Part shown: piece after piece, positions 1-52,904 of the stretch
Layout of the letters: each line of letters starts with the position of its first letter
How positions within the stretch are numbered: the stretch's first letter is position 1
NCBI RefSeq assembly: GCF_004336745.1
Contig: NZ_SJXD01000002.1
Location: 1-52,904, forward strand
Length of the DNA stretch: 52,904 nt
From: Roseococcus sp. SYP-B2431
Lineage (GTDB): Bacteria; Pseudomonadota; Alphaproteobacteria; Acetobacterales; Acetobacteraceae
Direction of reading: 5' to 3'
Notes under the pieces: model-generated
The model's database searches: none
What the model was told of the DNA's origin: nothing
Seen by the model: only the letters and a program-made list of their open reading frames with translations
Position numbers and translations under genes: made by a program

Positions 1-303
1 GGCCGCGGCCGCCGGAGCGGGCGGAGGCGGCGGGGGCGGCGGCGGGGGGGCGGGCGGCTCCGGGCGCGCCGGCTCCTCCTCCGGCGGCTCCGGCGAGGGC
101 GGCGCCGGCACGTTCACCGGCGCGCGCGGGGCGGGCGTCTCGCCCTGCGCGGTCTCGGCGGGGGCGATGAACTCGACCTCCATCGCCTGCTCGCGCGGCT
201 CCTCGATCCTGCGTGGATCGAGGTCGAGCAGGAGCGCCCCCAGCACCAGCAGGTGCGCGGCCAGGGATGCGCCGACCCAGAGGCGGAAGCGCCCGTCTTC
301 CAT
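1..303 (-). CDS. tolA: TolA-like energy-transducing envelope protein, N-terminal part
   Basis: Only the first 101 codons are inside the window; the gene runs off the left edge. From an ATG at 303 it encodes a short cytoplasmic start, one hydrophobic segment at about residues 8-23 (WVGASLAAHLLVLGALLL), then an acidic stretch and a very proline- and alanine-rich region. This is the N-terminal anchor plus periplasmic linker of TolA/TonB-type proteins. It starts 3 bases after the tolR stop, so it is the last visible gene of ybgC-tolQ-tolR-tolA. TolA couples the TolQR proton-driven motor to TolB-Pal at the outer membrane. The receptor-binding C-terminal domain is not visible, so TonB-like identity cannot be excluded by sequence; the position strongly favours TolA. 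Confidence 0.8.
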   Translation of the reverse strand, partial: MEDGRFRLWVGASLAAHLLVLGALLLDLDPRRIEEPREQAMEVEFIAPAETAQGETPAPRAPVNVPAPPSPEPPEEEPARPEPPAPPPPPPPPPPAPAAAA

Positions 304-306
304 GGC

Positions 307-885
307 TCAGCGCGGCGCCGGGCCTCGCGACGGGGGGTTCGCGGCGGGTGCGGGGGCGCGCGGGGGAGCGCCAGAGGGACCGGTATTGGGACCGGTATTG
401 GGACCGGTATTGGGACCGGTATTGGGGGCAGCGGCCGGACGGGCTCCGGCGGGATTGGCCTGCTCGGCCAGCAGCGCGACACGGGTGAAGCCGCCGGCGC
501 TGATCGTGCCCATGACCTCCATGACGCGACCATAGGAGATGCCGCGGTCGCCGCGCACGAAGATGCGGCGCTCGGGCTGGCCAGGCTGCTGGGTCTGCGA
601 GATGGCCTGGAGCTGCTGCACGAGATTCTCCAACTGGACCTCCGTCTCCTGCAGGAAGATGCGGCCCTCGGGATTCACGCTGATGGTCAGCGGCTCCTGC
701 TCCTGGTTCAGCGGCTGGGCGGTCGTCTTGGGCAGGTCCACCGGCACGCCGGAGGTCATCATCGGCGCGGCCACCATGAAGATGATGAGCAGCACCAGCA
801 TGACATCCACCATCGGCGTCACGTTGATCTCGGCCATGGGTCGGTAGCGGGCGCCCACCCCCCTCTTCATCAGCGGCCCGGCCAT
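307..885 (-). CDS. tolR: TolR, ExbD/TolR family motor subunit with C-terminal tandem repeats
   Basis: 192 aa. A single transmembrane helix lies at about residues 20-42, with the conserved acidic residue in the MVDVMLVLLIIF motif that carries protons in the TolQ-TolR motor. A periplasmic ExbD domain follows to about residue 145. TolR proteins are usually near 140-150 aa; this one has an extra tail of about 45 residues rich in Pro, Ala and Gly with four consecutive PNTG units. It lies 6 bases after tolQ and 3 bases before tolA on the same strand. Role: inner-membrane complex that uses the proton gradient for envelope constriction and outer-membrane integrity. The identity is clear; the function of the tail is unknown. 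Confidence 0.95.
   Translation of the reverse strand: MAGPLMKRGVGARYRPMAEINVTPMVDVMLVLLIIFMVAAPMMTSGVPVDLPKTTAQPLNQEQEPLTISVNPEGRIFLQETEVQLENLVQQLQAISQTQQPGQPERRIFVRGDRGISYGRVMEVMGTISAGGFTRVALLAEQANPAGARPAAAPNTGPNTGPNTGPNTGPSGAPPRAPAPAANPPSRGPAPR
377..424. repeat. 12-bp tandem repeat x4 inside tolR
   Basis: Four exact, head-to-tail copies of a 12-base unit (ggaccggtattg on the plus strand) at 377-388, 389-400, 401-412 and 413-424. On the coding strand they encode repeated Pro-Asn-Thr-Gly. Because the unit is a multiple of three, gain or loss of copies would keep tolR in frame, so copy number may vary between strains. Confidence 0.97.
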
Positions 886-891
886 CGCGCG

Positions 892-1638
892 CTACTCCGC
901 CGCCGTCGGCGCGGCGGCGAGGCGCGCCTGCGCCGCGGCCTCGGTCTGGCGGGCCAGGATGGCGCCGAACTCGGAGGCGAAGCCCTCCAGCCGTCCGGCG
1001 AACTTGGCGAATTTGGACGACAGCATGTTGTAGATCAGCACCGCCGGGATGGCGGCCACGAGGCCCATCGCCGTGGCGAAGAGCGCCTCGGCAATGCCCG
1101 GCGCCACGACCGCCAGGTTGGTGTTCTGCATGCCGGCGATGGCGGTGAAGCTGTTCATGATGCCCCAGACCGTGCCGAAGAGGCCCACGAAGGGCGCCGC
1201 CGAGCCGGTGGAGGCCAGGAAGGTCATGCGCTTTTCCAGCCGCTCCATCTCGCGCTGGATGGTGACGGACATGGCCCGCTCCACCCGCTCGCGCGTGCCG
1301 GCCACCATGTAGGAGCCGGTGCCGGCCGCGGTGCTCGCGTGCCATTCGCGCATGCCGATGACGAAGACGGCGGCCATGGGATGCGCGGGATGCTCGCCCT
1401 GGGCGCGATAAAGCTCATCCAGGCTGCCGCCGCGCCAGAAGCGGTCCTCGAACTCGTCGGCCTCCTTGCGGGCGCGGGCGAGGCTCGTGAACTTCTCGAA
1501 GGCGATCGCCCAGACATAGACGCTGGCCAGGACCAGCAGGACCATCACCAGCTTCACGATCCAGTCGGCCTGCATGAACAGGCCGAGGAGCGAGAGGTCG
1601 TGGGCAGCCGCCAGCGGCGCGGTGGTGACGGAGTTCAA
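892..1638 (-). CDS. tolQ: TolQ, MotA/TolQ/ExbB proton channel protein
   Basis: 248 aa, the usual length for TolQ. Three hydrophobic segments are visible: residues about 27-47, then a pair in the second half beginning in STGSAAPFVGLFGTVWGIM and in GIAEALFATAMGLVAAIPAV. The last two carry the conserved Thr/Gly/Ala pattern of the MotA_ExbB domain that forms the proton path with TolR. It lies 14 bases downstream of ybgC and 6 bases upstream of tolR on the same strand, the classical tol-pal order. It acts in the inner membrane as the stator-like part of the Tol motor during cell division and outer-membrane maintenance. Confidence 0.95.
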   Translation of the reverse strand: MNSVTTAPLAAAHDLSLLGLFMQADWIVKLVMVLLVLASVYVWAIAFEKFTSLARARKEADEFEDRFWRGGSLDELYRAQGEHPAHPMAAVFVIGMREWHASTAAGTGSYMVAGTRERVERAMSVTIQREMERLEKRMTFLASTGSAAPFVGLFGTVWGIMNSFTAIAGMQNTNLAVVAPGIAEALFATAMGLVAAIPAVLIYNMLSSKFAKFAGRLEGFASEFGAILARQTEAAAQARLAAAPTAAE

Positions 1639-1652
1639 GGGGCTGGGCCTCC

Positions 1653-2135
1653 TCAGGTCGTTTCGGGCAGGGCGTTGCCGGGTTGGGCGTTGCCAGGCAA
1701 ATCGTTGCAGGCGGGGACGGTCCGGGCGCGCAGCGCGCCCAGCCAGGGTTCAGGCAGGCGACGCGGAGCGAGCGTCGCTCCATCCACGCAGGCGAGCGTC
1801 ACATCGAGCCATGCCAGCCTTTCCTCCCCCCGCCAGACCTCCTGCCGGAGCAGCAGGCTTGCGGAAGCGCGGCGGATTCGCGTGACCACCGTCACCTCGT
1901 CGTCGAGTCGCGCGGGGCGTGCATACTCCACCGTGGCGCGCCGCACCACCATGAAGCAGCCATGTAAGCGCTGCATGTCGGCATGGGGCAGGCCCATCTC
2001 CCGGAGCGATTCGGTGCGGGCGCGCTCGGCCCAGCGGAGATAGGAGGCGTGGTAGGCGACGCCGCCCGCATCCGTGTCCTCGTAATAGACGCGGATCGTC
2101 ATCCGATGGGCCGAATCGGTCACTCGATCCGTCAT
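1653..2135 (-). CDS. ybgC: YbgC-type acyl-CoA thioesterase (hotdog fold)
   Basis: 160 aa. The N-terminus has the 4-hydroxybenzoyl-CoA-thioesterase signature [19 protein letters not shown], with the catalytic Asp of the YEDTDAGG motif. The ATG at 2135 overlaps the ruvB stop (TGATG), which implies translational coupling to ruvB; a second in-frame ATG at 2102 would also retain the motif. YbgC hydrolyses short-chain or malonyl acyl-CoAs and is the conserved first gene of tol-pal clusters. The last 20 residues are not part of the fold and carry a short duplication (PGNAQ / PGNAL) from two similar 15-base units near 1670-1700. Family identity is firm; the natural substrate is not known from sequence. 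Confidence 0.93.
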
Positions 2136-3166
2136 TGCGGCGGATCCAGCAGGTCGGGCTGGAGCTGGGTGCCGGCCGGCGGCGTCATCCCCAGGTGGCG
2201 CCAGCCGGGCTCGCCGAGCATGCGGCCCCGGGGCGTGCGCAGAACGAGACCTTCCTGGATGAGGAAGGGCTCCACGACGTCCTCCAGCGTGTCGCGGCTC
2301 TCCGACAGCGCCGCCGCCAGCGTCTCCACGCCCACCGGCCCGCCATTGTGGTGCTCGGCGATACGGCGGAGGTAGCGGCGGTCCATGGCGTCCAGGCCCC
2401 TGGCATCCACCTCCAGCCGGGCGAGCGAGGCATCGACCATGGCGCGGTCGGCCACCCGGCCCTCGACCACGCAGAAGTCGCGCACGCGGCGCAGCAGGCG
2501 GCCGGCGATGCGGGGGGTGCCGCGGCTGCGGTTGGCGATCTCGCGCGCGCCCTCCTCGGCCAGGGCGAAGCCCAGCTTCTCCGCGCCCCGCCGCACGATG
2601 CGGAACAGCTCCTCGGGCGTGTAGAGGTTCAGGCGCAGCGGGATGCCGAAGCGGTCGCGCAGCGGCGTGGAGAGCAGGCCCGAGCGCGTGGTGGCGCCCA
2701 CCAGCGTGAAGGGCGGCAGGTCGATCCGCACGGTCCGCGCGGCCGGGCCCTCGCCGATGATGAGGTCCAGCTGGAAATCCTCCATCGCCGGATAGAGCGT
2801 CTCCTCTATGGCGGGCTGAAGGCGGTGGATCTCGTCCACGAAGAGCACGTCGCGCGGCTGCAGGTTGGTGAGGATGGCCGCCAGATCGCCGGCGCGCTGG
2901 AGCACCGGGCCGGAGGTGGCGCGGAAGCCAACCCCCATTTCGCGCGCCACGATCTGCGCCAGCGTCGTCTTGCCCAGGCCCGGCGGGCCGTGCAGCAGGA
3001 CGTGATCGAGCGCCTCGCCGCGCGCCGAGGCGGCCTGGATGAAGACCGAGAGGTTTTCCCGGAGCAGCTTCTGGCCCGTGAACTCGGAGAGGAGCTGCGG
3101 GCGCAGCGAGGCCTCGCCCAGATCCTCCTCCTGCCGCGCGCCGCTGGTGATGCGGTCGGCGCTCAT
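2132..3166 (-). CDS. ruvB: Holliday junction branch migration ATPase RuvB
   Basis: About 344 aa. Walker A is [12 protein letters not shown], Walker B is FVDEIHRL, and a sensor motif [10 protein letters not shown] follows; the C-terminal winged-helix domain ends the protein. RuvB is the hexameric motor that, with RuvA, drives branch migration of Holliday junctions before RuvC cleavage. The start is uncertain: ATG at 3166 (MSADRITSG) is typical of the family, but a GTG at 3175 in the same frame lies a good distance from a GGAGAG sequence. That GGAGAG lies inside the repeat at 3171-3226, so the repeat may supply the initiation signal. The gene follows ruvA by about 110 bases filled by two repeat copies. 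Confidence 0.95.
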
Positions 3167-3170
3167 CTGT

Positions 3171-3226
3171 GCCACCGATTCAGCTCTCCGGCGCCATCGC
3201 GCCTCCGACCATCGGGGGCGGTCATC
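3171..3226. repeat. ruv intergenic hairpin repeat, copy 1
   Basis: 56 bases, repeated exactly at 3230-3285 and present in inverted orientation with 5 mismatches in 51 bases at 3901-3951. It contains an inner inverted repeat (ggcgc-4-gcgcc) nested in an outer pair (ccgat/atcgg), so the transcript can fold into a stem. It sits between ruvA and ruvB. Confidence 0.93.
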
Positions 3227-3229
3227 CGC

Positions 3230-3285
3230 GCCACCGATTCAGCTCTCCGGCGCCATCGCGCCTCCGACCATCGGGGGCGGTCATC
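3230..3285. repeat. ruv intergenic hairpin repeat, copy 2
   Basis: Exact direct repeat of 3171-3226 with a 59-base period. It ends next to the ruvA stop codon (3281-3283 lie inside it), so the 3' end of ruvA is formed by repeat sequence. Confidence 0.93.
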
Positions 3286-3898
3286 GCACCGACTCCCGCA
3301 GCGCGGCCGTGATCAGCGCGTTCAGGCCCGCGCCCTCCCCCAGGCTGGCCTTGGCCCGCGACACCGCGCGCTCCGCCTCGGGCCGCTTCAGGCCGAGATT
3401 GAGCAGCGCGCTGACCGCATCGGCCTCGGGCGTCTCGGGCGGCGGGGGCGTCGTGAGCGCGCCGCTGCCGTCGGCTTCCGGCGTTGCGCGGCCCACCGCC
3501 CATTTCTGCATCGCCGGCTCGTCGATGATGCGGTTGGCGGTGGCCGCGCCGAGGCCCTTCACCTCGGAGAGCCGCTTGCGCTCCTTGGCCGCGATGGCGG
3601 CCGCCAGCTGGTCCGGCGCGAGGCCCGACAGCACGAGCAGCGCCTTTTGCGGCCCGACCGTCTTCACCTCGATCAGCGCGCGGAAGGCCTCGCGCTCGCT
3701 GGCATCGAGGAAGCCGTAGAGGGTGATGGCGTCCTGGCTGACGCGCGTCTCGACCAGCAGCTTCTGGCTCCCGTCCTTCGCCGTCAGCCGGTCCAGTGTC
3801 TTGCGGCTGCACGCGACCAGGTAGCCGACGCCGTTCACGTCCAGCACGCAGGCACCGTCCTGCGTCGATTCCACGAGGCCCCGCAGGCTGCCGATCAC
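3281..3898 (-). CDS. ruvA: Holliday junction DNA-binding protein RuvA
   Basis: 205 aa, the family length. The N-terminal OB domain begins IGSLRG and contains DVNGVGYLV. Two helix-hairpin-helix regions follow (VKTVGPQKALLVLSGL and VKGLGAATANRII), then a flexible Pro-rich linker and a C-terminal RuvB-contacting domain (AVSALLNLGLKRPEAERAV). The second hairpin lacks the common KKTAERL run, but the glycine pattern is kept. The start is GTG at 3898, preceded closely by GGAGGCGG that belongs to the inverted repeat copy at 3901-3951. RuvA binds the four-way junction as a tetramer and loads RuvB. The gene order ruvC-ruvA-ruvB is standard. Confidence 0.94.
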   Translation of the reverse strand: MIGSLRGLVESTQDGACVLDVNGVGYLVACSRKTLDRLTAKDGSQKLLVETRVSQDAITLYGFLDASEREAFRALIEVKTVGPQKALLVLSGLAPDQLAAAIAAKERKRLSEVKGLGAATANRIIDEPAMQKWAVGRATPEADGSGALTTPPPPETPEADAVSALLNLGLKRPEAERAVSRAKASLGEGAGLNALITAALRESVR

Positions 3899-3900
3899 GC

Positions 3901-3951
3901 CCGCCTCCGATGGCCGGAGGCGCGAAGGCGCCGGAGGGCTGAATCGGCGGC
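3901..3951. repeat. ruv intergenic hairpin repeat, copy 3 (inverted)
   Basis: The reverse complement of this stretch matches the 3171 and 3230 copies at 46 of 51 positions. It fills the ruvC-ruvA gap and contains the GGAGG that can act as ribosome-binding site for the ruvA GTG start. The inner stem is kept although its loop changed from catc to cttc. Confidence 0.92.
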
Positions 3952-3953
3952 CG

Positions 3954-4469
3954 TCATGCCGGTATCAGCCGGGCGAGCATGTTCTTCGTGCCGCGGTGAT
4001 GCGCGTGGCAGATCGCGATCGCCAGCGCGTCCGCCGCATCCGCGCGCTTCAGCACGGCGCCGGGCAGCAGGCGCCTCACCATGTCCTGCACCTGGATCTT
4101 GTCCGCATGCCCGGTGCCGACGACGGCCCGCTTCACCTCCATCGCCTGATATTCCGCGACGGGAAGCCCGGCGAGCGCCGGCACCAGCAGCGCCACGCCG
4201 CGCGCCTGGCCCAGCTTGAGCGCGGCTGCCGGATTCTTGTTCACATAGGTGTGCTCGACCGCCGCCTCGTCCGGCGTCCATTCGCCGATGAGATGCGACA
4301 GCCCGTTGTGGATCTGCACCAGCCGATGCGCGAGCTCGTCGCCGGCCGAGGTGCTGATGGCCCCCGCCGCGATGTAGCGCAGGTGCGAGCCCGCGCTCTC
4401 GATCAGCCCCCAGCCCGTATGGGTCAGGCCAGGGTCGATCCCCAGAACGCGGACGCCGCCGGGGGCCAA
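3954..4469 (-). CDS. ruvC: Crossover junction endodeoxyribonuclease RuvC
   Basis: 171 aa. The RNase H-like fold is marked by [12 protein letters not shown] with the first catalytic Asp near residue 12, [10 protein letters not shown] with a catalytic Glu, and [15 protein letters not shown] with the two distal acidic residues. RuvC resolves Holliday junctions by paired nicks once RuvAB has moved the branch point. It begins 1 base after the yebC stop and is followed by the repeat-filled gap and ruvA. All four acidic catalytic positions appear intact. Confidence 0.96.
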
Positions 4470-4470
4470 C

Positions 4471-5214
4471 TCAGCCCGAAAGCTTCGCCAGCACGGCGTC
4501 GCTCACCTCGAAATTGGCGTAGACCTGCTGCACGTCGTCATGGTCGTCGACCAGGTCGATGAACTTCAGGACGGCGGCGGCGCCCTCCTCGTCCAGCTCG
4601 ACGGTCATGTTCGGCTTCCACTCCAGCCGCGCGCCCTGGGCCTCGCCGAAGCGGGCCTCCAGGGCGTCGCGCACCGTGTTGAGGTCCTCCGGCGCGGTCA
4701 GGATCTCATGGCCTTCCGCCGTGCTGGCGACATCCTGGGCACCGGCCTCGATCGCCGCCTCCAGCATGGTGTCCGCATCGGCCACGTCGGCGGCGAAGCG
4801 CACGGCGCCGACGCGGTCGAACTGGAAGGCCACCGTCTCGCCCATCGCGCCGCCATGCTTGCTGAACATGGAGCGCAGGTCGCTGGCCGTGCGGTTGCGG
4901 TTGTCGGTCAGCGCCTCGACGATCAGGGCGACGCCCGCCGGGCCGCGGCCCTCGTAGCGGACCTCGACATAATCCTCGCCGGAGCCCGCGCCGGAGGCCT
5001 TCTTGATGGCGCGGTCCACCGCGTCCTTGGTCATATTGGCCAGCCGGGCCGCGACCAGGGCCGCGCGCAGGCGGGGATTATGGGCCGGATCGGGCAGGCC
5101 GGCCTTGGCCGCCACCGTGATCTCGCGCCCGATCCGGGCGAAGGCCCGGGCGCGCTTGGCGTCCTGCCCGCCCTTGCGGTGCATGATGTTCTTGAACTGC
5201 GAATGCCCAGCCAT
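4471..5214 (-). CDS. yebC: YebC/PmpR family protein
   Basis: 247 aa from the ATG at 5214, chosen because the family begins [19 protein letters not shown]; longer upstream readings have no family match. Conserved YebC features continue through [23 protein letters not shown] and [12 protein letters not shown] near the C-terminus. YebC proteins were described as transcriptional regulators and also act on translation of proline-rich stretches. The position directly upstream of ruvC is very common. It is divergent from the flavoprotein gene at 5276, with a 61-base shared control region. Confidence 0.95.
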
Positions 5215-5275
5215 GGCTTCTTCAGAGATTGGTTGAAGTTTTTCCATATAGCGCCCGGCCGAGAGTTTCGCCACC

Positions 5276-5932
5276 ATGGGGCGCATGGACACGCATGCCC
5301 CCCTGGGTGACGCCGCGGTCGCCGACCGCCACGCCGTCACGACCCTCGAGGCCCTGGAGGCCATCTACGGCCACGCCTCCGAGCTCGCGGCCAACAAATC
5401 CACGGACCGGCTCGATCCGGTGACGCTGGCCTTCATCGCCGCCAGCCCGTTTGTCCTGCTGGGCACGCAGGGGCGGAAGGGCAACCACATCACCCCGCGC
5501 GGCGACGCGCCCGGCTTCGTGGTGGCGCTGGACGAGAAGCGGCTGGCGGTCCCGGACCGGAAGGGCAACAACCGCCTCGACGGCTATCGCGACATCCTCG
5601 AGGACAACCGGGTCTCGCTCCTTTTCCTGGTGCCTGGGATGGGCGAGACGATGCGCGTGCACGGCACGGCTACCATCTCGACCGACCCCGGGCTGCGCGC
5701 GCGCTGCATGGCGCAGGAGAAGGTGCCGGCCACCGTGCTGATCGTGGAGGTCCGCGAGATCTTCATGCAATGCGCCAAGGCGATCATGCGCTCCGATCTA
5801 TGGGACGGGCGGAAGAAGGCGCCGGGCGTGCCGAGCATGGGCGCGCTGCTGCTGGCCCATAAGAAGAACGGGATGGACCCGGCCGCCTATGACGCGGCGG
5901 CCGAGGAGCGGCTGCGCGCCAATATGTACTGA
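5276..5932 (+). CDS. Pyridoxamine 5'-phosphate oxidase family FMN-binding protein
   Basis: 218 aa. The sequence has the PPOX split-barrel pattern: [25 protein letters not shown], then [28 protein letters not shown], and a C-terminal block with [14 protein letters not shown]. This arrangement fits the MSMEG_1061-type flavin-dependent PPOX subfamily, usually of unknown substrate, rather than PdxH. There are ATGs at 5276 and 5285 in frame; either is possible. It is transcribed away from yebC and ends 26 bases before the convergent methyltransferase gene. Role: probably FMN or F420-type redox protein; the substrate is not readable from sequence. Confidence 0.85.
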
Positions 5933-5958
5933 GAGCCCCGGGCCTTCACACCTCGCCC

Positions 5959-6747
5959 TCACACCTCGCCCGTCACCATCCGCGCCGTCGCGACGAAGCT
6001 GCGCGGGCCATCCACCCCCCAGGCACGACGCAGCGCGCCCTCCAGCCGCGACCGCGCCGGCGGCTCCAGCCCGGTCGCGAAGGCGCCGACGATGCCCTGA
6101 CCCCGCAGCCAGGGCTCCCACCAGTCCTCGAACCCGGAGAATTCCTGACGGATCGAGATGTCCCGCTCCCGCGCGTTCCGGATGCCCGCCGCCTCGAAGA
6201 GCGCGCCCAGCCGGCCCGGCGTGCCGATCGGGTCGGCCCAGTGCTTGTCGCGCCATTCGGCGCCCTCGCGCAGCACGACGGCCGCCGTGTCCGCGAAGAG
6301 CCGCAGGAAGGGAAAGCCCCCGGCGAAGTCCCACATGGCCGTGGCGACGACCCCGCCCGGCCGCGTGACCCGCGCCATCTCGCGGACCGCCTTCAGCGGA
6401 TCGGGCACGAAGGCGAGGACGAGCAGGGCCAGCGCCGCGTCCTGCGAGCCGGTCGGCAGCGGCAGGGACAGGATGTCGCCGCGCTCGAACCGCGCCTGCG
6501 GCAAAGCGACGCGGGCCGCCTCGACATAGGCCTGGCCGAGATCGACCCCCGTGACCTTGGCGCCCGGGTCGCGCTCCAGCAGGGCGGCGCTCAGCGCGCC
6601 GGTGCCGCAGCCGGCGTCCAGCACGCGCTGGTCCGGGGCCAGGGCCAGGGCGTCCAGGAAGGGCTCCGCCAGCAGGCGGCTCCAGCGCCCCATGCTCCGC
6701 TCATAGGCGCGGGCGTCCGTCGCGACGTAGTCCATCGTGGTGCTCAT
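5959..6747 (-). CDS. Class I SAM-dependent methyltransferase
   Basis: 262 aa from the ATG at 6747 (MSTTMDYVATDA). The SAM-binding motif I is VLDAGCGTGALSAAL at about residues 42-56, followed by VTGVDLGQAYVEAA and the post-motif ALALLVLAFVPDP. The fold is the UbiE/Methyltransf_11 type; no substrate-specific domain is visible. The start overlaps the stop of the upstream ATC-hydrolase-like gene by four bases (ATGA), so the two are co-translated. Downstream it converges on the PPOX gene. The linkage suggests that both enzymes act on the same small molecule, but this is only an inference. Confidence 0.88.
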   Translation of the reverse strand: MSTTMDYVATDARAYERSMGRWSRLLAEPFLDALALAPDQRVLDAGCGTGALSAALLERDPGAKVTGVDLGQAYVEAARVALPQARFERGDILSLPLPTGSQDAALALLVLAFVPDPLKAVREMARVTRPGGVVATAMWDFAGGFPFLRLFADTAAVVLREGAEWRDKHWADPIGTPGRLGALFEAAGIRNARERDISIRQEFSGFEDWWEPWLRGQGIVGAFATGLEPPARSRLEGALRRAWGVDGPRSFVATARMVTGEV

Positions 6748-7202
6748 GGCGCCCGCGTATACCGGAAGTTGCAATGGGTGGAACCGGACATGATGGTCTG
6801 CGTGCGCTCCAGCTTCATCCGCGGATCGTAGCCCTCGCAGAAGGCCCCGTCGCGGTTGCAGGAGAGCACGGCGCCCAGCTTGCCCAGCCCCATCTCGCGA
6901 TAGCTCTCGGCATAGCGGCAGCGGGTGACGTTGAAGTCGAAGTGTTCTTCGTCCTCGCGCAGCACCTCGATGCGCAGCGCATCGTCGAGCTTCCAGCGCT
7001 CCATGAGCTCGGCGAAATGCGCGATGCTGGGCTCCGGCGCCTCCCGGGCCATGGTGGCGCCGGTCTGCCGCGCGAGCTTCACGACGGCGCTGGTGAGGAT
7101 GGCCGTGGCCTGCTCCTCGCCGAGCGCGGCCGCCATCTCCTCGTAGATGCCCTTGGCGAAGGCCGCCTCGATGCGGCGCTGCTCGAGGATGGACACGGTC
7201 AT
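6744..7202 (-). CDS. L-2-amino-thiazoline-4-carboxylic acid hydrolase family protein
   Basis: 152 aa. The pattern FDFNVTRCRYAESYREMGLG, then AVLSCNRDGAFCEGYDP and a C-terminal SGSTHCNFRY, matches the ATC hydrolase family, which includes the enzyme that opens a thiazoline ring in bacterial L-cysteine formation from DL-ATC. Conserved cysteines and the final CNFRY motif are present. Many members are annotated only by this domain and have other, unknown substrates. It is the first gene of a two-gene unit with the methyltransferase. Confidence 0.8.
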   Translation of the reverse strand: MTVSILEQRRIEAAFAKGIYEEMAAALGEEQATAILTSAVVKLARQTGATMAREAPEPSIAHFAELMERWKLDDALRIEVLREDEEHFDFNVTRCRYAESYREMGLGKLGAVLSCNRDGAFCEGYDPRMKLERTQTIMSGSTHCNFRYTRAP

Positions 7203-7278
7203 GGCGAGGCTCCTGGAATCGGCCGCGTCACGCTAGCCTCGCCGGCCACCGCAACTCCAGCCCTGGGCGGCCCGGCCG

Positions 7279-8481
7279 TCACGCCGCCTTCCCCCGCGGC
7301 AGCCAGCGATAGCCCGCGATCCCGATCACGAGCGAGGAGCCGAGCAGCAGGAAGCCGACGCGGTACCCCGCCTCGCCCACGCCCACCAGCGCCACCGCCC
7401 CGCCCACGACCGCCGGCAGCAGCGCCGAGCCGAGCACCTGCCCCAGATTCACCGTCGTGATGCCGCGCCCGACCATGTGCTCGGGGAAGAGCGCGCGGCC
7501 CTGCGCCACCAGGATGATCGAATAGGTGGAGAAGAAGCAGCACACCATCATGAGGCCGACCGCCGTCCACAGCGGGATGCCGGGCCAGAGCGCCAGCGTG
7601 GTCATGCTGAGGATGACGATGACCGCGGAGGTGATCACCGCCGGCTCCCGCCCCAGATGGCGTTCCAGGAAGGGCAGCGAGAGCTGCCCGCAGGGCACCG
7701 TCAGCCCCATGGCCAGCAGCACGGCGCCGCGCCCGCCGGCGTCCAGCCCGTGCACGTCGTAGAGATAGGGCCCCGCCCAGAGGGTCAGCAGCGTCGCCAT
7801 CACCGCATAGGCGAAGCAGTGCATGGACAGGATCCGCATCAGGCCCGGCGTCCTCCAGACGAGGAACTGGCCGGCCAGCACCTCGCGCAGGGTCTCCTTC
7901 TTCGCCTCGCGCAGGGCCATCCCCGGCGGCGCATCCGCCGCCCAGCGCCACCACGCCGCGCCGACCGCGACCGTCAGCACGGCCGAGACCAGATAGGCGC
8001 CCCGCCAGCCGACCAGCCCGGAGGCCAGCGCCAGCGGTGCGCCGGCCGTCAGCACGCCCACCTGGCTCCAGGCGAAGATGCCGCTCATCGCCTTGGTGAG
8101 GCCGGGGCCGGCATGCCATCGTCCGGCCAGCACCACCGCCGCCATGAAGCTCGCCGCGCAGCCGAGGCCGAGCACGAAGCGCGCGGCGAGGAACTGCGCG
8201 CCGTCCTGCGCCAGGGCCTGGCCCACCGAGCCGATCACCGCCAGCGCCGTGAGCCAGGTCACGAGGCGGCGCGGCCCCATGCGGTCCAGCCCCACGCCCA
8301 CCGGCAGCTGCGCCACCAGCAGGGCCAGGAAGAAGGCGGTGTTGGCGGAGCCGAGCGCCGCCGGGCCGAGCTGCAGCTCCGCCGCCAGCTCGGGCGCCAC
8401 GACGCCCACCGCCGCGCGATGGAACTGGGAGACGGCCGTCATGGCGGACATCGCCGCGCCGACGCGAACGACGGGGGTCAT
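7279..8481 (-). CDS. MFS transporter
   Basis: 400 aa from ATG at 8481 (MTPVVRVGAAMSA). About twelve hydrophobic segments are visible, with the MFS signature between helices 2 and 3 (GVGLDRMGPRRLVT). It resembles the second MFS protein at 10329 in style (PVG-LD-x-x-G-x-RR motif and a DAPPG segment in the central loop), so the two may be diverged paralogues. The upstream gap towards the ArsR gene is occupied by the 103-bp dispersed element at 8536-8638. Substrate unknown; the nearby ArsR-type regulator is a candidate controller. Confidence 0.88.
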   Translation of the reverse strand: MTPVVRVGAAMSAMTAVSQFHRAAVGVVAPELAAELQLGPAALGSANTAFFLALLVAQLPVGVGLDRMGPRRLVTWLTALAVIGSVGQALAQDGAQFLAARFVLGLGCAASFMAAVVLAGRWHAGPGLTKAMSGIFAWSQVGVLTAGAPLALASGLVGWRGAYLVSAVLTVAVGAAWWRWAADAPPGMALREAKKETLREVLAGQFLVWRTPGLMRILSMHCFAYAVMATLLTLWAGPYLYDVHGLDAGGRGAVLLAMGLTVPCGQLSLPFLERHLGREPAVITSAVIVILSMTTLALWPGIPLWTAVGLMMVCCFFSTYSIILVAQGRALFPEHMVGRGITTVNLGQVLGSALLPAVVGGAVALVGVGEAGYRVGFLLLGSSLVIGIAGYRWLPRGKAA

Positions 8482-8535
8482 GCGGCCGCGAGCAGGGCAC
8501 GCACTCCTGGGGCCAGCGCATCTGCGGAGATTTTC

Positions 8536-8638
8536 GGCCGCATAGCGGCCGGCGCTGTCCAACTGACCGCGCCGTCTGGACCACCGGCGGCGCGGCGACG
8601 CCAAGCCGCCCGAGGCGGCGCCCGGCGTTTGAGGGCAT
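8536..8638. repeat. 103-bp dispersed stem-loop element, copy A
   Basis: Aligns without gaps over 103 bases to the reverse complement of 35821-35923, with about 79 identical positions by hand count. Stem-loop 1 is 8536-8550 (ggccgc-3-gcggcc) and stem-loop 2 is 8605-8619 (gccgcc-cga-ggcggc). The last 20 bases (cccggcgtttgagggcat) are identical in both copies. It lies between the MFS and ArsR genes. On the minus strand it is open and reads DALKRRAPPRAAWRRRAA and so on, similar to the peptide readable from copy B. Confidence 0.9.
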
Positions 8639-8647
8639 CAAGAATCC

Positions 8648-9334
8648 TCATGCCGCGATGCCGAACTCCACCGAGAGCGCCCGGGCCCCCTCCGGCGTGC
8701 AGGCCAGCCGCCGCCGTTGCAGGAGGTCGGTCGCCGAGGGCTCTATCCGGGTGAGCCAGAGGCGGCGCGTCATCATCGACGCGATCTCGCGCCCCAGCCC
8801 GCCGGAGAGGTGCGGCCGGCGCTCGGACCAGTCCATGCAGTCGCAGGCGAAGCGGGGCGCGCGGCGGGCGGCGGCGAGGTCCACGCCCAGCTTCGCCAGC
8901 CGTGCCTCGCCGGATTCCGTCGCGACCCAGCCGCCTGGCGCGGCCTCGATCCAGCCGTCGCCCGTCATCCGCGCGTGCAGCGCCACGCCGATCCGTCCGG
9001 CGACGTGGTGCCAGCACAGCCGCGCCTGCCGGAAGCCCTCGCCATGCGGCCAGGACTTGCGGGGGCTGGCCTGGGGCAGCGCCATCAGCGTCTCCAGAGC
9101 GCTCGCGACCTCCTCGCCGGCCAGCCGGTGATACCGGTGCCGTCCCTGGGCATGGACGCTCACCAGCCCCGAATCGACGAGCGCCTTCGCCTGGGCGCTG
9201 GCCGCCGCGGCGCCGATCCCCGCCACGCGCGCCAGCTCGCCGGCGGTCAGCGCCTCGCCGGGCAGCAGGGCCTGCAACATGGCGGCACGGGAGGGGTCGC
9301 CGATCAGATGGGCGATGGTGGCGAGATTGGACAT
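8648..9334 (-). CDS. ArsR family transcriptional regulator
   Basis: 228 aa. The N-terminal winged helix-turn-helix (about residues 1-75) begins IAHLIGDPSRAAMLQALL and continues LARVAGIGAAAASAQAKALVDSGLVSVHAQGRHRYHRL, typical of ArsR/SmtB-type repressors. The C-terminal extension of about 150 residues contains CWHHVAGRIGVAL and FACDCMDWSERRPHLSGGLG, a layout known from larger ArsR-like regulators that bind small molecules or metals; a DCxDW motif is visible. It is upstream of the MFS carrier on the same strand and divergent from the EEP hydrolase, so it could control either. The ligand is unknown. Confidence 0.85.
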   Translation of the reverse strand: MSNLATIAHLIGDPSRAAMLQALLPGEALTAGELARVAGIGAAAASAQAKALVDSGLVSVHAQGRHRYHRLAGEEVASALETLMALPQASPRKSWPHGEGFRQARLCWHHVAGRIGVALHARMTGDGWIEAAPGGWVATESGEARLAKLGVDLAAARRAPRFACDCMDWSERRPHLSGGLGREIASMMTRRLWLTRIEPSATDLLQRRRLACTPEGARALSVEFGIAA

Positions 9335-9454
9335 GGCGACGCGATCCTACCGGCTTTCGGGGCGACAACCTACCGCCCCACTCCTCCGGACGTTTCGCGG
9401 GCCTCCGAAAGGCGGCCGGCTCGCCGCCGCGGCGTTTTACGGCCAGGATGCCGC

Positions 9455-10327
9455 ATGTTCCGGATTTTCCTCACGATCCTCCTGCTCGCCGCGGCGCCGT
9501 CGCCTCGTCCCCTCGGGGCGGCCGAGATCAAGCTCGCCACCTGGAACATCGCCTGGCTGACCCTGCGCCCGGCCGGCGACCGCGCCCTGCCGCGCGACCT
9601 CACGCCTCGCCAGCCGGGCGATTTCACCCGCCTCGCCGACTACGCGCGCCGCCTCGACGCCGACATCCTGGCGCTGCAGGAGGTGGACGGGCCGGAGGCC
9701 GCCGCCCGCGTGCTCGATCCGCGCGACTACAACTTCTTTTTCCCCGACGAGCGCGACATCCAGCGCACCGGCTTCGCCGTGCGGCGCACGCTGCGCGCCA
9801 TCCGCAACGCGGACCTGGAGGAGTTGGACCCCATCCCCGACGCGCGCTTCTCGCTCCGCCGGGGCACGGACATCACCGTCGAGGTGGAGGGCCGGATGCT
9901 GCGGCTGCTCTCGGTCCATCTCAAGGCCGGCTGCCGCGAGGCCTCCGACCAGGGCCGCGACTGCGAGACGCTGATGCGGCAATCCACGGTGCTCGCCGGC
10001 TGGATCGCGGCCCGCCGGCGCGAGGGCGCCGCCTTCGCCATCCTGGGCGACTTCAACCGCCGCTTCGCCACCCCGCAGGATGCGATGCTGCGGGAGCTGA
10101 CCGCCGCCGCGCCGCTGACCCGCGCCAACGAGGGCGTCTCCAACCCCTGCTGGTCGGACGCGCGGGGCGGCCGCCCCTTCATCGGGCACATCTTCCTCGG
10201 CGGGCCGGCGCGCGGCTGGATGGTCCAGGACAGCCTGCGCGTCATGGTCTATGCCGAGCGCGATCCGGCCATGCGCCACCGCCTCTCGGACCATTGCCCG
10301 ATCAGCATCCGGCTGCGCGCGGGCTGA
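9455..10327 (+). CDS. Exported endonuclease/exonuclease/phosphatase family protein
   Basis: 290 aa. The first about 22 residues form a signal peptide (MFRIFLTILLLAAAPS). The EEP fold is marked by LATWNIAW, LALQEVDG with the metal-binding Glu, LLSVHLKAGC, ILGDFNRRF with the Asp-Asn pair, and a C-terminal SDHCPISI with the catalytic His. These are the DNase I-like phosphodiesterase residues. The start at 9455 was chosen for the signal peptide; earlier codons in this frame encode low-complexity sequence. It stops 1 base before the MFS gene at 10329. Substrate (nucleic acid, phospholipid or phosphate ester) cannot be told. Confidence 0.87.
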   Translation: MFRIFLTILLLAAAPSPRPLGAAEIKLATWNIAWLTLRPAGDRALPRDLTPRQPGDFTRLADYARRLDADILALQEVDGPEAAARVLDPRDYNFFFPDERDIQRTGFAVRRTLRAIRNADLEELDPIPDARFSLRRGTDITVEVEGRMLRLLSVHLKAGCREASDQGRDCETLMRQSTVLAGWIAARRREGAAFAILGDFNRRFATPQDAMLRELTAAAPLTRANEGVSNPCWSDARGGRPFIGHIFLGGPARGWMVQDSLRVMVYAERDPAMRHRLSDHCPISIRLRAG

Positions 10328-10328
10328 G

Positions 10329-11567
10329 ATGCGCACCTTCTTCCGGATCACCTTCCCGCTGGCCCTGGTGAACTTCCTCAACCAGGCGAGCCGCGCGGTG
10401 ATGGCGGTCATCGGGCCGCTGCTGGCGCTGGAGTTCGGCCTCTCGGCCTCCGATCTCGGGCTGCTCGCGGCCGTCCTCTTCGCGGCCTACGGGCTGGCGC
10501 AGCTGCCGGTGGGGCTCGCGCTCGACATCTTCGGCGCGCGGCGGGTGCAGACGGTGCTCTCGCTGACCGCGGGCCTCGGCTTCCTGATCTGCGCCCTGGC
10601 GGAGGACGTCCTCTTCCTCGGCGTCGGCCGCTTCGTCACGGGCATCGGCATCGCGGCCGGGCTGATGGCGATGCTCAAGGCCAATACCCAGTGGTTCCCG
10701 CGCGCCAAGGTGGCCGCCATGACGGGCAGCGGCGTCTTCGTCGGCGCGCTGGGCGGCATGGTCGCCACCCTGCCCATGCAGGCGCTGATCCCGCTGACCG
10801 GCTGGCGCGGCGGCTTCCTGATCTTCGCCGTGCTGAGCTGCCTCATCGCCGCCTGGATCTGGATCTCCGTCGCCGACGCGCCGCCGGGCTACGTCCGCCC
10901 GCCGCGGCGGAGCCTGGTCGCCGAGATCACCGCCTTCGGCCCCATCTTCGCGCATCCCTACTTCCGGCGCTTCGTGCCGGCGATCCTGATGCTGACGACG
11001 ATGAACTTCGTCTATCAGGGCCTCTGGGCCGGCCCCTGGCTGCGCGATGTCGCCGGGCTCGACGACCAGGCGCGCGGCCTCCTGCTCTTCACCTATGCCT
11101 GCGGCGCGGCGGCGGGCAGCCTGCTCACCGGCCAGGCGGCGAGCTTTCTCCAGGGCCGCGGCCACTCGCCGATGCTGGTGCCCTCCGTCGCCATGGGCGC
11201 GCTGCTGGCCATCCAGGCCGTCCTGATCGTCGCGCCACCCTCGGGCATGCCGGCGCTGGGCCTGGTCTGGCTCTGCTTCGCCATGGCGGCCTCGGCCGGG
11301 CCGGCCGGCTATGCCGCCGTGGGCCAGCGCTTCGGGCCGGAGCTGGCCGGGCGCGTGGCGACCGCCATCAACGGCTCCATGCTGGTCCTGGTCTTCCTCG
11401 CGCAGATCGCGATCGGCGCCATCCTGGACCTCTGGCCGCGCACGGCCGAAGGTGGGTGGAACGCGGCGGGCTATGGCTGGGCCATGGGCCTCACGCTCGG
11501 CCTCCAGGCCCTCGTCGTGCTGTGGGCCTGGCGGGGCCGCAGGCTGCTGGGAGCAACGGCGACATGA
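10329..11567 (+). CDS. MFS transporter
   Basis: 412 aa from the ATG at 10329, one base after the hydrolase stop. Twelve hydrophobic segments; the loop 2-3 motif is GLALDIFGARRVQT, and a central hydrophilic loop (ADAPPGYVRPPRRSL) separates the halves. The first helix contains NFLNQASRAVMAVIGPLLALEFGL, typical of the phthalate/anion-type or nitrate-like MFS families. The stop overlaps the ppk2 start (ATGA at 11564-11567). The three-gene run EEP hydrolase-MFS-PPK2 suggests a phosphate-linked theme, but the transported solute is unknown. Confidence 0.88.
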   Translation: MRTFFRITFPLALVNFLNQASRAVMAVIGPLLALEFGLSASDLGLLAAVLFAAYGLAQLPVGLALDIFGARRVQTVLSLTAGLGFLICALAEDVLFLGVGRFVTGIGIAAGLMAMLKANTQWFPRAKVAAMTGSGVFVGALGGMVATLPMQALIPLTGWRGGFLIFAVLSCLIAAWIWISVADAPPGYVRPPRRSLVAEITAFGPIFAHPYFRRFVPAILMLTTMNFVYQGLWAGPWLRDVAGLDDQARGLLLFTYACGAAAGSLLTGQAASFLQGRGHSPMLVPSVAMGALLAIQAVLIVAPPSGMPALGLVWLCFAMAASAGPAGYAAVGQRFGPELAGRVATAINGSMLVLVFLAQIAIGAILDLWPRTAEGGWNAAGYGWAMGLTLGLQALVVLWAWRGRRLLGATAT

Positions 11568-12442
11568 ACATCGAGGTCGAGGACATCCTCGCGCGCTACC
11601 GGATCGAGAAGGGCAAGGGATTCCGGCTGAAGGACCACGAGCCGGACGACACGGCCGGGCTCAGGCTCTCCAAGGACACCGCGGCGGCGCTGCTGCGCGA
11701 GGGCGTGGAGCGGCTCTCCGCGCAGCAGGACAAGCTCTACGCGCAGGACCGCTGGTCGGTGCTCTGCATCTTCCAGGCGATGGACGCGGCCGGGAAGGAC
11801 GGCACGATCAAGCATGTCTTCTCCGGGCTGAACCCGCAGGGCTGCCATGTCGCCGCCTTCAAGCAGCCGAGCCCGACGGAGCTGGACCACGACTTCCTCT
11901 GGCGCCACGTCACGGCCCTGCCGTCGCGCGGCCAGATCGGCATCCACAACCGCAGCTGGTACGAGGAGGTGCTGGTCGCGCGCGTGCATCCGGAAATCCT
12001 GGCCCGCCAGAAGCTGCCGCCGAAGCTGGTAACGAAGCACATCTGGGACGAGCGGCTGGAGGACATCGCGGGCTTCGAGCGCTACCTCGGGCGGCAGGGC
12101 GTGGTGGTGCTGAAGTTCTTCCTCAACGTCTCGCTGGAGGAGCAGAAGAAGCGCTTCCTGGAGCGGCTCGACGAGCCGGAGAAGAACTGGAAGTTCTCCG
12201 CGGCCGATGTCTCGGAGCGGCGGCATTGGGACGCCTACCAGGAGGCCTATGGGGAGGCGATCTCCGCGACGGCGACCGCGGCCTCCCCCTGGTACGTGGT
12301 GCCGGCAGACCGGAAATGGTTCACCCGGCTGGTGGTGGTCGCCGCGATCGGCCGGGCGCTGGGGTCGCTGGACCTTCACTATCCACAGCTGACCGAGGAA
12401 CAGCGCGTGGCCCTCACGGAAGCGCGCTCCATGCTCGAATGA
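11564..12442 (+). CDS. ppk2: Polyphosphate kinase 2 (PPK2) family, class III-like
   Basis: 292 aa. Walker A is MDAAGKDGTIKH at about residues 73-84; the second P-loop-kinase motif is IHNRSWYEEVLVARVHPE; the lid region follows (ERLDEPEKNWKFS). The VFSGLNPQGCHVAAFK and LDHDFLWR blocks resemble the class III PPK2 enzymes that phosphorylate AMP and ADP with polyphosphate; the class assignment is from memory of such sequences. A cytosolic enzyme that moves phosphate between polyphosphate and nucleotides. It is translationally coupled to the MFS gene. A short GC-rich inverted repeat follows at 12443-12459. Confidence 0.92.
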   Translation: MNIEVEDILARYRIEKGKGFRLKDHEPDDTAGLRLSKDTAAALLREGVERLSAQQDKLYAQDRWSVLCIFQAMDAAGKDGTIKHVFSGLNPQGCHVAAFKQPSPTELDHDFLWRHVTALPSRGQIGIHNRSWYEEVLVARVHPEILARQKLPPKLVTKHIWDERLEDIAGFERYLGRQGVVVLKFFLNVSLEEQKKRFLERLDEPEKNWKFSAADVSERRHWDAYQEAYGEAISATATAASPWYVVPADRKWFTRLVVVAAIGRALGSLDLHYPQLTEEQRVALTEARSMLE

Positions 12443-12459
12443 GCGGCGGGCTCCGCCGC
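12443..12459 (+). terminator. GC-rich hairpin after ppk2
   Basis: gcggcgg-3-ccgccgc directly after the ppk2 stop. There is no T-run, so this is a possible attenuator or Rho-assisted stop rather than a classical terminator. Confidence 0.4.
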
Positions 12460-12549
12460 GCCTCCGCCTGGGCGCCAAGGGCCGGTCGCGCGGGACGTCG
12501 GCCTCGGGGGCTGGAGAAGCCCTGACGGGAGGTGTCCTCGCCCGCATGG

Positions 12550-12575
12550 GGCAACCCGAAGGCGCGCGCCGAGTT
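12550..12575 (+). promoter_or_regulatory. Possible general-stress (EcfG-type) promoter of the CsbD gene
   Basis: GGCAAC at 12550-12555 and GTT at 12573-12575 with a 17-base spacer resemble the alphaproteobacterial EcfG consensus (GGAAC-N17-GTT) with one difference in the -35. CsbD proteins are frequent members of general-stress regulons, which is why this weak match is recorded. Confidence 0.3.
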
Positions 12576-12629
12576 GTTTCCGGCAGAGGCGGCATCAATC
12601 CGGATGCCCCATTTCGGAGAGACAGAGCC

Positions 12630-12809
12630 ATGGACAAGGATCGCATCGAGGGCCTGGGCAAGCAGGCCAAGGGCGCCGTCAAGGACGCCGCCGGCAAGCT
12701 GACGGGCGACGCGAAGCTGCAGGCCGAGGGCAAGGCCGACAAGGCCGAGGGCAAGATCCAGAACGCCGTCGGCGGCGCGAAGGACGCGGTGCGCGACGCC
12801 ACCAAGTAG
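12630..12809 (+). CDS. CsbD family stress-response protein
   Basis: 59 aa, highly charged and low in complexity: MDKDRIEGLGKQAKGAVKD, then AAGKLTGDAKLQAEGKADKAEGKIQNAVG, the typical CsbD/YjbJ repeat of Lys-, Ala-, Gly- and Glu-rich helices. The family length is 55-70 aa. Members are among the most strongly stress-induced small proteins in bacteria and have no known catalytic role. The ATG at 12630 is preceded by a purine-rich GGAGAGACAGAG stretch. A strong hairpin follows at 12834-12861, so it is probably a single-gene transcript. Confidence 0.93.
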   Translation: MDKDRIEGLGKQAKGAVKDAAGKLTGDAKLQAEGKADKAEGKIQNAVGGAKDAVRDATK

Positions 12810-12833
12810 GCTGCGGCCACCATCGAATCCGGG

Positions 12834-12861
12834 GCGGCCGGCGGGACAACCCGCCGGCCGC
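12834..12861 (+). terminator. Perfect 12-bp stem hairpin after the CsbD gene
   Basis: gcggccggcggg-acaa-cccgccggccgc; a perfect 12-bp stem with a 4-base loop, 24 bases after the CsbD stop. It is followed by cttgcgtc, not a clean T-run, yet the stem is strong enough to act as a terminator or mRNA stabiliser. Confidence 0.65.
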
Positions 12862-12955
12862 CTTGCGTCGTCCGGGCCGCATTGACAGGGGCAGTCGGAA
12901 GATGATCCTGCCGCCTCACGCGCCGCTTCCGGGCGCGGCACGGAAGGCGGCTTTC

Positions 12956-13891
12956 ATGCGTATCCTCATCCTCGGCGCGGGCGCGCTCGGCGGCTATTAC
13001 GGGGCCCGGCTCATCCAGGGCGGCGCGGCCGAGGAGGTCGCCTTTCTGGTCCGCCCGAAACGGCAGGCGCAGATCGCCCGGGAAGGCCTCGTGGTGAAGA
13101 GCCCGCTCGGCGACTTCGCCCTGCCGGTGAAGACCGTCGCGGCCGATGCGCCCGGCAACCACTGGGACGTGGTGCTGCTGAGCTGCAAGTCCTACGACCT
13201 CGAATCGGCCATCGAGGCGATCCGCCCGGCGGTGGGGCCCGGGACCGCGGTGCTGCCCGTTCTGAACGGCCTGTCCCACCTCTCCGCGCTGCAACGGGCC
13301 TTCGGCGACGGGGCCGTGCTGGGCGGCGTCGCCAAGATCGCGGCCATGCTGACGCCGGAAGGCCATATCCGCCACATGGCGCCGCCGGCCGACCTCCTCT
13401 TCGGCGAGATCGCGGGCGGCATGTCGGCGCGCGTCGAGGCGCTGGCCAGGGCCTTCCAGGCCGCGCCGCATATCAAGACCACCGCCTCGCCCGCCATCAT
13501 GGACGAGATGTGGGCCAAGCTGGTCATGCTCGGCTCGCTGGCCGCGCTGACGGTGCTGATGCGCGGCCATATCGGCCAGATCATCCGCGCCGGCGGGCAG
13601 GAGCTGATCCTGCGCATGTTCCGGCTCTCGGCGGCGATCGCGGCGGCGAACGGCCATCCGGTGCCGGACGAGACGCTCACCGGCATGGAGCGCATGTTCA
13701 CCAACCCGAAATCCACCTCGACCGCCTCGATGTTCCGCGACCTGAAGGCCGGCGGGCCGATCGAGATCGACCACATCGTCGGCTTCCTGGTGGAGGCCGG
13801 AAAGGGCGCCGCGCTGGACGTGACGCTGCTCGAGGCGGCGCTGGTCAGCGGCCGGACCTACGAGGCGCAGCGCGCCGAAGCTGCCGCCTGA
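12956..13891 (+). CDS. panE: Ketopantoate reductase (ApbA/PanE) family
   Basis: 311 aa. The N-terminal Rossmann motif is [15 protein letters not shown]; the family's conserved Lys lies in [13 protein letters not shown], the Asn in VLNGLSHL, and the C-terminal domain holds [20 protein letters not shown] and a Glu/Asp-rich PIEIDHIVG. The enzyme reduces 2-dehydropantoate to pantoate with NADPH in coenzyme A synthesis, although many paralogues act on other keto acids. The ATG at 12956 fits the Rossmann start. The stop overlaps the purC start (TGATG at 13889-13893). Substrate is therefore likely but not certain. Confidence 0.85.
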
Positions 13892-14871
13892 TGCCGGACA
13901 TCGAAGCGCTCCGGCCGCTCGCGCATCTGGTCCTCCGCGACGCGGAGATCCCCGAGCTGCCGAACCACTACGGCGGCAAGGTGCGGGAGAATTACGACCT
14001 GCCCGACGGCCGCCGCGTGCTCATCGCCACCGACCGGCTGAGCGCCTTCGACCGCATCCTCTGCGCCATCCCCTTCAAGGGCCAGGTGCTGACGCAGACC
14101 GCCCGCCACTGGTTCGAGCGGACGGCCGACATCTGCCCGAACCACGTGCTGGCCTATCCCGACCCCAACGTGGTGATCGGGCGCCGGCTGGACATCCTGC
14201 CCGTCGAGATCGTGGTGCGGGACTACCTCGCCGGCACGACCAGCACCTCGGTGCTGACCATGTACAAGGCCGGCAGGCGCGAGATGTACGGCCTGCGACT
14301 GCCCGAGGGCATGCGCGACAACCAGCGCCTGCCGCAGCCCATCATCACGCCGACGAGCAAGGCCTTCCATGGCGAGCACGACGCGCCCCTCTCGGCCAAG
14401 GAGATCCTGGACGGCGGGCTGCTGACGAAGGCGCAGTGGGACCGGCTGAGCGAATACGCGCTCGCGCTCTTCGCCCGGGGCCAGGAGATGGCGGCCGAGC
14501 GCGGGCTGATCCTCGCCGACACCAAGTACGAGTTCGGCACGGATGCGGAGGGCCGGATCGTCCTGGCCGACGAGATCCACACGCCGGACAGCAGCCGCTA
14601 CTGGCGTGCGGACAGCTATCCCGCGCGGTTCGAGGCCGGCGAGAAGCCGGAGAGCTTCGACAAGGACTTCGTGCGCAACTGGGTGGCCGCGCGCTGCGAC
14701 CCCTATCGCGACGCGATCCCGGAAATCCCGGAGGAGCTGATCCTGAACACGGCGGCGGTCTATATCGAGGCCTACGAGACCATCACCGGCCAGGGCTTCG
14801 ATCTGCCGCGCGGCGACACCCCCGTGCTGGACCGGGTGCGGACAAATCTGCGGCCCCTTTTCGGCGCCTGA
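13891..14871 (+). CDS. purC: Phosphoribosylaminoimidazole-succinocarboxamide synthase (SAICAR synthase)
   Basis: 326 aa, the longer eukaryote-like form. Conserved blocks: [49 protein letters not shown] with the metal-binding Asp and Glu, and [12 protein letters not shown]. It joins CAIR and aspartate with ATP in step 7 of purine synthesis. It is coupled to the panE-like gene and the LysE-family gene begins 2 bases after the stop. No other purine genes are nearby. A second family paralogue elsewhere in the genome is common in this class and cannot be excluded. Confidence 0.95.
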
Positions 14872-14873
14872 CC

Positions 14874-15452
14874 GTGCAGGATCCGCTGGTCTTTGCCCTG
14901 GCCGTGCTGGCGATCCTCGCCACGCCGGGGCCGACGAACACGCTGCTCGCGACCGGCGGCGCCACCATCGGGCTGCGGCGGTCCCTCGCGCTGATCCCGG
15001 CCGAGGCGGCGGGCTACACCCTCTCCATCCTGACGCTGGGCCTGCTGCTGGGGCCGATCCTCGCCGGCGCGCCGGCTCTCGCTTTCGCCATGCGCATGGC
15101 GGTCGGCGCCTATCTCCTGTGGCTGGCCATCCGCCTCTGGCGGCGCGGCGGGGCCGCGCTGGCGCTCGGGCGCGTGGTGACGGCCCCGCAGGTCTTCGTC
15201 ACGACCCTGCTGAACCCCAAGGCGATCATCTTCGCGCTCGGGATCGTCCCCTTCGGGGCCGGGCGGGTCTGGCCCTATATGCTGGGTTTCCTGGCCCTGC
15301 TGACCTGCGTGGCCCTGGGCTGGATCACGGCGGGAGCCGTGCTCGGCGGCGCCGCGCGGCGCCGCGGATGGGGCGGCTTGGTTCCGCGCGTCGGGGCCGC
15401 GGCCGTGGGGACCTTCGCGGCGATCCTGCTGATCGCCCCGCTGCTGCGCTAA
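14874..15452 (+). CDS. LysE/RhtB family amino-acid exporter-like membrane protein
   Basis: 192 aa from a GTG at 14874, chosen because LysE proteins begin just before the first helix and the signature ATPGPTNTLLATGGA lies at residues about 16-30. About six hydrophobic segments follow, with LLNPKAIIFALGIVPFG in the centre as in the family. RhtB/LysE proteins export amino acids or other small polar metabolites across the inner membrane. It starts 2 bases after the purC stop. Just after its stop lies the large intergenic repeat at 15454-15557. The substrate is unknown. Confidence 0.85.
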   Translation: MQDPLVFALAVLAILATPGPTNTLLATGGATIGLRRSLALIPAEAAGYTLSILTLGLLLGPILAGAPALAFAMRMAVGAYLLWLAIRLWRRGGAALALGRVVTAPQVFVTTLLNPKAIIFALGIVPFGAGRVWPYMLGFLALLTCVALGWITAGAVLGGAARRRGWGGLVPRVGAAAVGTFAAILLIAPLLR

Positions 15453-15453
15453 A

Positions 15454-15557
15454 GAGCATTTTCAAGTCAGGCGGAATCGCCTGACGACTCGGAAAATGCG
15501 TTAAAACAATAAACTAGAGTCGCTTCAGCGAGCGCAGTCCAGCTGAAACGGCTCTAG
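15454..15557. repeat. Composite palindromic intergenic repeat
   Basis: Two adjoining dyads. Dyad 1: gcattttc at 15456-15463 pairs with gaaaatgc at 15492-15499 around the stem gtcaggcg/cgcctgac at 15466-15473 and 15478-15485. Dyad 2: ctagagtcgcttcagc at 15514-15529 against gctgaaacggctctag at 15542-15557. The layout GAGCATTTTC...GAAAATGC...CTAGAGC is familiar from intergenic repeats of alphaproteobacteria. It directly follows the LysE-family stop and may end transcription. Confidence 0.8.
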
Positions 15558-15631
15558 GCCGCACGTGAATCTCGCCTGACGCGCTCCGGTTCTGGTAAGC
15601 TTCCGCTCCCACGATGTCCGGGAGGCAAACC

Positions 15632-15844
15632 ATGCGTCCGAGCCGGCAGCGCGCCACCTGGCGGGACAATGCCATCGCGGCGCTGTTTCTCATGGCCTTC
15701 ATACTTCCGACTTTCGCAGCCTGGTCGCAGCACCTCTATTCCTGCGGGGCGGACGATCGCTGGGCCTTCGCCACGGTGGGCGCGATCCTCTTTCCGATCG
15801 GGGTTCTGCATGGAACCGGGGTGTGGTTCGGCCTGTGGGGATGA
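15632..15844 (+). CDS. Small hypothetical inner-membrane protein
   Basis: 70 aa from the ATG at 15632, preceded at a good distance by GGGAGG. After a basic start (MRPSRQRATWRDN) there are two hydrophobic segments, about residues 14-30 (AIAALFLMAFILPTFAAW) and 46-64 (FATVGAILFPIGVLHGTGVWF), separated by a short loop with one Cys. No family recognised. The clear ribosome-binding site and the membrane pattern support a real gene; an in-frame ATG at 15614 is less well placed. Function unknown. Confidence 0.6.
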   Translation: MRPSRQRATWRDNAIAALFLMAFILPTFAAWSQHLYSCGADDRWAFATVGAILFPIGVLHGTGVWFGLWG

Positions 15845-16203
15845 CGGCAGGGCGCTGAGCGCCTGACGTTGCCGTCCAGTATGCGGACTCTGCCGGTGCT
15901 TCCCGGCCGGGCGGCGTCCGCGCCACGGGGCCATGAAAACCGTCCCATTCCGCGCGCACAGCCCACCCAGTCCAAACATGCGAGTCGTTAACATTTATTG
16001 GTGACCGACGGCTGAGCAGAAGTAAATTTCTGGCGGCCAAAATCCCTCTCTAAATCATTTTTCCCCTATGGCTCAGACATTGTAAAATATTTCTGCATCC
16101 GGATGCACCTTTTTTGGAGCCCGGCGTTTGTTGTGAACGGTCGCGCTCATCAAAACTCCACCATTCCCCTCACACCGGGCGCCAGCGGATAAAAGGTTAC
16201 ACT
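15845..16203. other. AT-richer intergenic region upstream of the XRE gene
   Basis: 359 bases with no convincing gene. From about 15978 to 16125 the base composition drops well below the surrounding sequence (runs such as aacatttattgg and gtaaaatatttctg). It contains the perfect palindrome at 16094-16107. It is probably the control region of the XRE gene; no transposase or tRNA is present. Confidence 0.6.
16094..16107. promoter_or_regulatory. Perfect 14-bp palindrome upstream of the XRE regulator
   Basis: tgcatccggatgca, symmetric without a spacer, about 96 bases upstream of the XRE start in the AT-rich region. Such a site is a plausible operator for the dimeric HTH protein encoded downstream. 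Confidence 0.4.
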
Positions 16204-16686
16204 ATGTTGGATCGTACGCCCTTCAGCCTTCGGCACGAGATCAGGCTCTCCCCTCCCCCCCCGGCCAGGCCCGCCCCGCCGGCCGAAGCCCCTTCCAGCC
16301 GCTCGCCGACTCATGACGACGGCAAGGTCGGCCGGCGCATCAAGGACATTCGACGGAAGCTGGGCCTGACGCAGAAGCAGGTGGCCGGACGCGTGGGCGT
16401 CACGGGAGCGCAGTTCCACCGCTACGAAGTCGGTGCCACGCGCGTGGCGGCGAGCCGCCTGATGGCCATCGCGACAGTGCTGGGCGTCCGGCCGGAAGCC
16501 TTGATGAGCGACGCGGCCCTTCCCGCCGAAAGACCGGCAAACGTCGAGACGCCCGCGACCGATGCGCTTGTCGAACTGGTGGAGCTGTTCTCCTCCCTCC
16601 AGGACGACCGGCGCCGCAGAGCCGTGCTGGGCTTCGCCCGATCGGTAGCAGCCAGCCCCCCATGCCTGGCCGCCGCGGAGGCGTGA
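16204..16686 (+). CDS. XRE-family helix-turn-helix regulator
   Basis: 160 aa. A Pro-rich low-complexity leader (residues 16-36) precedes a Cro/CI-type HTH at about residues 43-101: VGRRIKDIRRKLGLTQKQV, then RVGVTGAQFHRYEVGATRV and LMAIATVLGVRPEALM. The C-terminal third contains a short acidic helix (ALVELVELFSSLQDD). The layout is typical of small alphaproteobacterial XRE proteins that regulate cell-surface or stress genes. The ATG at 16204 follows an AAAAGG. The next gene encodes a small exported protein on the same strand 141 bases on; a regulatory link is possible. Target unknown. Confidence 0.85.
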   Translation: MLDRTPFSLRHEIRLSPPPPARPAPPAEAPSSRSPTHDDGKVGRRIKDIRRKLGLTQKQVAGRVGVTGAQFHRYEVGATRVAASRLMAIATVLGVRPEALMSDAALPAERPANVETPATDALVELVELFSSLQDDRRRRAVLGFARSVAASPPCLAAAEA

Positions 16687-16827
16687 TCCGTGGAGCGGGA
16701 GGGCGGGGCGCCGGCCTACGCCGCCCCCTCCACCCTCCTCCCACTTGAGGAAGGGCAACGGAGCCGCCCCGGCGGGGTTGATCCATCCCGGGGACAATCC
16801 CGGCAAAGCCATAGAGGAACCCGTCTC

Positions 16828-17124
16828 ATGAGAATTCTTCGCATAGCCCCCGCCGCCCTTGCTGCGGGCCTGCTCGTCGCACCGGTCGCCGGCTTTTCGC
16901 AGGTCGTGACCACGCCCACGCCGACCGTTCCCAACAGTCCGAACACGCCCGGGCAGCCCGCTCTCCTCCAGCCCGCACCGGCCGCGCCCTCGACCTCCTC
17001 CGGCGCTCCCAACGCCCCGAGGACGACGACGCCGAGCATGGGCGGACATTCCGGCGCGACCGGCGGCTCGTCCTCCGGCCAGGGCGGCGGCGGCGGCGGC
17101 AGTGGTGGCGGCTCGGGCGGCTGA
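16828..17124 (+). CDS. Small secreted Pro/Thr- and Gly-rich protein
   Basis: 98 aa. A clean signal peptide covers residues 1-24 (MRILRIAPAALAAGLLVAPV). The mature part is a Thr/Pro-rich region (VVTTPTPTVPNSPNTPGQP) and ends in a Ser/Gly-rich tail with long Gly runs. No domain recognised. The ATG at 16828 is preceded by GAGGA at normal spacing. It is likely exported and flexible, perhaps cell-wall or matrix associated; function unknown. The low complexity means some uncertainty that it is expressed. Confidence 0.6.
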   Translation: MRILRIAPAALAAGLLVAPVAGFSQVVTTPTPTVPNSPNTPGQPALLQPAPAAPSTSSGAPNAPRTTTPSMGGHSGATGGSSSGQGGGGGGSGGGSGG

Positions 17125-17247
17125 GCCTCACTCGTCAACCAGCTCGGCCGCCCGCCCGGAGGCCCGCATGGCGCCGGGCGGGCGCGCCGCAGCGCCTGGA
17201 CTTCTCTACGCGAGGTCTGGCCGTTCCAAGCGGCTGGGGGTCGCGGC

Positions 17248-17322
<75 letters not shown>

Positions 17323-17367
17323 TCCTCCCGGCTGTTTAGGGGCTGCCCCCAGCGGCAGCAAGCGGCA

Positions 17368-18780
17368 TCAGGCCGGCGGCAGCACCTTGCCCGGGTTCAT
17401 CCGCCCCTCGGGATCCAGCGCGGCCTTGATGCTCCGCATCAGGTCCAGCGCGACGGGCGACTTCAGCATCGCCATGCTCGGCCGCTTGGACTGGCCGATG
17501 CCGTGCTCGGCCGAGAAGCTGCCGCCCAGCTCAACGGCGATCCCGCTCACCATCGTCTCGAACTCCGGCGCGCGGGCCTGGAACTCGGCGAAGCCCATGC
17601 CGGCCGGCGCCTTCATCGAGAGGTGGATATTGCCGTCGCCCATATGGCCGAGCGCCATCATCCGCCCCTCGGGCCAGCGCGTCGCGATGAGGGAGGCGCA
17701 GCGCTCCAGGAATTCCGGCACGGCCGAGACTGGCACGCAGGTGTCCGTGGGCAGGCCCGGGGCATCGATGCGCGAGGCCTCGGGGAAGGTCTCGCGGATG
17801 TTCCAGAGGTTCTGGCGCTGCGCCTCGCTTTCGCAGATCACCACATCCTCCGCCTCGCCGGCCTCCATCCCCGCCATCAGCGCCGCTTCCAGCGCCTCGC
17901 GGACGGGGATGGAGGCATGGGTGCTGGCGGCCTCGATCAGGACGTACCACTCGGTGGCCAGCGCCATCGGCTCGCGGACATTGGCGCCGTGCCTCAGCGT
18001 GACCTCGATGCAGTTGCGCTGGATCAGCTCGAAGGCCACGAGTTCCGCGCCGCTCTCCTGGCAGCGCGCGTAGAGGCGCAGCGCCTCCTGCGGCGTCCGC
18101 ACGGCGGCCAGCGCCGTCTCGCGCTTCGCGAGCTTCGGATAGAGCCGAAGCGAGGCCGCGGTGATGACGCCGAGCGTCCCCTCCGCGCCGATGAAGAGGT
18201 GCTTCAGCGCATAGCCGGAATTGTCCTTCCGCACGCGGCGCAGGTCGTCCAGCACGCGGCCGTCCGGCAGCACGACCTCGACGCCCAGCACCAGGTCGCG
18301 CGCATTGCCATAGCGGATGGTGCTGATCCCGCCCGTGTTGGTGGAGAGCGCGCCGCCCACCATGGCGCTGCCCTGGGCGCCGAAATGCAGCGGGAATAGC
18401 CGGCTCGCCTCCGCAGCGGCGTTCTGCACCGCCTCGATCGTGCAGCCCGCCTCGGCGACGAGGGAGTTGTCGAGCGGGTCCACCGAGCGGAAGCGGTTCA
18501 TACGCTCCAGGCTCAGCACGATGCTGGCCGGGCCCTGCGCCATCGGCACCGCGGCGCCGCAGAGCGAGGTGCGGCCGCCCGCCGGCACCACGGCGAGGCC
18601 GAGCCCGGCGCAGGCGCGCAGCGCGGCGCTCACCTGCGCCGTGTCGGCGGGCTTGAGCACCGCGACTGGCGCGCCGCGATAGACGCCGCGCCAGTCCACG
18701 GCATAGGGCGCGACCTCGGATTCGCCGCGGAGGCAGCCGGCGGGACCGAGCGTTTCGGTCAGGATATCGAGCGGTGACAT
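17368..18780 (-). CDS. FAD-linked oxidoreductase, GlcD / D-2-hydroxyacid dehydrogenase type
   Basis: 470 aa from the ATG at 18780. The FAD_binding_4 domain holds PAGGRTSLCGAAVP and GAQGSAMVGGALSTNTGG, then GYALKHLFIGAEGTLGVIT. The C-terminal FAD-oxidase_C domain has MALGHMGDGNIHLS (metal-binding His region) and the final HGIGQSKR. This layout fits the D-lactate / D-2-hydroxyglutarate / glycolate-oxidase D-subunit group, which oxidises 2-hydroxyacids. It is a single gene, divergent from the GMC oxidoreductase and downstream of no glcE/glcF, so a stand-alone dehydrogenase is more likely than glycolate oxidase. Confidence 0.88.
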   Translation of the reverse strand: MSPLDILTETLGPAGCLRGESEVAPYAVDWRGVYRGAPVAVLKPADTAQVSAALRACAGLGLAVVPAGGRTSLCGAAVPMAQGPASIVLSLERMNRFRSVDPLDNSLVAEAGCTIEAVQNAAAEASRLFPLHFGAQGSAMVGGALSTNTGGISTIRYGNARDLVLGVEVVLPDGRVLDDLRRVRKDNSGYALKHLFIGAEGTLGVITAASLRLYPKLAKRETALAAVRTPQEALRLYARCQESGAELVAFELIQRNCIEVTLRHGANVREPMALATEWYVLIEAASTHASIPVREALEAALMAGMEAGEAEDVVICESEAQRQNLWNIRETFPEASRIDAPGLPTDTCVPVSAVPEFLERCASLIATRWPEGRMMALGHMGDGNIHLSMKAPAGMGFAEFQARAPEFETMVSGIAVELGGSFSAEHGIGQSKRPSMAMLKSPVALDLMRSIKAALDPEGRMNPGKVLPPA

Positions 18781-18877
18781 GACGCCATGCCAGCCCCGGT
18801 GCGCCGCCGCGTCAAGCGGTTGACCAGGGCCGGCGCGGGATGGACCATCGCCGAAAGCAACGAGAAGGGGAGCCTCC

Positions 18878-20470
18878 GTGGAAGAGACCGACGTGGTGGT
18901 GGTGGGCAGCGGCTCCGCCGGCAGCGCCCTGGCCGGGCGGCTCAGCGAGGATCCGCGGATCCGCGTGACGGTGCTCGAGGCCGGCAGCCGCGACCGGAAC
19001 CCCTGGCTGCACGTGCCCATCGGCTACGCCAAGACCATGTACCACCCCACCATCAGCTGGAATTTCGAGACCCAGGCCGAGGCGGAGCTGGGCGGGCGCT
19101 CCGTCCCCTGGCCGCGGGGTCGCGTGCTGGGCGGCTCCTCCGCCATCAACGGTCTCATCTACATCCGCGGCCAGGCCGAGGATTACGACCATTGGCGCCA
19201 GCTCGGCTGCACCGGCTGGGGCTTCGACGACTGCCTCCCCTATTTCAAGAAGGCCGAGCGGCAGGAGCGCGGCGCCGACGATCTGCACGGCGCCGACGGC
19301 CCGCTCTCGGTCACGGACCTGCGGGAGAAGGGCGTGCTGGAACGCGCCTTCATCGATGCCGCCAAGGAGCTCGGCTATCCCGAGAATCCCGATTTCAACG
19401 GCCCCGAGCAGGAGGGCGCCGGCTGGTATCAGGTGACCGTGCGCGACGGCTTCCGCTGCTCGGCCGCCACCGCCTATCTCAAGCCCGCGATGAAGCGGCC
19501 GAACCTGCGCGTCATCACCGACGCCCATGTGGAGCGCATCGTGATCGAGGACGGCCGCGCGACGGGCGTGGTCTATCGCGTCGGCAGCCAGACCCGCACG
19601 CTGAGGGCACAGCGCGAGGTGGTGCTGAGCTCGGGCGCCATCGGCAGCCCGCAGCTCATGATGCTCTCGGGCCTCGGCCCCGCCGCGCATCTGGCCGAGA
19701 TGGGCATCGAGGTGAAGCGCGACATCCCCGGTGTCGGCCAGAACCTGCAGGACCACCTCCAGGCGCGGCTGATGTACCGCGCCAACCAGCGCGTCACGGT
19801 GAACGAGCGCATGGGAATGATGGGTATGGCGCGGATGGGCGCGCAATTCGCGCTGACCCGGCGCGGCCCGCTGAGCTTCGCCGCCGCCACCTCGGGCCTC
19901 TTCGCCCGCGTCCTGCCGCAGAGCGCGACACCCGACGTGCAGTTCCACTTCATCCCCTGGAGCGCGGACAGCGTGAAGGAAGGGCTGCACAAATTCCCTG
20001 GCTTCACGGTCAGCGTCTGTCAGCTGCGCCCCGAAAGCCGCGGCGAGATCCGCCTCGCCAGCACCGACCCGCTCGCCAAGCCGCATATCCATGCCCGTTA
20101 CCTCACCAGCGAGACGGACAAGCAGTGCATGGTGGAGGGGGTGAAGCTCGCCAAGCGCCTGGCCGAAACGCATGCGCTTGGCCGCTTCATCACCGACCGC
20201 TACTCGCCGCCCGAGGACGCGCCCGAGGATGACGCCGCCTGGCTGGACTTCGTGCGCCGCACCAGCGGCACCATCTACCACCCCACCGGCACCTGCCGGA
20301 TGGGCGAGGATCAGGGTGCCGTGGTGGACACGCAGCTGCGCGTGAACGGCGTGGGCAATCTGCGCGTGGCCGATGGGAGCATCATGCCCACGGTGGTGAG
20401 CGGCAACACCAATGCCGGCTGCATCATGATCGGCGAGCGCTGCGCCGATTTCATGAAGCGCGCCGCCTGA
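18878..20470 (+). CDS. GMC-family FAD oxidoreductase (choline/alcohol dehydrogenase-like)
   Basis: 530 aa from a GTG at 18878, preceded by GAGAAGGGGAG. The ADP-binding motif VVVGSGSAGSALAGRLSE occupies residues 7-24. The GMC signature GGRSVPWPRGRVLGGSSAING and the second signature SSGAIGSPQLMMLSGLGP are intact; the C-terminus has YHPTGTCRMG and NTNAGCIMIGERCADF. It oxidises an alcohol with FAD; BetA-like choline dehydrogenase is one option, but no bet genes are near. It is a stand-alone gene; the next start is 61 bases downstream. Confidence 0.9.
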   Translation: MEETDVVVVGSGSAGSALAGRLSEDPRIRVTVLEAGSRDRNPWLHVPIGYAKTMYHPTISWNFETQAEAELGGRSVPWPRGRVLGGSSAINGLIYIRGQAEDYDHWRQLGCTGWGFDDCLPYFKKAERQERGADDLHGADGPLSVTDLREKGVLERAFIDAAKELGYPENPDFNGPEQEGAGWYQVTVRDGFRCSAATAYLKPAMKRPNLRVITDAHVERIVIEDGRATGVVYRVGSQTRTLRAQREVVLSSGAIGSPQLMMLSGLGPAAHLAEMGIEVKRDIPGVGQNLQDHLQARLMYRANQRVTVNERMGMMGMARMGAQFALTRRGPLSFAAATSGLFARVLPQSATPDVQFHFIPWSADSVKEGLHKFPGFTVSVCQLRPESRGEIRLASTDPLAKPHIHARYLTSETDKQCMVEGVKLAKRLAETHALGRFITDRYSPPEDAPEDDAAWLDFVRRTSGTIYHPTGTCRMGEDQGAVVDTQLRVNGVGNLRVADGSIMPTVVSGNTNAGCIMIGERCADFMKRAA

Positions 20471-20530
20471 GCCGGGCGCGCGGCCGGGGCGCCCTGGGCC
20501 ACCCCCCGGACCGCTGTTAAGGAGGGCCGC

Positions 20531-21820
20531 ATGAGCCATGCGACCCTGGAAGCGCTGCGCCGGGGCACCCTGGCCGGCGCCCGCGAATTGCACCTGACGG
20601 GCTGCGGCCTGACCGAGTTTCCCCCGGAAATCTACGGACTGGCAGAGACTCTGGAGGTGCTGGACATCGGCCACAACACGCTGGTGGACCTGCCGGCCGA
20701 TCTGTACCGCCTCGGCCAGCTGAGGGTGCTCTTCGCCTCCGGCAACCGCTTCGCCCGTCTGCCGCCGGCGCTGGGCGACTGCCCGGCGCTGAGCCAGATC
20801 GGCTTTCGCGCCTCGGGGCTGAGCGAGGTCCCCGCCGAGGCGCTGCCGCCGCGGCTGCGCTGGCTGACCCTCACGGACAACGCAATCACTGCCCTGCCCG
20901 CCGCGCTCGGCGAGCGGCCGGCCTTGGCCAAGCTCATGCTCGCCGGCAACCGCCTGCAGCATCTGCCCGAGACGCTGCTCGGCGCGCCCGGCCTCGAGCT
21001 GCTGCGGATCGCCGCCAATCACTTCGAGGCGCTGCCGCATTGGCTTGAGGCGCACCCCACCCTCGCCTGGCTCGCCTGGGCGGGAAATCCCTTCGACAAA
21101 GCCCCGTCGCCCAAGGCCGCGGCCATCCATTGGCGCGAGCTGGAGCTGGGCGCGCTGCTCGGCCAGGGCGCCTCGGGCCTGGTCCACCACGCGCTGCGCC
21201 AGTCGGGCGAAACGCGGGAGGCCGTCGCGCTCAAGCTGTTCAAGGGCGCCATGACCAGCGACGGCCTGCCCCGGCACGAGATGGCGGCCTGCCTCCTGGC
21301 CGGCGGCCATCCGCAGCTCGTCGGCGCCATAGGTCGGCTGAAAGGCCATCCCGAGGGACAGGAGGGGCTGATCATGCCGCTGATCCCCGGAGATTGGCGC
21401 GCCCTCGCTGGCCCGCCCAGCCTCGAGAGCTGCACGCGCGACGTCTATGATCCCGGCCTGCGCCTCTCGCCGCTGGCGGCTCTGCGCCTCGCCCGGCGCG
21501 TCGCCGCCGCCGCGGCCCATCTGCACGGCCGCGGGCTGCTGCATGGCGACCTCTATGCCCACAACATCCTCTGGGATGGCGCGGCCGGCGAGGCCGTGCT
21601 GAGCGACTTCGGCGCCGCCTGCTTCCCCCCCCCCGGCAGGGCCGACGGCTTGCAGCGCGTCGAGGCGCGGGCCTTCGGCATTCTCCTGGGCGAGCTGCTG
21701 GCGCGCATCGAAAGCGATGCACCCGCGATCCTGAGTGAGGTCCGGGCCTGGTGCCTGGAGCCGCGCCCGGAGGACCGGCCCTCGATGGCGGAGGTCGCGC
21801 GGGCGCTCAGCCCAGCCTGA
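20531..21820 (+). CDS. Leucine-rich-repeat protein kinase (eukaryotic-like)
   Basis: 429 aa, cytosolic (no signal or membrane helix). Residues about 18-190 are leucine-rich repeats of the 23-residue type with LxxLxLxxN-L--LP signatures (LEVLDIGHNTLVDLP, LRWLTLTDNAITALP, LAKLMLAGNRLQHLP). A Ser/Thr/Tyr-kinase fold follows: Gly loop GQGASG at 211-216, Lys235 in AVALK, Glu250, catalytic HGDLYAHN with Asp340 and Asn345, and DFG at 359-361. All catalytic positions are intact, so it should be active. Kinase subdomains near the C-terminus are short. GGAGG precedes the ATG. Target and ligand unknown; neighbours do not indicate a pathway. Confidence 0.9.
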   Translation: MSHATLEALRRGTLAGARELHLTGCGLTEFPPEIYGLAETLEVLDIGHNTLVDLPADLYRLGQLRVLFASGNRFARLPPALGDCPALSQIGFRASGLSEVPAEALPPRLRWLTLTDNAITALPAALGERPALAKLMLAGNRLQHLPETLLGAPGLELLRIAANHFEALPHWLEAHPTLAWLAWAGNPFDKAPSPKAAAIHWRELELGALLGQGASGLVHHALRQSGETREAVALKLFKGAMTSDGLPRHEMAACLLAGGHPQLVGAIGRLKGHPEGQEGLIMPLIPGDWRALAGPPSLESCTRDVYDPGLRLSPLAALRLARRVAAAAAHLHGRGLLHGDLYAHNILWDGAAGEAVLSDFGAACFPPPGRADGLQRVEARAFGILLGELLARIESDAPAILSEVRAWCLEPRPEDRPSMAEVARALSPA

Positions 21821-21852
21821 GCAGCGCCGCGGCGCATCCCGTGCGCCCCCTG

Positions 21853-22734
21853 TCAGACGGGAGCGGGAAAGCGCCTGCGGAAATCCGTCACGACCTCTTC
21901 CAGCGGCAGGAAACGCACGCCCGGCTGGCGCAGCATATGGCCAATGAGCCGCTCCAGCATGAGCAGCACCTGCGGCCGGCCCGAGACATCCGGGTGGATG
22001 GTCATGGGCACCACCGCATAGTCGTATTCGCGGTAGACGAAGTCGAAATGGTCGCGCCAGATCTGCTCCAGCGCATGCGGGCTGACATAGCCGTGGCTGT
22101 TGGGGAACTTCTTCACGAACATCATCGGCGGCAGGTCGTCGAGATGCCAGGAGGCCGGAATCTCCACGAGATTCGTGGGCTTTCCCTTGGTGAAGGGCCT
22201 CATCCAGCTCTCGGCCGGCTGGCTGTAGTCGATGGGCGTCCAGGCATCGCCCGTGCGCACGTAATAGGGCAGCGCGTCGTGATGCATGAGCGAGTGGTCG
22301 TACTGGATGCCGCGCTCCAGCAGGATCCCGATGCTGGTCTCGCTCACCTCCCACCAGGGCGCGACATAGCCCACCGGCTTGCGGCCCCAATGCTTCTCGA
22401 TGAGGCCGATACACTTGTCGAAGATCGCCTCCTCCTGCGGGCGGCTGAGGGCGAGCGGGTTCTCATGGCTATAGCCGTGCAGGCCGATCTCATGGCCGGC
22501 CCTGGCGACCATGTCGGTCTGATGGGGAAAGCTCTCGATGGTATGGCCGGGGATGAACCAGGACTGCTTGAGGCCGAAGCGCTCGAAGAGCCGCAGGAGC
22601 CGCGGCATGCCGACCTCGGCGGCGAAGACGCCGCGACTGATGTCGCCCGGGCTGTCCTCGCCGCCATAGCTGCCGAGCCATCCGGCGACGGCATCGCAAT
22701 GCACGCTGAAAGCGCAGATGATATCCTTGGCCAT
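21853..22734 (-). CDS. Polysaccharide deacetylase-fold protein, HpPgdA-like
   Basis: 293 aa, no signal peptide. The NodB-homology fold is seen in [16 protein letters not shown] with the first metal Asp, [16 protein letters not shown] with the two His ligands, and [21 protein letters not shown]. This matches the subgroup around H. pylori PgdA and bacterial cyclic-imide hydrolases, which are cytosolic and often act on small cyclic amides rather than on polysaccharide. The family call is firm and the substrate is open. It converges on the LRR-kinase gene and has no operon partner. Confidence 0.82.
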
Positions 22735-22874
22735 GCCCGGCCTCCTTGCCTTTTAGGGGGAGGCTGACGCCCCCCACGGCCCAAGCCTATGCCCCACGTT
22801 CCAACTGCGGCAATTCATCTTGTGGCGGCGGGGACCGACTGCTTAGCCTGCGGCCCAAACGCAGGAATCCCCCC

Positions 22875-23408
22875 ATGACGATGCTCTCCTCCCGGCGCGG
22901 CTGCGCCTGCTGCCTCCCCACCCTCGGCCGGCGCGGCATCTTCGGCCTCGCCGCCAGCGCCTTCCTCGCGCCCATGGCCCGCGCCGAGGACGGCACGGCC
23001 TATGACTCCATGCTGCTGACCTGCATCGACCCCCGCCTGGTCACCCCGGTGAATGCCTGGATGGGCACACGCGGCCTGACCGGCAAGTTCAGCCAGTTCG
23101 CCATCGCCGGTGCGCCGGTCGGCGTCGTGGCGCCGGCCTTCGCGGCCTGGCACACGGCCTTCTGGGACAATCTCGGCGCCTCGATCCAGCTGCACAAGAT
23201 CACGCGCGTGATCGCCGTCGCCCATCGCGACTGCGGCGCGGCCGCGATCGCCTATGGCGACGCCTCGATCGCGACGCCCGAGGCGGAGACGGCCCTGCAC
23301 ACCCGCGTCTATGGGGAGTTCAAGACCGAGCTCGCCAAGCGCCAGCCCAGCCTGCGCGTCGAAGGCGGGCTGATGGCGCTGGACGGCAAGATCGAGATGT
23401 TCGCCTGA
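22875..23408 (+). CDS. Exported beta-carbonic-anhydrase-like protein
   Basis: 177 aa. Residues 19-37 (RRGIFGLAASAFLAPMARA) look like a twin-arginine signal, preceded by an unusual Cys-rich leader (GCACC). The core retains the beta-class zinc pattern: Cys50 with Asp52-Arg54 (LTCIDPRL), and His117-x2-Cys120 (AHRDCGAAA). The rest of the family fold is shortened and diverged; the family usually has about 200-230 aa. It may hydrate CO2 in the periplasm or be a related zinc protein. The ATG at 22875 is the start nearest the leader; it is a single gene followed by the hairpin at 23437-23483. Confidence 0.75.
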   Translation: MTMLSSRRGCACCLPTLGRRGIFGLAASAFLAPMARAEDGTAYDSMLLTCIDPRLVTPVNAWMGTRGLTGKFSQFAIAGAPVGVVAPAFAAWHTAFWDNLGASIQLHKITRVIAVAHRDCGAAAIAYGDASIATPEAETALHTRVYGEFKTELAKRQPSLRVEGGLMALDGKIEMFA

Positions 23409-23436
23409 GGCGTCTCCGGGCGGCCTAGCTTTCCCC

Positions 23437-23483
23437 GAGCATCTTCACCCGATCAGGCAAAGCAGCCTGATCGGGATCTGCTC
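23437..23483. terminator. Palindromic repeat / bidirectional hairpin between carbonic-anhydrase-like gene and prfC
   Basis: Inner stem cccgatcagg (23448-23457) with cctgatcggg (23466-23475), 10 perfect pairs and an 8-base loop; outer arms gagca (23437-23441) and tgctc (23479-23483). The two genes converge here, so it can end both transcripts. The GAGCATCTTC...GCTCTA frame is like that of the repeat at 15454. Confidence 0.7.
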
Positions 23484-23502
23484 TATCCGCCCGGACCCCG
23501 CC

Positions 23503-25119
23503 TCAGCTTGCGGACAGGCTGTGCTGTTCGCGGAGCGCGTGGAAGCTCAGCATCTTCCACTCGTCCTCGGCGCGCTTGCGCCGCCAGTCGGAGGCGAAAA
23601 GCGCCACGAGCTCGCCGTCATGATCATGGGCCAGCTCGCTGCGGTTGAACTGGCTGAAGCGCTCCAGCGCGGCGCGATCGTCCGAGGTCACCCAGCGCAG
23701 ATATTCCCACTGCGTCTGGTCGAAGCCCGCCGGCACGCCGTACTCCACCTTGAGCCGGCTCTGCAGCACGTCGACCTGCAGCAGCCCCACCACGCCGATC
23801 ACCGGGGGCGAGCCGTCGAGCGGGCGGAAGATCTGCACCACGCCCTCGTCCGCCAGCTGCTCCAGCGCCTTGTTGAGCTTCTTGGCCAACATCGGGTCGT
23901 CCAGCCGCACGCGGCGCAGATGCTCGGGCGCGAAGGACGGCACGCCGCGGAAGTTGATCGGCTCGCCCTCGGTCAGCGTGTCGCCGATGCGCAGGATGCC
24001 GTGATTGGCGATGCCCACCACGTCGCCGGGCCAGGCCTCCTCGGCCACCTGGCGGTCCTTCGCGAAGAAGAACAGCGGCGCGTTCACCGGCACCTGCTTG
24101 CCGGTGCGGACCTGGAGCAGGCGCGCGCCCTTCTCCAGCCGGCCGGAGCAGACGCGCAGGAAGGCCACGCGGTCGCGGTGGTTGGGGTCCATGTTCGCCT
24201 GCACCTTGAAGACGAAGCCGGTCAGCTTGTCCTCGCCGGGCGAGACGATGCGCGCATCGGCCGGGCGCGGGCGCGGCGGCGGGGCGAGGCGGCCGAGCCC
24301 GTCCAGCAGGTGCCCCACGCCGAAGTCGCGCAGCGCGCTGCCGAAGAACACCGGCGTCATGCTCCCCTGCAGGAAGGCCGCCTCGTCGAATTCCGGGTAG
24401 CCGCCCTGGACGAGGTCGGCCTGCTCGCGCAACTCGGCGAGGCGGTCGGCGGGGATCATCCTGTCGAGCGCCGGGTCGTCCAGCCCCTCCACGGGGATGT
24501 GGCTGCCGTCCTGCGTGTCGAGCAGGCGCACGGCCGGACTCAGCAGGTCGTAGACGCCGAGCAGGTCGCGCCCCGCCCCGATCGGCCAGGCGGCCGGCGA
24601 GACGTCCAGCGCCAGGGTCTTCTCGATCTCGTCGAGCAGTTCCAGCGGGTCGCGCCCCTCGCGGTCCATCTTGTTGATGAAGGTGATGATCGGGATGTCG
24701 CGCAGGCGGCAGACCTCGAAGAGCTTGAGCGTCTGCGCCTCGATGCCCTTGGCGGCGTCGAGCACCATGACGGCGGCATCGACGGCGGTCAGCGTGCGAT
24801 AGGTATCTTCCGAGAAGTCTTCGTGGCCCGGCGTGTCGAGCAGGTTGAAGATCAGGTCATCGCGCTCGAAGGTCATCACTGAGGTGGCGACGGAGATGCC
24901 GCGATCCTGCTCAATGCTCATCCAGTCCGAGCGCGTGGCGCGGCGGTTGCCCTTGGCGCGCACATGGCCGGCGAGCTGGATGGCGCCGCCCTTGAGCAGC
25001 AGCTTTTCCGTCAGCGTGGTCTTCCCGGCGTCCGGATGGGCGATGATCGCGAAGCTGCGGCGGCGCGCGGCCTCGGTCGCTGCCTGGGAGGCGACGGGGG
25101 GGTTGGGCAAGCTGTCCAT
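23503..25119 (-). CDS. prfC: Peptide chain release factor 3 (RF3)
   Basis: 538 aa from ATG at 25119 (MDSLPNPPVASQ). The GTPase domain has G1 AHPDAGKTTLTEKLLL, G3 DTPGHEDFSED, G4 FINKMDREGRDP. The RF3-specific blocks WMSIEQDRGISVATSVMTF and LNKALEQLADEGVVQIFRP are clear, distinguishing it from EF-G. RF3 recycles RF1/RF2 from the ribosome after peptide release using GTP. It lies downstream of fba on the same strand, separated by 71 bases that contain a strong hairpin. Confidence 0.96.
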   Translation of the reverse strand: MDSLPNPPVASQAATEAARRRSFAIIAHPDAGKTTLTEKLLLKGGAIQLAGHVRAKGNRRATRSDWMSIEQDRGISVATSVMTFERDDLIFNLLDTPGHEDFSEDTYRTLTAVDAAVMVLDAAKGIEAQTLKLFEVCRLRDIPIITFINKMDREGRDPLELLDEIEKTLALDVSPAAWPIGAGRDLLGVYDLLSPAVRLLDTQDGSHIPVEGLDDPALDRMIPADRLAELREQADLVQGGYPEFDEAAFLQGSMTPVFFGSALRDFGVGHLLDGLGRLAPPPRPRPADARIVSPGEDKLTGFVFKVQANMDPNHRDRVAFLRVCSGRLEKGARLLQVRTGKQVPVNAPLFFFAKDRQVAEEAWPGDVVGIANHGILRIGDTLTEGEPINFRGVPSFAPEHLRRVRLDDPMLAKKLNKALEQLADEGVVQIFRPLDGSPPVIGVVGLLQVDVLQSRLKVEYGVPAGFDQTQWEYLRWVTSDDRAALERFSQFNRSELAHDHDGELVALFASDWRRKRAEDEWKMLSFHALREQHSLSAS

Positions 25120-25149
25120 GACCGGCGGGAGATGGCATGCCGGGATGCC

Positions 25150-25178
25150 CAGGTCGAGGGCGGGCCGCCCCCGACCTG
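25150..25178. promoter_or_regulatory. Strong hairpin between fba and prfC
   Basis: caggtcgagggcgg at 25150-25163 and ccgcccccgacctg at 25165-25178 form a 14-bp stem with one mismatch (a G-U wobble in the minus-strand transcript). It could terminate or process the fba transcript before prfC; no T-run follows on the minus strand. Confidence 0.5.
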
Positions 25179-25190
25179 AAAAATAGCTCC

Positions 25191-26270
25191 TCAGCCGGCC
25201 AGCGTGCGCCCGGCCGAGCCCAGATCGGCGAAGGCCTCGTTCAGGCGGGCCACGATGCCCTTCTCGCCCGCGCGCAGCCACTTGCGCGGGTCGTAGAGCT
25301 TCTTCTGCGGCTTGCCGGTGGCCGGATCGATCTGGTGCTTGAAGGCCACCGGATTGGCGTCGACATAGGCGCCCACCGGCTCGGCGAAGGCGAACTGCGT
25401 GTCGGTGTCGATGTTCATCTTGAACACGCCGTAGGAGACGGCCTCGGTGATCTTGGCCTTCTCGGAGCCCGAGCCGCCATGGAAGACGAGGGCCATCGGC
25501 TTGGAGCCGCCGCCGAACTTCTGCGCGACCGCGTCCTGGGACGCCTTGAGGATCTCCGGGCGCAGCTTCACGTTGCCCGGGGCATAGACGCCGTGGACGT
25601 TGCCGAAGGAGGCCGCCATGGTCACGTGGCCGAGCGGCGAGAGCACCTCCCACGCCTTCAGCACGTCCTCGGGCTGGGTGTAGAGATGGGCGTTGTCGGC
25701 CGATTCCTCGATGTCGTGGCCGATGCCGTCCTCCTCGCCTCCCGTCACGCCGAGCTCGATCTCCAGGCTCATGCCCAGCGGCGCCATGCGCATCAGGAAG
25801 CGGGCGCATTCGGCGATGTTGGCGTCCAGCGGCTCGGCCGAGAGGTCGATCATGTGGGAGGAGAAGAGCGGCTGGCCGGTGCGCGCCTTGTGGTCCTCCC
25901 CGGCGTCGATCATCGCGTCCACCCAGGGCAGCAGCGAGCGGTCGGCATGGTCGGTGTGCAGCACGACGCAGACGCCATAGGCGGCCGCCACCGTGTGGAC
26001 GTGCTGCGCGGCCGAGACGGCGCCCAGCAGCCGGGCCGCATTCGCGTCCGGGCAGCCCTCGCCGGCGAAGAAGCGCGCGCCGCCGTTGGAGAGCTGGATG
26101 ATCACGTCGGACTTGTTCTTGGCCGCCGCCTCCAGCACCGCGTTGATGCTGTTGGTGCCCACCACGTTCACCGCCGGCAGCGCGTAGCCGCCCTCGCGGC
26201 AGGCTTCGAGCAGCTCGAGATACGCGTCGCCGGTGACGACGCCGGGCTTGAGCTTGGTGGTCACCGACAT
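25191..26270 (-). CDS. fba: Class II fructose-bisphosphate aldolase
   Basis: 359 aa, the length of the E. coli FbaA type. Zinc-site and catalytic blocks are VVLHTDHADRSLLPW, IELGVTGGEEDG, NVHGVYAPGNVKLRPEIL, LVFHGGSGSEK and KMNIDTDTQFAFAEPVG. It reversibly cleaves fructose-1,6-bisphosphate in glycolysis and gluconeogenesis. It is 10 bases upstream-adjacent to the queD stop side on the same strand, and upstream of prfC. All metal-binding His residues appear present. Confidence 0.96.
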   Translation of the reverse strand: MSVTTKLKPGVVTGDAYLELLEACREGGYALPAVNVVGTNSINAVLEAAAKNKSDVIIQLSNGGARFFAGEGCPDANAARLLGAVSAAQHVHTVAAAYGVCVVLHTDHADRSLLPWVDAMIDAGEDHKARTGQPLFSSHMIDLSAEPLDANIAECARFLMRMAPLGMSLEIELGVTGGEEDGIGHDIEESADNAHLYTQPEDVLKAWEVLSPLGHVTMAASFGNVHGVYAPGNVKLRPEILKASQDAVAQKFGGGSKPMALVFHGGSGSEKAKITEAVSYGVFKMNIDTDTQFAFAEPVGAYVDANPVAFKHQIDPATGKPQKKLYDPRKWLRAGEKGIVARLNEAFADLGSAGRTLAG

Positions 26271-26280
26271 GCGAAGATCC

Positions 26281-26649
26281 TCATGAGTTGGGGCCGAAAT
26301 AGGAGCAGGTATCGCCTTCGGAGTCCCGATAGACGGTGACCTTGGCGAGGTTGGGGCAATCCGTCTCCAACCTTTGCCAGATCCAGGCGGAGAGGCTTTC
26401 GAGCGTGGGCGGGCCGAGATCGGGCACCTCGTCCAGGAAGCGGTGGTCGAGCCCGTCGCGCACCCCCTCCAGCGCGCGGCGGAAGAGGCCGAGGTCCATC
26501 ACCATGCCGGTCTCGGGGTCGCGCGGGCCGCGGAGCGTGACCTCGGCGCGATAGGAATGGCCGTGGATGCGCCGGCTCGGCTCGGCGTCGATGGCCCGGT
26601 GGAGGGTATGGGCCGCCTCGAAGCGGAACTGCTTGCTGAGCTCGAACAT
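26281..26649 (-). CDS. queD: QueD-like 6-carboxytetrahydropterin synthase with Ser at the usual catalytic Cys
   Basis: 122 aa, the normal PTPS/QueD length. The zinc His residues are His14 (FEAAHTLHR) and His29/His31 (HGHSY); DHRFLDEVPDLGPPTLE is the usual later block with a catalytic Asp-His. In typical QueD the catalytic Cys lies four residues before HGH (CxxxHGH); here that residue is Ser25 (SRRIHGH). QueD makes CPH4 for 7-deazaguanine synthesis. It overlaps queE by TGATG, so the pairing supports a queuosine role despite the substitution. I recall the SRRIHGHSY form from other alphaproteobacteria, so this may be a variant clade. Confidence 0.85.
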   Translation of the reverse strand: MFELSKQFRFEAAHTLHRAIDAEPSRRIHGHSYRAEVTLRGPRDPETGMVMDLGLFRRALEGVRDGLDHRFLDEVPDLGPPTLESLSAWIWQRLETDCPNLAKVTVYRDSEGDTCSYFGPNS

Positions 26650-27284
26650 CAGGGGATTCCCAGCAGCTTGTGCGTCTGCAGGCTGAGGCGCCATTGCGGA
26701 TGCGCCAGGCAATAGGCGATGGCGGCGGCGGTGTTCTCCGCCTGGGCCGGGCCGTCCATGGGCTGGAGGAGGAAATCCGTGAAGTCCATGGCCTCGAAAC
26801 GCCTGGGCTCCAGGCTGGGCTGCGGGAAGACCAGCTTCAGCTCGTGGCCCTGGGTCACGGCGAGGGGCGCGCCGGATTTGGGGCTGACGCAGACCCAGTC
26901 GAGCCCCTGGGGCGGGGCGATGGTGCCGTTGGTCTCGACGGCGATGACGAATCCCTCGGCGTGCAGGGCGTCGACAAGGGGGGAATCCACCTGGAGCAGG
27001 GGCTCGCCGCCGGTCAGGACGACGAAGCGCTCGGCGTGGGTTGCGCCGGCCCAGGCCCCGGCGATGGCGGCGGCCAGGGCCCCGGCATCGGCGAAGCGCC
27101 CGCCGCCCGGCCCGTCCAGGCCCACGAAATCGGTGTCGCAGAAGGTGCAGACGGAGGCCGCGCGGTCCTCCTCGCGCCCCGACCATAGGTTGCAGCCCGC
27201 AAAGCGGCAAAACACGGCCGGGCGCCCGGCCTGACGGCCCTCGCCCTGCAGCGTGTAGAAGATCTCCTTGACGGCATAGCTCAT
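26649..27284 (-). CDS. queE: 7-carboxy-7-deazaguanine synthase QueE (radical SAM)
   Basis: 211 aa. The radical-SAM cluster motif is of the CX14CX2C form seen in some QueE enzymes: Cys of AGCNLWSG, then VCTFCDTDF. The start MSYAVKEIFYTLQGEG and LTGGEPLLQVDSPL, plus ETNGTI, are characteristic. It converts CPH4 to 7-carboxy-7-deazaguanine, the step after QueD in queuosine synthesis. The stop overlaps the queD start. queC and queF are not visible in the window. The tRNA-Met gene lies upstream. Confidence 0.93.
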   Translation of the reverse strand: MSYAVKEIFYTLQGEGRQAGRPAVFCRFAGCNLWSGREEDRAASVCTFCDTDFVGLDGPGGGRFADAGALAAAIAGAWAGATHAERFVVLTGGEPLLQVDSPLVDALHAEGFVIAVETNGTIAPPQGLDWVCVSPKSGAPLAVTQGHELKLVFPQPSLEPRRFEAMDFTDFLLQPMDGPAQAENTAAAIAYCLAHPQWRLSLQTHKLLGIP

Positions 27285-27428
27285 CGCATCCGGGCCTTAG
27301 CGCCGCGCAGCCCGCTTGTCACCGCAGGGAATCGGGAGGCCGGCCTGCCGCCAGGTCAGTCCCCGGGCGGCGCCCATCCTTGCCCGCTGGCAATCCTCGG
27401 ATCGGTGAACCCGTGCAGGCCGGAATCC

Positions 27429-27505
27429 TGGTAGCGGCGAGCGGACTTGAACCGCTGACCCCGGCATTATGAGTGCCGTGCTCTAACCAGCTGAGCTACG
27501 CCGCC
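27429..27505 (-). tRNA. tRNA-Met(CAT), elongator
   Basis: Minus strand from 27505: acceptor GGCGGCG/CGCCGCT pairing, D-arm AGCTCAGCTGGTTAGAGC, anticodon stem GGCA-CTCATAA-TGCC with anticodon CAT, T-arm GGTTCAAGTCC, and encoded CCA at the 3' end (27429-27431). The first base pair and the D-arm fit the elongator rather than the initiator class; a tRNA-Ile2 (lysidine) reading of CAT is less likely from the overall sequence. Confidence 0.95.
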
Positions 27506-27643
27506 ATCCAGTGACCCGGGGAGGTAATCGGCGCCCCTTCGGCTGTCAATGGAAGCGCGTCCCTTCCCGGCGCGCCCCGGCGCGGCGAAGATGCCGCGCA
27601 TGCGTCCTCGGCGTCCCGCCCTCCCCATCCGGCCCCTCGCCCC

Positions 27644-28393
27644 ATGAGCTGGCGCTGGGTGAAGCCCTCGCTCGGCCGCCGGATGATGGCGGACCTCTCC
27701 TGGGCCTCGCTCCGCATCCCCCGCTGCGTCATGACGGCGCGGCTGCGCATTCCGCGCGCGCTGGCGGCGCGCTCGGCCCTGCCCGCGCCGCGCCCACCCT
27801 GGACGACCCTCTTCCTCAAGGGCTTCGGCCTGGCCGCCGAACCGCGCCCGGCGCTGCGCCGCTGCCACGCGACGCTGCCCTGGCCGCGGATGCTCGAGGT
27901 GGAGCACGCCATCGGCTGCGTCGTCCTGGAACGGCGGCACGAAGGCGAGGCCGCCCTCTCCATCGCCCGCATTCCCCGCTGCCACGCCGTCCCGCTGCCG
28001 GAGCTCGCCGGGCGCCTCGCCCACGCCAAGTCGGCGCCTTCCGGCGAGGCCCGCAGCTTCCGGCAATTCCGCAACTTCGCCCGGCTGCCCTGGCCCCTGC
28101 GGCGGTTCCTGCTGCGGCTGGGGCTGGCGACCGGCGGGCCGGTGGTCCTCTACGGCGGCACCTTCGCCATCTCGGCCCTGGGCGAGCGGGGGGTGACGAT
28201 CCTCGACAGCGTCAGCGTGCTGTCCGTCTTCCTGTCCTATGGGCCGATCTCGCCCGAGGGCGAGGTCGAGGTCACGCTCTCCTTCGACCACCGCGTCATG
28301 GACGGCGCGGACGGCGCCGACGCCCTGCGCGGCCTGGAGGCGGCGCTCGAGGGTCCGGTGGCGGAGGAACTGCTCGCCCTGGGCGCCGCGTGA
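27644..28393 (+). CDS. 2-oxo acid dehydrogenase E2-type acyltransferase domain protein (stand-alone)
   Basis: 249 aa with no lipoyl or peripheral-subunit-binding domain. The last third contains VTLSFDHRVMDGADGADAL, the E2/CAT catalytic motif with His and Asp (DHRxxDGA), and ISALGERGVTILDS upstream. The N-terminal half is basic and Arg-rich. It is thus a catalytic-domain-only member of the E2 family; the acyl donor is unknown. Its stop overlaps the start of the P450 gene (GTGA), so the two are translated together, suggesting acylation and oxidation of one substrate. Reported functions of such stand-alone domains are few. Confidence 0.75.
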   Translation: MSWRWVKPSLGRRMMADLSWASLRIPRCVMTARLRIPRALAARSALPAPRPPWTTLFLKGFGLAAEPRPALRRCHATLPWPRMLEVEHAIGCVVLERRHEGEAALSIARIPRCHAVPLPELAGRLAHAKSAPSGEARSFRQFRNFARLPWPLRRFLLRLGLATGGPVVLYGGTFAISALGERGVTILDSVSVLSVFLSYGPISPEGEVEVTLSFDHRVMDGADGADALRGLEAALEGPVAEELLALGAA

Positions 28394-29739
28394 CCGCGGG
28401 CGACTTCGTCCCGCCCCGGCCGCCGCTGGCACGCGGCTTTCCCGGCCCGGCCCGGATCCTGCGCGCCTCCGTCCGGGACCTGCTAGGCCTGTTTCCGGAA
28501 TCCGGCTTCAACCGCCACCTCATGCCCTTCCGGACCCTCGCCCGCCGCGTCCTGGTGGTGAACGAGCCCGAGACGCTGCGCCGCGTCTTCATCACCGGCC
28601 ACGGCAATTACGAGGCCAAGAGCCAGCACTTCCAGCACGCCCTCGCGCCGCTGATCGGCGATAGCATGTTCCTCAACAGCGGCGCCGTCTGGTCCAGCCG
28701 CCGCGAGGTGATGGTGCGGATGCTCCACCCGTCGCGCACGCCCGGCTTCCATCCGATCTTCGTCCGCGGCGCCGAGGAGCTGGCGGCCCGCTGGTCGGGC
28801 GAGGTGGATGTCGCGAAGGGCTTCGCCACGGCCACCGCGCTGGCCGTGATGCGCGCGCTGCTGGGGCCGGACGAGCCCTGGGAGGCGGCGGAAGCCCTCG
28901 CGACCAGCTTCGGCACCTATGAGAGCTCGGTGCTGGCGGTGGACTTCGCCCATGTGCTGGGGCTGCCGAAGCGGTGGTCCGGATTCCAGACCCTCGCCGC
29001 CCGGCGCGCCGCCCGCGAGGTCCGCGCCATCTGCGCCGGGCGCATCGCCGCGGCCGGCGCCAGGCCCCAGGGCCTCTTCGCCGAGATGCGCGCCGCCCTC
29101 AGGCCCGATGGCGCGCCTTTGCTCGATCCCGAGCAACTGGTCAGCGAGGTCGCCTTCCTGTTGCTGGCCGGCAGCGAGACCGGCGCCAATGTGCTGACCT
29201 GGCTGCTCTACCTCGTGGCGAAGCATCCCCCGACCCTGGCCCGGCTGCGCGAGGAACACGCCCGCATCCTCGGGGGCCGCGCGCCCGAGGTGGCGGAGCT
29301 GCCGGCGCTGACCTTCACCCGGGCGGTGATCCAGGAGGCCATGCGGCTCTTCCCGCCCGTGCCCTATCTCTCGCGCCAGGCGGCCGAGCCGGACCGGATC
29401 GGCCCCGTCGAGGTCCGCAAGGGCGACACGGTGCTGGCCATCACCTGGCTGCTGCACCGCCAGGCGCAGCTCTGGGAGGCCCCGCACGCCTTCCGGCCCG
29501 AGCGCTTCCTGCCCGACGCCCCGCGCAAGCCGCCGCGCCTGGGCTACCTGCCGTTCAGCCTGGGGCCGAGGGTCTGCGTCGGCGCCTCCTTCGCGATGGC
29601 GGAGATGATGGTCTTCCTCTCCGTCCTGCTGCAGCGGCTCGACGTGGCGGCCGATCCCTCGATGGTTCCCCTGCCCGGCGCGCGGCTCACCCTGCGGCCG
29701 CGGACGGGCATGCGGCTCACCCTCACGCCGCGTTCCTGA
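28390..29739 (+). CDS. Cytochrome P450
   Basis: 449 aa from GTG at 28390, overlapping the previous stop. I-helix motif AGSET at 260-264, ExxR Glu316-Arg319 (EAMRL), and the heme-binding FSLGPRVCVGAS with the axial Cys at about 396 are intact. No membrane anchor; a soluble bacterial P450. The sequence is of a class that hydroxylates fatty-acid or terpenoid-like molecules in many bacteria, but the subfamily cannot be set by eye. No ferredoxin or reductase is adjacent; the 2Fe-2S ferredoxin at 36666 is of ISC type. Confidence 0.92.
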   Translation: MTAGDFVPPRPPLARGFPGPARILRASVRDLLGLFPESGFNRHLMPFRTLARRVLVVNEPETLRRVFITGHGNYEAKSQHFQHALAPLIGDSMFLNSGAVWSSRREVMVRMLHPSRTPGFHPIFVRGAEELAARWSGEVDVAKGFATATALAVMRALLGPDEPWEAAEALATSFGTYESSVLAVDFAHVLGLPKRWSGFQTLAARRAAREVRAICAGRIAAAGARPQGLFAEMRAALRPDGAPLLDPEQLVSEVAFLLLAGSETGANVLTWLLYLVAKHPPTLARLREEHARILGGRAPEVAELPALTFTRAVIQEAMRLFPPVPYLSRQAAEPDRIGPVEVRKGDTVLAITWLLHRQAQLWEAPHAFRPERFLPDAPRKPPRLGYLPFSLGPRVCVGASFAMAEMMVFLSVLLQRLDVAADPSMVPLPGARLTLRPRTGMRLTLTPRS

Positions 29740-29810
29740 GCAGTTCGGGCGCAGGACACCGGATTTTTCCCCCACCGAGGCGACAGGCGGGGGCGAATCG
29801 GTGACATTAT

Positions 29811-29824
29811 AAGGATCGATCCTT
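29811..29824. promoter_or_regulatory. Perfect 14-bp palindrome upstream of a Bug receptor gene
   Basis: aaggatcgatcctt, symmetric with no spacer, 14 bases before the ATG at 29838. It is a candidate operator for a dimeric regulator of the receptor-amidohydrolase pair; no regulator is adjacent. Confidence 0.4.
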
Positions 29825-29837
29825 CCGGAGCCTCCGC

Positions 29838-30791
29838 ATGCGCCGTCTCGCCTGGTCCCTTCTCCTTGCCGTCGCGGCGGCCTGCCCGGCCTTCGCCTAT
29901 CCCGACCGGCCGGTCACCCTCGTCGTGCCCTTTGCCCCGGGCGGCACCATCGACGTGCTGGCGCGCGTGCTCGGCCCGGCCCTGTCGACGGAACTCGGCC
30001 AGCCCGTGGTGATCGACACGCGGCCCGGCGCGGGCGGCAATGTGGGCGCGGCCTATGTGGCCATCCAGTCCCGGCCCGACGCGCATACCATCCTCTTCAC
30101 GGGCGCCGGCCTTGCGAGCAGCGTCTCGCTTTCCACGCTGGGCTTCGACCCGGTGAAGGACCTCGTGCCGGTGCTGGGCATGGGCGCCATCCCCTCGCTC
30201 ATGGTCGTCTCCAACGCCTCGCCCCATCGCAGCCTGGCCGATGTGCTCGCCGCCGCACGGGCGCGGCCGGGCACGGTCAGCTACGGCTCCTCCGGGCCCA
30301 ATACGGGCAGCCACCTGGCCGGCGTGCTCCTCGCCGCCGCCACGGGGACGGAGCTTCTGCACGTGCCCTATCGCGGCTCGGGCGCCGTCTATCCGGACCT
30401 GATGGCCCAGCGCATCGACATCCTGCTGGACATCATGGCCTCCTCCATCGGCCAGGTGCAGCAGGGCTCGGTGCGGGCCATCGGCATCACCTCGCGCCAG
30501 CGCTCGAACGTGCTGCCGGAGGTGCCGGCCATCGCCGAATCCGTGCCGGGCTTCGCCTTCGAGACCTGGGTGGGCCTCTTCACCCGCGCCGGCGCGCCGG
30601 AGGATTCGCTGCGCCGGCTGGAGGCCGCCGCGCTGCGCGCCATGCGCGACCCGGTGGTGCAGGAGCGCCTGCGCCTCTCCGCCGCCCAGCCCATCCCCTC
30701 CGACCGCGCTGGATTCACGGCCTATTTCCGCGAGGATGTGGACCGCTGGGCCGCCATGGTGCAGCAAGGCCGCCTGCAGAAGGCCGAGTGA
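29838..30791 (+). CDS. Bug family tripartite tricarboxylate-type solute-binding protein (TctC-like)
   Basis: 317 aa. Signal peptide residues 1-20 (MRRLAWSLLLAVAAACPAFA), then YPDRPVTLVVPFAPGGTIDV, the conserved Bug start with a Pro/Gly pocket, and RPGAGGNVGAAYVA, SSGPNTGSHLAG, LLHVPYRGSG. Such periplasmic receptors bind carboxylates; TctA/TctB partners are absent here. It is coupled to the amidohydrolase that follows (stop/start overlap), suggesting that the ligand is related to a compound hydrolysed by that enzyme. Confidence 0.93.
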   Translation: MRRLAWSLLLAVAAACPAFAYPDRPVTLVVPFAPGGTIDVLARVLGPALSTELGQPVVIDTRPGAGGNVGAAYVAIQSRPDAHTILFTGAGLASSVSLSTLGFDPVKDLVPVLGMGAIPSLMVVSNASPHRSLADVLAAARARPGTVSYGSSGPNTGSHLAGVLLAAATGTELLHVPYRGSGAVYPDLMAQRIDILLDIMASSIGQVQQGSVRAIGITSRQRSNVLPEVPAIAESVPGFAFETWVGLFTRAGAPEDSLRRLEAAALRAMRDPVVQERLRLSAAQPIPSDRAGFTAYFREDVDRWAAMVQQGRLQKAE

Positions 30792-30793
30792 GC

Positions 30794-32485
30794 ATGAGCA
30801 CGCACGAACCCGCCGACCTGATCCTGAGCGGCGGCAAGATCATCACCGCCGATGCGCGTTTCAGCATCGCCGAATCGGTGGCCATCCGCGCCGGGCGCTT
30901 CATCGCGGTGGGCGAGGACGCGATGGTCCAGCGCCACCGCGCCGCCCATACGCGGGAGATCGCGCTGAACGGCCGCGCCGTGATGCCGGGCCTCATCGAC
31001 GGCCACGCGCATATGGACCGCGAGGGGCTGAAGTCGGTCTTCCCCTCGCTGGCCGGCTGCCGCTCCATCCCCGAGATCCAGGCCCGCATCGCCGAGCTGG
31101 CGCGCGACAAGGCGCCGGGCGAGTGGATCGTCACCATGCCCATCGGCGAGCCGCCCTTCTATTTCGACCTGCCGCAGTCGCTGGCCGAGGGCCGCTGGCC
31201 CACGCGACAGGAGCTGGATGACGCCGCGCCGAACAATCCCGTCTATATCCGCTCCATCTGGGGCTATTGGCGGCACAGCCTGCCGCTGGTCTGCATCGCC
31301 AACACGCGCGCGCTGAAGCTGGCCGGCGTGACGCGCGAGACGGCGCCGCCGCATGCCTCCGTCACCATCGAGAAGGCTTCTTCCGGCGAGCCCACCGGCG
31401 TCTTCGTCGAGCAGGGCTATGTGCCGCTGGTGGAACTCGCCTTCTTCCAGATGGCGCCGGGCTTTTCCATCGCGCAGCGCGTCGAGGCGCTGCCGCGCTC
31501 GGCCGCCTATTACCACGCCTTCGGGACGACCAGCATCTACGAGGAGCATGGCGTCGCGGCGGAGCTGCTGGCCGCCTACAGGCAGGTGCATGCGGCGGGC
31601 AAGCTGACCATGCGCTCGCACCTCGCCTTCAGCCCGGACTGGCGCGGGATGGAGGGCGTCTCGATGGAGCGGCTGATCGGCGGCTGGGCGCATCAGCTCG
31701 CCGGCGCCGGCATGGGCGACGACATGCTGCGCCTCTCGGGCATCATCACCGAGATCGGCAAGACGCCGGACAACGCCGTGCGCGCGCAGGCCGCGCCCTA
31801 TACCGGCTGGGCCGGCTTCAACTACGACATGGGGCTGGAGCGCGAGCGCGCGAAGGAGATGCTGATCGCCTGCGCGCGGCACGGCATCCGCGCCATCGGC
31901 ATCTGGCCCAACATGCTCGACCTCTATGCCGAGGTGAACGCGGTGGTACCGATCCGCGACCTGCGCTGGGTGCTGGGCCACATCGCCGTGCTGAGCCGCG
32001 AGCAGGTGAGCAAGATCCGCGACCTCGGCCTCGTGATCACGACGCACACCAACCGCTACATCTACAAGGAAGGCCACCTGCTGCAGGAGCGGAACAAGCT
32101 GCCCGACGAGGACAGCATCTCGCCGCTGCGCTGGCTGGAGGAGGCGGGCGTGACCTTCGCGCTGGCGACCGACAATGTGCCGGTCTCGCTGTTCTACCCG
32201 ATGTGGCAGGCCGTCTCGCGGATGAGCCTGTACACGCAGCGGATGGTGGGCGAGCGCCAGGCGATTAGCCGCGAGAGCGCGATCCGCGCGGCGACGAATG
32301 CGGGGGCGTATCTGACGATGTCGGAGAAGGACAAGGGGGCGATCGAGGTGGGGAAGCTGGCCGATCTCGCGGTGCTGACGGCGGATCCGCTGACGGTGGA
32401 TCTGCCCGCGCTGAAGGATGTGGCGTCAGAGTTGACTATGATGGGGGGGAAGGTGGTGCATGAAGGACGGTTGGGGCGGATTTAG
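30794..32485 (+). CDS. YtcJ-like amidohydrolase
   Basis: 563 aa from the ATG at 30794; a GTG at 30788 overlaps the previous stop and is an alternative start. The metal-dependent hydrolase fold is marked by the early NGRAVMPGLIDGHAHMDREG with its His-x-His, a FVEQGYVPL region, HTNRYIY and the late ATDNVPVSL with the metal Asp, and the closing beta-sandwich PLTVDLPAL. YtcJ-type amidohydrolases act on amides or small esters; no substrate is known. It is coupled to a Bug receptor. The next gene is the start of the low-G+C island. Confidence 0.87.
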   Translation: MSTHEPADLILSGGKIITADARFSIAESVAIRAGRFIAVGEDAMVQRHRAAHTREIALNGRAVMPGLIDGHAHMDREGLKSVFPSLAGCRSIPEIQARIAELARDKAPGEWIVTMPIGEPPFYFDLPQSLAEGRWPTRQELDDAAPNNPVYIRSIWGYWRHSLPLVCIANTRALKLAGVTRETAPPHASVTIEKASSGEPTGVFVEQGYVPLVELAFFQMAPGFSIAQRVEALPRSAAYYHAFGTTSIYEEHGVAAELLAAYRQVHAAGKLTMRSHLAFSPDWRGMEGVSMERLIGGWAHQLAGAGMGDDMLRLSGIITEIGKTPDNAVRAQAAPYTGWAGFNYDMGLERERAKEMLIACARHGIRAIGIWPNMLDLYAEVNAVVPIRDLRWVLGHIAVLSREQVSKIRDLGLVITTHTNRYIYKEGHLLQERNKLPDEDSISPLRWLEEAGVTFALATDNVPVSLFYPMWQAVSRMSLYTQRMVGERQAISRESAIRAATNAGAYLTMSEKDKGAIEVGKLADLAVLTADPLTVDLPALKDVASELTMMGGKVVHEGRLGRI

Positions 32486-32543
32486 CTGCCATCGCGACGA
32501 TACTATTCTATTATGTGCGCCCGCAGCATGAATGATGAAAAAC

Positions 32544-33356
32544 ATGACACGACCAAAACTTCATCATTATGTTCCACGATTTTACCTTGAGCGCTTCACT
32601 GATAATCTCGGTTATCTTTGGGTTTGGGATCGCGAAAAGGATCGGGTTTTTCGCTCATCGCCGAACAACGTCGCCGCAGAAAGTCATTTTTATCGACTAG
32701 ATCAGTATGCTCATTACGCTGTAGATGCCGATGTAGAGCTAGAGCGCCAACTTTCTGTCATCGAAGCCGATATTTCGATCATTACGACGCAATGGTTAGA
32801 CTGGCTTCGCAACGGCCAGAAATTGGATCGCCTTACAATACCGGAAGAAAATAGACGAGGCTTTTCATTATTTGTTGCCCTCCAAATCCTACGGACCGCA
32901 GATCATCGCAGCCTAGTAGAAGCGTTTTTGGAGGAAAGAAACGACATTGACTCTGCCATGAATGCTGAGCAACGCGCAACGGAGATAAGGCGGTTCCATA
33001 CAGAAATTTTATGGAATGCAGAAGCTGTCGACAATTTATCCGAAAAAATTTATCAATCTATTTGGCTATTTGCCAAAAATCCGACAGACACTCAATTCGT
33101 TACATCGGATAATCCTGTTACGTTTCGAACGGCCGATAATAAAATGTGGGTCAAATTAGGATTTTTCAGAGACGGAACATATGCAGCCTTTCCAATCGCA
33201 CCAGATATAATAATATACATGTACCCTCGACATGAAATGTGGAAATCATTGGAAAAATTTGATTGCCAAATATCTCCGGTCGTATTGACCTCAGAAATGG
33301 TTATTAGTGAGAATACGGCATGTGTTTATGGCTTCGAAATTTATTTTTTCAAATAG
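32544..33356 (+). CDS. DUF4238 family protein in a low-G+C island
   Basis: About 270 aa. The start MTRPKLHHYVPRFYLERF with HHYVPRFYL matches the typical DUF4238 N-terminus; in-frame ATGs at 32532 and 32535 are alternatives, and no strong ribosome-binding site is seen. The central part has RRGFSLFVALQILRT and the C-terminus FVTSDNPVTFRTAD with a His/Asp-rich region (PDIIIYMYPRHEM). Function is unknown; members often occur in variable or defence-linked loci, which I recall but cannot verify here. By counting sample lines its G+C is about 40%, far below the window. The codon use is thus foreign. Confidence 0.75.
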   Translation: MTRPKLHHYVPRFYLERFTDNLGYLWVWDREKDRVFRSSPNNVAAESHFYRLDQYAHYAVDADVELERQLSVIEADISIITTQWLDWLRNGQKLDRLTIPEENRRGFSLFVALQILRTADHRSLVEAFLEERNDIDSAMNAEQRATEIRRFHTEILWNAEAVDNLSEKIYQSIWLFAKNPTDTQFVTSDNPVTFRTADNKMWVKLGFFRDGTYAAFPIAPDIIIYMYPRHEMWKSLEKFDCQISPVVLTSEMVISENTACVYGFEIYFFK

Positions 33357-33437
33357 CAATTCCTTCGATAACGAGCGAGCATTTGCGCCCACTGTCGGAA
33401 CTGATATTTTTGCTCCCCATTCCGAAGATAAAGAAAA

Positions 33438-34181
33438 TTAAATATCGAGCGCTGCTTGCCCCGGGGCTGGATCAGTCACACGCAATACTCCGAGTAACAA
33501 CCACTGACGTGGTCTCGCTTTCACGGTTCCCATGGCAAGGATGATCCTGCGCCCGGGTCGCTGTTCCGTAAACTCGGCTCGTAAATGGTCGATGATGGTC
33601 GTGTCATCAACGCCGCGCCTTCGCAAATTGAAAAAGGTTCCTGTCGTCTCCCAATCTCCACATTGAGGCGCGTGGTCCACCCCGTCCTGATCAGTGAACG
33701 GGATCGCAATCGCATACGAGCATGGATCGAAGGGTGCCATGTCTTCATCCAAAAGCGATTGCTGGCGAGCGGCATTTTCGAAAGCCGATCGCTCAGCCGC
33801 AATCACCGCATTGGATTTGGCTTTCACCTTGAATGACAGGCTACGCGGCTCCAGAAGCGCCAAGCTTTCCCCCTTGTCCGCGGCTTCCCGTGTAGACGCT
33901 CTCAGCAGTGGCAGAAGCATTCTTAACCGCTCGCGCGCAGGCACCATGCCGCCAGGCTGGAGGGTGTTCTCTTCTATTCGACGACTCTCACGACGGTTGT
34001 CGTCGCGAGGTGCCTTCCATCCATAGTTGACCCATTGCCAGCGCGCGAATTGCTGTTCGGCTATGAGCTGCCTGAAGCGCACGGGGTAGAAGCGGCGCCA
34101 TTCACCACCCGCTGTGATGCCAGCACAGCAAACAGTCTCACGATAATTTTTGCTCGGTCGAGGCACCGCTTTCACAAGCAC
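33438..34181 (-). CDS. Unnamed partner of the DUF488 gene
   Basis: About 247 aa if begun at the GTG at 34181; the exact start is uncertain (GTG at 34175 and longer readings through the upstream frame exist). The N-terminus is VLVKAVPRPSKNYRETVCCA then GEWRRFYPVRFRQL, a pattern I associate with proteins next to DUF488 genes. The middle is Arg/Glu-rich and the C-terminus has GDWETTGTFFNLRRRG and RPGRRIILAMGTV. No membrane helix or known catalytic motif. It is 22 bases after the DUF488 stop on the same strand and ends 81 bases from the convergent DUF4238 gene. Function unknown. Confidence 0.65.
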   Translation of the reverse strand: MLVKAVPRPSKNYRETVCCAGITAGGEWRRFYPVRFRQLIAEQQFARWQWVNYGWKAPRDDNRRESRRIEENTLQPGGMVPARERLRMLLPLLRASTREAADKGESLALLEPRSLSFKVKAKSNAVIAAERSAFENAARQQSLLDEDMAPFDPCSYAIAIPFTDQDGVDHAPQCGDWETTGTFFNLRRRGVDDTTIIDHLRAEFTEQRPGRRIILAMGTVKARPRQWLLLGVLRVTDPAPGQAALDI

Positions 34182-34203
34182 AACGGCAGCTTCGCGATTA
34201 TCG

Positions 34204-34689
34204 CTACGCAGCCGCGGTGAATGTGCTTCCGACGTGGCTCGACGCATCGGGAGAGAGGTGTTGGATGACAAGGCCGGTCTTCCTCGCAATCGAAGCTGCC
34301 ACAATAGTCCGGTGACAGCCCGACGATTCGGCCTCATAGCATAGCAGGCAAATAGACTTCCGCGTTGATATTTGAATGGCCTCCGCCAGTGCCGCCTGAG
34401 CAGCCTCGCTTCGAAGGTGATTCGCATAGATTGCGCGAAACTCTGACATGCGTCCTGCACGAGCGGCCTCTCGGCCGGCTTTAGGGTCTCCGAGCCCCCG
34501 TAAGTGCATATAATCAATGCCAATTTCGCGTAATGCGGATGCTAATGCATTCTTAGAAAAACCCTTACGCCGTGAAACAGCTACGGCACGTATATCGACA
34601 ATCAGCGACACACGAGCGCGACGAAGCGCGGACAGGAAGCCCGACAAAGTTGCGCCTTCATAGCCTATGGTACGAACTGTAGATGCCAT
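34204..34689 (-). CDS. DUF488 domain protein
   Basis: 161 aa. The family pattern is clear: TIGYEGATLSGFLSALRRA at the start, VDIRAVAVSRRKGFSKNAL, and the C-terminal Cys/His cluster CLLCYEAESSGCHRTIVA. The Cys-x-Cys and CHR residues are conserved across DUF488 and suggest metal binding or a catalytic thiol; the biochemical function is not established. It is followed by the partner gene on the same strand. Its G+C is uneven, from about 35% to 60% in sampled lines, below that of the flanking core genes. A short dyad at 34722-34737 lies upstream. Confidence 0.8.
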   Translation of the reverse strand: MASTVRTIGYEGATLSGFLSALRRARVSLIVDIRAVAVSRRKGFSKNALASALREIGIDYMHLRGLGDPKAGREAARAGRMSEFRAIYANHLRSEAAQAALAEAIQISTRKSICLLCYEAESSGCHRTIVAASIARKTGLVIQHLSPDASSHVGSTFTAAA

Positions 34690-34721
34690 GAAATGCTTCT
34701 AGTTGAGTTGAAATCGATCAA

Positions 34722-34737
34722 CCGCAGAAATCTGCGG
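34722..34737. promoter_or_regulatory. 16-bp dyad between mnmA and the DUF488 gene
   Basis: ccgcaga-aa-tctgcgg, perfect 7-bp arms, 32 bases upstream of the DUF488 start. It lies after the mnmA stop in transcription direction, so it may serve as mnmA terminator, DUF488 operator, or both. Confidence 0.45.
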
Positions 34738-34757
34738 GCAAAGTCAATTACGGGTTG

Positions 34758-35822
34758 CTATCGCTGTATCTGCCCACCCGCAATCACCCGCCCATCCCAA
34801 TAAACCACCGCTGCCTGCCCCGGCGCAGCGATCCCCGGCACATCCGGCGTCAGCACCAGCTCCGCCCCATCCCAATCCGCCATCATCCCCGCCGGCCGCT
34901 CGCGCCCGCGCAGCTTCGCCTCGCAGCGGAAAGCCCCGGAAGGCGGCTCGACCAGCCAGTTCACCTCGCGCACGCGAATCTGCGTCTGGGCCAGCTTCTC
35001 CCGATGCGCCACCACCACGCGCCGCTTCGTCGCGTCGAGCTGCGCCACGAACAACGGCGCCTCGTCCTCGCGCCGCGAGATGCCGAGCCCACGCCCCTGC
35101 CCCACCGTGTAGCGCGCGAGGCCGCGATGCTGCCCCAGCACCTTGCCGTCCTCGTCCACGATCTCGCCCGGCTCCAGCGCCTCCGGCCTGAACTTGCCGA
35201 CCACATCGGCATAGGTGCCGGTCGGCACGAAGCAGATGTCCTGGCTGTCCGGCTTCTCCGCCACCGCGACACCCAGCCGCACGGCCTCGGCCCGCACCTC
35301 CGCCTTGGTGGCGTAGCCCCCCAGCGGAAACAGCGTCTTCGCCAGCTGTGCCCGCGTGGTCTGCGCCAGGAAGTAGGACTGGTCGCGCACGGGGTCCACG
35401 GCCTGGTGCAGCTCCGGCCCCTCCGGCCCATCGATGCGGCGCGCGTAATGGCCCGTGGCCAGCGCCTCGCAGCCGAGGTCCGCGGCCAGCTCGGTCAGGT
35501 CGTGGAACTTCACGGTCTGGTTGCAGCGGATGCAGGGGATGGGCGTCTCGCCGCGCGCGTAGCTGTCGGCGAAGTCCTGGATCACGGCCTCGCGGAAGCG
35601 CTGCTCGCGGTCCAGCACGTAGTGCGGGATGCCCAGGTGCTCCGCCACGTTGCGCGCGTCGTGGATGTCCTGCCCCGCGCAGCAGGCGCCCTTCTTCTGG
35701 ATGGCGGCGCCGTGGTCGTAGAGCTGCAGCGTGGCGCCCACCACCTCGTGCCCCTGCTCATGCAGCAGCGCGGCCACGACCGACGAGTCCACGCCGCCGG
35801 ACATGGCGACAAGTATTTTCAT
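34758..35822 (-). CDS. mnmA: tRNA-specific 2-thiouridylase MnmA
   Basis: 354 aa. The PP-loop is VAMSGGVDSSVVAAL; the Cys catalytic pair lies in PIPCIRCNQTVKF and SQDICFVPTG. It installs 2-thio on U34 of tRNA for Glu, Gln and Lys using sulfur passed on from IscS. The start codon at 35822 lies 1 base from the 103-bp repeat copy B, which supplies GAGG as its ribosome-binding site. The gene is downstream of tenA, fdx and the cysteine desulfurases, which fits sulfur relay. Confidence 0.96.
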   Translation of the reverse strand: MKILVAMSGGVDSSVVAALLHEQGHEVVGATLQLYDHGAAIQKKGACCAGQDIHDARNVAEHLGIPHYVLDREQRFREAVIQDFADSYARGETPIPCIRCNQTVKFHDLTELAADLGCEALATGHYARRIDGPEGPELHQAVDPVRDQSYFLAQTTRAQLAKTLFPLGGYATKAEVRAEAVRLGVAVAEKPDSQDICFVPTGTYADVVGKFRPEALEPGEIVDEDGKVLGQHRGLARYTVGQGRGLGISRREDEAPLFVAQLDATKRRVVVAHREKLAQTQIRVREVNWLVEPPSGAFRCEAKLRGRERPAGMMADWDGAELVLTPDVPGIAAPGQAAVVYWDGRVIAGGQIQR

Positions 35823-35923
35823 GCCCTCAAACGCCGGGCGGCGGCTCCGCCGCCTTGGCTTCGCCGCGCCACGGTCGCACCCGGCGTCGCTGTAGAGTGG
35901 GCGGCGCCGGCCGCCGTGCGGCC
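35821..35923. repeat. 103-bp dispersed stem-loop element, copy B
   Basis: Its reverse complement aligns without a gap with 8536-8638. Stem-loop 1 lies at 35909-35923 (ggccgc-acg-gcggcc on the minus strand). Stem-loop 2 lies at 35840-35854, where the arms are GGCGGC and GCCGCC, the reverse of copy A, so base pairing is kept while the sequence of both arms is exchanged. The conserved end includes TTTGAGGGC directly before the mnmA ATG. Confidence 0.9.
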
Positions 35924-35942
35924 GGATTCCGGGAGGGCGGCG

Positions 35943-36659
35943 CTAGCCATTGCCCACGAAGTCCCCGCCCCGGACCGCGTCCAGCCCCTGCTGCCAGAAG
36001 CGCTGCTCCAGCCGCGCCGCCATGGAGAAGTCGCGCAGCACTTCCTTGAACCGCGCCTCGCCGCCATGGCTTTCGCTCAGCGCGTCGATGCGGTGGGCGG
36101 CGGCCTCGGCCAGGGCCTGGTAGCCGTCACTCGAATAGGTGTCGATCCAGGACTGGTAGGGGTTGCCGGCCGTCATGCGCTTGGGGTCGGCCATGATGCG
36201 CCGCGCCACCTCGCCATAGCCCACGGTGCAGGGGACCAGCGCGATCTCGAGGTCCATGATGTCGCCGTGCATGCCGCGGTCCATGACCCAGCGGGTGTAG
36301 CTGACCGTCTCGATGGATTCCGGGATCTTCGTGACCTCCTCCTCGGAGAGGCCCCATTCCGCGCAATACTTCAGGTGCAGCAGCGTCTCGTCGAGGATGG
36401 CCAGCACGGCGGCCGCCTTGCCCCGCATGGCGGACAGGCTCTCGCCCTTCACCACGGCCAGCGCCTTGGCCCGCGCGAAGTGGATGAGGAACAGGTAGTC
36501 CTGGATCAGATAGGTCTGGAACGCCTGGAGCGGCAGCGTGCCGGCCGAGAGCTGCTGCACGAAGGGATGCCAAGTGTAGCCCGCCCAATCCGCGCCGGAG
36601 GCGGCGCGGAGCTTGCGGAACAGGCCGTCAGCGGCGCCGAAATCCTCGATCCCCCGCAT
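35943..36659 (-). CDS. tenA: TenA family thiaminase/aminopyrimidine aminohydrolase
   Basis: 238 aa. The all-alpha TenA fold is marked by WHPFVQQLSAGTLP, YLIQDYLFLIHFARA, the catalytic Cys144 in IALVPCTVGYGEV, and Glu218 in FSMAARLEQRFW. TenA salvages thiamin pyrimidine by hydrolysing aminomethyl-pyrimidine or, in some species, cleaves thiamin. It lies between fdx and mnmA on the same strand, 6 bases after fdx. All catalytic residues are present. The link to the sulfur genes is through thiamin, a sulfur cofactor, but no thi genes are near. Confidence 0.92.
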   Translation of the reverse strand: MRGIEDFGAADGLFRKLRAASGADWAGYTWHPFVQQLSAGTLPLQAFQTYLIQDYLFLIHFARAKALAVVKGESLSAMRGKAAAVLAILDETLLHLKYCAEWGLSEEEVTKIPESIETVSYTRWVMDRGMHGDIMDLEIALVPCTVGYGEVARRIMADPKRMTAGNPYQSWIDTYSSDGYQALAEAAAHRIDALSESHGGEARFKEVLRDFSMAARLEQRFWQQGLDAVRGGDFVGNG

Positions 36660-36665
36660 GGCGCA

Positions 36666-36983
36666 TCACCGCGCGGCCGACGGCAGCTTGACGACGAGGC
36701 CGTCCAGCTCGTCGGTGATGATGATCTGGCAGCCCAGCCGGCTCGTCTCCTGCAGGTCGAAGGCGAGGTCGAGCATGTCCTCCTCGTCCTCCGTCGGCGC
36801 GGCGAGCTGCTGGAACCAGGCGCCCTCCACGATGACGTGGCAGGTGGCGCAGGCCAGGCTGCCCTCGCAGGCGCCCTCGATGTCCACGCCGTTGCGATGC
36901 GCGATCTCGAGCACGGACAGGCCCAGCGGGGCTTCCACTTCCCGGCGGCTGCCGTCGCGCTCGATGAAGGTCATCTTCGGCAT
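36666..36983 (-). CDS. fdx: ISC-type 2Fe-2S ferredoxin
   Basis: 105 aa, the adrenodoxin-like bacterial ferredoxin. Cysteine ligands are Cys39, Cys45, Cys48 ([14 protein letters not shown]) and Cys85 (RLGCQI), the Fdx pattern C-x5-C-x2-C-n-C. It supplies electrons in Fe-S cluster assembly with IscS/IscU. It is 9 bases after the second cysteine desulfurase and 6 bases before tenA. The ATG at 36983 is the usual [11 protein letters not shown] start; iscU, hscA and hscB are not seen. Confidence 0.94.
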
Positions 36984-36992
36984 GATTCTGGT

Positions 36993-38168
36993 CTACTCCG
37001 CGGCGTGAGGCCGGGCGGCGAGGCCCTTCCACGCCGTCCCGATGAGCGCGGCAGCCTGCTCCGCCTCGGCGGGCGAGGTAAAGCGCCCCAGCCCCAGGCG
37101 CAAGGTGGCGCGGGCCTCGGCCTCCGGAATCCCCATCGCGCCGAGCACGTAGGAGGGCGCGATCTCGGCCGAGGAGCAGGCCGAGCCGGTGGAGAGGCAG
37201 AGCTCCGGCAGGGCCGCCATCAGCGCCTGGGCGTCGACGCCGCCGGGGAAGGTGAGGTTGAGGTTGCCGGCGACGCGGGCTTCCATCGTGCCGTTCACGC
37301 GCAGGCCGGGGATGGCGGCGTTCAGCCCGTCGAGCAGGATTTGCCGCTGGCCGGCGATGCGGCCCGCATCCAGCATGCCCTCGGCGGCGGCGATGCGGGC
37401 GGCCTCGCCGAAGCCCACGACGAGCGGCGCCGGCAGGGTGCCGCTGCGCAGCCCCCGCTCCTGCCCCCCGCCGGAGAAGAGCGGCGCCAGCCGCACGCGT
37501 GGCCGGCGGCGGACATAGAGCGCGCCCACGCCCTTGGGGCCGTAGATCTTGTGGGCGGTGAGGGACATCAGGTCGGCCTGGATCTCGGCCACGTCGAGCG
37601 GGATGCGGCCTGAGGCCTGGGCGGCGTCCGTGTGGAAGAGGGCGCCGGCCTCTTTCGCCAGGGCGCCGATGGCGGCGAGGTCCTGGATCACGCCCGTCTC
37701 GTTGTTCACGGCCATGACGGAGACGAGCAGCGTCGGGACTTCCAGCGCCGCGCGCAGCACTTCCAGGTCCAGCAGGCCGTTCGGCTTCACCGGGAGGATG
37801 ACGGGCTCGAAGCCCTCGGCGCCGAGGTCGCGCACGGACTCCAGCACGCATTTGTGCTCGGTCGCCAGCGTGACGATCCGGCGGGGCCCCTCGGTCCCCG
37901 CGAAACGCGCCGCGCCCTTGATGGCGATGTTGTTGGATTCCGTGGCGCCGGAGGTGAAGACCACCTCGCGCGGCTCGGCCCCGATCAGCTCGGCGACCTG
38001 CTCGCGCGCGGCCTCGACGGCCTCCTCGGCCGCGCGCCCCATCGCGTGTTCGACGGAATGGGGATTGGAAAAGTTCTCCTCCCACCAGGGGCGCATGGCG
38101 GCGAGGACGCGCGGGTCCATCGGCGTCGTCGCGTGATGGTCGAGGTAGATGGGGCGGTTCGGGCGCAT
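36993..38168 (-). CDS. iscS: Cysteine desulfurase (IscS/NifS family)
   Basis: 391 aa. PLP-dependent class V fold: LDHHATTPMDPRVL at the start, LATEHKCVLESVRDL, NNETGVIQDL, HTDAAQASGRIPLDV, SLTAHKIYGPKGVG with the PLP Lys, and the flexible loop Cys in STGSACSSAEIAPSYVL. It moves sulfur from cysteine to acceptor proteins such as MnmA and the scaffold protein. The upstream gene encodes a second, diverged desulfurase, so the pair arose by duplication. Position before fdx fits the isc role; the final identity (IscS versus NifS) rests on context. Confidence 0.93.
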   Translation of the reverse strand: MRPNRPIYLDHHATTPMDPRVLAAMRPWWEENFSNPHSVEHAMGRAAEEAVEAAREQVAELIGAEPREVVFTSGATESNNIAIKGAARFAGTEGPRRIVTLATEHKCVLESVRDLGAEGFEPVILPVKPNGLLDLEVLRAALEVPTLLVSVMAVNNETGVIQDLAAIGALAKEAGALFHTDAAQASGRIPLDVAEIQADLMSLTAHKIYGPKGVGALYVRRRPRVRLAPLFSGGGQERGLRSGTLPAPLVVGFGEAARIAAAEGMLDAGRIAGQRQILLDGLNAAIPGLRVNGTMEARVAGNLNLTFPGGVDAQALMAALPELCLSTGSACSSAEIAPSYVLGAMGIPEAEARATLRLGLGRFTSPAEAEQAAALIGTAWKGLAARPHAAE

Positions 38169-38174
38169 GGGGGA

Positions 38175-39275
38175 CTATGTGGCGCCGGCCGCGCGGCGTG
38201 ACGAGAGGCGCGCATGCATGGCCGCATAACCCGCCAGGAAACGCTCCGGCGCGTCGTCTGGGGCGTTCCAGGGCAGCGAGATGCGGATGCCGCAGCCGGC
38301 ATCAGCGCCGAAGCCCATCGCCTCCAGCACATGCGAGGCCGCGACCTTGCCCGAGGAGCAGGCGGAACCGGCCGAGACGCGGAGGCCGGCCAGGTCCAGC
38401 GCGATCACCTGCGTCTCGGCCGGGACACCGGGAAGGATGGCCAGGGTGGTGTTGGGCAGCCGCGGCGCGGCGGCCCCGGCGATGACGGCCTCCGGCGCGA
38501 TGCGGCGCAGCCCCGCCTCGATGGCGTCGCGCAGCCGGGCGATCCGCGCCGCGTCGTAGCTCTCCGCCACGGCCGCGCCGAAGGCGGCGATCGCCGGCAG
38601 CGGCTCGGTGCCCCCACGCCGCCCGCGCTCCTGGCCACCGCCGGCGATGAGCGGCGTCAGGTGCAGCCCCGGCGCCAGGATCAGCGCCCCCGCGCCCGGC
38701 ACGCCGCCGAGCTTGTGGGCCGAGATGGCGATGCTGGCCGCGCCGGAGGAATCGAGGCCGATGCGCCCGGCGGACTGCACCGCGTCCACGTGCAGGAGCG
38801 CGCCATGCTCTCGGCACAGCGCCGCCACCTCGGCCAGGGGATGCAGCACGCCGGTCTCGTTGTTGGCGGCCATCAGGCAGACCAGGGCGGGCGGCCCCTC
38901 GGCCAGCAGCTTGGCCAGGGTATCCAGCTCCACCGTCCCGTCCGGGCGAACGGGGATCACCATGGCCTCCGGCGCTGCGGCGCGGACCGCCGCATGCTCC
39001 GTGGCCCCCACCAGCGCCCGCCGGCCGGGCATCAAGCCGTGGATGGCGAGCGCGTTCGCCTCGGTGCCGCCGGAGGTCAGGACGACATCGCCCGGCGCCG
39101 CGCCGAAGCGCGCGGCGATCCGCCCGCGCGCCTGCTCCAGGACCCGCCGCGCCACCCGCCCGCCGCCATGGACCGAGGAGGGGTTCCCGCCCAGTTCGAG
39201 CGCGGCGATCAGCGCCTCGCGGGCCGCAGGGCGGAGGGCTTCGGTCGCATTGGCATCGAGGTCGAGCGCGGTCAT
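38175..39275 (-). CDS. Second cysteine desulfurase family protein
   Basis: 366 aa. It shares the class V layout with the following gene: LDANATEALRPAAREAL, VLTSGGTEANALAIHG, NNETGVLHPL, VDAVQSAGRIGLDS, ISAHKLGGVPGAGAL with the PLP Lys and RVSAGSACSSGKVAASHVL with the loop Cys. It is 6 bases upstream of iscS, so the two are likely co-transcribed. It is the less typical of the two: the N-terminus is short and Ala/Arg-rich. Whether it serves a distinct acceptor or forms a heteromer with IscS is unknown. Confidence 0.9.
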   Translation of the reverse strand: MTALDLDANATEALRPAAREALIAALELGGNPSSVHGGGRVARRVLEQARGRIAARFGAAPGDVVLTSGGTEANALAIHGLMPGRRALVGATEHAAVRAAAPEAMVIPVRPDGTVELDTLAKLLAEGPPALVCLMAANNETGVLHPLAEVAALCREHGALLHVDAVQSAGRIGLDSSGAASIAISAHKLGGVPGAGALILAPGLHLTPLIAGGGQERGRRGGTEPLPAIAAFGAAVAESYDAARIARLRDAIEAGLRRIAPEAVIAGAAAPRLPNTTLAILPGVPAETQVIALDLAGLRVSAGSACSSGKVAASHVLEAMGFGADAGCGIRISLPWNAPDDAPERFLAGYAAMHARLSSRRAAGAT

Positions 39276-39831
39276 GCACGGGATGTCGCGACGGCTTGCG
39301 CGGAGGTCAATCGAAGGTTTCGCGGAGTGTCAAAGTTTCAAGCAGGTCGTTCCGGACCCGATCTCCGAGCGAAGCCGCGGAAGGCCCTGGATTCAAATTT
39401 GCCCGCAAGGCCATGCATTTAGCCGGACCCAGCCATGCAGGCCTCCGGATGAATCCATTATGAAAACAAGGCCGGGGTGCGTATGATGACCATGCCGCGC
39501 ACGGGGAACCGAGCGAGGCTCTCGAAGCGATTGTTTCCGTGCCGACTTCTGTTTTCGGGACGGTGCCGCCAGCTCTCTGCGGGCCCCTTGGGTCGTTTCT
39601 GCGGAATGAAGTCTGGAGGCAGTCAGGTGACGCGTCAATGGCGCGGCCCTGCGATGCATCGGTTCGGGGAAAACCCACGCGGGCCGCCCTGCCCCGATCC
39701 TTCCTCCGGGAAGGAGCCGATGCCGCGGGGCCGCGCCAGATGCGGGGCACCGCCAATTCGGCCGCAGGGGGTCGCCGGTTCCGCCGGCTGATCCCATGCT
39801 GCCCAACCGAAGAAACGGACAAAGGACACCG
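39276..39831. other. Intergenic region with no convincing gene
   Basis: 556 bases between the divergent desulfurase and alpha/beta-hydrolase genes. It has normal high G+C; the open frames in it are antisense-type artefacts of base composition with no family resemblance. It must hold the promoters of both flanking units; no strong motif or tRNA was found by eye. An IscR-type box was not recognised. Confidence 0.55.
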
Positions 39832-40500
39832 ATGCCTGAAGTCATGTTTGCCGGCCCCGACGGCCGCCTCGAAGGCCGTTACCATCATGCGAAGCGCCCG
39901 AACGCCCCCGTGGCGCTCCTGCTGCATCCGCATCCGCTGCATGGCGGGACCATGAACAACCGTGTGGTGCACAGCCTCTACGGGAAGTTCCAGGCGATGG
40001 GCTTTTCGGTGCTGCGCTTCAACTTCCGTGGCGTCGGCAAGAGCCAGGGCCGCTACGACGGCGGGATCGGCGAGATCAGCGACGCCGCGGCGGCGCTCGA
40101 CTTCCTGCAGGCCGTGAACCCCAATGCCTCGATGCTCTGGGCGGCCGGCTATTCCTTCGGCTCCTATGTCGGCATGCAGCTGCTGATGCGGCGCCCGGAG
40201 ATGGGCGGCTTCATCTCCATCTCCGCGCCGGCCAGCCATTACGACTTCGGCTTCCTCGCCCCATGCCCCTGCTCGGGCATGATCCTGCATGGCGAGGACG
40301 ACGAGCTCGTGCCGCTGAACAGCGTGCAGAAGCTGGTGGACAAGCTGAACACACAGAAGGGCGTCGCCATCGACTTCCGCACGATCCCGCAGGCCGGCCA
40401 CGTCTATACGCCGAGCCAGGTCGAGACGATCAGCGACATGGCGGAGGACCACGTCCTCTCCGTGCTCAACCGCAGCCGGATGGCCCTCGCCGCCGACTGA
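39832..40500 (+). CDS. Alpha/beta hydrolase (YheT/DLH-like small group)
   Basis: 222 aa from ATG at 39832, preceded by AAAGGA. The fold is seen in ALLLHPHPLHGGTMNNRVV, the nucleophile elbow GYSFGSYVGMQ with Ser, GEDDELVPL with the acid, and QAGHVYTP with His. This LHPHPLHGG start is common in a proteobacterial subgroup of unknown function. A Rho-independent terminator follows at once, so it is transcribed alone. Substrate unknown. Confidence 0.85.
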   Translation: MPEVMFAGPDGRLEGRYHHAKRPNAPVALLLHPHPLHGGTMNNRVVHSLYGKFQAMGFSVLRFNFRGVGKSQGRYDGGIGEISDAAAALDFLQAVNPNASMLWAAGYSFGSYVGMQLLMRRPEMGGFISISAPASHYDFGFLAPCPCSGMILHGEDDELVPLNSVQKLVDKLNTQKGVAIDFRTIPQAGHVYTPSQVETISDMAEDHVLSVLNRSRMALAAD

Positions 40501-40520
40501 GGACTTCAGGACAAAGGATC

Positions 40521-40554
40521 AGCCGGCCCAGCTCACGCTGCGGCCGGCTTTTTT
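40521..40554 (+). terminator. Rho-independent terminator
   Basis: agccggcc (40521-40528) and ggccggct (40542-40549) form an 8-bp GC stem followed by TTTTTT at 40549-40554, 20 bases after the hydrolase stop. It is the clearest intrinsic terminator in the window. Confidence 0.9.
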
Positions 40555-40602
40555 GCGCGGCATGGGATACACTCCCGCCTCCTCGGATTAGGAAGGCGAT
40601 CC

Positions 40603-42033
40603 ATGCTGAACTGCGCGCCCGAGCCGGCATCCCCGGCCCCGCATTCCGGCTGCCTGTGCCATCGGCCCGAGATCCGCGCCCTCGGCCGCCGCCTCGGGCG
40701 GGAGATGTCGCGCCGCGGCTTTGTCGCGGCCGCCCTGGCTTCCGGCGCGACGCCTGCCCTGGCGCAGCCCGCCGCCCCTCGCCCGATCCTCTTCCTCAAC
40801 TTCCGCCTCTTCGACGGCACCTCGCCGAACCTGCGCGACGGGCTCAGCCTGCTCGTCGAGGGCGGCCGGATCCGCTCGCTGGCCCCTGGCAATCCCGCCC
40901 CGCCCGAGGGGGCGCGGGCGATCGACTGCGGCGGCCGCACGCTCATGCCGGGGCTGATCGACGCGCATTGGCACGGCCTCTTCGCCGCCATCCCGTTGCC
41001 GGTGCTGCTGACGGCCGATATCGGCTACATCCAGCTCGCCGCCGCCGCCGAGGCCGAGCGCACGCTGATGCGCGGCTTCACCACCGTGCGCGACCTCGGC
41101 GGCCCCGCCTTCGCGCTGAAGCAGGCGATCGACGAAGGGCTGGTGGTGGGCCCGCGCATCTACCCCTCGGGCGCGATGATCACCGCCAGCGGCGGCCATG
41201 GCGACTTCCGGCCGGTCTCCGACTTCCCCAGCCCCGGCGGCGGGCGGACCGCCGTGGAGCGGACGGGCGCCCTCGGCATCGCCGACGGGCCCGACGAGAT
41301 GCGGCGCCGCGTGCGCGAGCAGCTCCTGCAGGGCGCGTCCCAGATCAAGCTGACCGGCAGCGGCGGGGTCTCCACCCCTCGCAGCCCGCTCGAGGCCCTC
41401 ACCCTCACCGAGGCCGAGATCCGCGCCGCGGTGGAGGCCGCTTCGGACTGGGGCACCTATGTGGCGGTCCACGCCTATACGCCGGCTTCGATCGCCCGCG
41501 CCCTGGACGCGGGGGTCCGCTGCATCGAGCACGGCCATCTCATGGACGAGGCGACGGCCGCGCGCCTCGCCGAGAAGGGCGTCTGGCTGAGCACGCAGCC
41601 CTTCAGCGAAGGCGATTCGGCCCCTCTCACGGGCCAGGGCCAGATCGACATGCTCCGGGTCTTCGCCGGCACCGACCGGACCTACACGCTGGCGAAGCGC
41701 CACGGCCTGAAGACCGCCTTCGGCACGGACCTGCTCTTCTCGGCGGCGCTGGCGCCGCGGCAGAGCCTGATGCTCACCCAGCTGACGCGCTGGTACACGC
41801 CCGCCGAGGCCCTGCGCATGGCCACGGCGACCAATGCCGAGCTGATGGCCCTTTCCGGCCCGCGCAATCCCTATCCCGGCAAGCTGGGCGTGGTGGAGGA
41901 GGGCGCCTTCGCCGACCTGCTGCTGGTGGACGGCAATCCGCTGGAGAACATGTCGCTCCTCGCCGAGCCGGGGCGGAACCTGCGGATCGTCATGAAGGAC
42001 GGGCGCATCCACAGGAACACGCTGGGCGGGTAG
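40603..42033 (+). CDS. Exported amidohydrolase (imidazolonepropionase-like) with Tat signal and Cys-rich leader
   Basis: 476 aa. A leader with Cys pattern (CAPEPASPAP then GCLCHRP) precedes a twin-arginine-type signal at MSRRGFVAAALASG. The hydrolase core has MPGLIDAHWHGLFAAIP with the His-x-His, LTGSGGVSTPRSPL, HAYTPASIARALDAGVRC, IEHGHLMDEATAA and FGTDLLFSAALAP with the late metal Asp. The exported, metal-dependent hydrolase family acts on cyclic amides or peptides. The true start may be the internal ATG (MSRRGF), which would remove the Cys leader. Substrate unknown. Confidence 0.85.
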   Translation: MLNCAPEPASPAPHSGCLCHRPEIRALGRRLGREMSRRGFVAAALASGATPALAQPAAPRPILFLNFRLFDGTSPNLRDGLSLLVEGGRIRSLAPGNPAPPEGARAIDCGGRTLMPGLIDAHWHGLFAAIPLPVLLTADIGYIQLAAAAEAERTLMRGFTTVRDLGGPAFALKQAIDEGLVVGPRIYPSGAMITASGGHGDFRPVSDFPSPGGGRTAVERTGALGIADGPDEMRRRVREQLLQGASQIKLTGSGGVSTPRSPLEALTLTEAEIRAAVEAASDWGTYVAVHAYTPASIARALDAGVRCIEHGHLMDEATAARLAEKGVWLSTQPFSEGDSAPLTGQGQIDMLRVFAGTDRTYTLAKRHGLKTAFGTDLLFSAALAPRQSLMLTQLTRWYTPAEALRMATATNAELMALSGPRNPYPGKLGVVEEGAFADLLLVDGNPLENMSLLAEPGRNLRIVMKDGRIHRNTLGG

Positions 42034-42099
42034 TGTCCTGCCCCGAAGTTCGCCACTCTTCGCGGCGGGGTTCGGGGATCAGCATGCCGCTGAACAAAG

Positions 42100-42408
42100 C
42101 TAGATTCCGAAGAAGAGCAGGTCGATCCCTCGCGTGATATCCGCCCGCGCCGGCTCGGCCGTCCCGACAGCTTCTCCGAGGACGCGCAGGGGCATGGGCC
42201 GCATCTGGCGGAGAACAATGGCGTAGGTCTGGCCCATCAACTCGATCGTCGGCGCCGTGGGACCTCGCAGAGGGGCAGGCGTCAAGGGGCAGACGATCCG
42301 TTCCGGTCCCTCGACCGCGGTGGCCTCCAGGATGCAGACGAAAGGAAAGGCCCGCAGCGCCACCACTCGGTGCCGGTGCAAAGCGAGATGCCGGGGTGAC
42401 CGGATCAC
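42100..42408 (-). CDS. ccdB: CcdB family toxin
   Basis: 102 aa, the CcdB length. The characteristic pieces are FVCILEATAVEGPERIVCPL, PTIELMGQTYAIVLRQMRPM and a C-terminal GIDLLFFGI, which matches the CcdB gyrase-toxin end (conserved LLF-GI). CcdB traps DNA gyrase on DNA; the last residues that contact gyrase are intact. It is encoded directly after ccdA with a 4-base overlap and ends 66 bases from the convergent amidohydrolase. It may be a chromosomal stability module. Confidence 0.85.
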   Translation of the reverse strand: MIRSPRHLALHRHRVVALRAFPFVCILEATAVEGPERIVCPLTPAPLRGPTAPTIELMGQTYAIVLRQMRPMPLRVLGEAVGTAEPARADITRGIDLLFFGI

Positions 42409-42668
42409 GGGTTCTCTTCGAGCCAGGCGTCCACGCCATCGGAGAAGGAGCCGTTCTCCGCGATGAAGCGTTCATAGTCCTTCGCTTCCTGCCGCAGTTC
42501 CTCGAGCAGCGCCGCTCGGGCCCGTTGCGCCAGTTCCGCCGCCACGGCCGCCTCGGCGACGGCCGAGACATTGATCTTCGCCGCCTTGGCCTTCGCCATG
42601 AGGTCACTGTTGATGGTGACGCTCACGGTGCGGCGTGGGGCGGCCGCGTCATGGGTGACAATGGTCAT
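42405..42668 (-). CDS. ccdA: CcdA family antitoxin
   Basis: 87 aa. The N-terminal part is the DNA-binding ribbon-helix-helix (RRTVSVTINSDLMAKAKAAK) and the C-terminal helix is the toxin-binding, unstable tail (YERFIAENGSFSDGVDAWLEE). CcdA neutralises CcdB and represses the operon with it. It overlaps ccdB by 4 bases. The control region at 42680-42709 has overlapping perfect dyads suited to RHH dimers. The module lies at the start side of a divergent Bug gene. Confidence 0.88.
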   Translation of the reverse strand: MTIVTHDAAAPRRTVSVTINSDLMAKAKAAKINVSAVAEAAVAAELAQRARAALLEELRQEAKDYERFIAENGSFSDGVDAWLEENP

Positions 42669-42679
42669 GCCCGGATTTT

Positions 42680-42709
42680 ACACGGGTCTTGGACCCGTGT
42701 CCAAGACCC
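42680..42709. promoter_or_regulatory. Two overlapping perfect dyads in the ccdAB control region
   Basis: Dyad 1: acacgggtc (42680-42688) with gacccgtgt (42692-42700). Dyad 2: gggtcttggac (42684-42694) with gtccaagaccc (42699-42709). They share sequence, so three gggtc/gaccc half-sites are present in 30 bases. They lie 12 bases upstream of the ccdA start and 33 bases before the divergent Bug gene, a likely autoregulatory operator of CcdA-CcdB. Confidence 0.7.
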
Positions 42710-42741
42710 TCTATCCTCCGCGCAACGACCGAGGAAACCCG

Positions 42742-43698
42742 ATGATCGCCCGCCGTATGCTGCTGTCAGCGCCGAGTCTCCTGGCCGCGCCCGCTTTCGG
42801 GCAGCCCCAATGGCGCCCCGACAAGTCCCTCACCATGATCGTCGCCTTCGCGGCCGGCGGCGGCACGGATGCCGCGGCCCGCACCATCGCGCGCTTCATG
42901 GAGAGGGATCTCGGCCAGCCGGTCGTGGTGCTGAACCGCCCCGGCGCCGGCGGCGAGATCGGCTTCACCGAGCTCGCCCGCGCGCGTCCGGACGGGCTGA
43001 CCATAGGCTTCATCAACACGCCGCATATCGTCACCCTGCCGATCGAGCGCCGCACCCGCTTTCGGCTCGAGGATTTTTCCCTGATCGCCAATATCGTGGA
43101 CGATCCGGGCGGCCTCTGGGTCCGCGCCGATTCCGGGATCCGCGACTTCGCCGGCCTCCTCGCCGCCGCCCGCGCCCAGCCCGGGACGATCGGCTACGGC
43201 ACCACCGGCGTCGGCTCGGACGATCATCTCGCGATGCTGGCGCTGGAGCGCGCCTCGGGCACCAGCTTCCTGCACGTGCCCTTCGGCGGCAGCGCCCAGG
43301 TGAAGCAGAATCTCATGTCCCGCGCGATCCCGCTCGCGGTGATGAACGTGGCCGAGGGCGTGAACGAGGCCCGCCAGGGCGTGCTGCGACCACTCGCCCA
43401 GATGGGTGCGGCGCGCTGGGCTCCGCTCGGCGACGTGCCGACGCTGAAGGAGCTGGGCTTCGAGGTGGTGGAGGGCTCGATGCGCGGCATGGCCGCGCCG
43501 GCCGGCCTGCCGCCGGAGATCCTCGCGCGTCTCTCGCTGGCCCTCCGCCGCACCGTGGACGACCCGGAGTTCAAGGCCAGCGCCGAGCAGCAGAACCTGC
43601 CGCTACGCTTCCTCGGCCCGGAGGAGTTCCTGGCCGAGCTGCGCGGGCTGCAACGCAGCTACCAGGCGCTCTGGGACCGGCATCCCTGGCGGGATTGA
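42742..43698 (+). CDS. Bug family solute-binding protein (TctC-like)
   Basis: 318 aa. Signal peptide residues 1-20 (MIARRMLLSAPSLLAAPAFG), then WRPDKSLTMIVAFAAGGGTD and a RPGAGGEIGFTELARA block, TTGVGSDDHLAM, FLHVPFGGSA. It binds a carboxylate in the periplasm. The ATG at 42742 is preceded by GAGGA. It is next to the alpha-hydroxy-acid oxidase cluster that runs towards it from the right, and divergent from ccdAB. Ligand unknown. Confidence 0.93.
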   Translation: MIARRMLLSAPSLLAAPAFGQPQWRPDKSLTMIVAFAAGGGTDAAARTIARFMERDLGQPVVVLNRPGAGGEIGFTELARARPDGLTIGFINTPHIVTLPIERRTRFRLEDFSLIANIVDDPGGLWVRADSGIRDFAGLLAAARAQPGTIGYGTTGVGSDDHLAMLALERASGTSFLHVPFGGSAQVKQNLMSRAIPLAVMNVAEGVNEARQGVLRPLAQMGAARWAPLGDVPTLKELGFEVVEGSMRGMAAPAGLPPEILARLSLALRRTVDDPEFKASAEQQNLPLRFLGPEEFLAELRGLQRSYQALWDRHPWRD

Positions 43699-43708
43699 TC
43701 GATTCCGC

Positions 43709-44875
43709 CTAGCCGACCCCGCTCGTCCGCAGCAGTACGTGGGGGCCCAGCTCGTCCAGCGTGTTCACGCCGAGCAGCGCCATGTCGCGGTCCAGCTCGC
43801 CCTTCATCAGGGAGATGGCGTGGCTGACGCCCTCCTCCTGGGCGACCGAGGCCGCATAGAGCATCGGCCGACCGAAGAAGCAGAAATGCGCCCCCAGCGA
43901 GAGGGCCTTCAGCACATCCGTGCCGCGCCGCAGCCCGCCGTCGAAGAGCACCGTCATCTGGCCCGAGGCGGCCGCGATCTCCGGCAGCACACGCAGCGTG
44001 CCTGCCGTGCCGTCCAGCTGCCGCCCGCCATGGTTGCTGACCACGATGCCGTCCGCGCCCTCGGCCTCGGCGCGGCGGGCGTCGTCCGGATGCATCACGC
44101 CCTTCACGATGAGCCAGCCCGGCCAGCGCTTGCGGATCAGCGCCAGGTGCTCCCAGTTCAGATGGTCCCGGGCGGTGAAGTCGCGCAGCACGTTGCGGGC
44201 GAGGATCGGCGCGCCGCGCTCGGCGAAGCTGTTCTCGAAATGCGGCATGCCGTGCTTGGCCCAGGTGTAGAGGAAGGAGCCGAAGGTCCAGCGCGGATGC
44301 AGCATCCCGTCCCAGGCGAGGCGCAGCGAGGGCTTGAGCGGCGTGGAGAAGCCGTTGCGCACGTTGTTCTCGCGGCTCGGCAGCACGGCCGTGTCCACGG
44401 TCACCAGCAGCGTGCCGAAGCCGGCGGCGGCCACGCGGTCCACCAGCGCCTCGACCCGCGTGGCGTTGCCGGGGAGATAGGCCTGGAACCAGGCGTCCGG
44501 ATTGGCCGCGATCACCTCCTCCATGCGGATCAGCGATGAGCCCGAAAGGATATAAGGAACATTCGCGGCCCGGGCCGCCCGGGCCAGGGCGATGTCGCCG
44601 CGATAGGCCACCAGCGCGGCCATGCCCATGGGCGCGATGCCGAAGGGCGCGTCCCATTCGCGGTTGAAGATCGTCCGCTTGTAGCTGCGCGGCGAAACGT
44701 CGCGCAGCACGCGCGGCAGGAAGTGGAATTCGGAATAAGCGCTGGCGCTGTCCTCCAGGGCGGCGTTCCGCTCGGTGGCGCCGGCGATATAGCCGAAGAT
44801 GGGGCGCGGCAGGCGGCGGCGGGACAGTTCCTCGAAATCGTCGAGGCAAAGGGCGCGTCGGGCAATGGAGCTCAT
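43709..44875 (-). CDS. FMN-dependent alpha-hydroxy acid oxidase/dehydrogenase (LldD/lactate oxidase family)
   Basis: 388 aa from ATG at 44875. Key features: RRLPRPIFGYIAGATERN, the N-terminal FMN region FGIAPMGMAALVAYRGD, PGWLIVKGVMHPDDAR with the FMN Lys, the active-site His in VVSNHGGRQLDG, and VLFDGGLRRGTDVLKALSLGA with the catalytic Arg and FMN phosphate site. Such enzymes oxidise L-lactate, mandelate or glycolate. It follows the enolase-superfamily gene on the same strand with 57 bases between them. Substrate is probably a hydroxy acid made by the neighbouring enzymes. Confidence 0.92.
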   Translation of the reverse strand: MSSIARRALCLDDFEELSRRRLPRPIFGYIAGATERNAALEDSASAYSEFHFLPRVLRDVSPRSYKRTIFNREWDAPFGIAPMGMAALVAYRGDIALARAARAANVPYILSGSSLIRMEEVIAANPDAWFQAYLPGNATRVEALVDRVAAAGFGTLLVTVDTAVLPSRENNVRNGFSTPLKPSLRLAWDGMLHPRWTFGSFLYTWAKHGMPHFENSFAERGAPILARNVLRDFTARDHLNWEHLALIRKRWPGWLIVKGVMHPDDARRAEAEGADGIVVSNHGGRQLDGTAGTLRVLPEIAAASGQMTVLFDGGLRRGTDVLKALSLGAHFCFFGRPMLYAASVAQEEGVSHAISLMKGELDRDMALLGVNTLDELGPHVLLRTSGVG

Positions 44876-44932
44876 GGCGCGCGACTGTAGCGTCTGGCCC
44901 GATCCGCGCCAGACGGCGCGGGGCATTTTGCG

Positions 44933-46081
44933 TCAGGCCGCGCGATGCTCCAGGCGCGCGACCAGCCAGGGCGCCGCGCCGGCAAGGTCCGGCTCCACGC
45001 CGAGGCCAGGACCGGCGGGCAGCGGGAAGACGCCCTCGCGCACGCGCGGGAAGGGCTGGGCCAGCGCCTCGCGCAGCGGGTTCTCCATCACGTCGTGCTC
45101 CAGCAGGCCGGGTCCGCCGGCCGCGGCCAGGATCTGCGCGGCGGCCAGCAGGCCGATCCCGCCGCCGAGCCAGTGCGGGCAATAGGATCGCCCGGCCGCG
45201 ATCGCCCGCCGGCCCACGGCATAGGCGCCCGTCACGCCGCCCCATTTCAGCGTGTCCGGCTGCACCACGCCGTGATGGCCGTTGCCGATCAGCGCCGCGA
45301 AGCTCTCGAAGCCCATCACGTTCTCGCCGCCTGCCAGCGGCACCGGCGAGAGCATCGCCAGCTCCGCCCATTCGGCCGCCGGACGGTCGGCGGGGATGGG
45401 CTCCTCGATCCAGCCGAGGCCGTGTGCGCCCAGGCGCGGCACGGCGCGGCGGGCCTCGGGTAGGTCCCAGCCCTGGTTGGCGTCGATCATCAGGCGCTCG
45501 CCGGGCCCCAGGTTCCGGACGAGGCTCGTGACATTCGCCTCGTCTGCCTCCAGGCCGAAGCCCACCTTCAGCTTGAAGGCCCGGAAGCCCGCGGCCCGGC
45601 AGCGATCCAGCGTGTCCGGCGTGCTGCCCGGATTGAGGCCGCTGGCATAGGCGGGCACCTCGTCGCGCACGCCGTCGCCGGCGAGCAGCGCGCGCAGCGG
45701 CTTGCCGGCGCGGCGCGCGGCCAGGTCCCAGAGCGCCAGGTCCAGCCCGGCGATGCAGGCCGCGAAGGGGCCCGGCTCGCCCACCTGGTTGACCCAGCGG
45801 ACGGTGCGCGCCGTCAGGCTTTGCCAGACGTCGGAGGGATCGGCGTGGGGGCCGGCGAGCGCCGCCGGCGCGATCACCGTCTCGATCAGGCGCTGCTTGT
45901 TGTCGGCGCCATAGGGCGGGAAGTTGCACCAGACCTCGCCCCAGCCATGCGCGCCCTCGGTGTCCTCCACACGCAGCAGCAGCGCGCTGCGGCGGGCGAT
46001 GCTGCCGAAGGACATCCGCACCGGCTCCTTCACCTCGGCGCGATAGAGGAAGGTCTCGATGCGGGCGAGGCGGATGGTCAT
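44933..46081 (-). CDS. Mandelate racemase / muconate lactonizing enzyme family protein (enolase superfamily)
   Basis: 382 aa. The catalytic base motif KxK is in AFKLKVGFG, metal ligands in MIDANQGW, IEEPIPADRP and AGGENVMGFES; the lid start is MTIRLARIETFLYRAE. A C-terminal His region is replaced by WGGVTGAYAVG. It is a member of the acid-sugar dehydratase / racemase group. It is coupled to the allantoinase-like gene (4-base overlap at 46078-46081). A pathway linking hydroxy acid, sugar acid and ureide is possible; substrate unknown. Confidence 0.9.
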   Translation of the reverse strand: MTIRLARIETFLYRAEVKEPVRMSFGSIARRSALLLRVEDTEGAHGWGEVWCNFPPYGADNKQRLIETVIAPAALAGPHADPSDVWQSLTARTVRWVNQVGEPGPFAACIAGLDLALWDLAARRAGKPLRALLAGDGVRDEVPAYASGLNPGSTPDTLDRCRAAGFRAFKLKVGFGLEADEANVTSLVRNLGPGERLMIDANQGWDLPEARRAVPRLGAHGLGWIEEPIPADRPAAEWAELAMLSPVPLAGGENVMGFESFAALIGNGHHGVVQPDTLKWGGVTGAYAVGRRAIAAGRSYCPHWLGGGIGLLAAAQILAAAGGPGLLEHDVMENPLREALAQPFPRVREGVFPLPAGPGLGVEPDLAGAAPWLVARLEHRAA

Positions 46082-46962
46082 GGGTGGTGCTTCTCGATCC
46101 AGTGCCGCGCGATGTCCTCCCGCCGGCAGACCCAGATCTGCGGCTGGGTCTTCACCCAGTCGAGCAGCTTCGCGAGCCCCGCCGCGCGGCCCGGATAGCC
46201 GATGATGCGGTTGTGCAGGCCCACGCTCAGCATGCGCCCGCCCGGCTCCGCCTGCATCAGCTCCAGCGCGCCCTTGATGTACTGGAAGAACTCCTCGCCC
46301 GCCGTCAGGGCCGCGCGCTGAAAGCGGATGTCGTTATGCGCGAGGTTATAAGGAAGGACGAGGCGGGGCGTGCCGTCGAGATCCGCCCAATAGGGCAGCT
46401 CGTCGTCATAGGCATCGCTGTCGTAGAGATAGCCGGCCTCGGCGAGCAGCCGCCGGGTGTTCTCGCTCGGCGCGTAGCGCGTGTACCAGCCCAGCGGCGG
46501 CGCGCCCATGACGCGGGTGATGAGGGCGGTGGCATCGGCGATGCGCTGGCGCTCGACCGCCTCCTCCATGCCGATGTGCATCTCCCACTTCCAGCCATGG
46601 CCGCAGACGTCCCAGCCGGCATCACGGATGGCGGCCACGGCCTGGGGCGTGCGCTCCAGCGAGCGGGCGACGGCGAAGACGGTGCAGGGCAGGTTCCGCT
46701 CGGTGAAGAGCCGGTGCAGGCGCCAGAAGCCCACCCGGCTGCCGTACTGGAACATGCTCTCGGCCCCGAGGTCGCGGCCCTTCACGGGCGCGGTGGCGCC
46801 TTCGGTGAGGGCATTCTCCGTGCGCGGATCGCCGTCGGGGACGGATTCCTCGCCGCCCTCCTCGTGGTTGATGACGAAGTTGAGCGCGACCTTGGCGCCG
46901 CCCGGCCAGCGCGGATCGGGCGGGTTGCGGCCGTAGCCCTCGAAGTCGCGGGCCGGGCTCAT
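46078..46962 (-). CDS. PuuE-like allantoinase family protein (deacetylase fold)
   Basis: 294 aa from ATG at 46962, overlapping the previous gene's stop by four bases (ATGA). The start FEGYGRNPPDPRWPGGAKVA and LNFVINHEEGGEESV are close to PuuE-type allantoinases, followed by SMFQYGSRVGFWRLHRLF, GWDVCGHGWKWE with metal His, and YTRYAPSENTRRLL. PuuE opens allantoin without the usual binuclear zinc cofactor. No allantoicase or urate genes are seen, so the substrate may be another cyclic amide. Confidence 0.82.
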   Translation of the reverse strand: MSPARDFEGYGRNPPDPRWPGGAKVALNFVINHEEGGEESVPDGDPRTENALTEGATAPVKGRDLGAESMFQYGSRVGFWRLHRLFTERNLPCTVFAVARSLERTPQAVAAIRDAGWDVCGHGWKWEMHIGMEEAVERQRIADATALITRVMGAPPLGWYTRYAPSENTRRLLAEAGYLYDSDAYDDELPYWADLDGTPRLVLPYNLAHNDIRFQRAALTAGEEFFQYIKGALELMQAEPGGRMLSVGLHNRIIGYPGRAAGLAKLLDWVKTQPQIWVCRREDIARHWIEKHHP

Positions 46963-47858
46963 ACTTCCGATCCCGGCACGATGCCGCGCGGCAGCCCGGC
47001 GACATATTCCGCCAGTTCGCCCGGCCGCGTGGCCCAGAGCTGATCCTGCTGCGCCATGATGTGCCGCAGCGCCTGGCGGAACGGCTTCAGCCGGTGCGGC
47101 TGCCCCAGGATGAAGGGATGCAGCACCACGCTGCACACCAACGGCCGCTTCTCCGACTGGCGCAGCAGCTCGTCGAACTGGTCCACGATCATGTCGGCGA
47201 ATTCGCGCGCGCTGTGCTGGCGCGCGATCAGCGCCGGGCTGTCGTTGATCTCGGTCGAATAGGGCACGGAGAGGATCGGCCCGGCCCGCGTCGCCATCCA
47301 GAAGGGCTGGTCGTCGGCCGGCCAGTCCATGACATAGGCGAAGCCCGATTCCCGCAGCAGGTCGAGCGTGACGTTGCTCTGGGCGATATAGGGGCCGAGC
47401 CAGCCGCGCGGCGGCACACCGGCGTGACGCGCCAGGATGTCGCGGCTCTCCACGATCAGCCGGCGCTCGTCCTCCTCCCAGAGGATGTCCTGCCGCTCGG
47501 AATTGCTGCGGCCATGGCCGATGAACTCGTCGCCGCGGGCGCGCAGCGCGGGGCCGATCTCGGGGCAGGCCTCCAGCGCCGCGCTGTTGATGTTGTGCGC
47601 CGAGGGGATCCCCAGCTCGTCCAGCGTGTCGAGCAGGTTCCACAGCCCGACCCGGTTGCCGTAGTCGCGCCAGGCGTAGCTGCGCTGGTTCTGCACGGGG
47701 TTCAGCCCCGTGCTGTCCGAGCCCATCCCCGCCCGATAGGCGAAATGCTCGATGTTGTTGACCACGAGCAGCGCGAGGCGCTTGCCGCCGGGCCATTCAT
47801 AGGTCGGGCGGGAGGGGATGGCGCTGTGCGCGTAGCGGTTGTGAGCGGGGAGCTTCAT
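46959..47858 (-). CDS. Polysaccharide deacetylase family protein
   Basis: 299 aa from ATG at 47858 (MKLPAHNRYAHSAIPSRPTY). It is diverged but shares the same NodB-type fold: ALLVVNNIEHFAYRAG, DELGIPSAHNINSAALEA, GDEFIGHGRSNSERQD with the His pair region, and FAYVMDWPADDQPFW. Its stop overlaps the next gene's start, so both are produced together. No signal peptide. It is likely a cytosolic small-molecule hydrolase in the same pathway as its neighbour; the substrate is unknown. Confidence 0.8.
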   Translation of the reverse strand: MKLPAHNRYAHSAIPSRPTYEWPGGKRLALLVVNNIEHFAYRAGMGSDSTGLNPVQNQRSYAWRDYGNRVGLWNLLDTLDELGIPSAHNINSAALEACPEIGPALRARGDEFIGHGRSNSERQDILWEEDERRLIVESRDILARHAGVPPRGWLGPYIAQSNVTLDLLRESGFAYVMDWPADDQPFWMATRAGPILSVPYSTEINDSPALIARQHSAREFADMIVDQFDELLRQSEKRPLVCSVVLHPFILGQPHRLKPFRQALRHIMAQQDQLWATRPGELAEYVAGLPRGIVPGSEV

Positions 47859-47954
47859 GAGACGGATGCTGGCCCGCGACGCCGGTCCGTTCAACCCGGC
47901 CTTGCGCCGTTTCGCGATGGCGCGGAGCATGCGCGGCAAGAACGGGAGGATGCG

Positions 47955-49232
47955 ATGGGGTGGGATTGGCTGCGCGCGGAAGGCGCGATGGCACGATGGC
48001 AGGCGCTGTGCGACGCGGACCCCATCCTGCGGCACCGCCTGCCCGGCGGCGCGGCACGCTTCTCGATCGCACAGCCTGGGCTGGCCGTCTCGCTGGACAT
48101 CGCCGAGGGGCGCCTCACCCTCGCGGAGGGCGACGACGCCGCCACCCGCTTCGGCGCCGAGGCCGCGATCTGGGAGAAGTTCCTGGCGCCCGTCCCGCCA
48201 CGCCATCACCACAACCTCTACGCGTTGCGCATGCGCGTCCCCGGCTTCACCATGGAGGGCGACGAGCTGGCCTGGGCGCAGCACGCCCATCTGCTGCGCC
48301 GCGCGCTGGACCTCGCGCGCTGGCTCCGGTGCGGCGGGACCGGCCCCGCCCCCACCTCGCTCCGGCCGGCCCTCGGCGTCCCGACCCCCGGCCCGGCGGC
48401 GACCGGCCGCTACGTGACGGTGCATGCGCGGGGGCGCGACTACGTGCTCTACGGCGAGGCCGCCGGCACAGGCCGCCCGATCCTCGGCCTGCACACCGCG
48501 GGCTCCGATTCGCGCCAGTTCCACCGGCTGATGGACGAGCGGCGCCTCGCCCAGGCGGGCTTCGCGATCACCGCCTTCGACCTTCCGGGCCATGGCCGCT
48601 CGCCCGCGGTGGCCGAGCCCGGCGGCTGGGCGCTGGACACCGAGCTCTATGCCGAGCTGATCCTGGGCTTCGTGGAGGCCTGGGGCTTCACGGAGAAGCC
48701 GGTGCTGCTCGGCGCCTCCATGTCCGGCGAGATCTGCCTGGAGATGGCCTTCCGCGCGCCCGAACGCTTCGCCGCCATCATCGCCTGCGAGGCGGCCGAC
48801 CACATCGAGCGGCGCCGCACGCCCTGGGCCGACCATCCCCTGGTCAATGCCGCGATCTACATCCCCGAATGGATCGAGGGGCTGATCGCGCCGCAATCGC
48901 CGGCGGAATGCGCCGCCGAGATCGCCTGGCACTACAGCCAGGGCGGCTGCGGCACCTTCCCCGGCGACATCCTCTTCTATTCCGGCGGCTGGGACGCGCG
49001 GGACCGCGTGCATCGCATCGACACCGCCCGCTGCCCGCTCACCTTGCTGACCGGTGAATACGACTATTCCTGCACCGCCGAGCATTCGGCGGCGACGGCG
49101 GCGAAGATTCCCGGCGCGCGCTTCCAGCGGATGGACGGAATCGGCCACTTCCCCATCGCGGAGAACCCGGCCTGCTTCCTGGATTTCCTGCTGCCGGCGC
49201 TGTTAAGCCAGCATGCCAAGTCAACAGTCTAA
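47955..49232 (+). CDS. Alpha/beta hydrolase
   Basis: 425 aa from ATG at 47955, preceded by GGGAGGA. An N-terminal region of about 150 residues (MGWDWLRAEGAMARWQAL) comes before the hydrolase core: ILGLHTAGSDSRQFHRLM with the oxyanion loop, FDLPGHGRSP, LLGASMSGEICLEMAF with the Ser elbow, LTGEYDYSCTAEHSA with the acid, and GIGHFPIAENP with His. The end after about 49200 (SQHAKSTV) is not typical and falls in lower-G+C sequence, so the original C-terminus may have been altered by insertion of the next cassette. Confidence 0.82.
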   Translation: MGWDWLRAEGAMARWQALCDADPILRHRLPGGAARFSIAQPGLAVSLDIAEGRLTLAEGDDAATRFGAEAAIWEKFLAPVPPRHHHNLYALRMRVPGFTMEGDELAWAQHAHLLRRALDLARWLRCGGTGPAPTSLRPALGVPTPGPAATGRYVTVHARGRDYVLYGEAAGTGRPILGLHTAGSDSRQFHRLMDERRLAQAGFAITAFDLPGHGRSPAVAEPGGWALDTELYAELILGFVEAWGFTEKPVLLGASMSGEICLEMAFRAPERFAAIIACEAADHIERRRTPWADHPLVNAAIYIPEWIEGLIAPQSPAECAAEIAWHYSQGGCGTFPGDILFYSGGWDARDRVHRIDTARCPLTLLTGEYDYSCTAEHSAATAAKIPGARFQRMDGIGHFPIAENPACFLDFLLPALLSQHAKSTV

Positions 49233-49341
49233 GTATAGAGAGGCGGCCCCTCAGAATTATGCATTTCCACGCCGATAATTGCCTTTCATGGCGCAGTCGC
49301 TTCCACTCGACGGTTTATGATCGAAGGCCTAAATACAGAAA

Positions 49342-49370
49342 CACCAGGTGAGGCATAGCCTGACCTGGTG
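49342..49370. ncRNA. Hairpin in a noncoding stretch upstream of the HEPN-CBS gene
   Basis: caccaggtgaggc (49342-49354) and gcctgacctggtg (49358-49370) pair over 13 bases with one mismatch around an ata loop. It lies 81 bases before the ATG, inside a 219-base noncoding stretch (49233-49451) of lower G+C. It is either a terminator of the upstream gene, a leader structure or part of a small RNA; the ncRNA label is a hypothesis. Confidence 0.35.
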
Positions 49371-49451
49371 CACTGTAATCCATGCCGAGGGCGCGTAGCT
49401 TTCGCCAGTGGGGCCACTTCGGCTGCTCTGAAGTTTAGGATAGGCGCGAGA

Positions 49452-50516
49452 ATGGCTGAAAGTCAAGTTCCGTATTCCAACCTGCCGCATCAGATCGCCG
49501 CTATCCGGGCCTCACTCTCGGAGCCACGCTTCTCCACCTATCTTGCCAAGGGCGGGGGCGACGAAGGCTACGCCATCGCGCTCTATCTCTACAATGCCCG
49601 CGTCGCGAAGGCATTCATGTATCCCCTCGGTGTTGTCGAGGTAACGCTTCGCAATGCCATCGATGCCCTGCTCGTCGCACAGCACGGGCCAGCCTGGCAG
49701 CTCGAGCCCAGCTTCCGCGACTCCGTATTAATGCCAGACGGACTCTCCGCCTTGGATACCGCCATCAGGCGCGCCGGCGTCCAACCGACGCGTGACCACG
49801 TCGTCGCCGAACTTACCTTCGACTTCTGGTCAAATTTGCTCCGGCCGGAATACGGCAGCCTGTGGCGCACCAGTCTCAACGTCGTTTTTCCGAACCTCGT
49901 CCGGGGCACGACGCGGCACCAGATCCAGGCCAAGGCGCGCGAGATCAATCGGTTTCGCAATCGGGTTGCCCATCATGAGCCGGTGCTCGACCTCAACATC
50001 ACGGACATTCATGCCAAGATCGTGGAACTCGCCGGCCTCCGCTGCGCTGAAACCGCAGCATGGCTAAGGCACCATTCCACTGTCGGCATCGTGACCCGCA
50101 CGCGTCCACGTGGCGCGGCAGCCGGCTTTACGTCGGTGGAAACACGATTGGCGACGGATTTCGTAACGGTGACAGAGACGACCACCCTCGACGCTGTCGC
50201 ACATCAGTTTGACCGAAAGAACCAGGTGGCTGTCTGCCTCGACGACAGGGGATCGCCGGTTGCGGCCTTTGGAGCTCTTGAGCTCACCCAGTACATCTCG
50301 AAAGTAGCAAAGCCCAACGGTGGGCTCGTCGCTCTCGACGAACATACCGTGAAGAGCCTCCTGGAGGCATACGGACGTCGCTGGATCGCCATTTCCGCCA
50401 GCGACCCGTTTTCCAATGCCGCCGAGCACCTGCTGAAAGGGATGGAGTTCGTCGTCGGACTTGATGCCAACGGCGACATCGCGGGCGTCATCCCTCGAGC
50501 CTTGCGCCGCTATTGA
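49452..50516 (+). CDS. Abi-like HEPN protein fused to a CBS-domain pair
   Basis: 354 aa. The N-terminal part (residues 1 to about 205) has the Abi-like layout: PHQIAAIRASLSEPRFSTYL, VVEVTLRNAIDALL, and the RNase-type HEPN motif R169-NRVA-H174 in REINRFRNRVAHHEPVLDL. After residue about 225 two CBS-like units are seen (DFVTVTETTTLDAVAHQF with VAVCLDDRGSPVAAFG, and ISASDPFSNAAEHLLKG with FVVGLDANGDIAGVI). HEPN domains cut RNA in many defence and toxin systems; CBS pairs bind adenine nucleotides. No antitoxin gene is adjacent. Codon use is less GC-biased than the neighbours. Function is inferred, not known. Confidence 0.75.
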   Translation: MAESQVPYSNLPHQIAAIRASLSEPRFSTYLAKGGGDEGYAIALYLYNARVAKAFMYPLGVVEVTLRNAIDALLVAQHGPAWQLEPSFRDSVLMPDGLSALDTAIRRAGVQPTRDHVVAELTFDFWSNLLRPEYGSLWRTSLNVVFPNLVRGTTRHQIQAKAREINRFRNRVAHHEPVLDLNITDIHAKIVELAGLRCAETAAWLRHHSTVGIVTRTRPRGAAAGFTSVETRLATDFVTVTETTTLDAVAHQFDRKNQVAVCLDDRGSPVAAFGALELTQYISKVAKPNGGLVALDEHTVKSLLEAYGRRWIAISASDPFSNAAEHLLKGMEFVVGLDANGDIAGVIPRALRRY

Positions 50517-50537
50517 TGGCCGACGGCCCCCTCGTTT

Positions 50538-51503
50538 CTACTCGATCTTCACCGCCGCGGCGCGCACCACCGGCGTCCAGCGGTCGTATTCCTCGCGCAC
50601 GAAGCGGTCGGTGGCCGCCGCGTCCATCCAGATGGGCTCGCTGCCGAGATCGGCGAGGCGCGTGCGCATCTGCGGCGCCTCCATCACCTCCTTCGACAGG
50701 TTGCCCATCTTCTGCACGATGGCGGCCGGGGTGTTCCTCGGCGCGAAGAGGCCCGTCCAGGAGCGCACGGCGTAGTCCGGCACGCCGCCCTCGGCCACGG
50801 TGGGCAGGTCCGGGCGCAGGGCGACACGCTCGCCGGTGCAGACGGCGATGACACGCACCCGGCCCGCCTCGGAGGGCGGAATCACGGTCGGCAGATTCAT
50901 GAAGGCGAGCTTGATGGTGCCCGAGATGAGGTCCGTCAGCACCGGCCCGCCGCCGCGATAGGGCACATGCGTCATGTCCAGCCCCGTGCGCAGCCGGAAG
51001 AGCTCGCCCGCCAGATGGTTCGAGGAGCCGACGCCGGAGGAACCGAAGCTCATCCCGCCGGGGGTCGCGCGGATATGGGCGATCAGCTCCTGCACGTTGC
51101 GGACCGGCAGCGAGGGATGGATGGCGACGACATTGGGCACGTCCACCCACATGGCCATGCCGTGGAAGGCCTCGCGCACGTCGTAGCCGAGTTCGCCCGA
51201 GATCAGCGGGTAGAAGACGTGGTTGGAGGCGGAGGAGACGAAGAGCGTATTGCCGTCCGGCCGCGCGCGCATCGCCTGCCCCATGCCGACCGAGCCGCCG
51301 CCGCCGGGCCGGTTCTCGATCAGGAAGGGCTGGCGGGTGCTTCCCTCGAAGCTCGGCGAGAAGAGCCGCGCCACCACGTCGTTCGATCCGCCGGGCGCCC
51401 AGGGGACGATCATGGTGACCGGGCGTGTGGGCCAGGCCTCCTGGGCATGGCCCGCGAAGGGGGCAAGCAGGGCCGGGGCGGCCAGCAGGGCGCGGCGCTT
51501 CAT
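50538..51503 (-). CDS. Bug family solute-binding protein (TctC-like)
   Basis: 321 aa from ATG at 51503. Signal peptide 1-20 (MKRRALLAAPALLAPFAGHA), WPTRPVTMIVPWAPGGSNDV, RPGGGGSVGMGQAMRAR, SSGVGSSNHLAGEL, MTHVPYRGGG. It is the third orphan Bug receptor of the window. It ends 21 bases from the HEPN-CBS stop in convergent orientation. The next gene upstream, GFA-family, is on the same strand 25 bases away but is unrelated in function. Ligand unknown. Confidence 0.93.
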   Translation of the reverse strand: MKRRALLAAPALLAPFAGHAQEAWPTRPVTMIVPWAPGGSNDVVARLFSPSFEGSTRQPFLIENRPGGGGSVGMGQAMRARPDGNTLFVSSASNHVFYPLISGELGYDVREAFHGMAMWVDVPNVVAIHPSLPVRNVQELIAHIRATPGGMSFGSSGVGSSNHLAGELFRLRTGLDMTHVPYRGGGPVLTDLISGTIKLAFMNLPTVIPPSEAGRVRVIAVCTGERVALRPDLPTVAEGGVPDYAVRSWTGLFAPRNTPAAIVQKMGNLSKEVMEAPQMRTRLADLGSEPIWMDAAATDRFVREEYDRWTPVVRAAAVKIE

Positions 51504-51528
51504 GGATGGGTTTCCTCGGTTTCTTCCG

Positions 51529-51939
51529 CTACCGGAGAACGCCGTCTGGCGCCTCCGGCAACGCATCGGACGGGTTATACCAACTCGCCGCATCGGACCG
51601 CCAGATGTGGCCCGCGGGCCGGTCGGTGATCGGCGTGTCCAGGCATCCCAGCCGCAGCAGAACGTGGTCCCGCGCCGGCCGGTCGGCGAGGACCTGCGAG
51701 CCGCAGCTCCGGCAGAAGCGCCGGAACTTCCCCGGCGAGGACTCGTATTCGCCGAGGTTCCCCGCGCCCCGCACCCATCGGAAGGCCTCCCGCGGCACGC
51801 CCATCACGCTGGAGAAGGCCGAGCCATGCGCCTTGCGGCAGGTCCGGCAATGGCAGTGGACGATGGGCTCCCTCGGACGATCGGGCGGCACGTCGACCTC
51901 GTAGGCGACGGCGCCGCAGAGACAGCTTCCGGTCAGCAT
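51529..51939 (-). CDS. GFA (glutathione-dependent formaldehyde-activating) family zinc protein
   Basis: 136 aa, the usual size. Zinc Cys clusters are GSCLCGAVAYEV, HCHCRTCRKAHGSAF and FRRFCRSCGSQV, as in CENP-V/GFA proteins. The name comes from one member that joins formaldehyde to glutathione, but most members have no tested activity. It begins MLTGSCLCGAV at 51939 and is divergent from the lipoprotein gene at 52075. It may be co-transcribed with the Bug receptor. Confidence 0.9.
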   Translation of the reverse strand: MLTGSCLCGAVAYEVDVPPDRPREPIVHCHCRTCRKAHGSAFSSVMGVPREAFRWVRGAGNLGEYESSPGKFRRFCRSCGSQVLADRPARDHVLLRLGCLDTPITDRPAGHIWRSDAASWYNPSDALPEAPDGVLR

Positions 51940-52074
51940 CGGTTCTCCTCCGTGTGATCAGGGACACCCTGACGGCATGGTTGCACGAAGCCCGTTTCGC
52001 GCCACCGGTGGTGCATGGCGGAATGCCGGGACCCGGGCTAGGCTTCTCGCCGTGTGAGGCAGATGAGAGAAAAG

Positions 52075-52904
52075 ATGCGCGCAACCCGTCTGGCAGTCCT
52101 GACCGGAGCGGCCGCCCTGCTGGGGGCCTGCGCCTCGACCGGCATCCGCTCGGACGGCGGCGACGTCTTCGTGCTCGAGAACAGCAACCTGAGCGGATCG
52201 CGCGCCGTGGAGCGCGGCCTCGCCGATGCGCGCGACTTCTGCGCGGCCAACGGCCGGCAGTTCGTCGTGCAGGACAGCCGGATCGGCTCGGGCACCTATC
52301 AGCTCCAGTTCCGCTGCGTGGCGCCCTATGGCGTGGCGCGGGCTGGCGGCGTCGACCCCCTGCTGGCCGCGGCCGCGACGCCGGTCACGCCCGCCGCCAC
52401 CGAGACGCCGGCGCGCCGGCGCCGGGCCCGCCGCCCGGCCGATGCCGCCTATGTGCCGCCGGCCGAACCCTCCGCCGCGCCCGCCGAGACGCCGCGCCCG
52501 GCCCGCCGTGTTCGCCGGACGCGGCCCGCCGACGCCGCCTACGCGCCGGCCGCCGATGCCTCCGGGCTCCAGCCCATCCCGATGGCCTCCGCCCTGCCCT
52601 CGCGCTTCGCCCGGCCCGAGCCCGCGCCGCAAGAGGCGCCGGCCCTACCGCCCGTCGCGACCACGCCGCTCTTCAATCCGCGCGGGGCCAGCTTCCCGGC
52701 GCCGGTGGCGGCGCCCCTGCGCCGGATCCCGGCGGATAACGCGCCCTTCGCGCCCCTGGAGCAGGCCGCCGCGCCCGCCGCCGCCATCCAGCCGGCGGCC
52801 GCGCCGCGGGCGGCCGCCGGCGACGGCCTGCCGCCGATCCAGCTCCCGCCGGGTCTTCCCGGGCTTCGCCAATATCCACACGCATTTCGTCATGACGCTG
52901 GCCC
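52075..52904 (+). CDS. Lipoprotein with Pro/Ala/Arg-rich tail (3' end outside the window)
   Basis: At least 276 codons, open to the window edge. From ATG at 52075 (MRATRLAVLTGAAALLGACA) a lipobox LLGAC is seen, so it is a lipoprotein. A small folded part (DGGDVFVLENSNLSGSRAVE; DFCAANGRQFVVQDSRIGSG) contains Cys residues, then a long Pro/Ala/Arg-rich disordered region with an internal repeat RRPADAAYVPPAE / RTRPADAAYAPAA. An in-frame ATG at 52063 is an alternative start. Family not recognised. A tail with repeats may span the cell envelope. Confidence 0.7.
   Translation, partial: MRATRLAVLTGAAALLGACASTGIRSDGGDVFVLENSNLSGSRAVERGLADARDFCAANGRQFVVQDSRIGSGTYQLQFRCVAPYGVARAGGVDPLLAAAATPVTPAATETPARRRRARRPADAAYVPPAEPSAAPAETPRPARRVRRTRPADAAYAPAADASGLQPIPMASALPSRFARPEPAPQEAPALPPVATTPLFNPRGASFPAPVAAPLRRIPADNAPFAPLEQAAAPAAAIQPAAAPRAAAGDGLPPIQLPPGLPGLRQYPHAFRHDAG

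Follow-up and report, generated by a model that had tools for sequence, protein, structure and literature searches.

The locus and two copies of an element

The stretch of DNA analysed here, which we call the window, covers 52,904 nucleotides of one contig of Roseococcus sp. SYP-B2431. A sequence of 103 bases lies in it between a gene for an MFS transporter and a helix-turn-helix gene, and a related copy is found on the opposite strand between a TENA/THI-4 gene and an mnmA-like gene. The original prediction had described both as a gapless pair with about 79 identities, and this description is confirmed: BLAST aligns all 103 bases of copy A (8536–8638, plus strand) and copy B (35821–35923, minus strand) at 77%, or about 79 matches, and an alignment of 30 copies places no gap between the two. 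What was called stem-loop 2, here P4, had also been read correctly in the two copies, at 8605–8619 and, on the minus strand, at 35854–35840. The features are as follows.

7279–8481, minus strand: MFS transporter gene, facing the 5' end of copy A (gene calling, domain match)
8482–8647, no strand: about 165 bp present here and missing in Roseococcus pinisoli, where the genes overlap at ATGA (locus comparison)
8536–8638, plus strand: copy A, core as first delimited (BLAST, covariance model R1; model match spans 8528–8645)
8534–8541, plus strand: copy A, 5' arm of P1, pairing with 8545–8552 (consensus structure placed on the sequence)
8545–8552, plus strand: copy A, 3' arm of P1 (consensus structure)
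8553–8558, plus strand: copy A, 5' arm of P2, pairing with 8592–8597 with two wobbles
8592–8597, plus strand: copy A, 3' arm of P2 (consensus structure)
8600–8602, plus strand: copy A, 5' side of P3, GCC, pairing with 8624–8626
8605–8619, plus strand: copy A, P4 hairpin GCCGCC-CGA-GGCGGC (consensus structure)
8620–8636, plus strand: copy A, conserved 3' end GCCCGGCGTTTGAGGGC (exact motif match; GAGGG at 8632–8635 with G at 8631)
8637–8647, plus strand: copy A, tail ATCAAGAATCC, reaching the stop codon of the neighbouring gene (sequence, tail composition)
8648–9334, minus strand: helix-turn-helix gene (HTH_20/MarR-like); its stop codon directly adjoins the 3' end of copy A (gene calling, domain match)
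34758–35822, minus strand: mnmA-like gene (tRNA_Me_trans domains), downstream of copy B in sense orientation (domain match)
35821–35923, minus strand: copy B (BLAST, R1; model match spans 35814–35931)
35823–35839, minus strand: copy B, conserved 3' end GCCCGGCGTTTGAGGGC, with the mnmA start codon at 35822 directly after it (motif match)
35840–35854, minus strand: copy B, P4 hairpin GGCGGC-GGA-GCCGCC (consensus structure)
35907–35925, minus strand: copy B, P1 hairpin CCGGCCGC-ACG-GCGGCCGG (5' motif match)
35943–36659, minus strand: TENA/THI-4 gene, upstream of copy B (domain match)

Family size and distribution

Copy A as a BLAST query gave 41 matches in the same genome, and the covariance model R1, built from 30 BLAST-found copies (alignment A2), gave 84 matches at E < 0.003 in the 4.7-Mb genome and 86 at E up to 1, far more than chance would produce. 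The dispersed palindromic family that had been suspected from two copies is thus real and extends over the genus and the family; there are far more than two copies, and they covary. R1 found the element in all 21 Roseococcus genomes searched, SYP-B2431 included, with from at least 2 to 90 matches per genome, counts that are lower bounds as at most 89 candidates were scored. A first, smaller draw of four genomes from other genera of the family gave none with the element, and a wider draw, with 12 candidates scored per genome, gave 54 of 299 genomes and 19 of 102 genera; among genomes from other families it was present in 3 of 16, with weaker scores. Sixteen of 27 named genomes or records run with R1 had a match and 11 had none. 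High counts were obtained for Roseococcus sp. SDR (137 matches), Roseomonas oleicola (93), Roseomonas sp. AR75 (89) and Neoroseomonas nitratireducens (85), followed by a Niveispirillum plasmid (16) and Rhodovarius crocodyli CCP-6 (12). Azospirillaceae carry a compact form. When four plasmid records with weak matches were inspected, those of A. oryzae (L428) and A. ramasamyi (L431) carried the element and those of A. brasilense (L429) and S. meliloti (L430) did not.

Copy B had no BLAST match in phages, and viral contigs contained no exact match to the core pattern; the same scan of a broader contig collection also gave zero, a result that means little because that collection may omit near relatives. 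Rfam 15 at the gathering threshold reported two tRNAs in the window and nothing on the element; searched at E up to 5, copy B gave a single chance-level match (E 1.6), and six element loci gave none at E up to 0.5. None of the literature matches listed, most of them judged by their listing, deals with a repeat of this kind in Roseococcus or Roseomonas. Some copies stand head to tail in tandem with periods of 111 to 153 bp, at C12:221699-222091, C28:17575-17802 and C1:154643-154914 of SYP-B2431 and, within the same range of periods, at C2:376479-376713 of Roseococcus sp. SDR.

Structure and covariation

The core of the element is about 105 nt long (101–111 nt in 53 full-length SYP-B2431 copies) and shortens to about 85–90 nt in several other species and genera. 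It consists of hairpin P1, helix P2 with a variable loop, and helix P3 enclosing P4, together with the unpaired stretches AA, AA, GGA and GCCC and a tail of TGAGGGC with an A-rich end. In SYP-B2431, 96.2% of 1779 alignment cells in the four helices are paired and 18 of the 23 pairs have changes on both sides, counted over 85 model-aligned matches, a set made up of 83 copies plus two truncated ends from neighbouring loci. None of 500 shuffles reached any of the observed measures of covariation, and sliding the partner by 1–3 columns lowers pairing to 56% or less. The 85-row alignment was fitted to the model and its counts therefore lean toward it; double changes are already present in 9 of the 23 pairs when 30 copies are aligned without such fitting. 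Across genera (42 rows, 7 from SYP-B2431 and the rest from other Acetobacteraceae and Azospirillaceae), 98.0% of the cells are paired, 17 pairs show double changes and A-U pairs are present in P4. The AA before and after GSC as well as GGA, GCCC and TGAGGG are kept there with few exceptions. Pairing in the hairpins is therefore certain, and the covariation that the original prediction had proposed is found both within SYP-B2431 and across genera. Since the P2 loop is short in many copies of other genera, the middle of 30 nt in Roseococcus looks like an expansion of this loop.

Derivatives with internal deletions retain both ends. In four SYP-B2431 copies, two per orientation, a 23-bp hairpin GGTTGGGGC-n5-GCCCCAACC takes the place of the P4 loop and one arm (L084:1609-1631, L086:1535-1557, L088:1508-1530 and, with one mismatch, L090 near 1500); it could represent either another family of small palindromes or a hairpin that was exchanged. 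In L050, L055 and L070 and in copies L212, L221 and L227 of genome G001, the P4 arms are GCGAGC/GCGAGC and can pair only if two central G-A mismatches are tolerated; tandem G-A pairs are stable. A second hairpin on the left was considered and rejected: conservation fades by about -26, and a GGAT...ATCC pairing was not supported, GGAT being present in 15 of 93 rows and the unrelated GGAA in 13 of 93.

Placement relative to genes

Genes were called with a home-made caller, with its Shine-Dalgarno bonus on for the count of 84 SYP-B2431 copies and off for the count over three genomes. No called gene spans any of the 84 copies, and five copies overlap the end of a neighbour by up to 29 nt. In the orientation of the element, the flanking genes in SYP-B2431 are ++ in 31 cases, -- in 32, +- in 19 and -+ in 2; in three genomes, where both flanks were callable for 127 of 144 copies, the counts are ++ 49, -- 41, +- 34 and -+ 3, and for 27 copies of other genera ++ 11, -- 11, +- 4 and -+ 1. 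Sampled junctions of the same genus (n=369) comprise 247 codirectional, 61 convergent and 61 divergent ones. Divergent junctions thus account by number for 3 of 127 copies against 61 of 369 sampled junctions (p 3e-7), which indicates that divergent sites are avoided. The mixed orientation in SYP-B2431 also means that sense translation cannot be the sole context of the element.

The 3' end of the element is GAGGGC followed by the A-rich tail, and both the Shine-Dalgarno core and the action of REP sequences at mRNA ends are familiar themes. With the Shine-Dalgarno bonus off, GGGC in the 52 sense copies lies 6–9 nt from the called start in 23 cases, directly at it (gap 0) in 5, more than 20 nt away in 18 and at another distance in 6; two of these six are mnmA copies that have an ATG at 0 and whose gene was called from the following ATG, 18 nt further along. 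Of 12 copies in other genera that are followed by a sense gene, 8 have a gap of 5–8 nt, here with the bonus on. Given this spacing, the 3' end probably serves as the Shine-Dalgarno sequence of the downstream gene in some sense copies, those with a gap of 6–9 nt; the 18 of 52 copies with starts more than 20 nt away show that this role cannot hold for all. In antisense copies the element ends at most 11 nt from a stop codon in 52 of 75 cases.

Occupied and empty sites

At the site of copy A, 17 loci were compared and the element is present in SYP-B2431, as part of about 165 bp between its two genes. In 11 of the 17 loci there is no element and the stop codon of the helix-turn-helix gene overlaps the MFS start as ATGA or GTGA; the locus of G001 ends at a contig edge and is unreadable, and G005, G014 and G017 have other palindromic filler. 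The filler in G019 is partly like the element core and reaches only E 0.018 with R1. This locus (L148) contains GAAGCCAAG and a hairpin resembling P4, oriented oppositely to copy A, then CCTGAGGGGC before the MFS start, and may represent a separate insertion at this junction that has since decayed. At the site of copy B the element is present in SYP-B2431 and R. pinisoli and absent in 15 of 17 loci. Full matches to R1 come only from SYP-B2431 and R. pinisoli at site B and from SYP-B2431 at site A; three other matches elsewhere are at chance level.

In R. pinisoli, 16 rows could be aligned with both flanks. The element is present in one of them (L059) and a remnant in another (L049); the remaining 14 have neither at E 0.05 or better, and three additional matches (E 0.07-0.1) do not rise above chance. 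The two flanks are no more than 34 nt apart in 8 of the 16. At L086 R. pinisoli reads TGATG across the junction and at L090 ATGA, and the element splits both in SYP-B2431. For 60 element loci of R. pinisoli or G001, a SYP-B2431 copy was matched on both sides in 32, on one side in 2 and not at all in 26. Presence and absence between close species, together with sites that lack the element, support the mobility that had been suspected; gain at the occupied sites is what these comparisons suggest, and at any single site the difference may instead reflect loss.

As for the mode of movement, left and right flanks of 134 copies gave a mean score of 15.03 against 14.73 for shuffled pairs (p 0.33), so there is no target duplication overall. 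At one junction a duplication is possible, as the sequence to the left of copy B is similar to the mnmA start (score 27.5). A RAYT transposase (Y1_Tnp, PF01797) had no match in the SYP-B2431 genome, with the control positive in 5 of 14 named genomes, and the sequence logo has no clear terminal inverted repeat. The end motifs matched no long autonomous copy in SYP-B2431. Of 64 matches to the 3' motif (up to 1 mismatch), 5 fall outside known copies, as do 2 of the 49 to the 5' motif (up to 2 mismatches); these seven are one tandem tail beside a known copy, four sequences inside called genes and two short intergenic remnants. Different GC-rich palindromes stand where SYP-B2431 has the element in L231 (R. 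pinisoli, at the site of L051) and, at site A, in L145 of G005, L144 of G014 and L150 of G017; such junctions may therefore attract repeats in general.

Change of the element in place

We compared 32 orthologous copy pairs whose flanks are 81–94% identical, 27 of them full-length. In the 27 full-length pairs, the divergence is 0.095 in P1, 0.080 in P2, 0.111 in P3, 0.272 in P4, 0.350 in the middle and 0.156 in the tail; among the copies of SYP-B2431 in the same alignment the values are 0.121, 0.201, 0.083, 0.279, 0.449 and 0.165. The P4 set in these figures includes the innermost P3 pair, and the both-sided and one-sided counts below separate the two. The initial impression of conserved ends and a drifted middle holds, as 9.5% of sites differ in P1 and 8.0% in P2 against 35% in the middle.

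Over the 32 orthologous pairs, 42 P4 base pairs changed on both sides and are still paired versus 12 that changed on one side; for P1 the counts are 7 versus 24. By comparison (27 in all), P4 has at least one matched change in 19 and at least two in 16, is identical in 5 and has one-sided changes only in 3. The two P4 arms share 2.58 bits, 0.63 when shuffled, in the 90 of 147 rows that fit the strict pattern. The linkage of P4 to its surroundings, measured with 1000 shuffles, is not clear for P2 type (212 shuffles reach the observed value), the tail (108) or the loop (60) and is weak for P3 (17). As half-changed stems are fewer than stepwise compensation predicts, and neighbouring features are not carried along as they would be by long conversion tracts, we read P4, from these sequence comparisons, as being replaced in place as a unit, both arms together. 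Hairpin inversion, the other explanation offered for the swapped stem, fails on logic, since an inversion of X-loop-X' would leave the arms as they were and reverse-complement the loop, whereas the observed change swaps the arms and the loop stays GGA/CGA-like.

Another possibility is that the element is a neutral repeat without host function, its palindromes kept by DNA processes such as gene conversion or hairpin-templated correction. P4 diverges equally between orthologues and paralogues, its arms change together (42 against 12) and wobbles show no strand bias within the genus, all of which speaks for this reading; against it, P2 and the middle keep locus identity, P4 is nearly unlinked to features 10–20 nt away that long conversion tracts would carry, and sense copies show the spacing to start codons. 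We therefore regard it as a possible but rather doubtful account of the whole.

Selection on RNA is a related question. Pairing and the unpaired core are kept across genera and in Azospirillaceae, stems are more conserved than the middle at orthologous loci, and sense copies show the start spacing, as would be expected of a structured cis-acting RNA, a leader or 3' UTR kept by transcript selection, spread by old duplication and now fixed. The structural selection proposed in the original prediction is supported in part only, by the pairing across genera and not by the wobbles: within the genus G-U is not enriched over A-C on the element strand (25:23 in SYP-B2431, 19:30 in two relatives) and does not track the transcript (5:10 in sense, 13:7 in antisense, p 0.09), so within the genus the wobbles do not point to RNA. 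Other genera give 18:4, with about half of the G-U coming from one doubtful P1 pair. With both orientations equally common and many sites differing between close species, a cis-acting RNA of this kind appears unlikely, somewhat more so than the neutral repeat.

Relation to known repeats

CIR (CcrM-associated intergenic repeats) are alphaproteobacterial, exclusively intergenic and about 110 bp long, with two hairpin arms and a linker and partly with a GANTC site, as described in PMC2229807. Compared by description, the element is alike in size, intergenic placement, host, arms and linker, and partial GANTC, and one could regard it as a CIR with a GANTC methylation site. In 49 of 124 copies a GANTC sits at a constant position, with its A 2 nt ahead of ATCC, against a background of 0.0015 per base in the window. 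The other 75 copies lack it there, the element has a Shine-Dalgarno-like 3' end, and R1 had no match in one Caulobacter and four Phenylobacterium genomes; membership in CIR appears improbable.

REP elements with GTAG or CGTC tags are palindromes of 20-40 bp with a fixed unpaired tag at one end, and the CGTC type is given as missing in Acetobacteraceae (PMC3733652). The element shares with them the palindromic structure, extragenic position, high copy number, both orientations and mobility without its own gene. It differs in its core of 85–105 nt (101–111 nt in the 53 SYP-B2431 copies), in the lack of a RAYT gene in the SYP-B2431 genome, and in its tag, which is not fixed: CGTC stands on the 3' side in 40 of 90 pattern-fitting rows with other dinucleotides in the rest, and GTAG is not seen in the consensus. 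From MITEs it is distinguished by the absence of target site duplication (134 copies, p 0.33). ERIC/enterobacterial repeats are known to show internal deletions, another property found here. PMC2229807 describes ERIC/IRU and other enterobacterial repeats as intergenic, about 100–130 bp long and folding into stem-loops, all as in the element, lists short terminal inverted repeats and target duplications for ERIC in its table, and states that ERIC affects mRNA stability; of target duplications none was found in the element. In Alphaproteobacteria, a likeness by description exists to Bru-RS1 and Bru-RS2 of Brucella, reportedly repeated palindromic elements of about 100 bp said to have been described by Halling and Bricker in 1994 (cited in PMC2267715). 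Finally, a coding palindromic element like the RPE of Rickettsia, which sits in frame and contributes a peptide, is refuted and has next to no probability: copies A and B are both open in one frame, which had led to the proposal of a conserved peptide, but the lengths of the 53 full-length copies spread evenly over the three frames (19, 18 and 16), stops interrupt every one of the six frames in 7 to 21 of these copies, and no called gene spans a copy.

A proposed model of a mobile repeat at gene junctions

Taken together, the element is probably a new family of non-autonomous, palindromic intergenic repeats of the REP/CIR/ERIC kind that was mobile at least until recently, its mover and any action as RNA being putative. 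To judge from the sites without it in sister species, it would have entered joints on the 3' side of genes, and it presumably survives only where neither flanking gene is broken. In the sense orientation, its 3' end would become the Shine-Dalgarno sequence of the downstream gene, as the spacing suggests, and a gene that once overlapped an upstream stop would thereby regain a start signal of its own. In the antisense orientation, the tail would lie just behind the stop codon of a gene whose transcript would carry the hairpins in its 3' part; by analogy with REP and ERIC, their most likely effect there would be on mRNA stability or termination. Meanwhile the hairpins would be kept paired, with P4 changing in place as a unit.

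A more specific version of this model is put forward tentatively and may well prove wrong. It holds that the element is a mobile gene-junction cassette that splits pairs of genes with overlapping stop and start codons and replaces their coupling with its own Shine-Dalgarno sequence, and that P4 is rewritten in place as a self-complementary unit, faster than the other stems, by a templated mechanism or by an enzyme acting on single strands.

Since the family has no entry in Rfam 15 and is common to several species of the Roseomonas group and Azospirillaceae, it can be studied in cultured environmental strains. P4, with matched-pair change in 19 of 27 orthologous comparisons, is a natural test of how palindromes stay palindromic. 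If the reading above holds, a repeat family can rewire operons by parting genes that overlap at stop and start and giving the second its own start signal, which would be a concrete and testable route by which small repeats alter gene expression.
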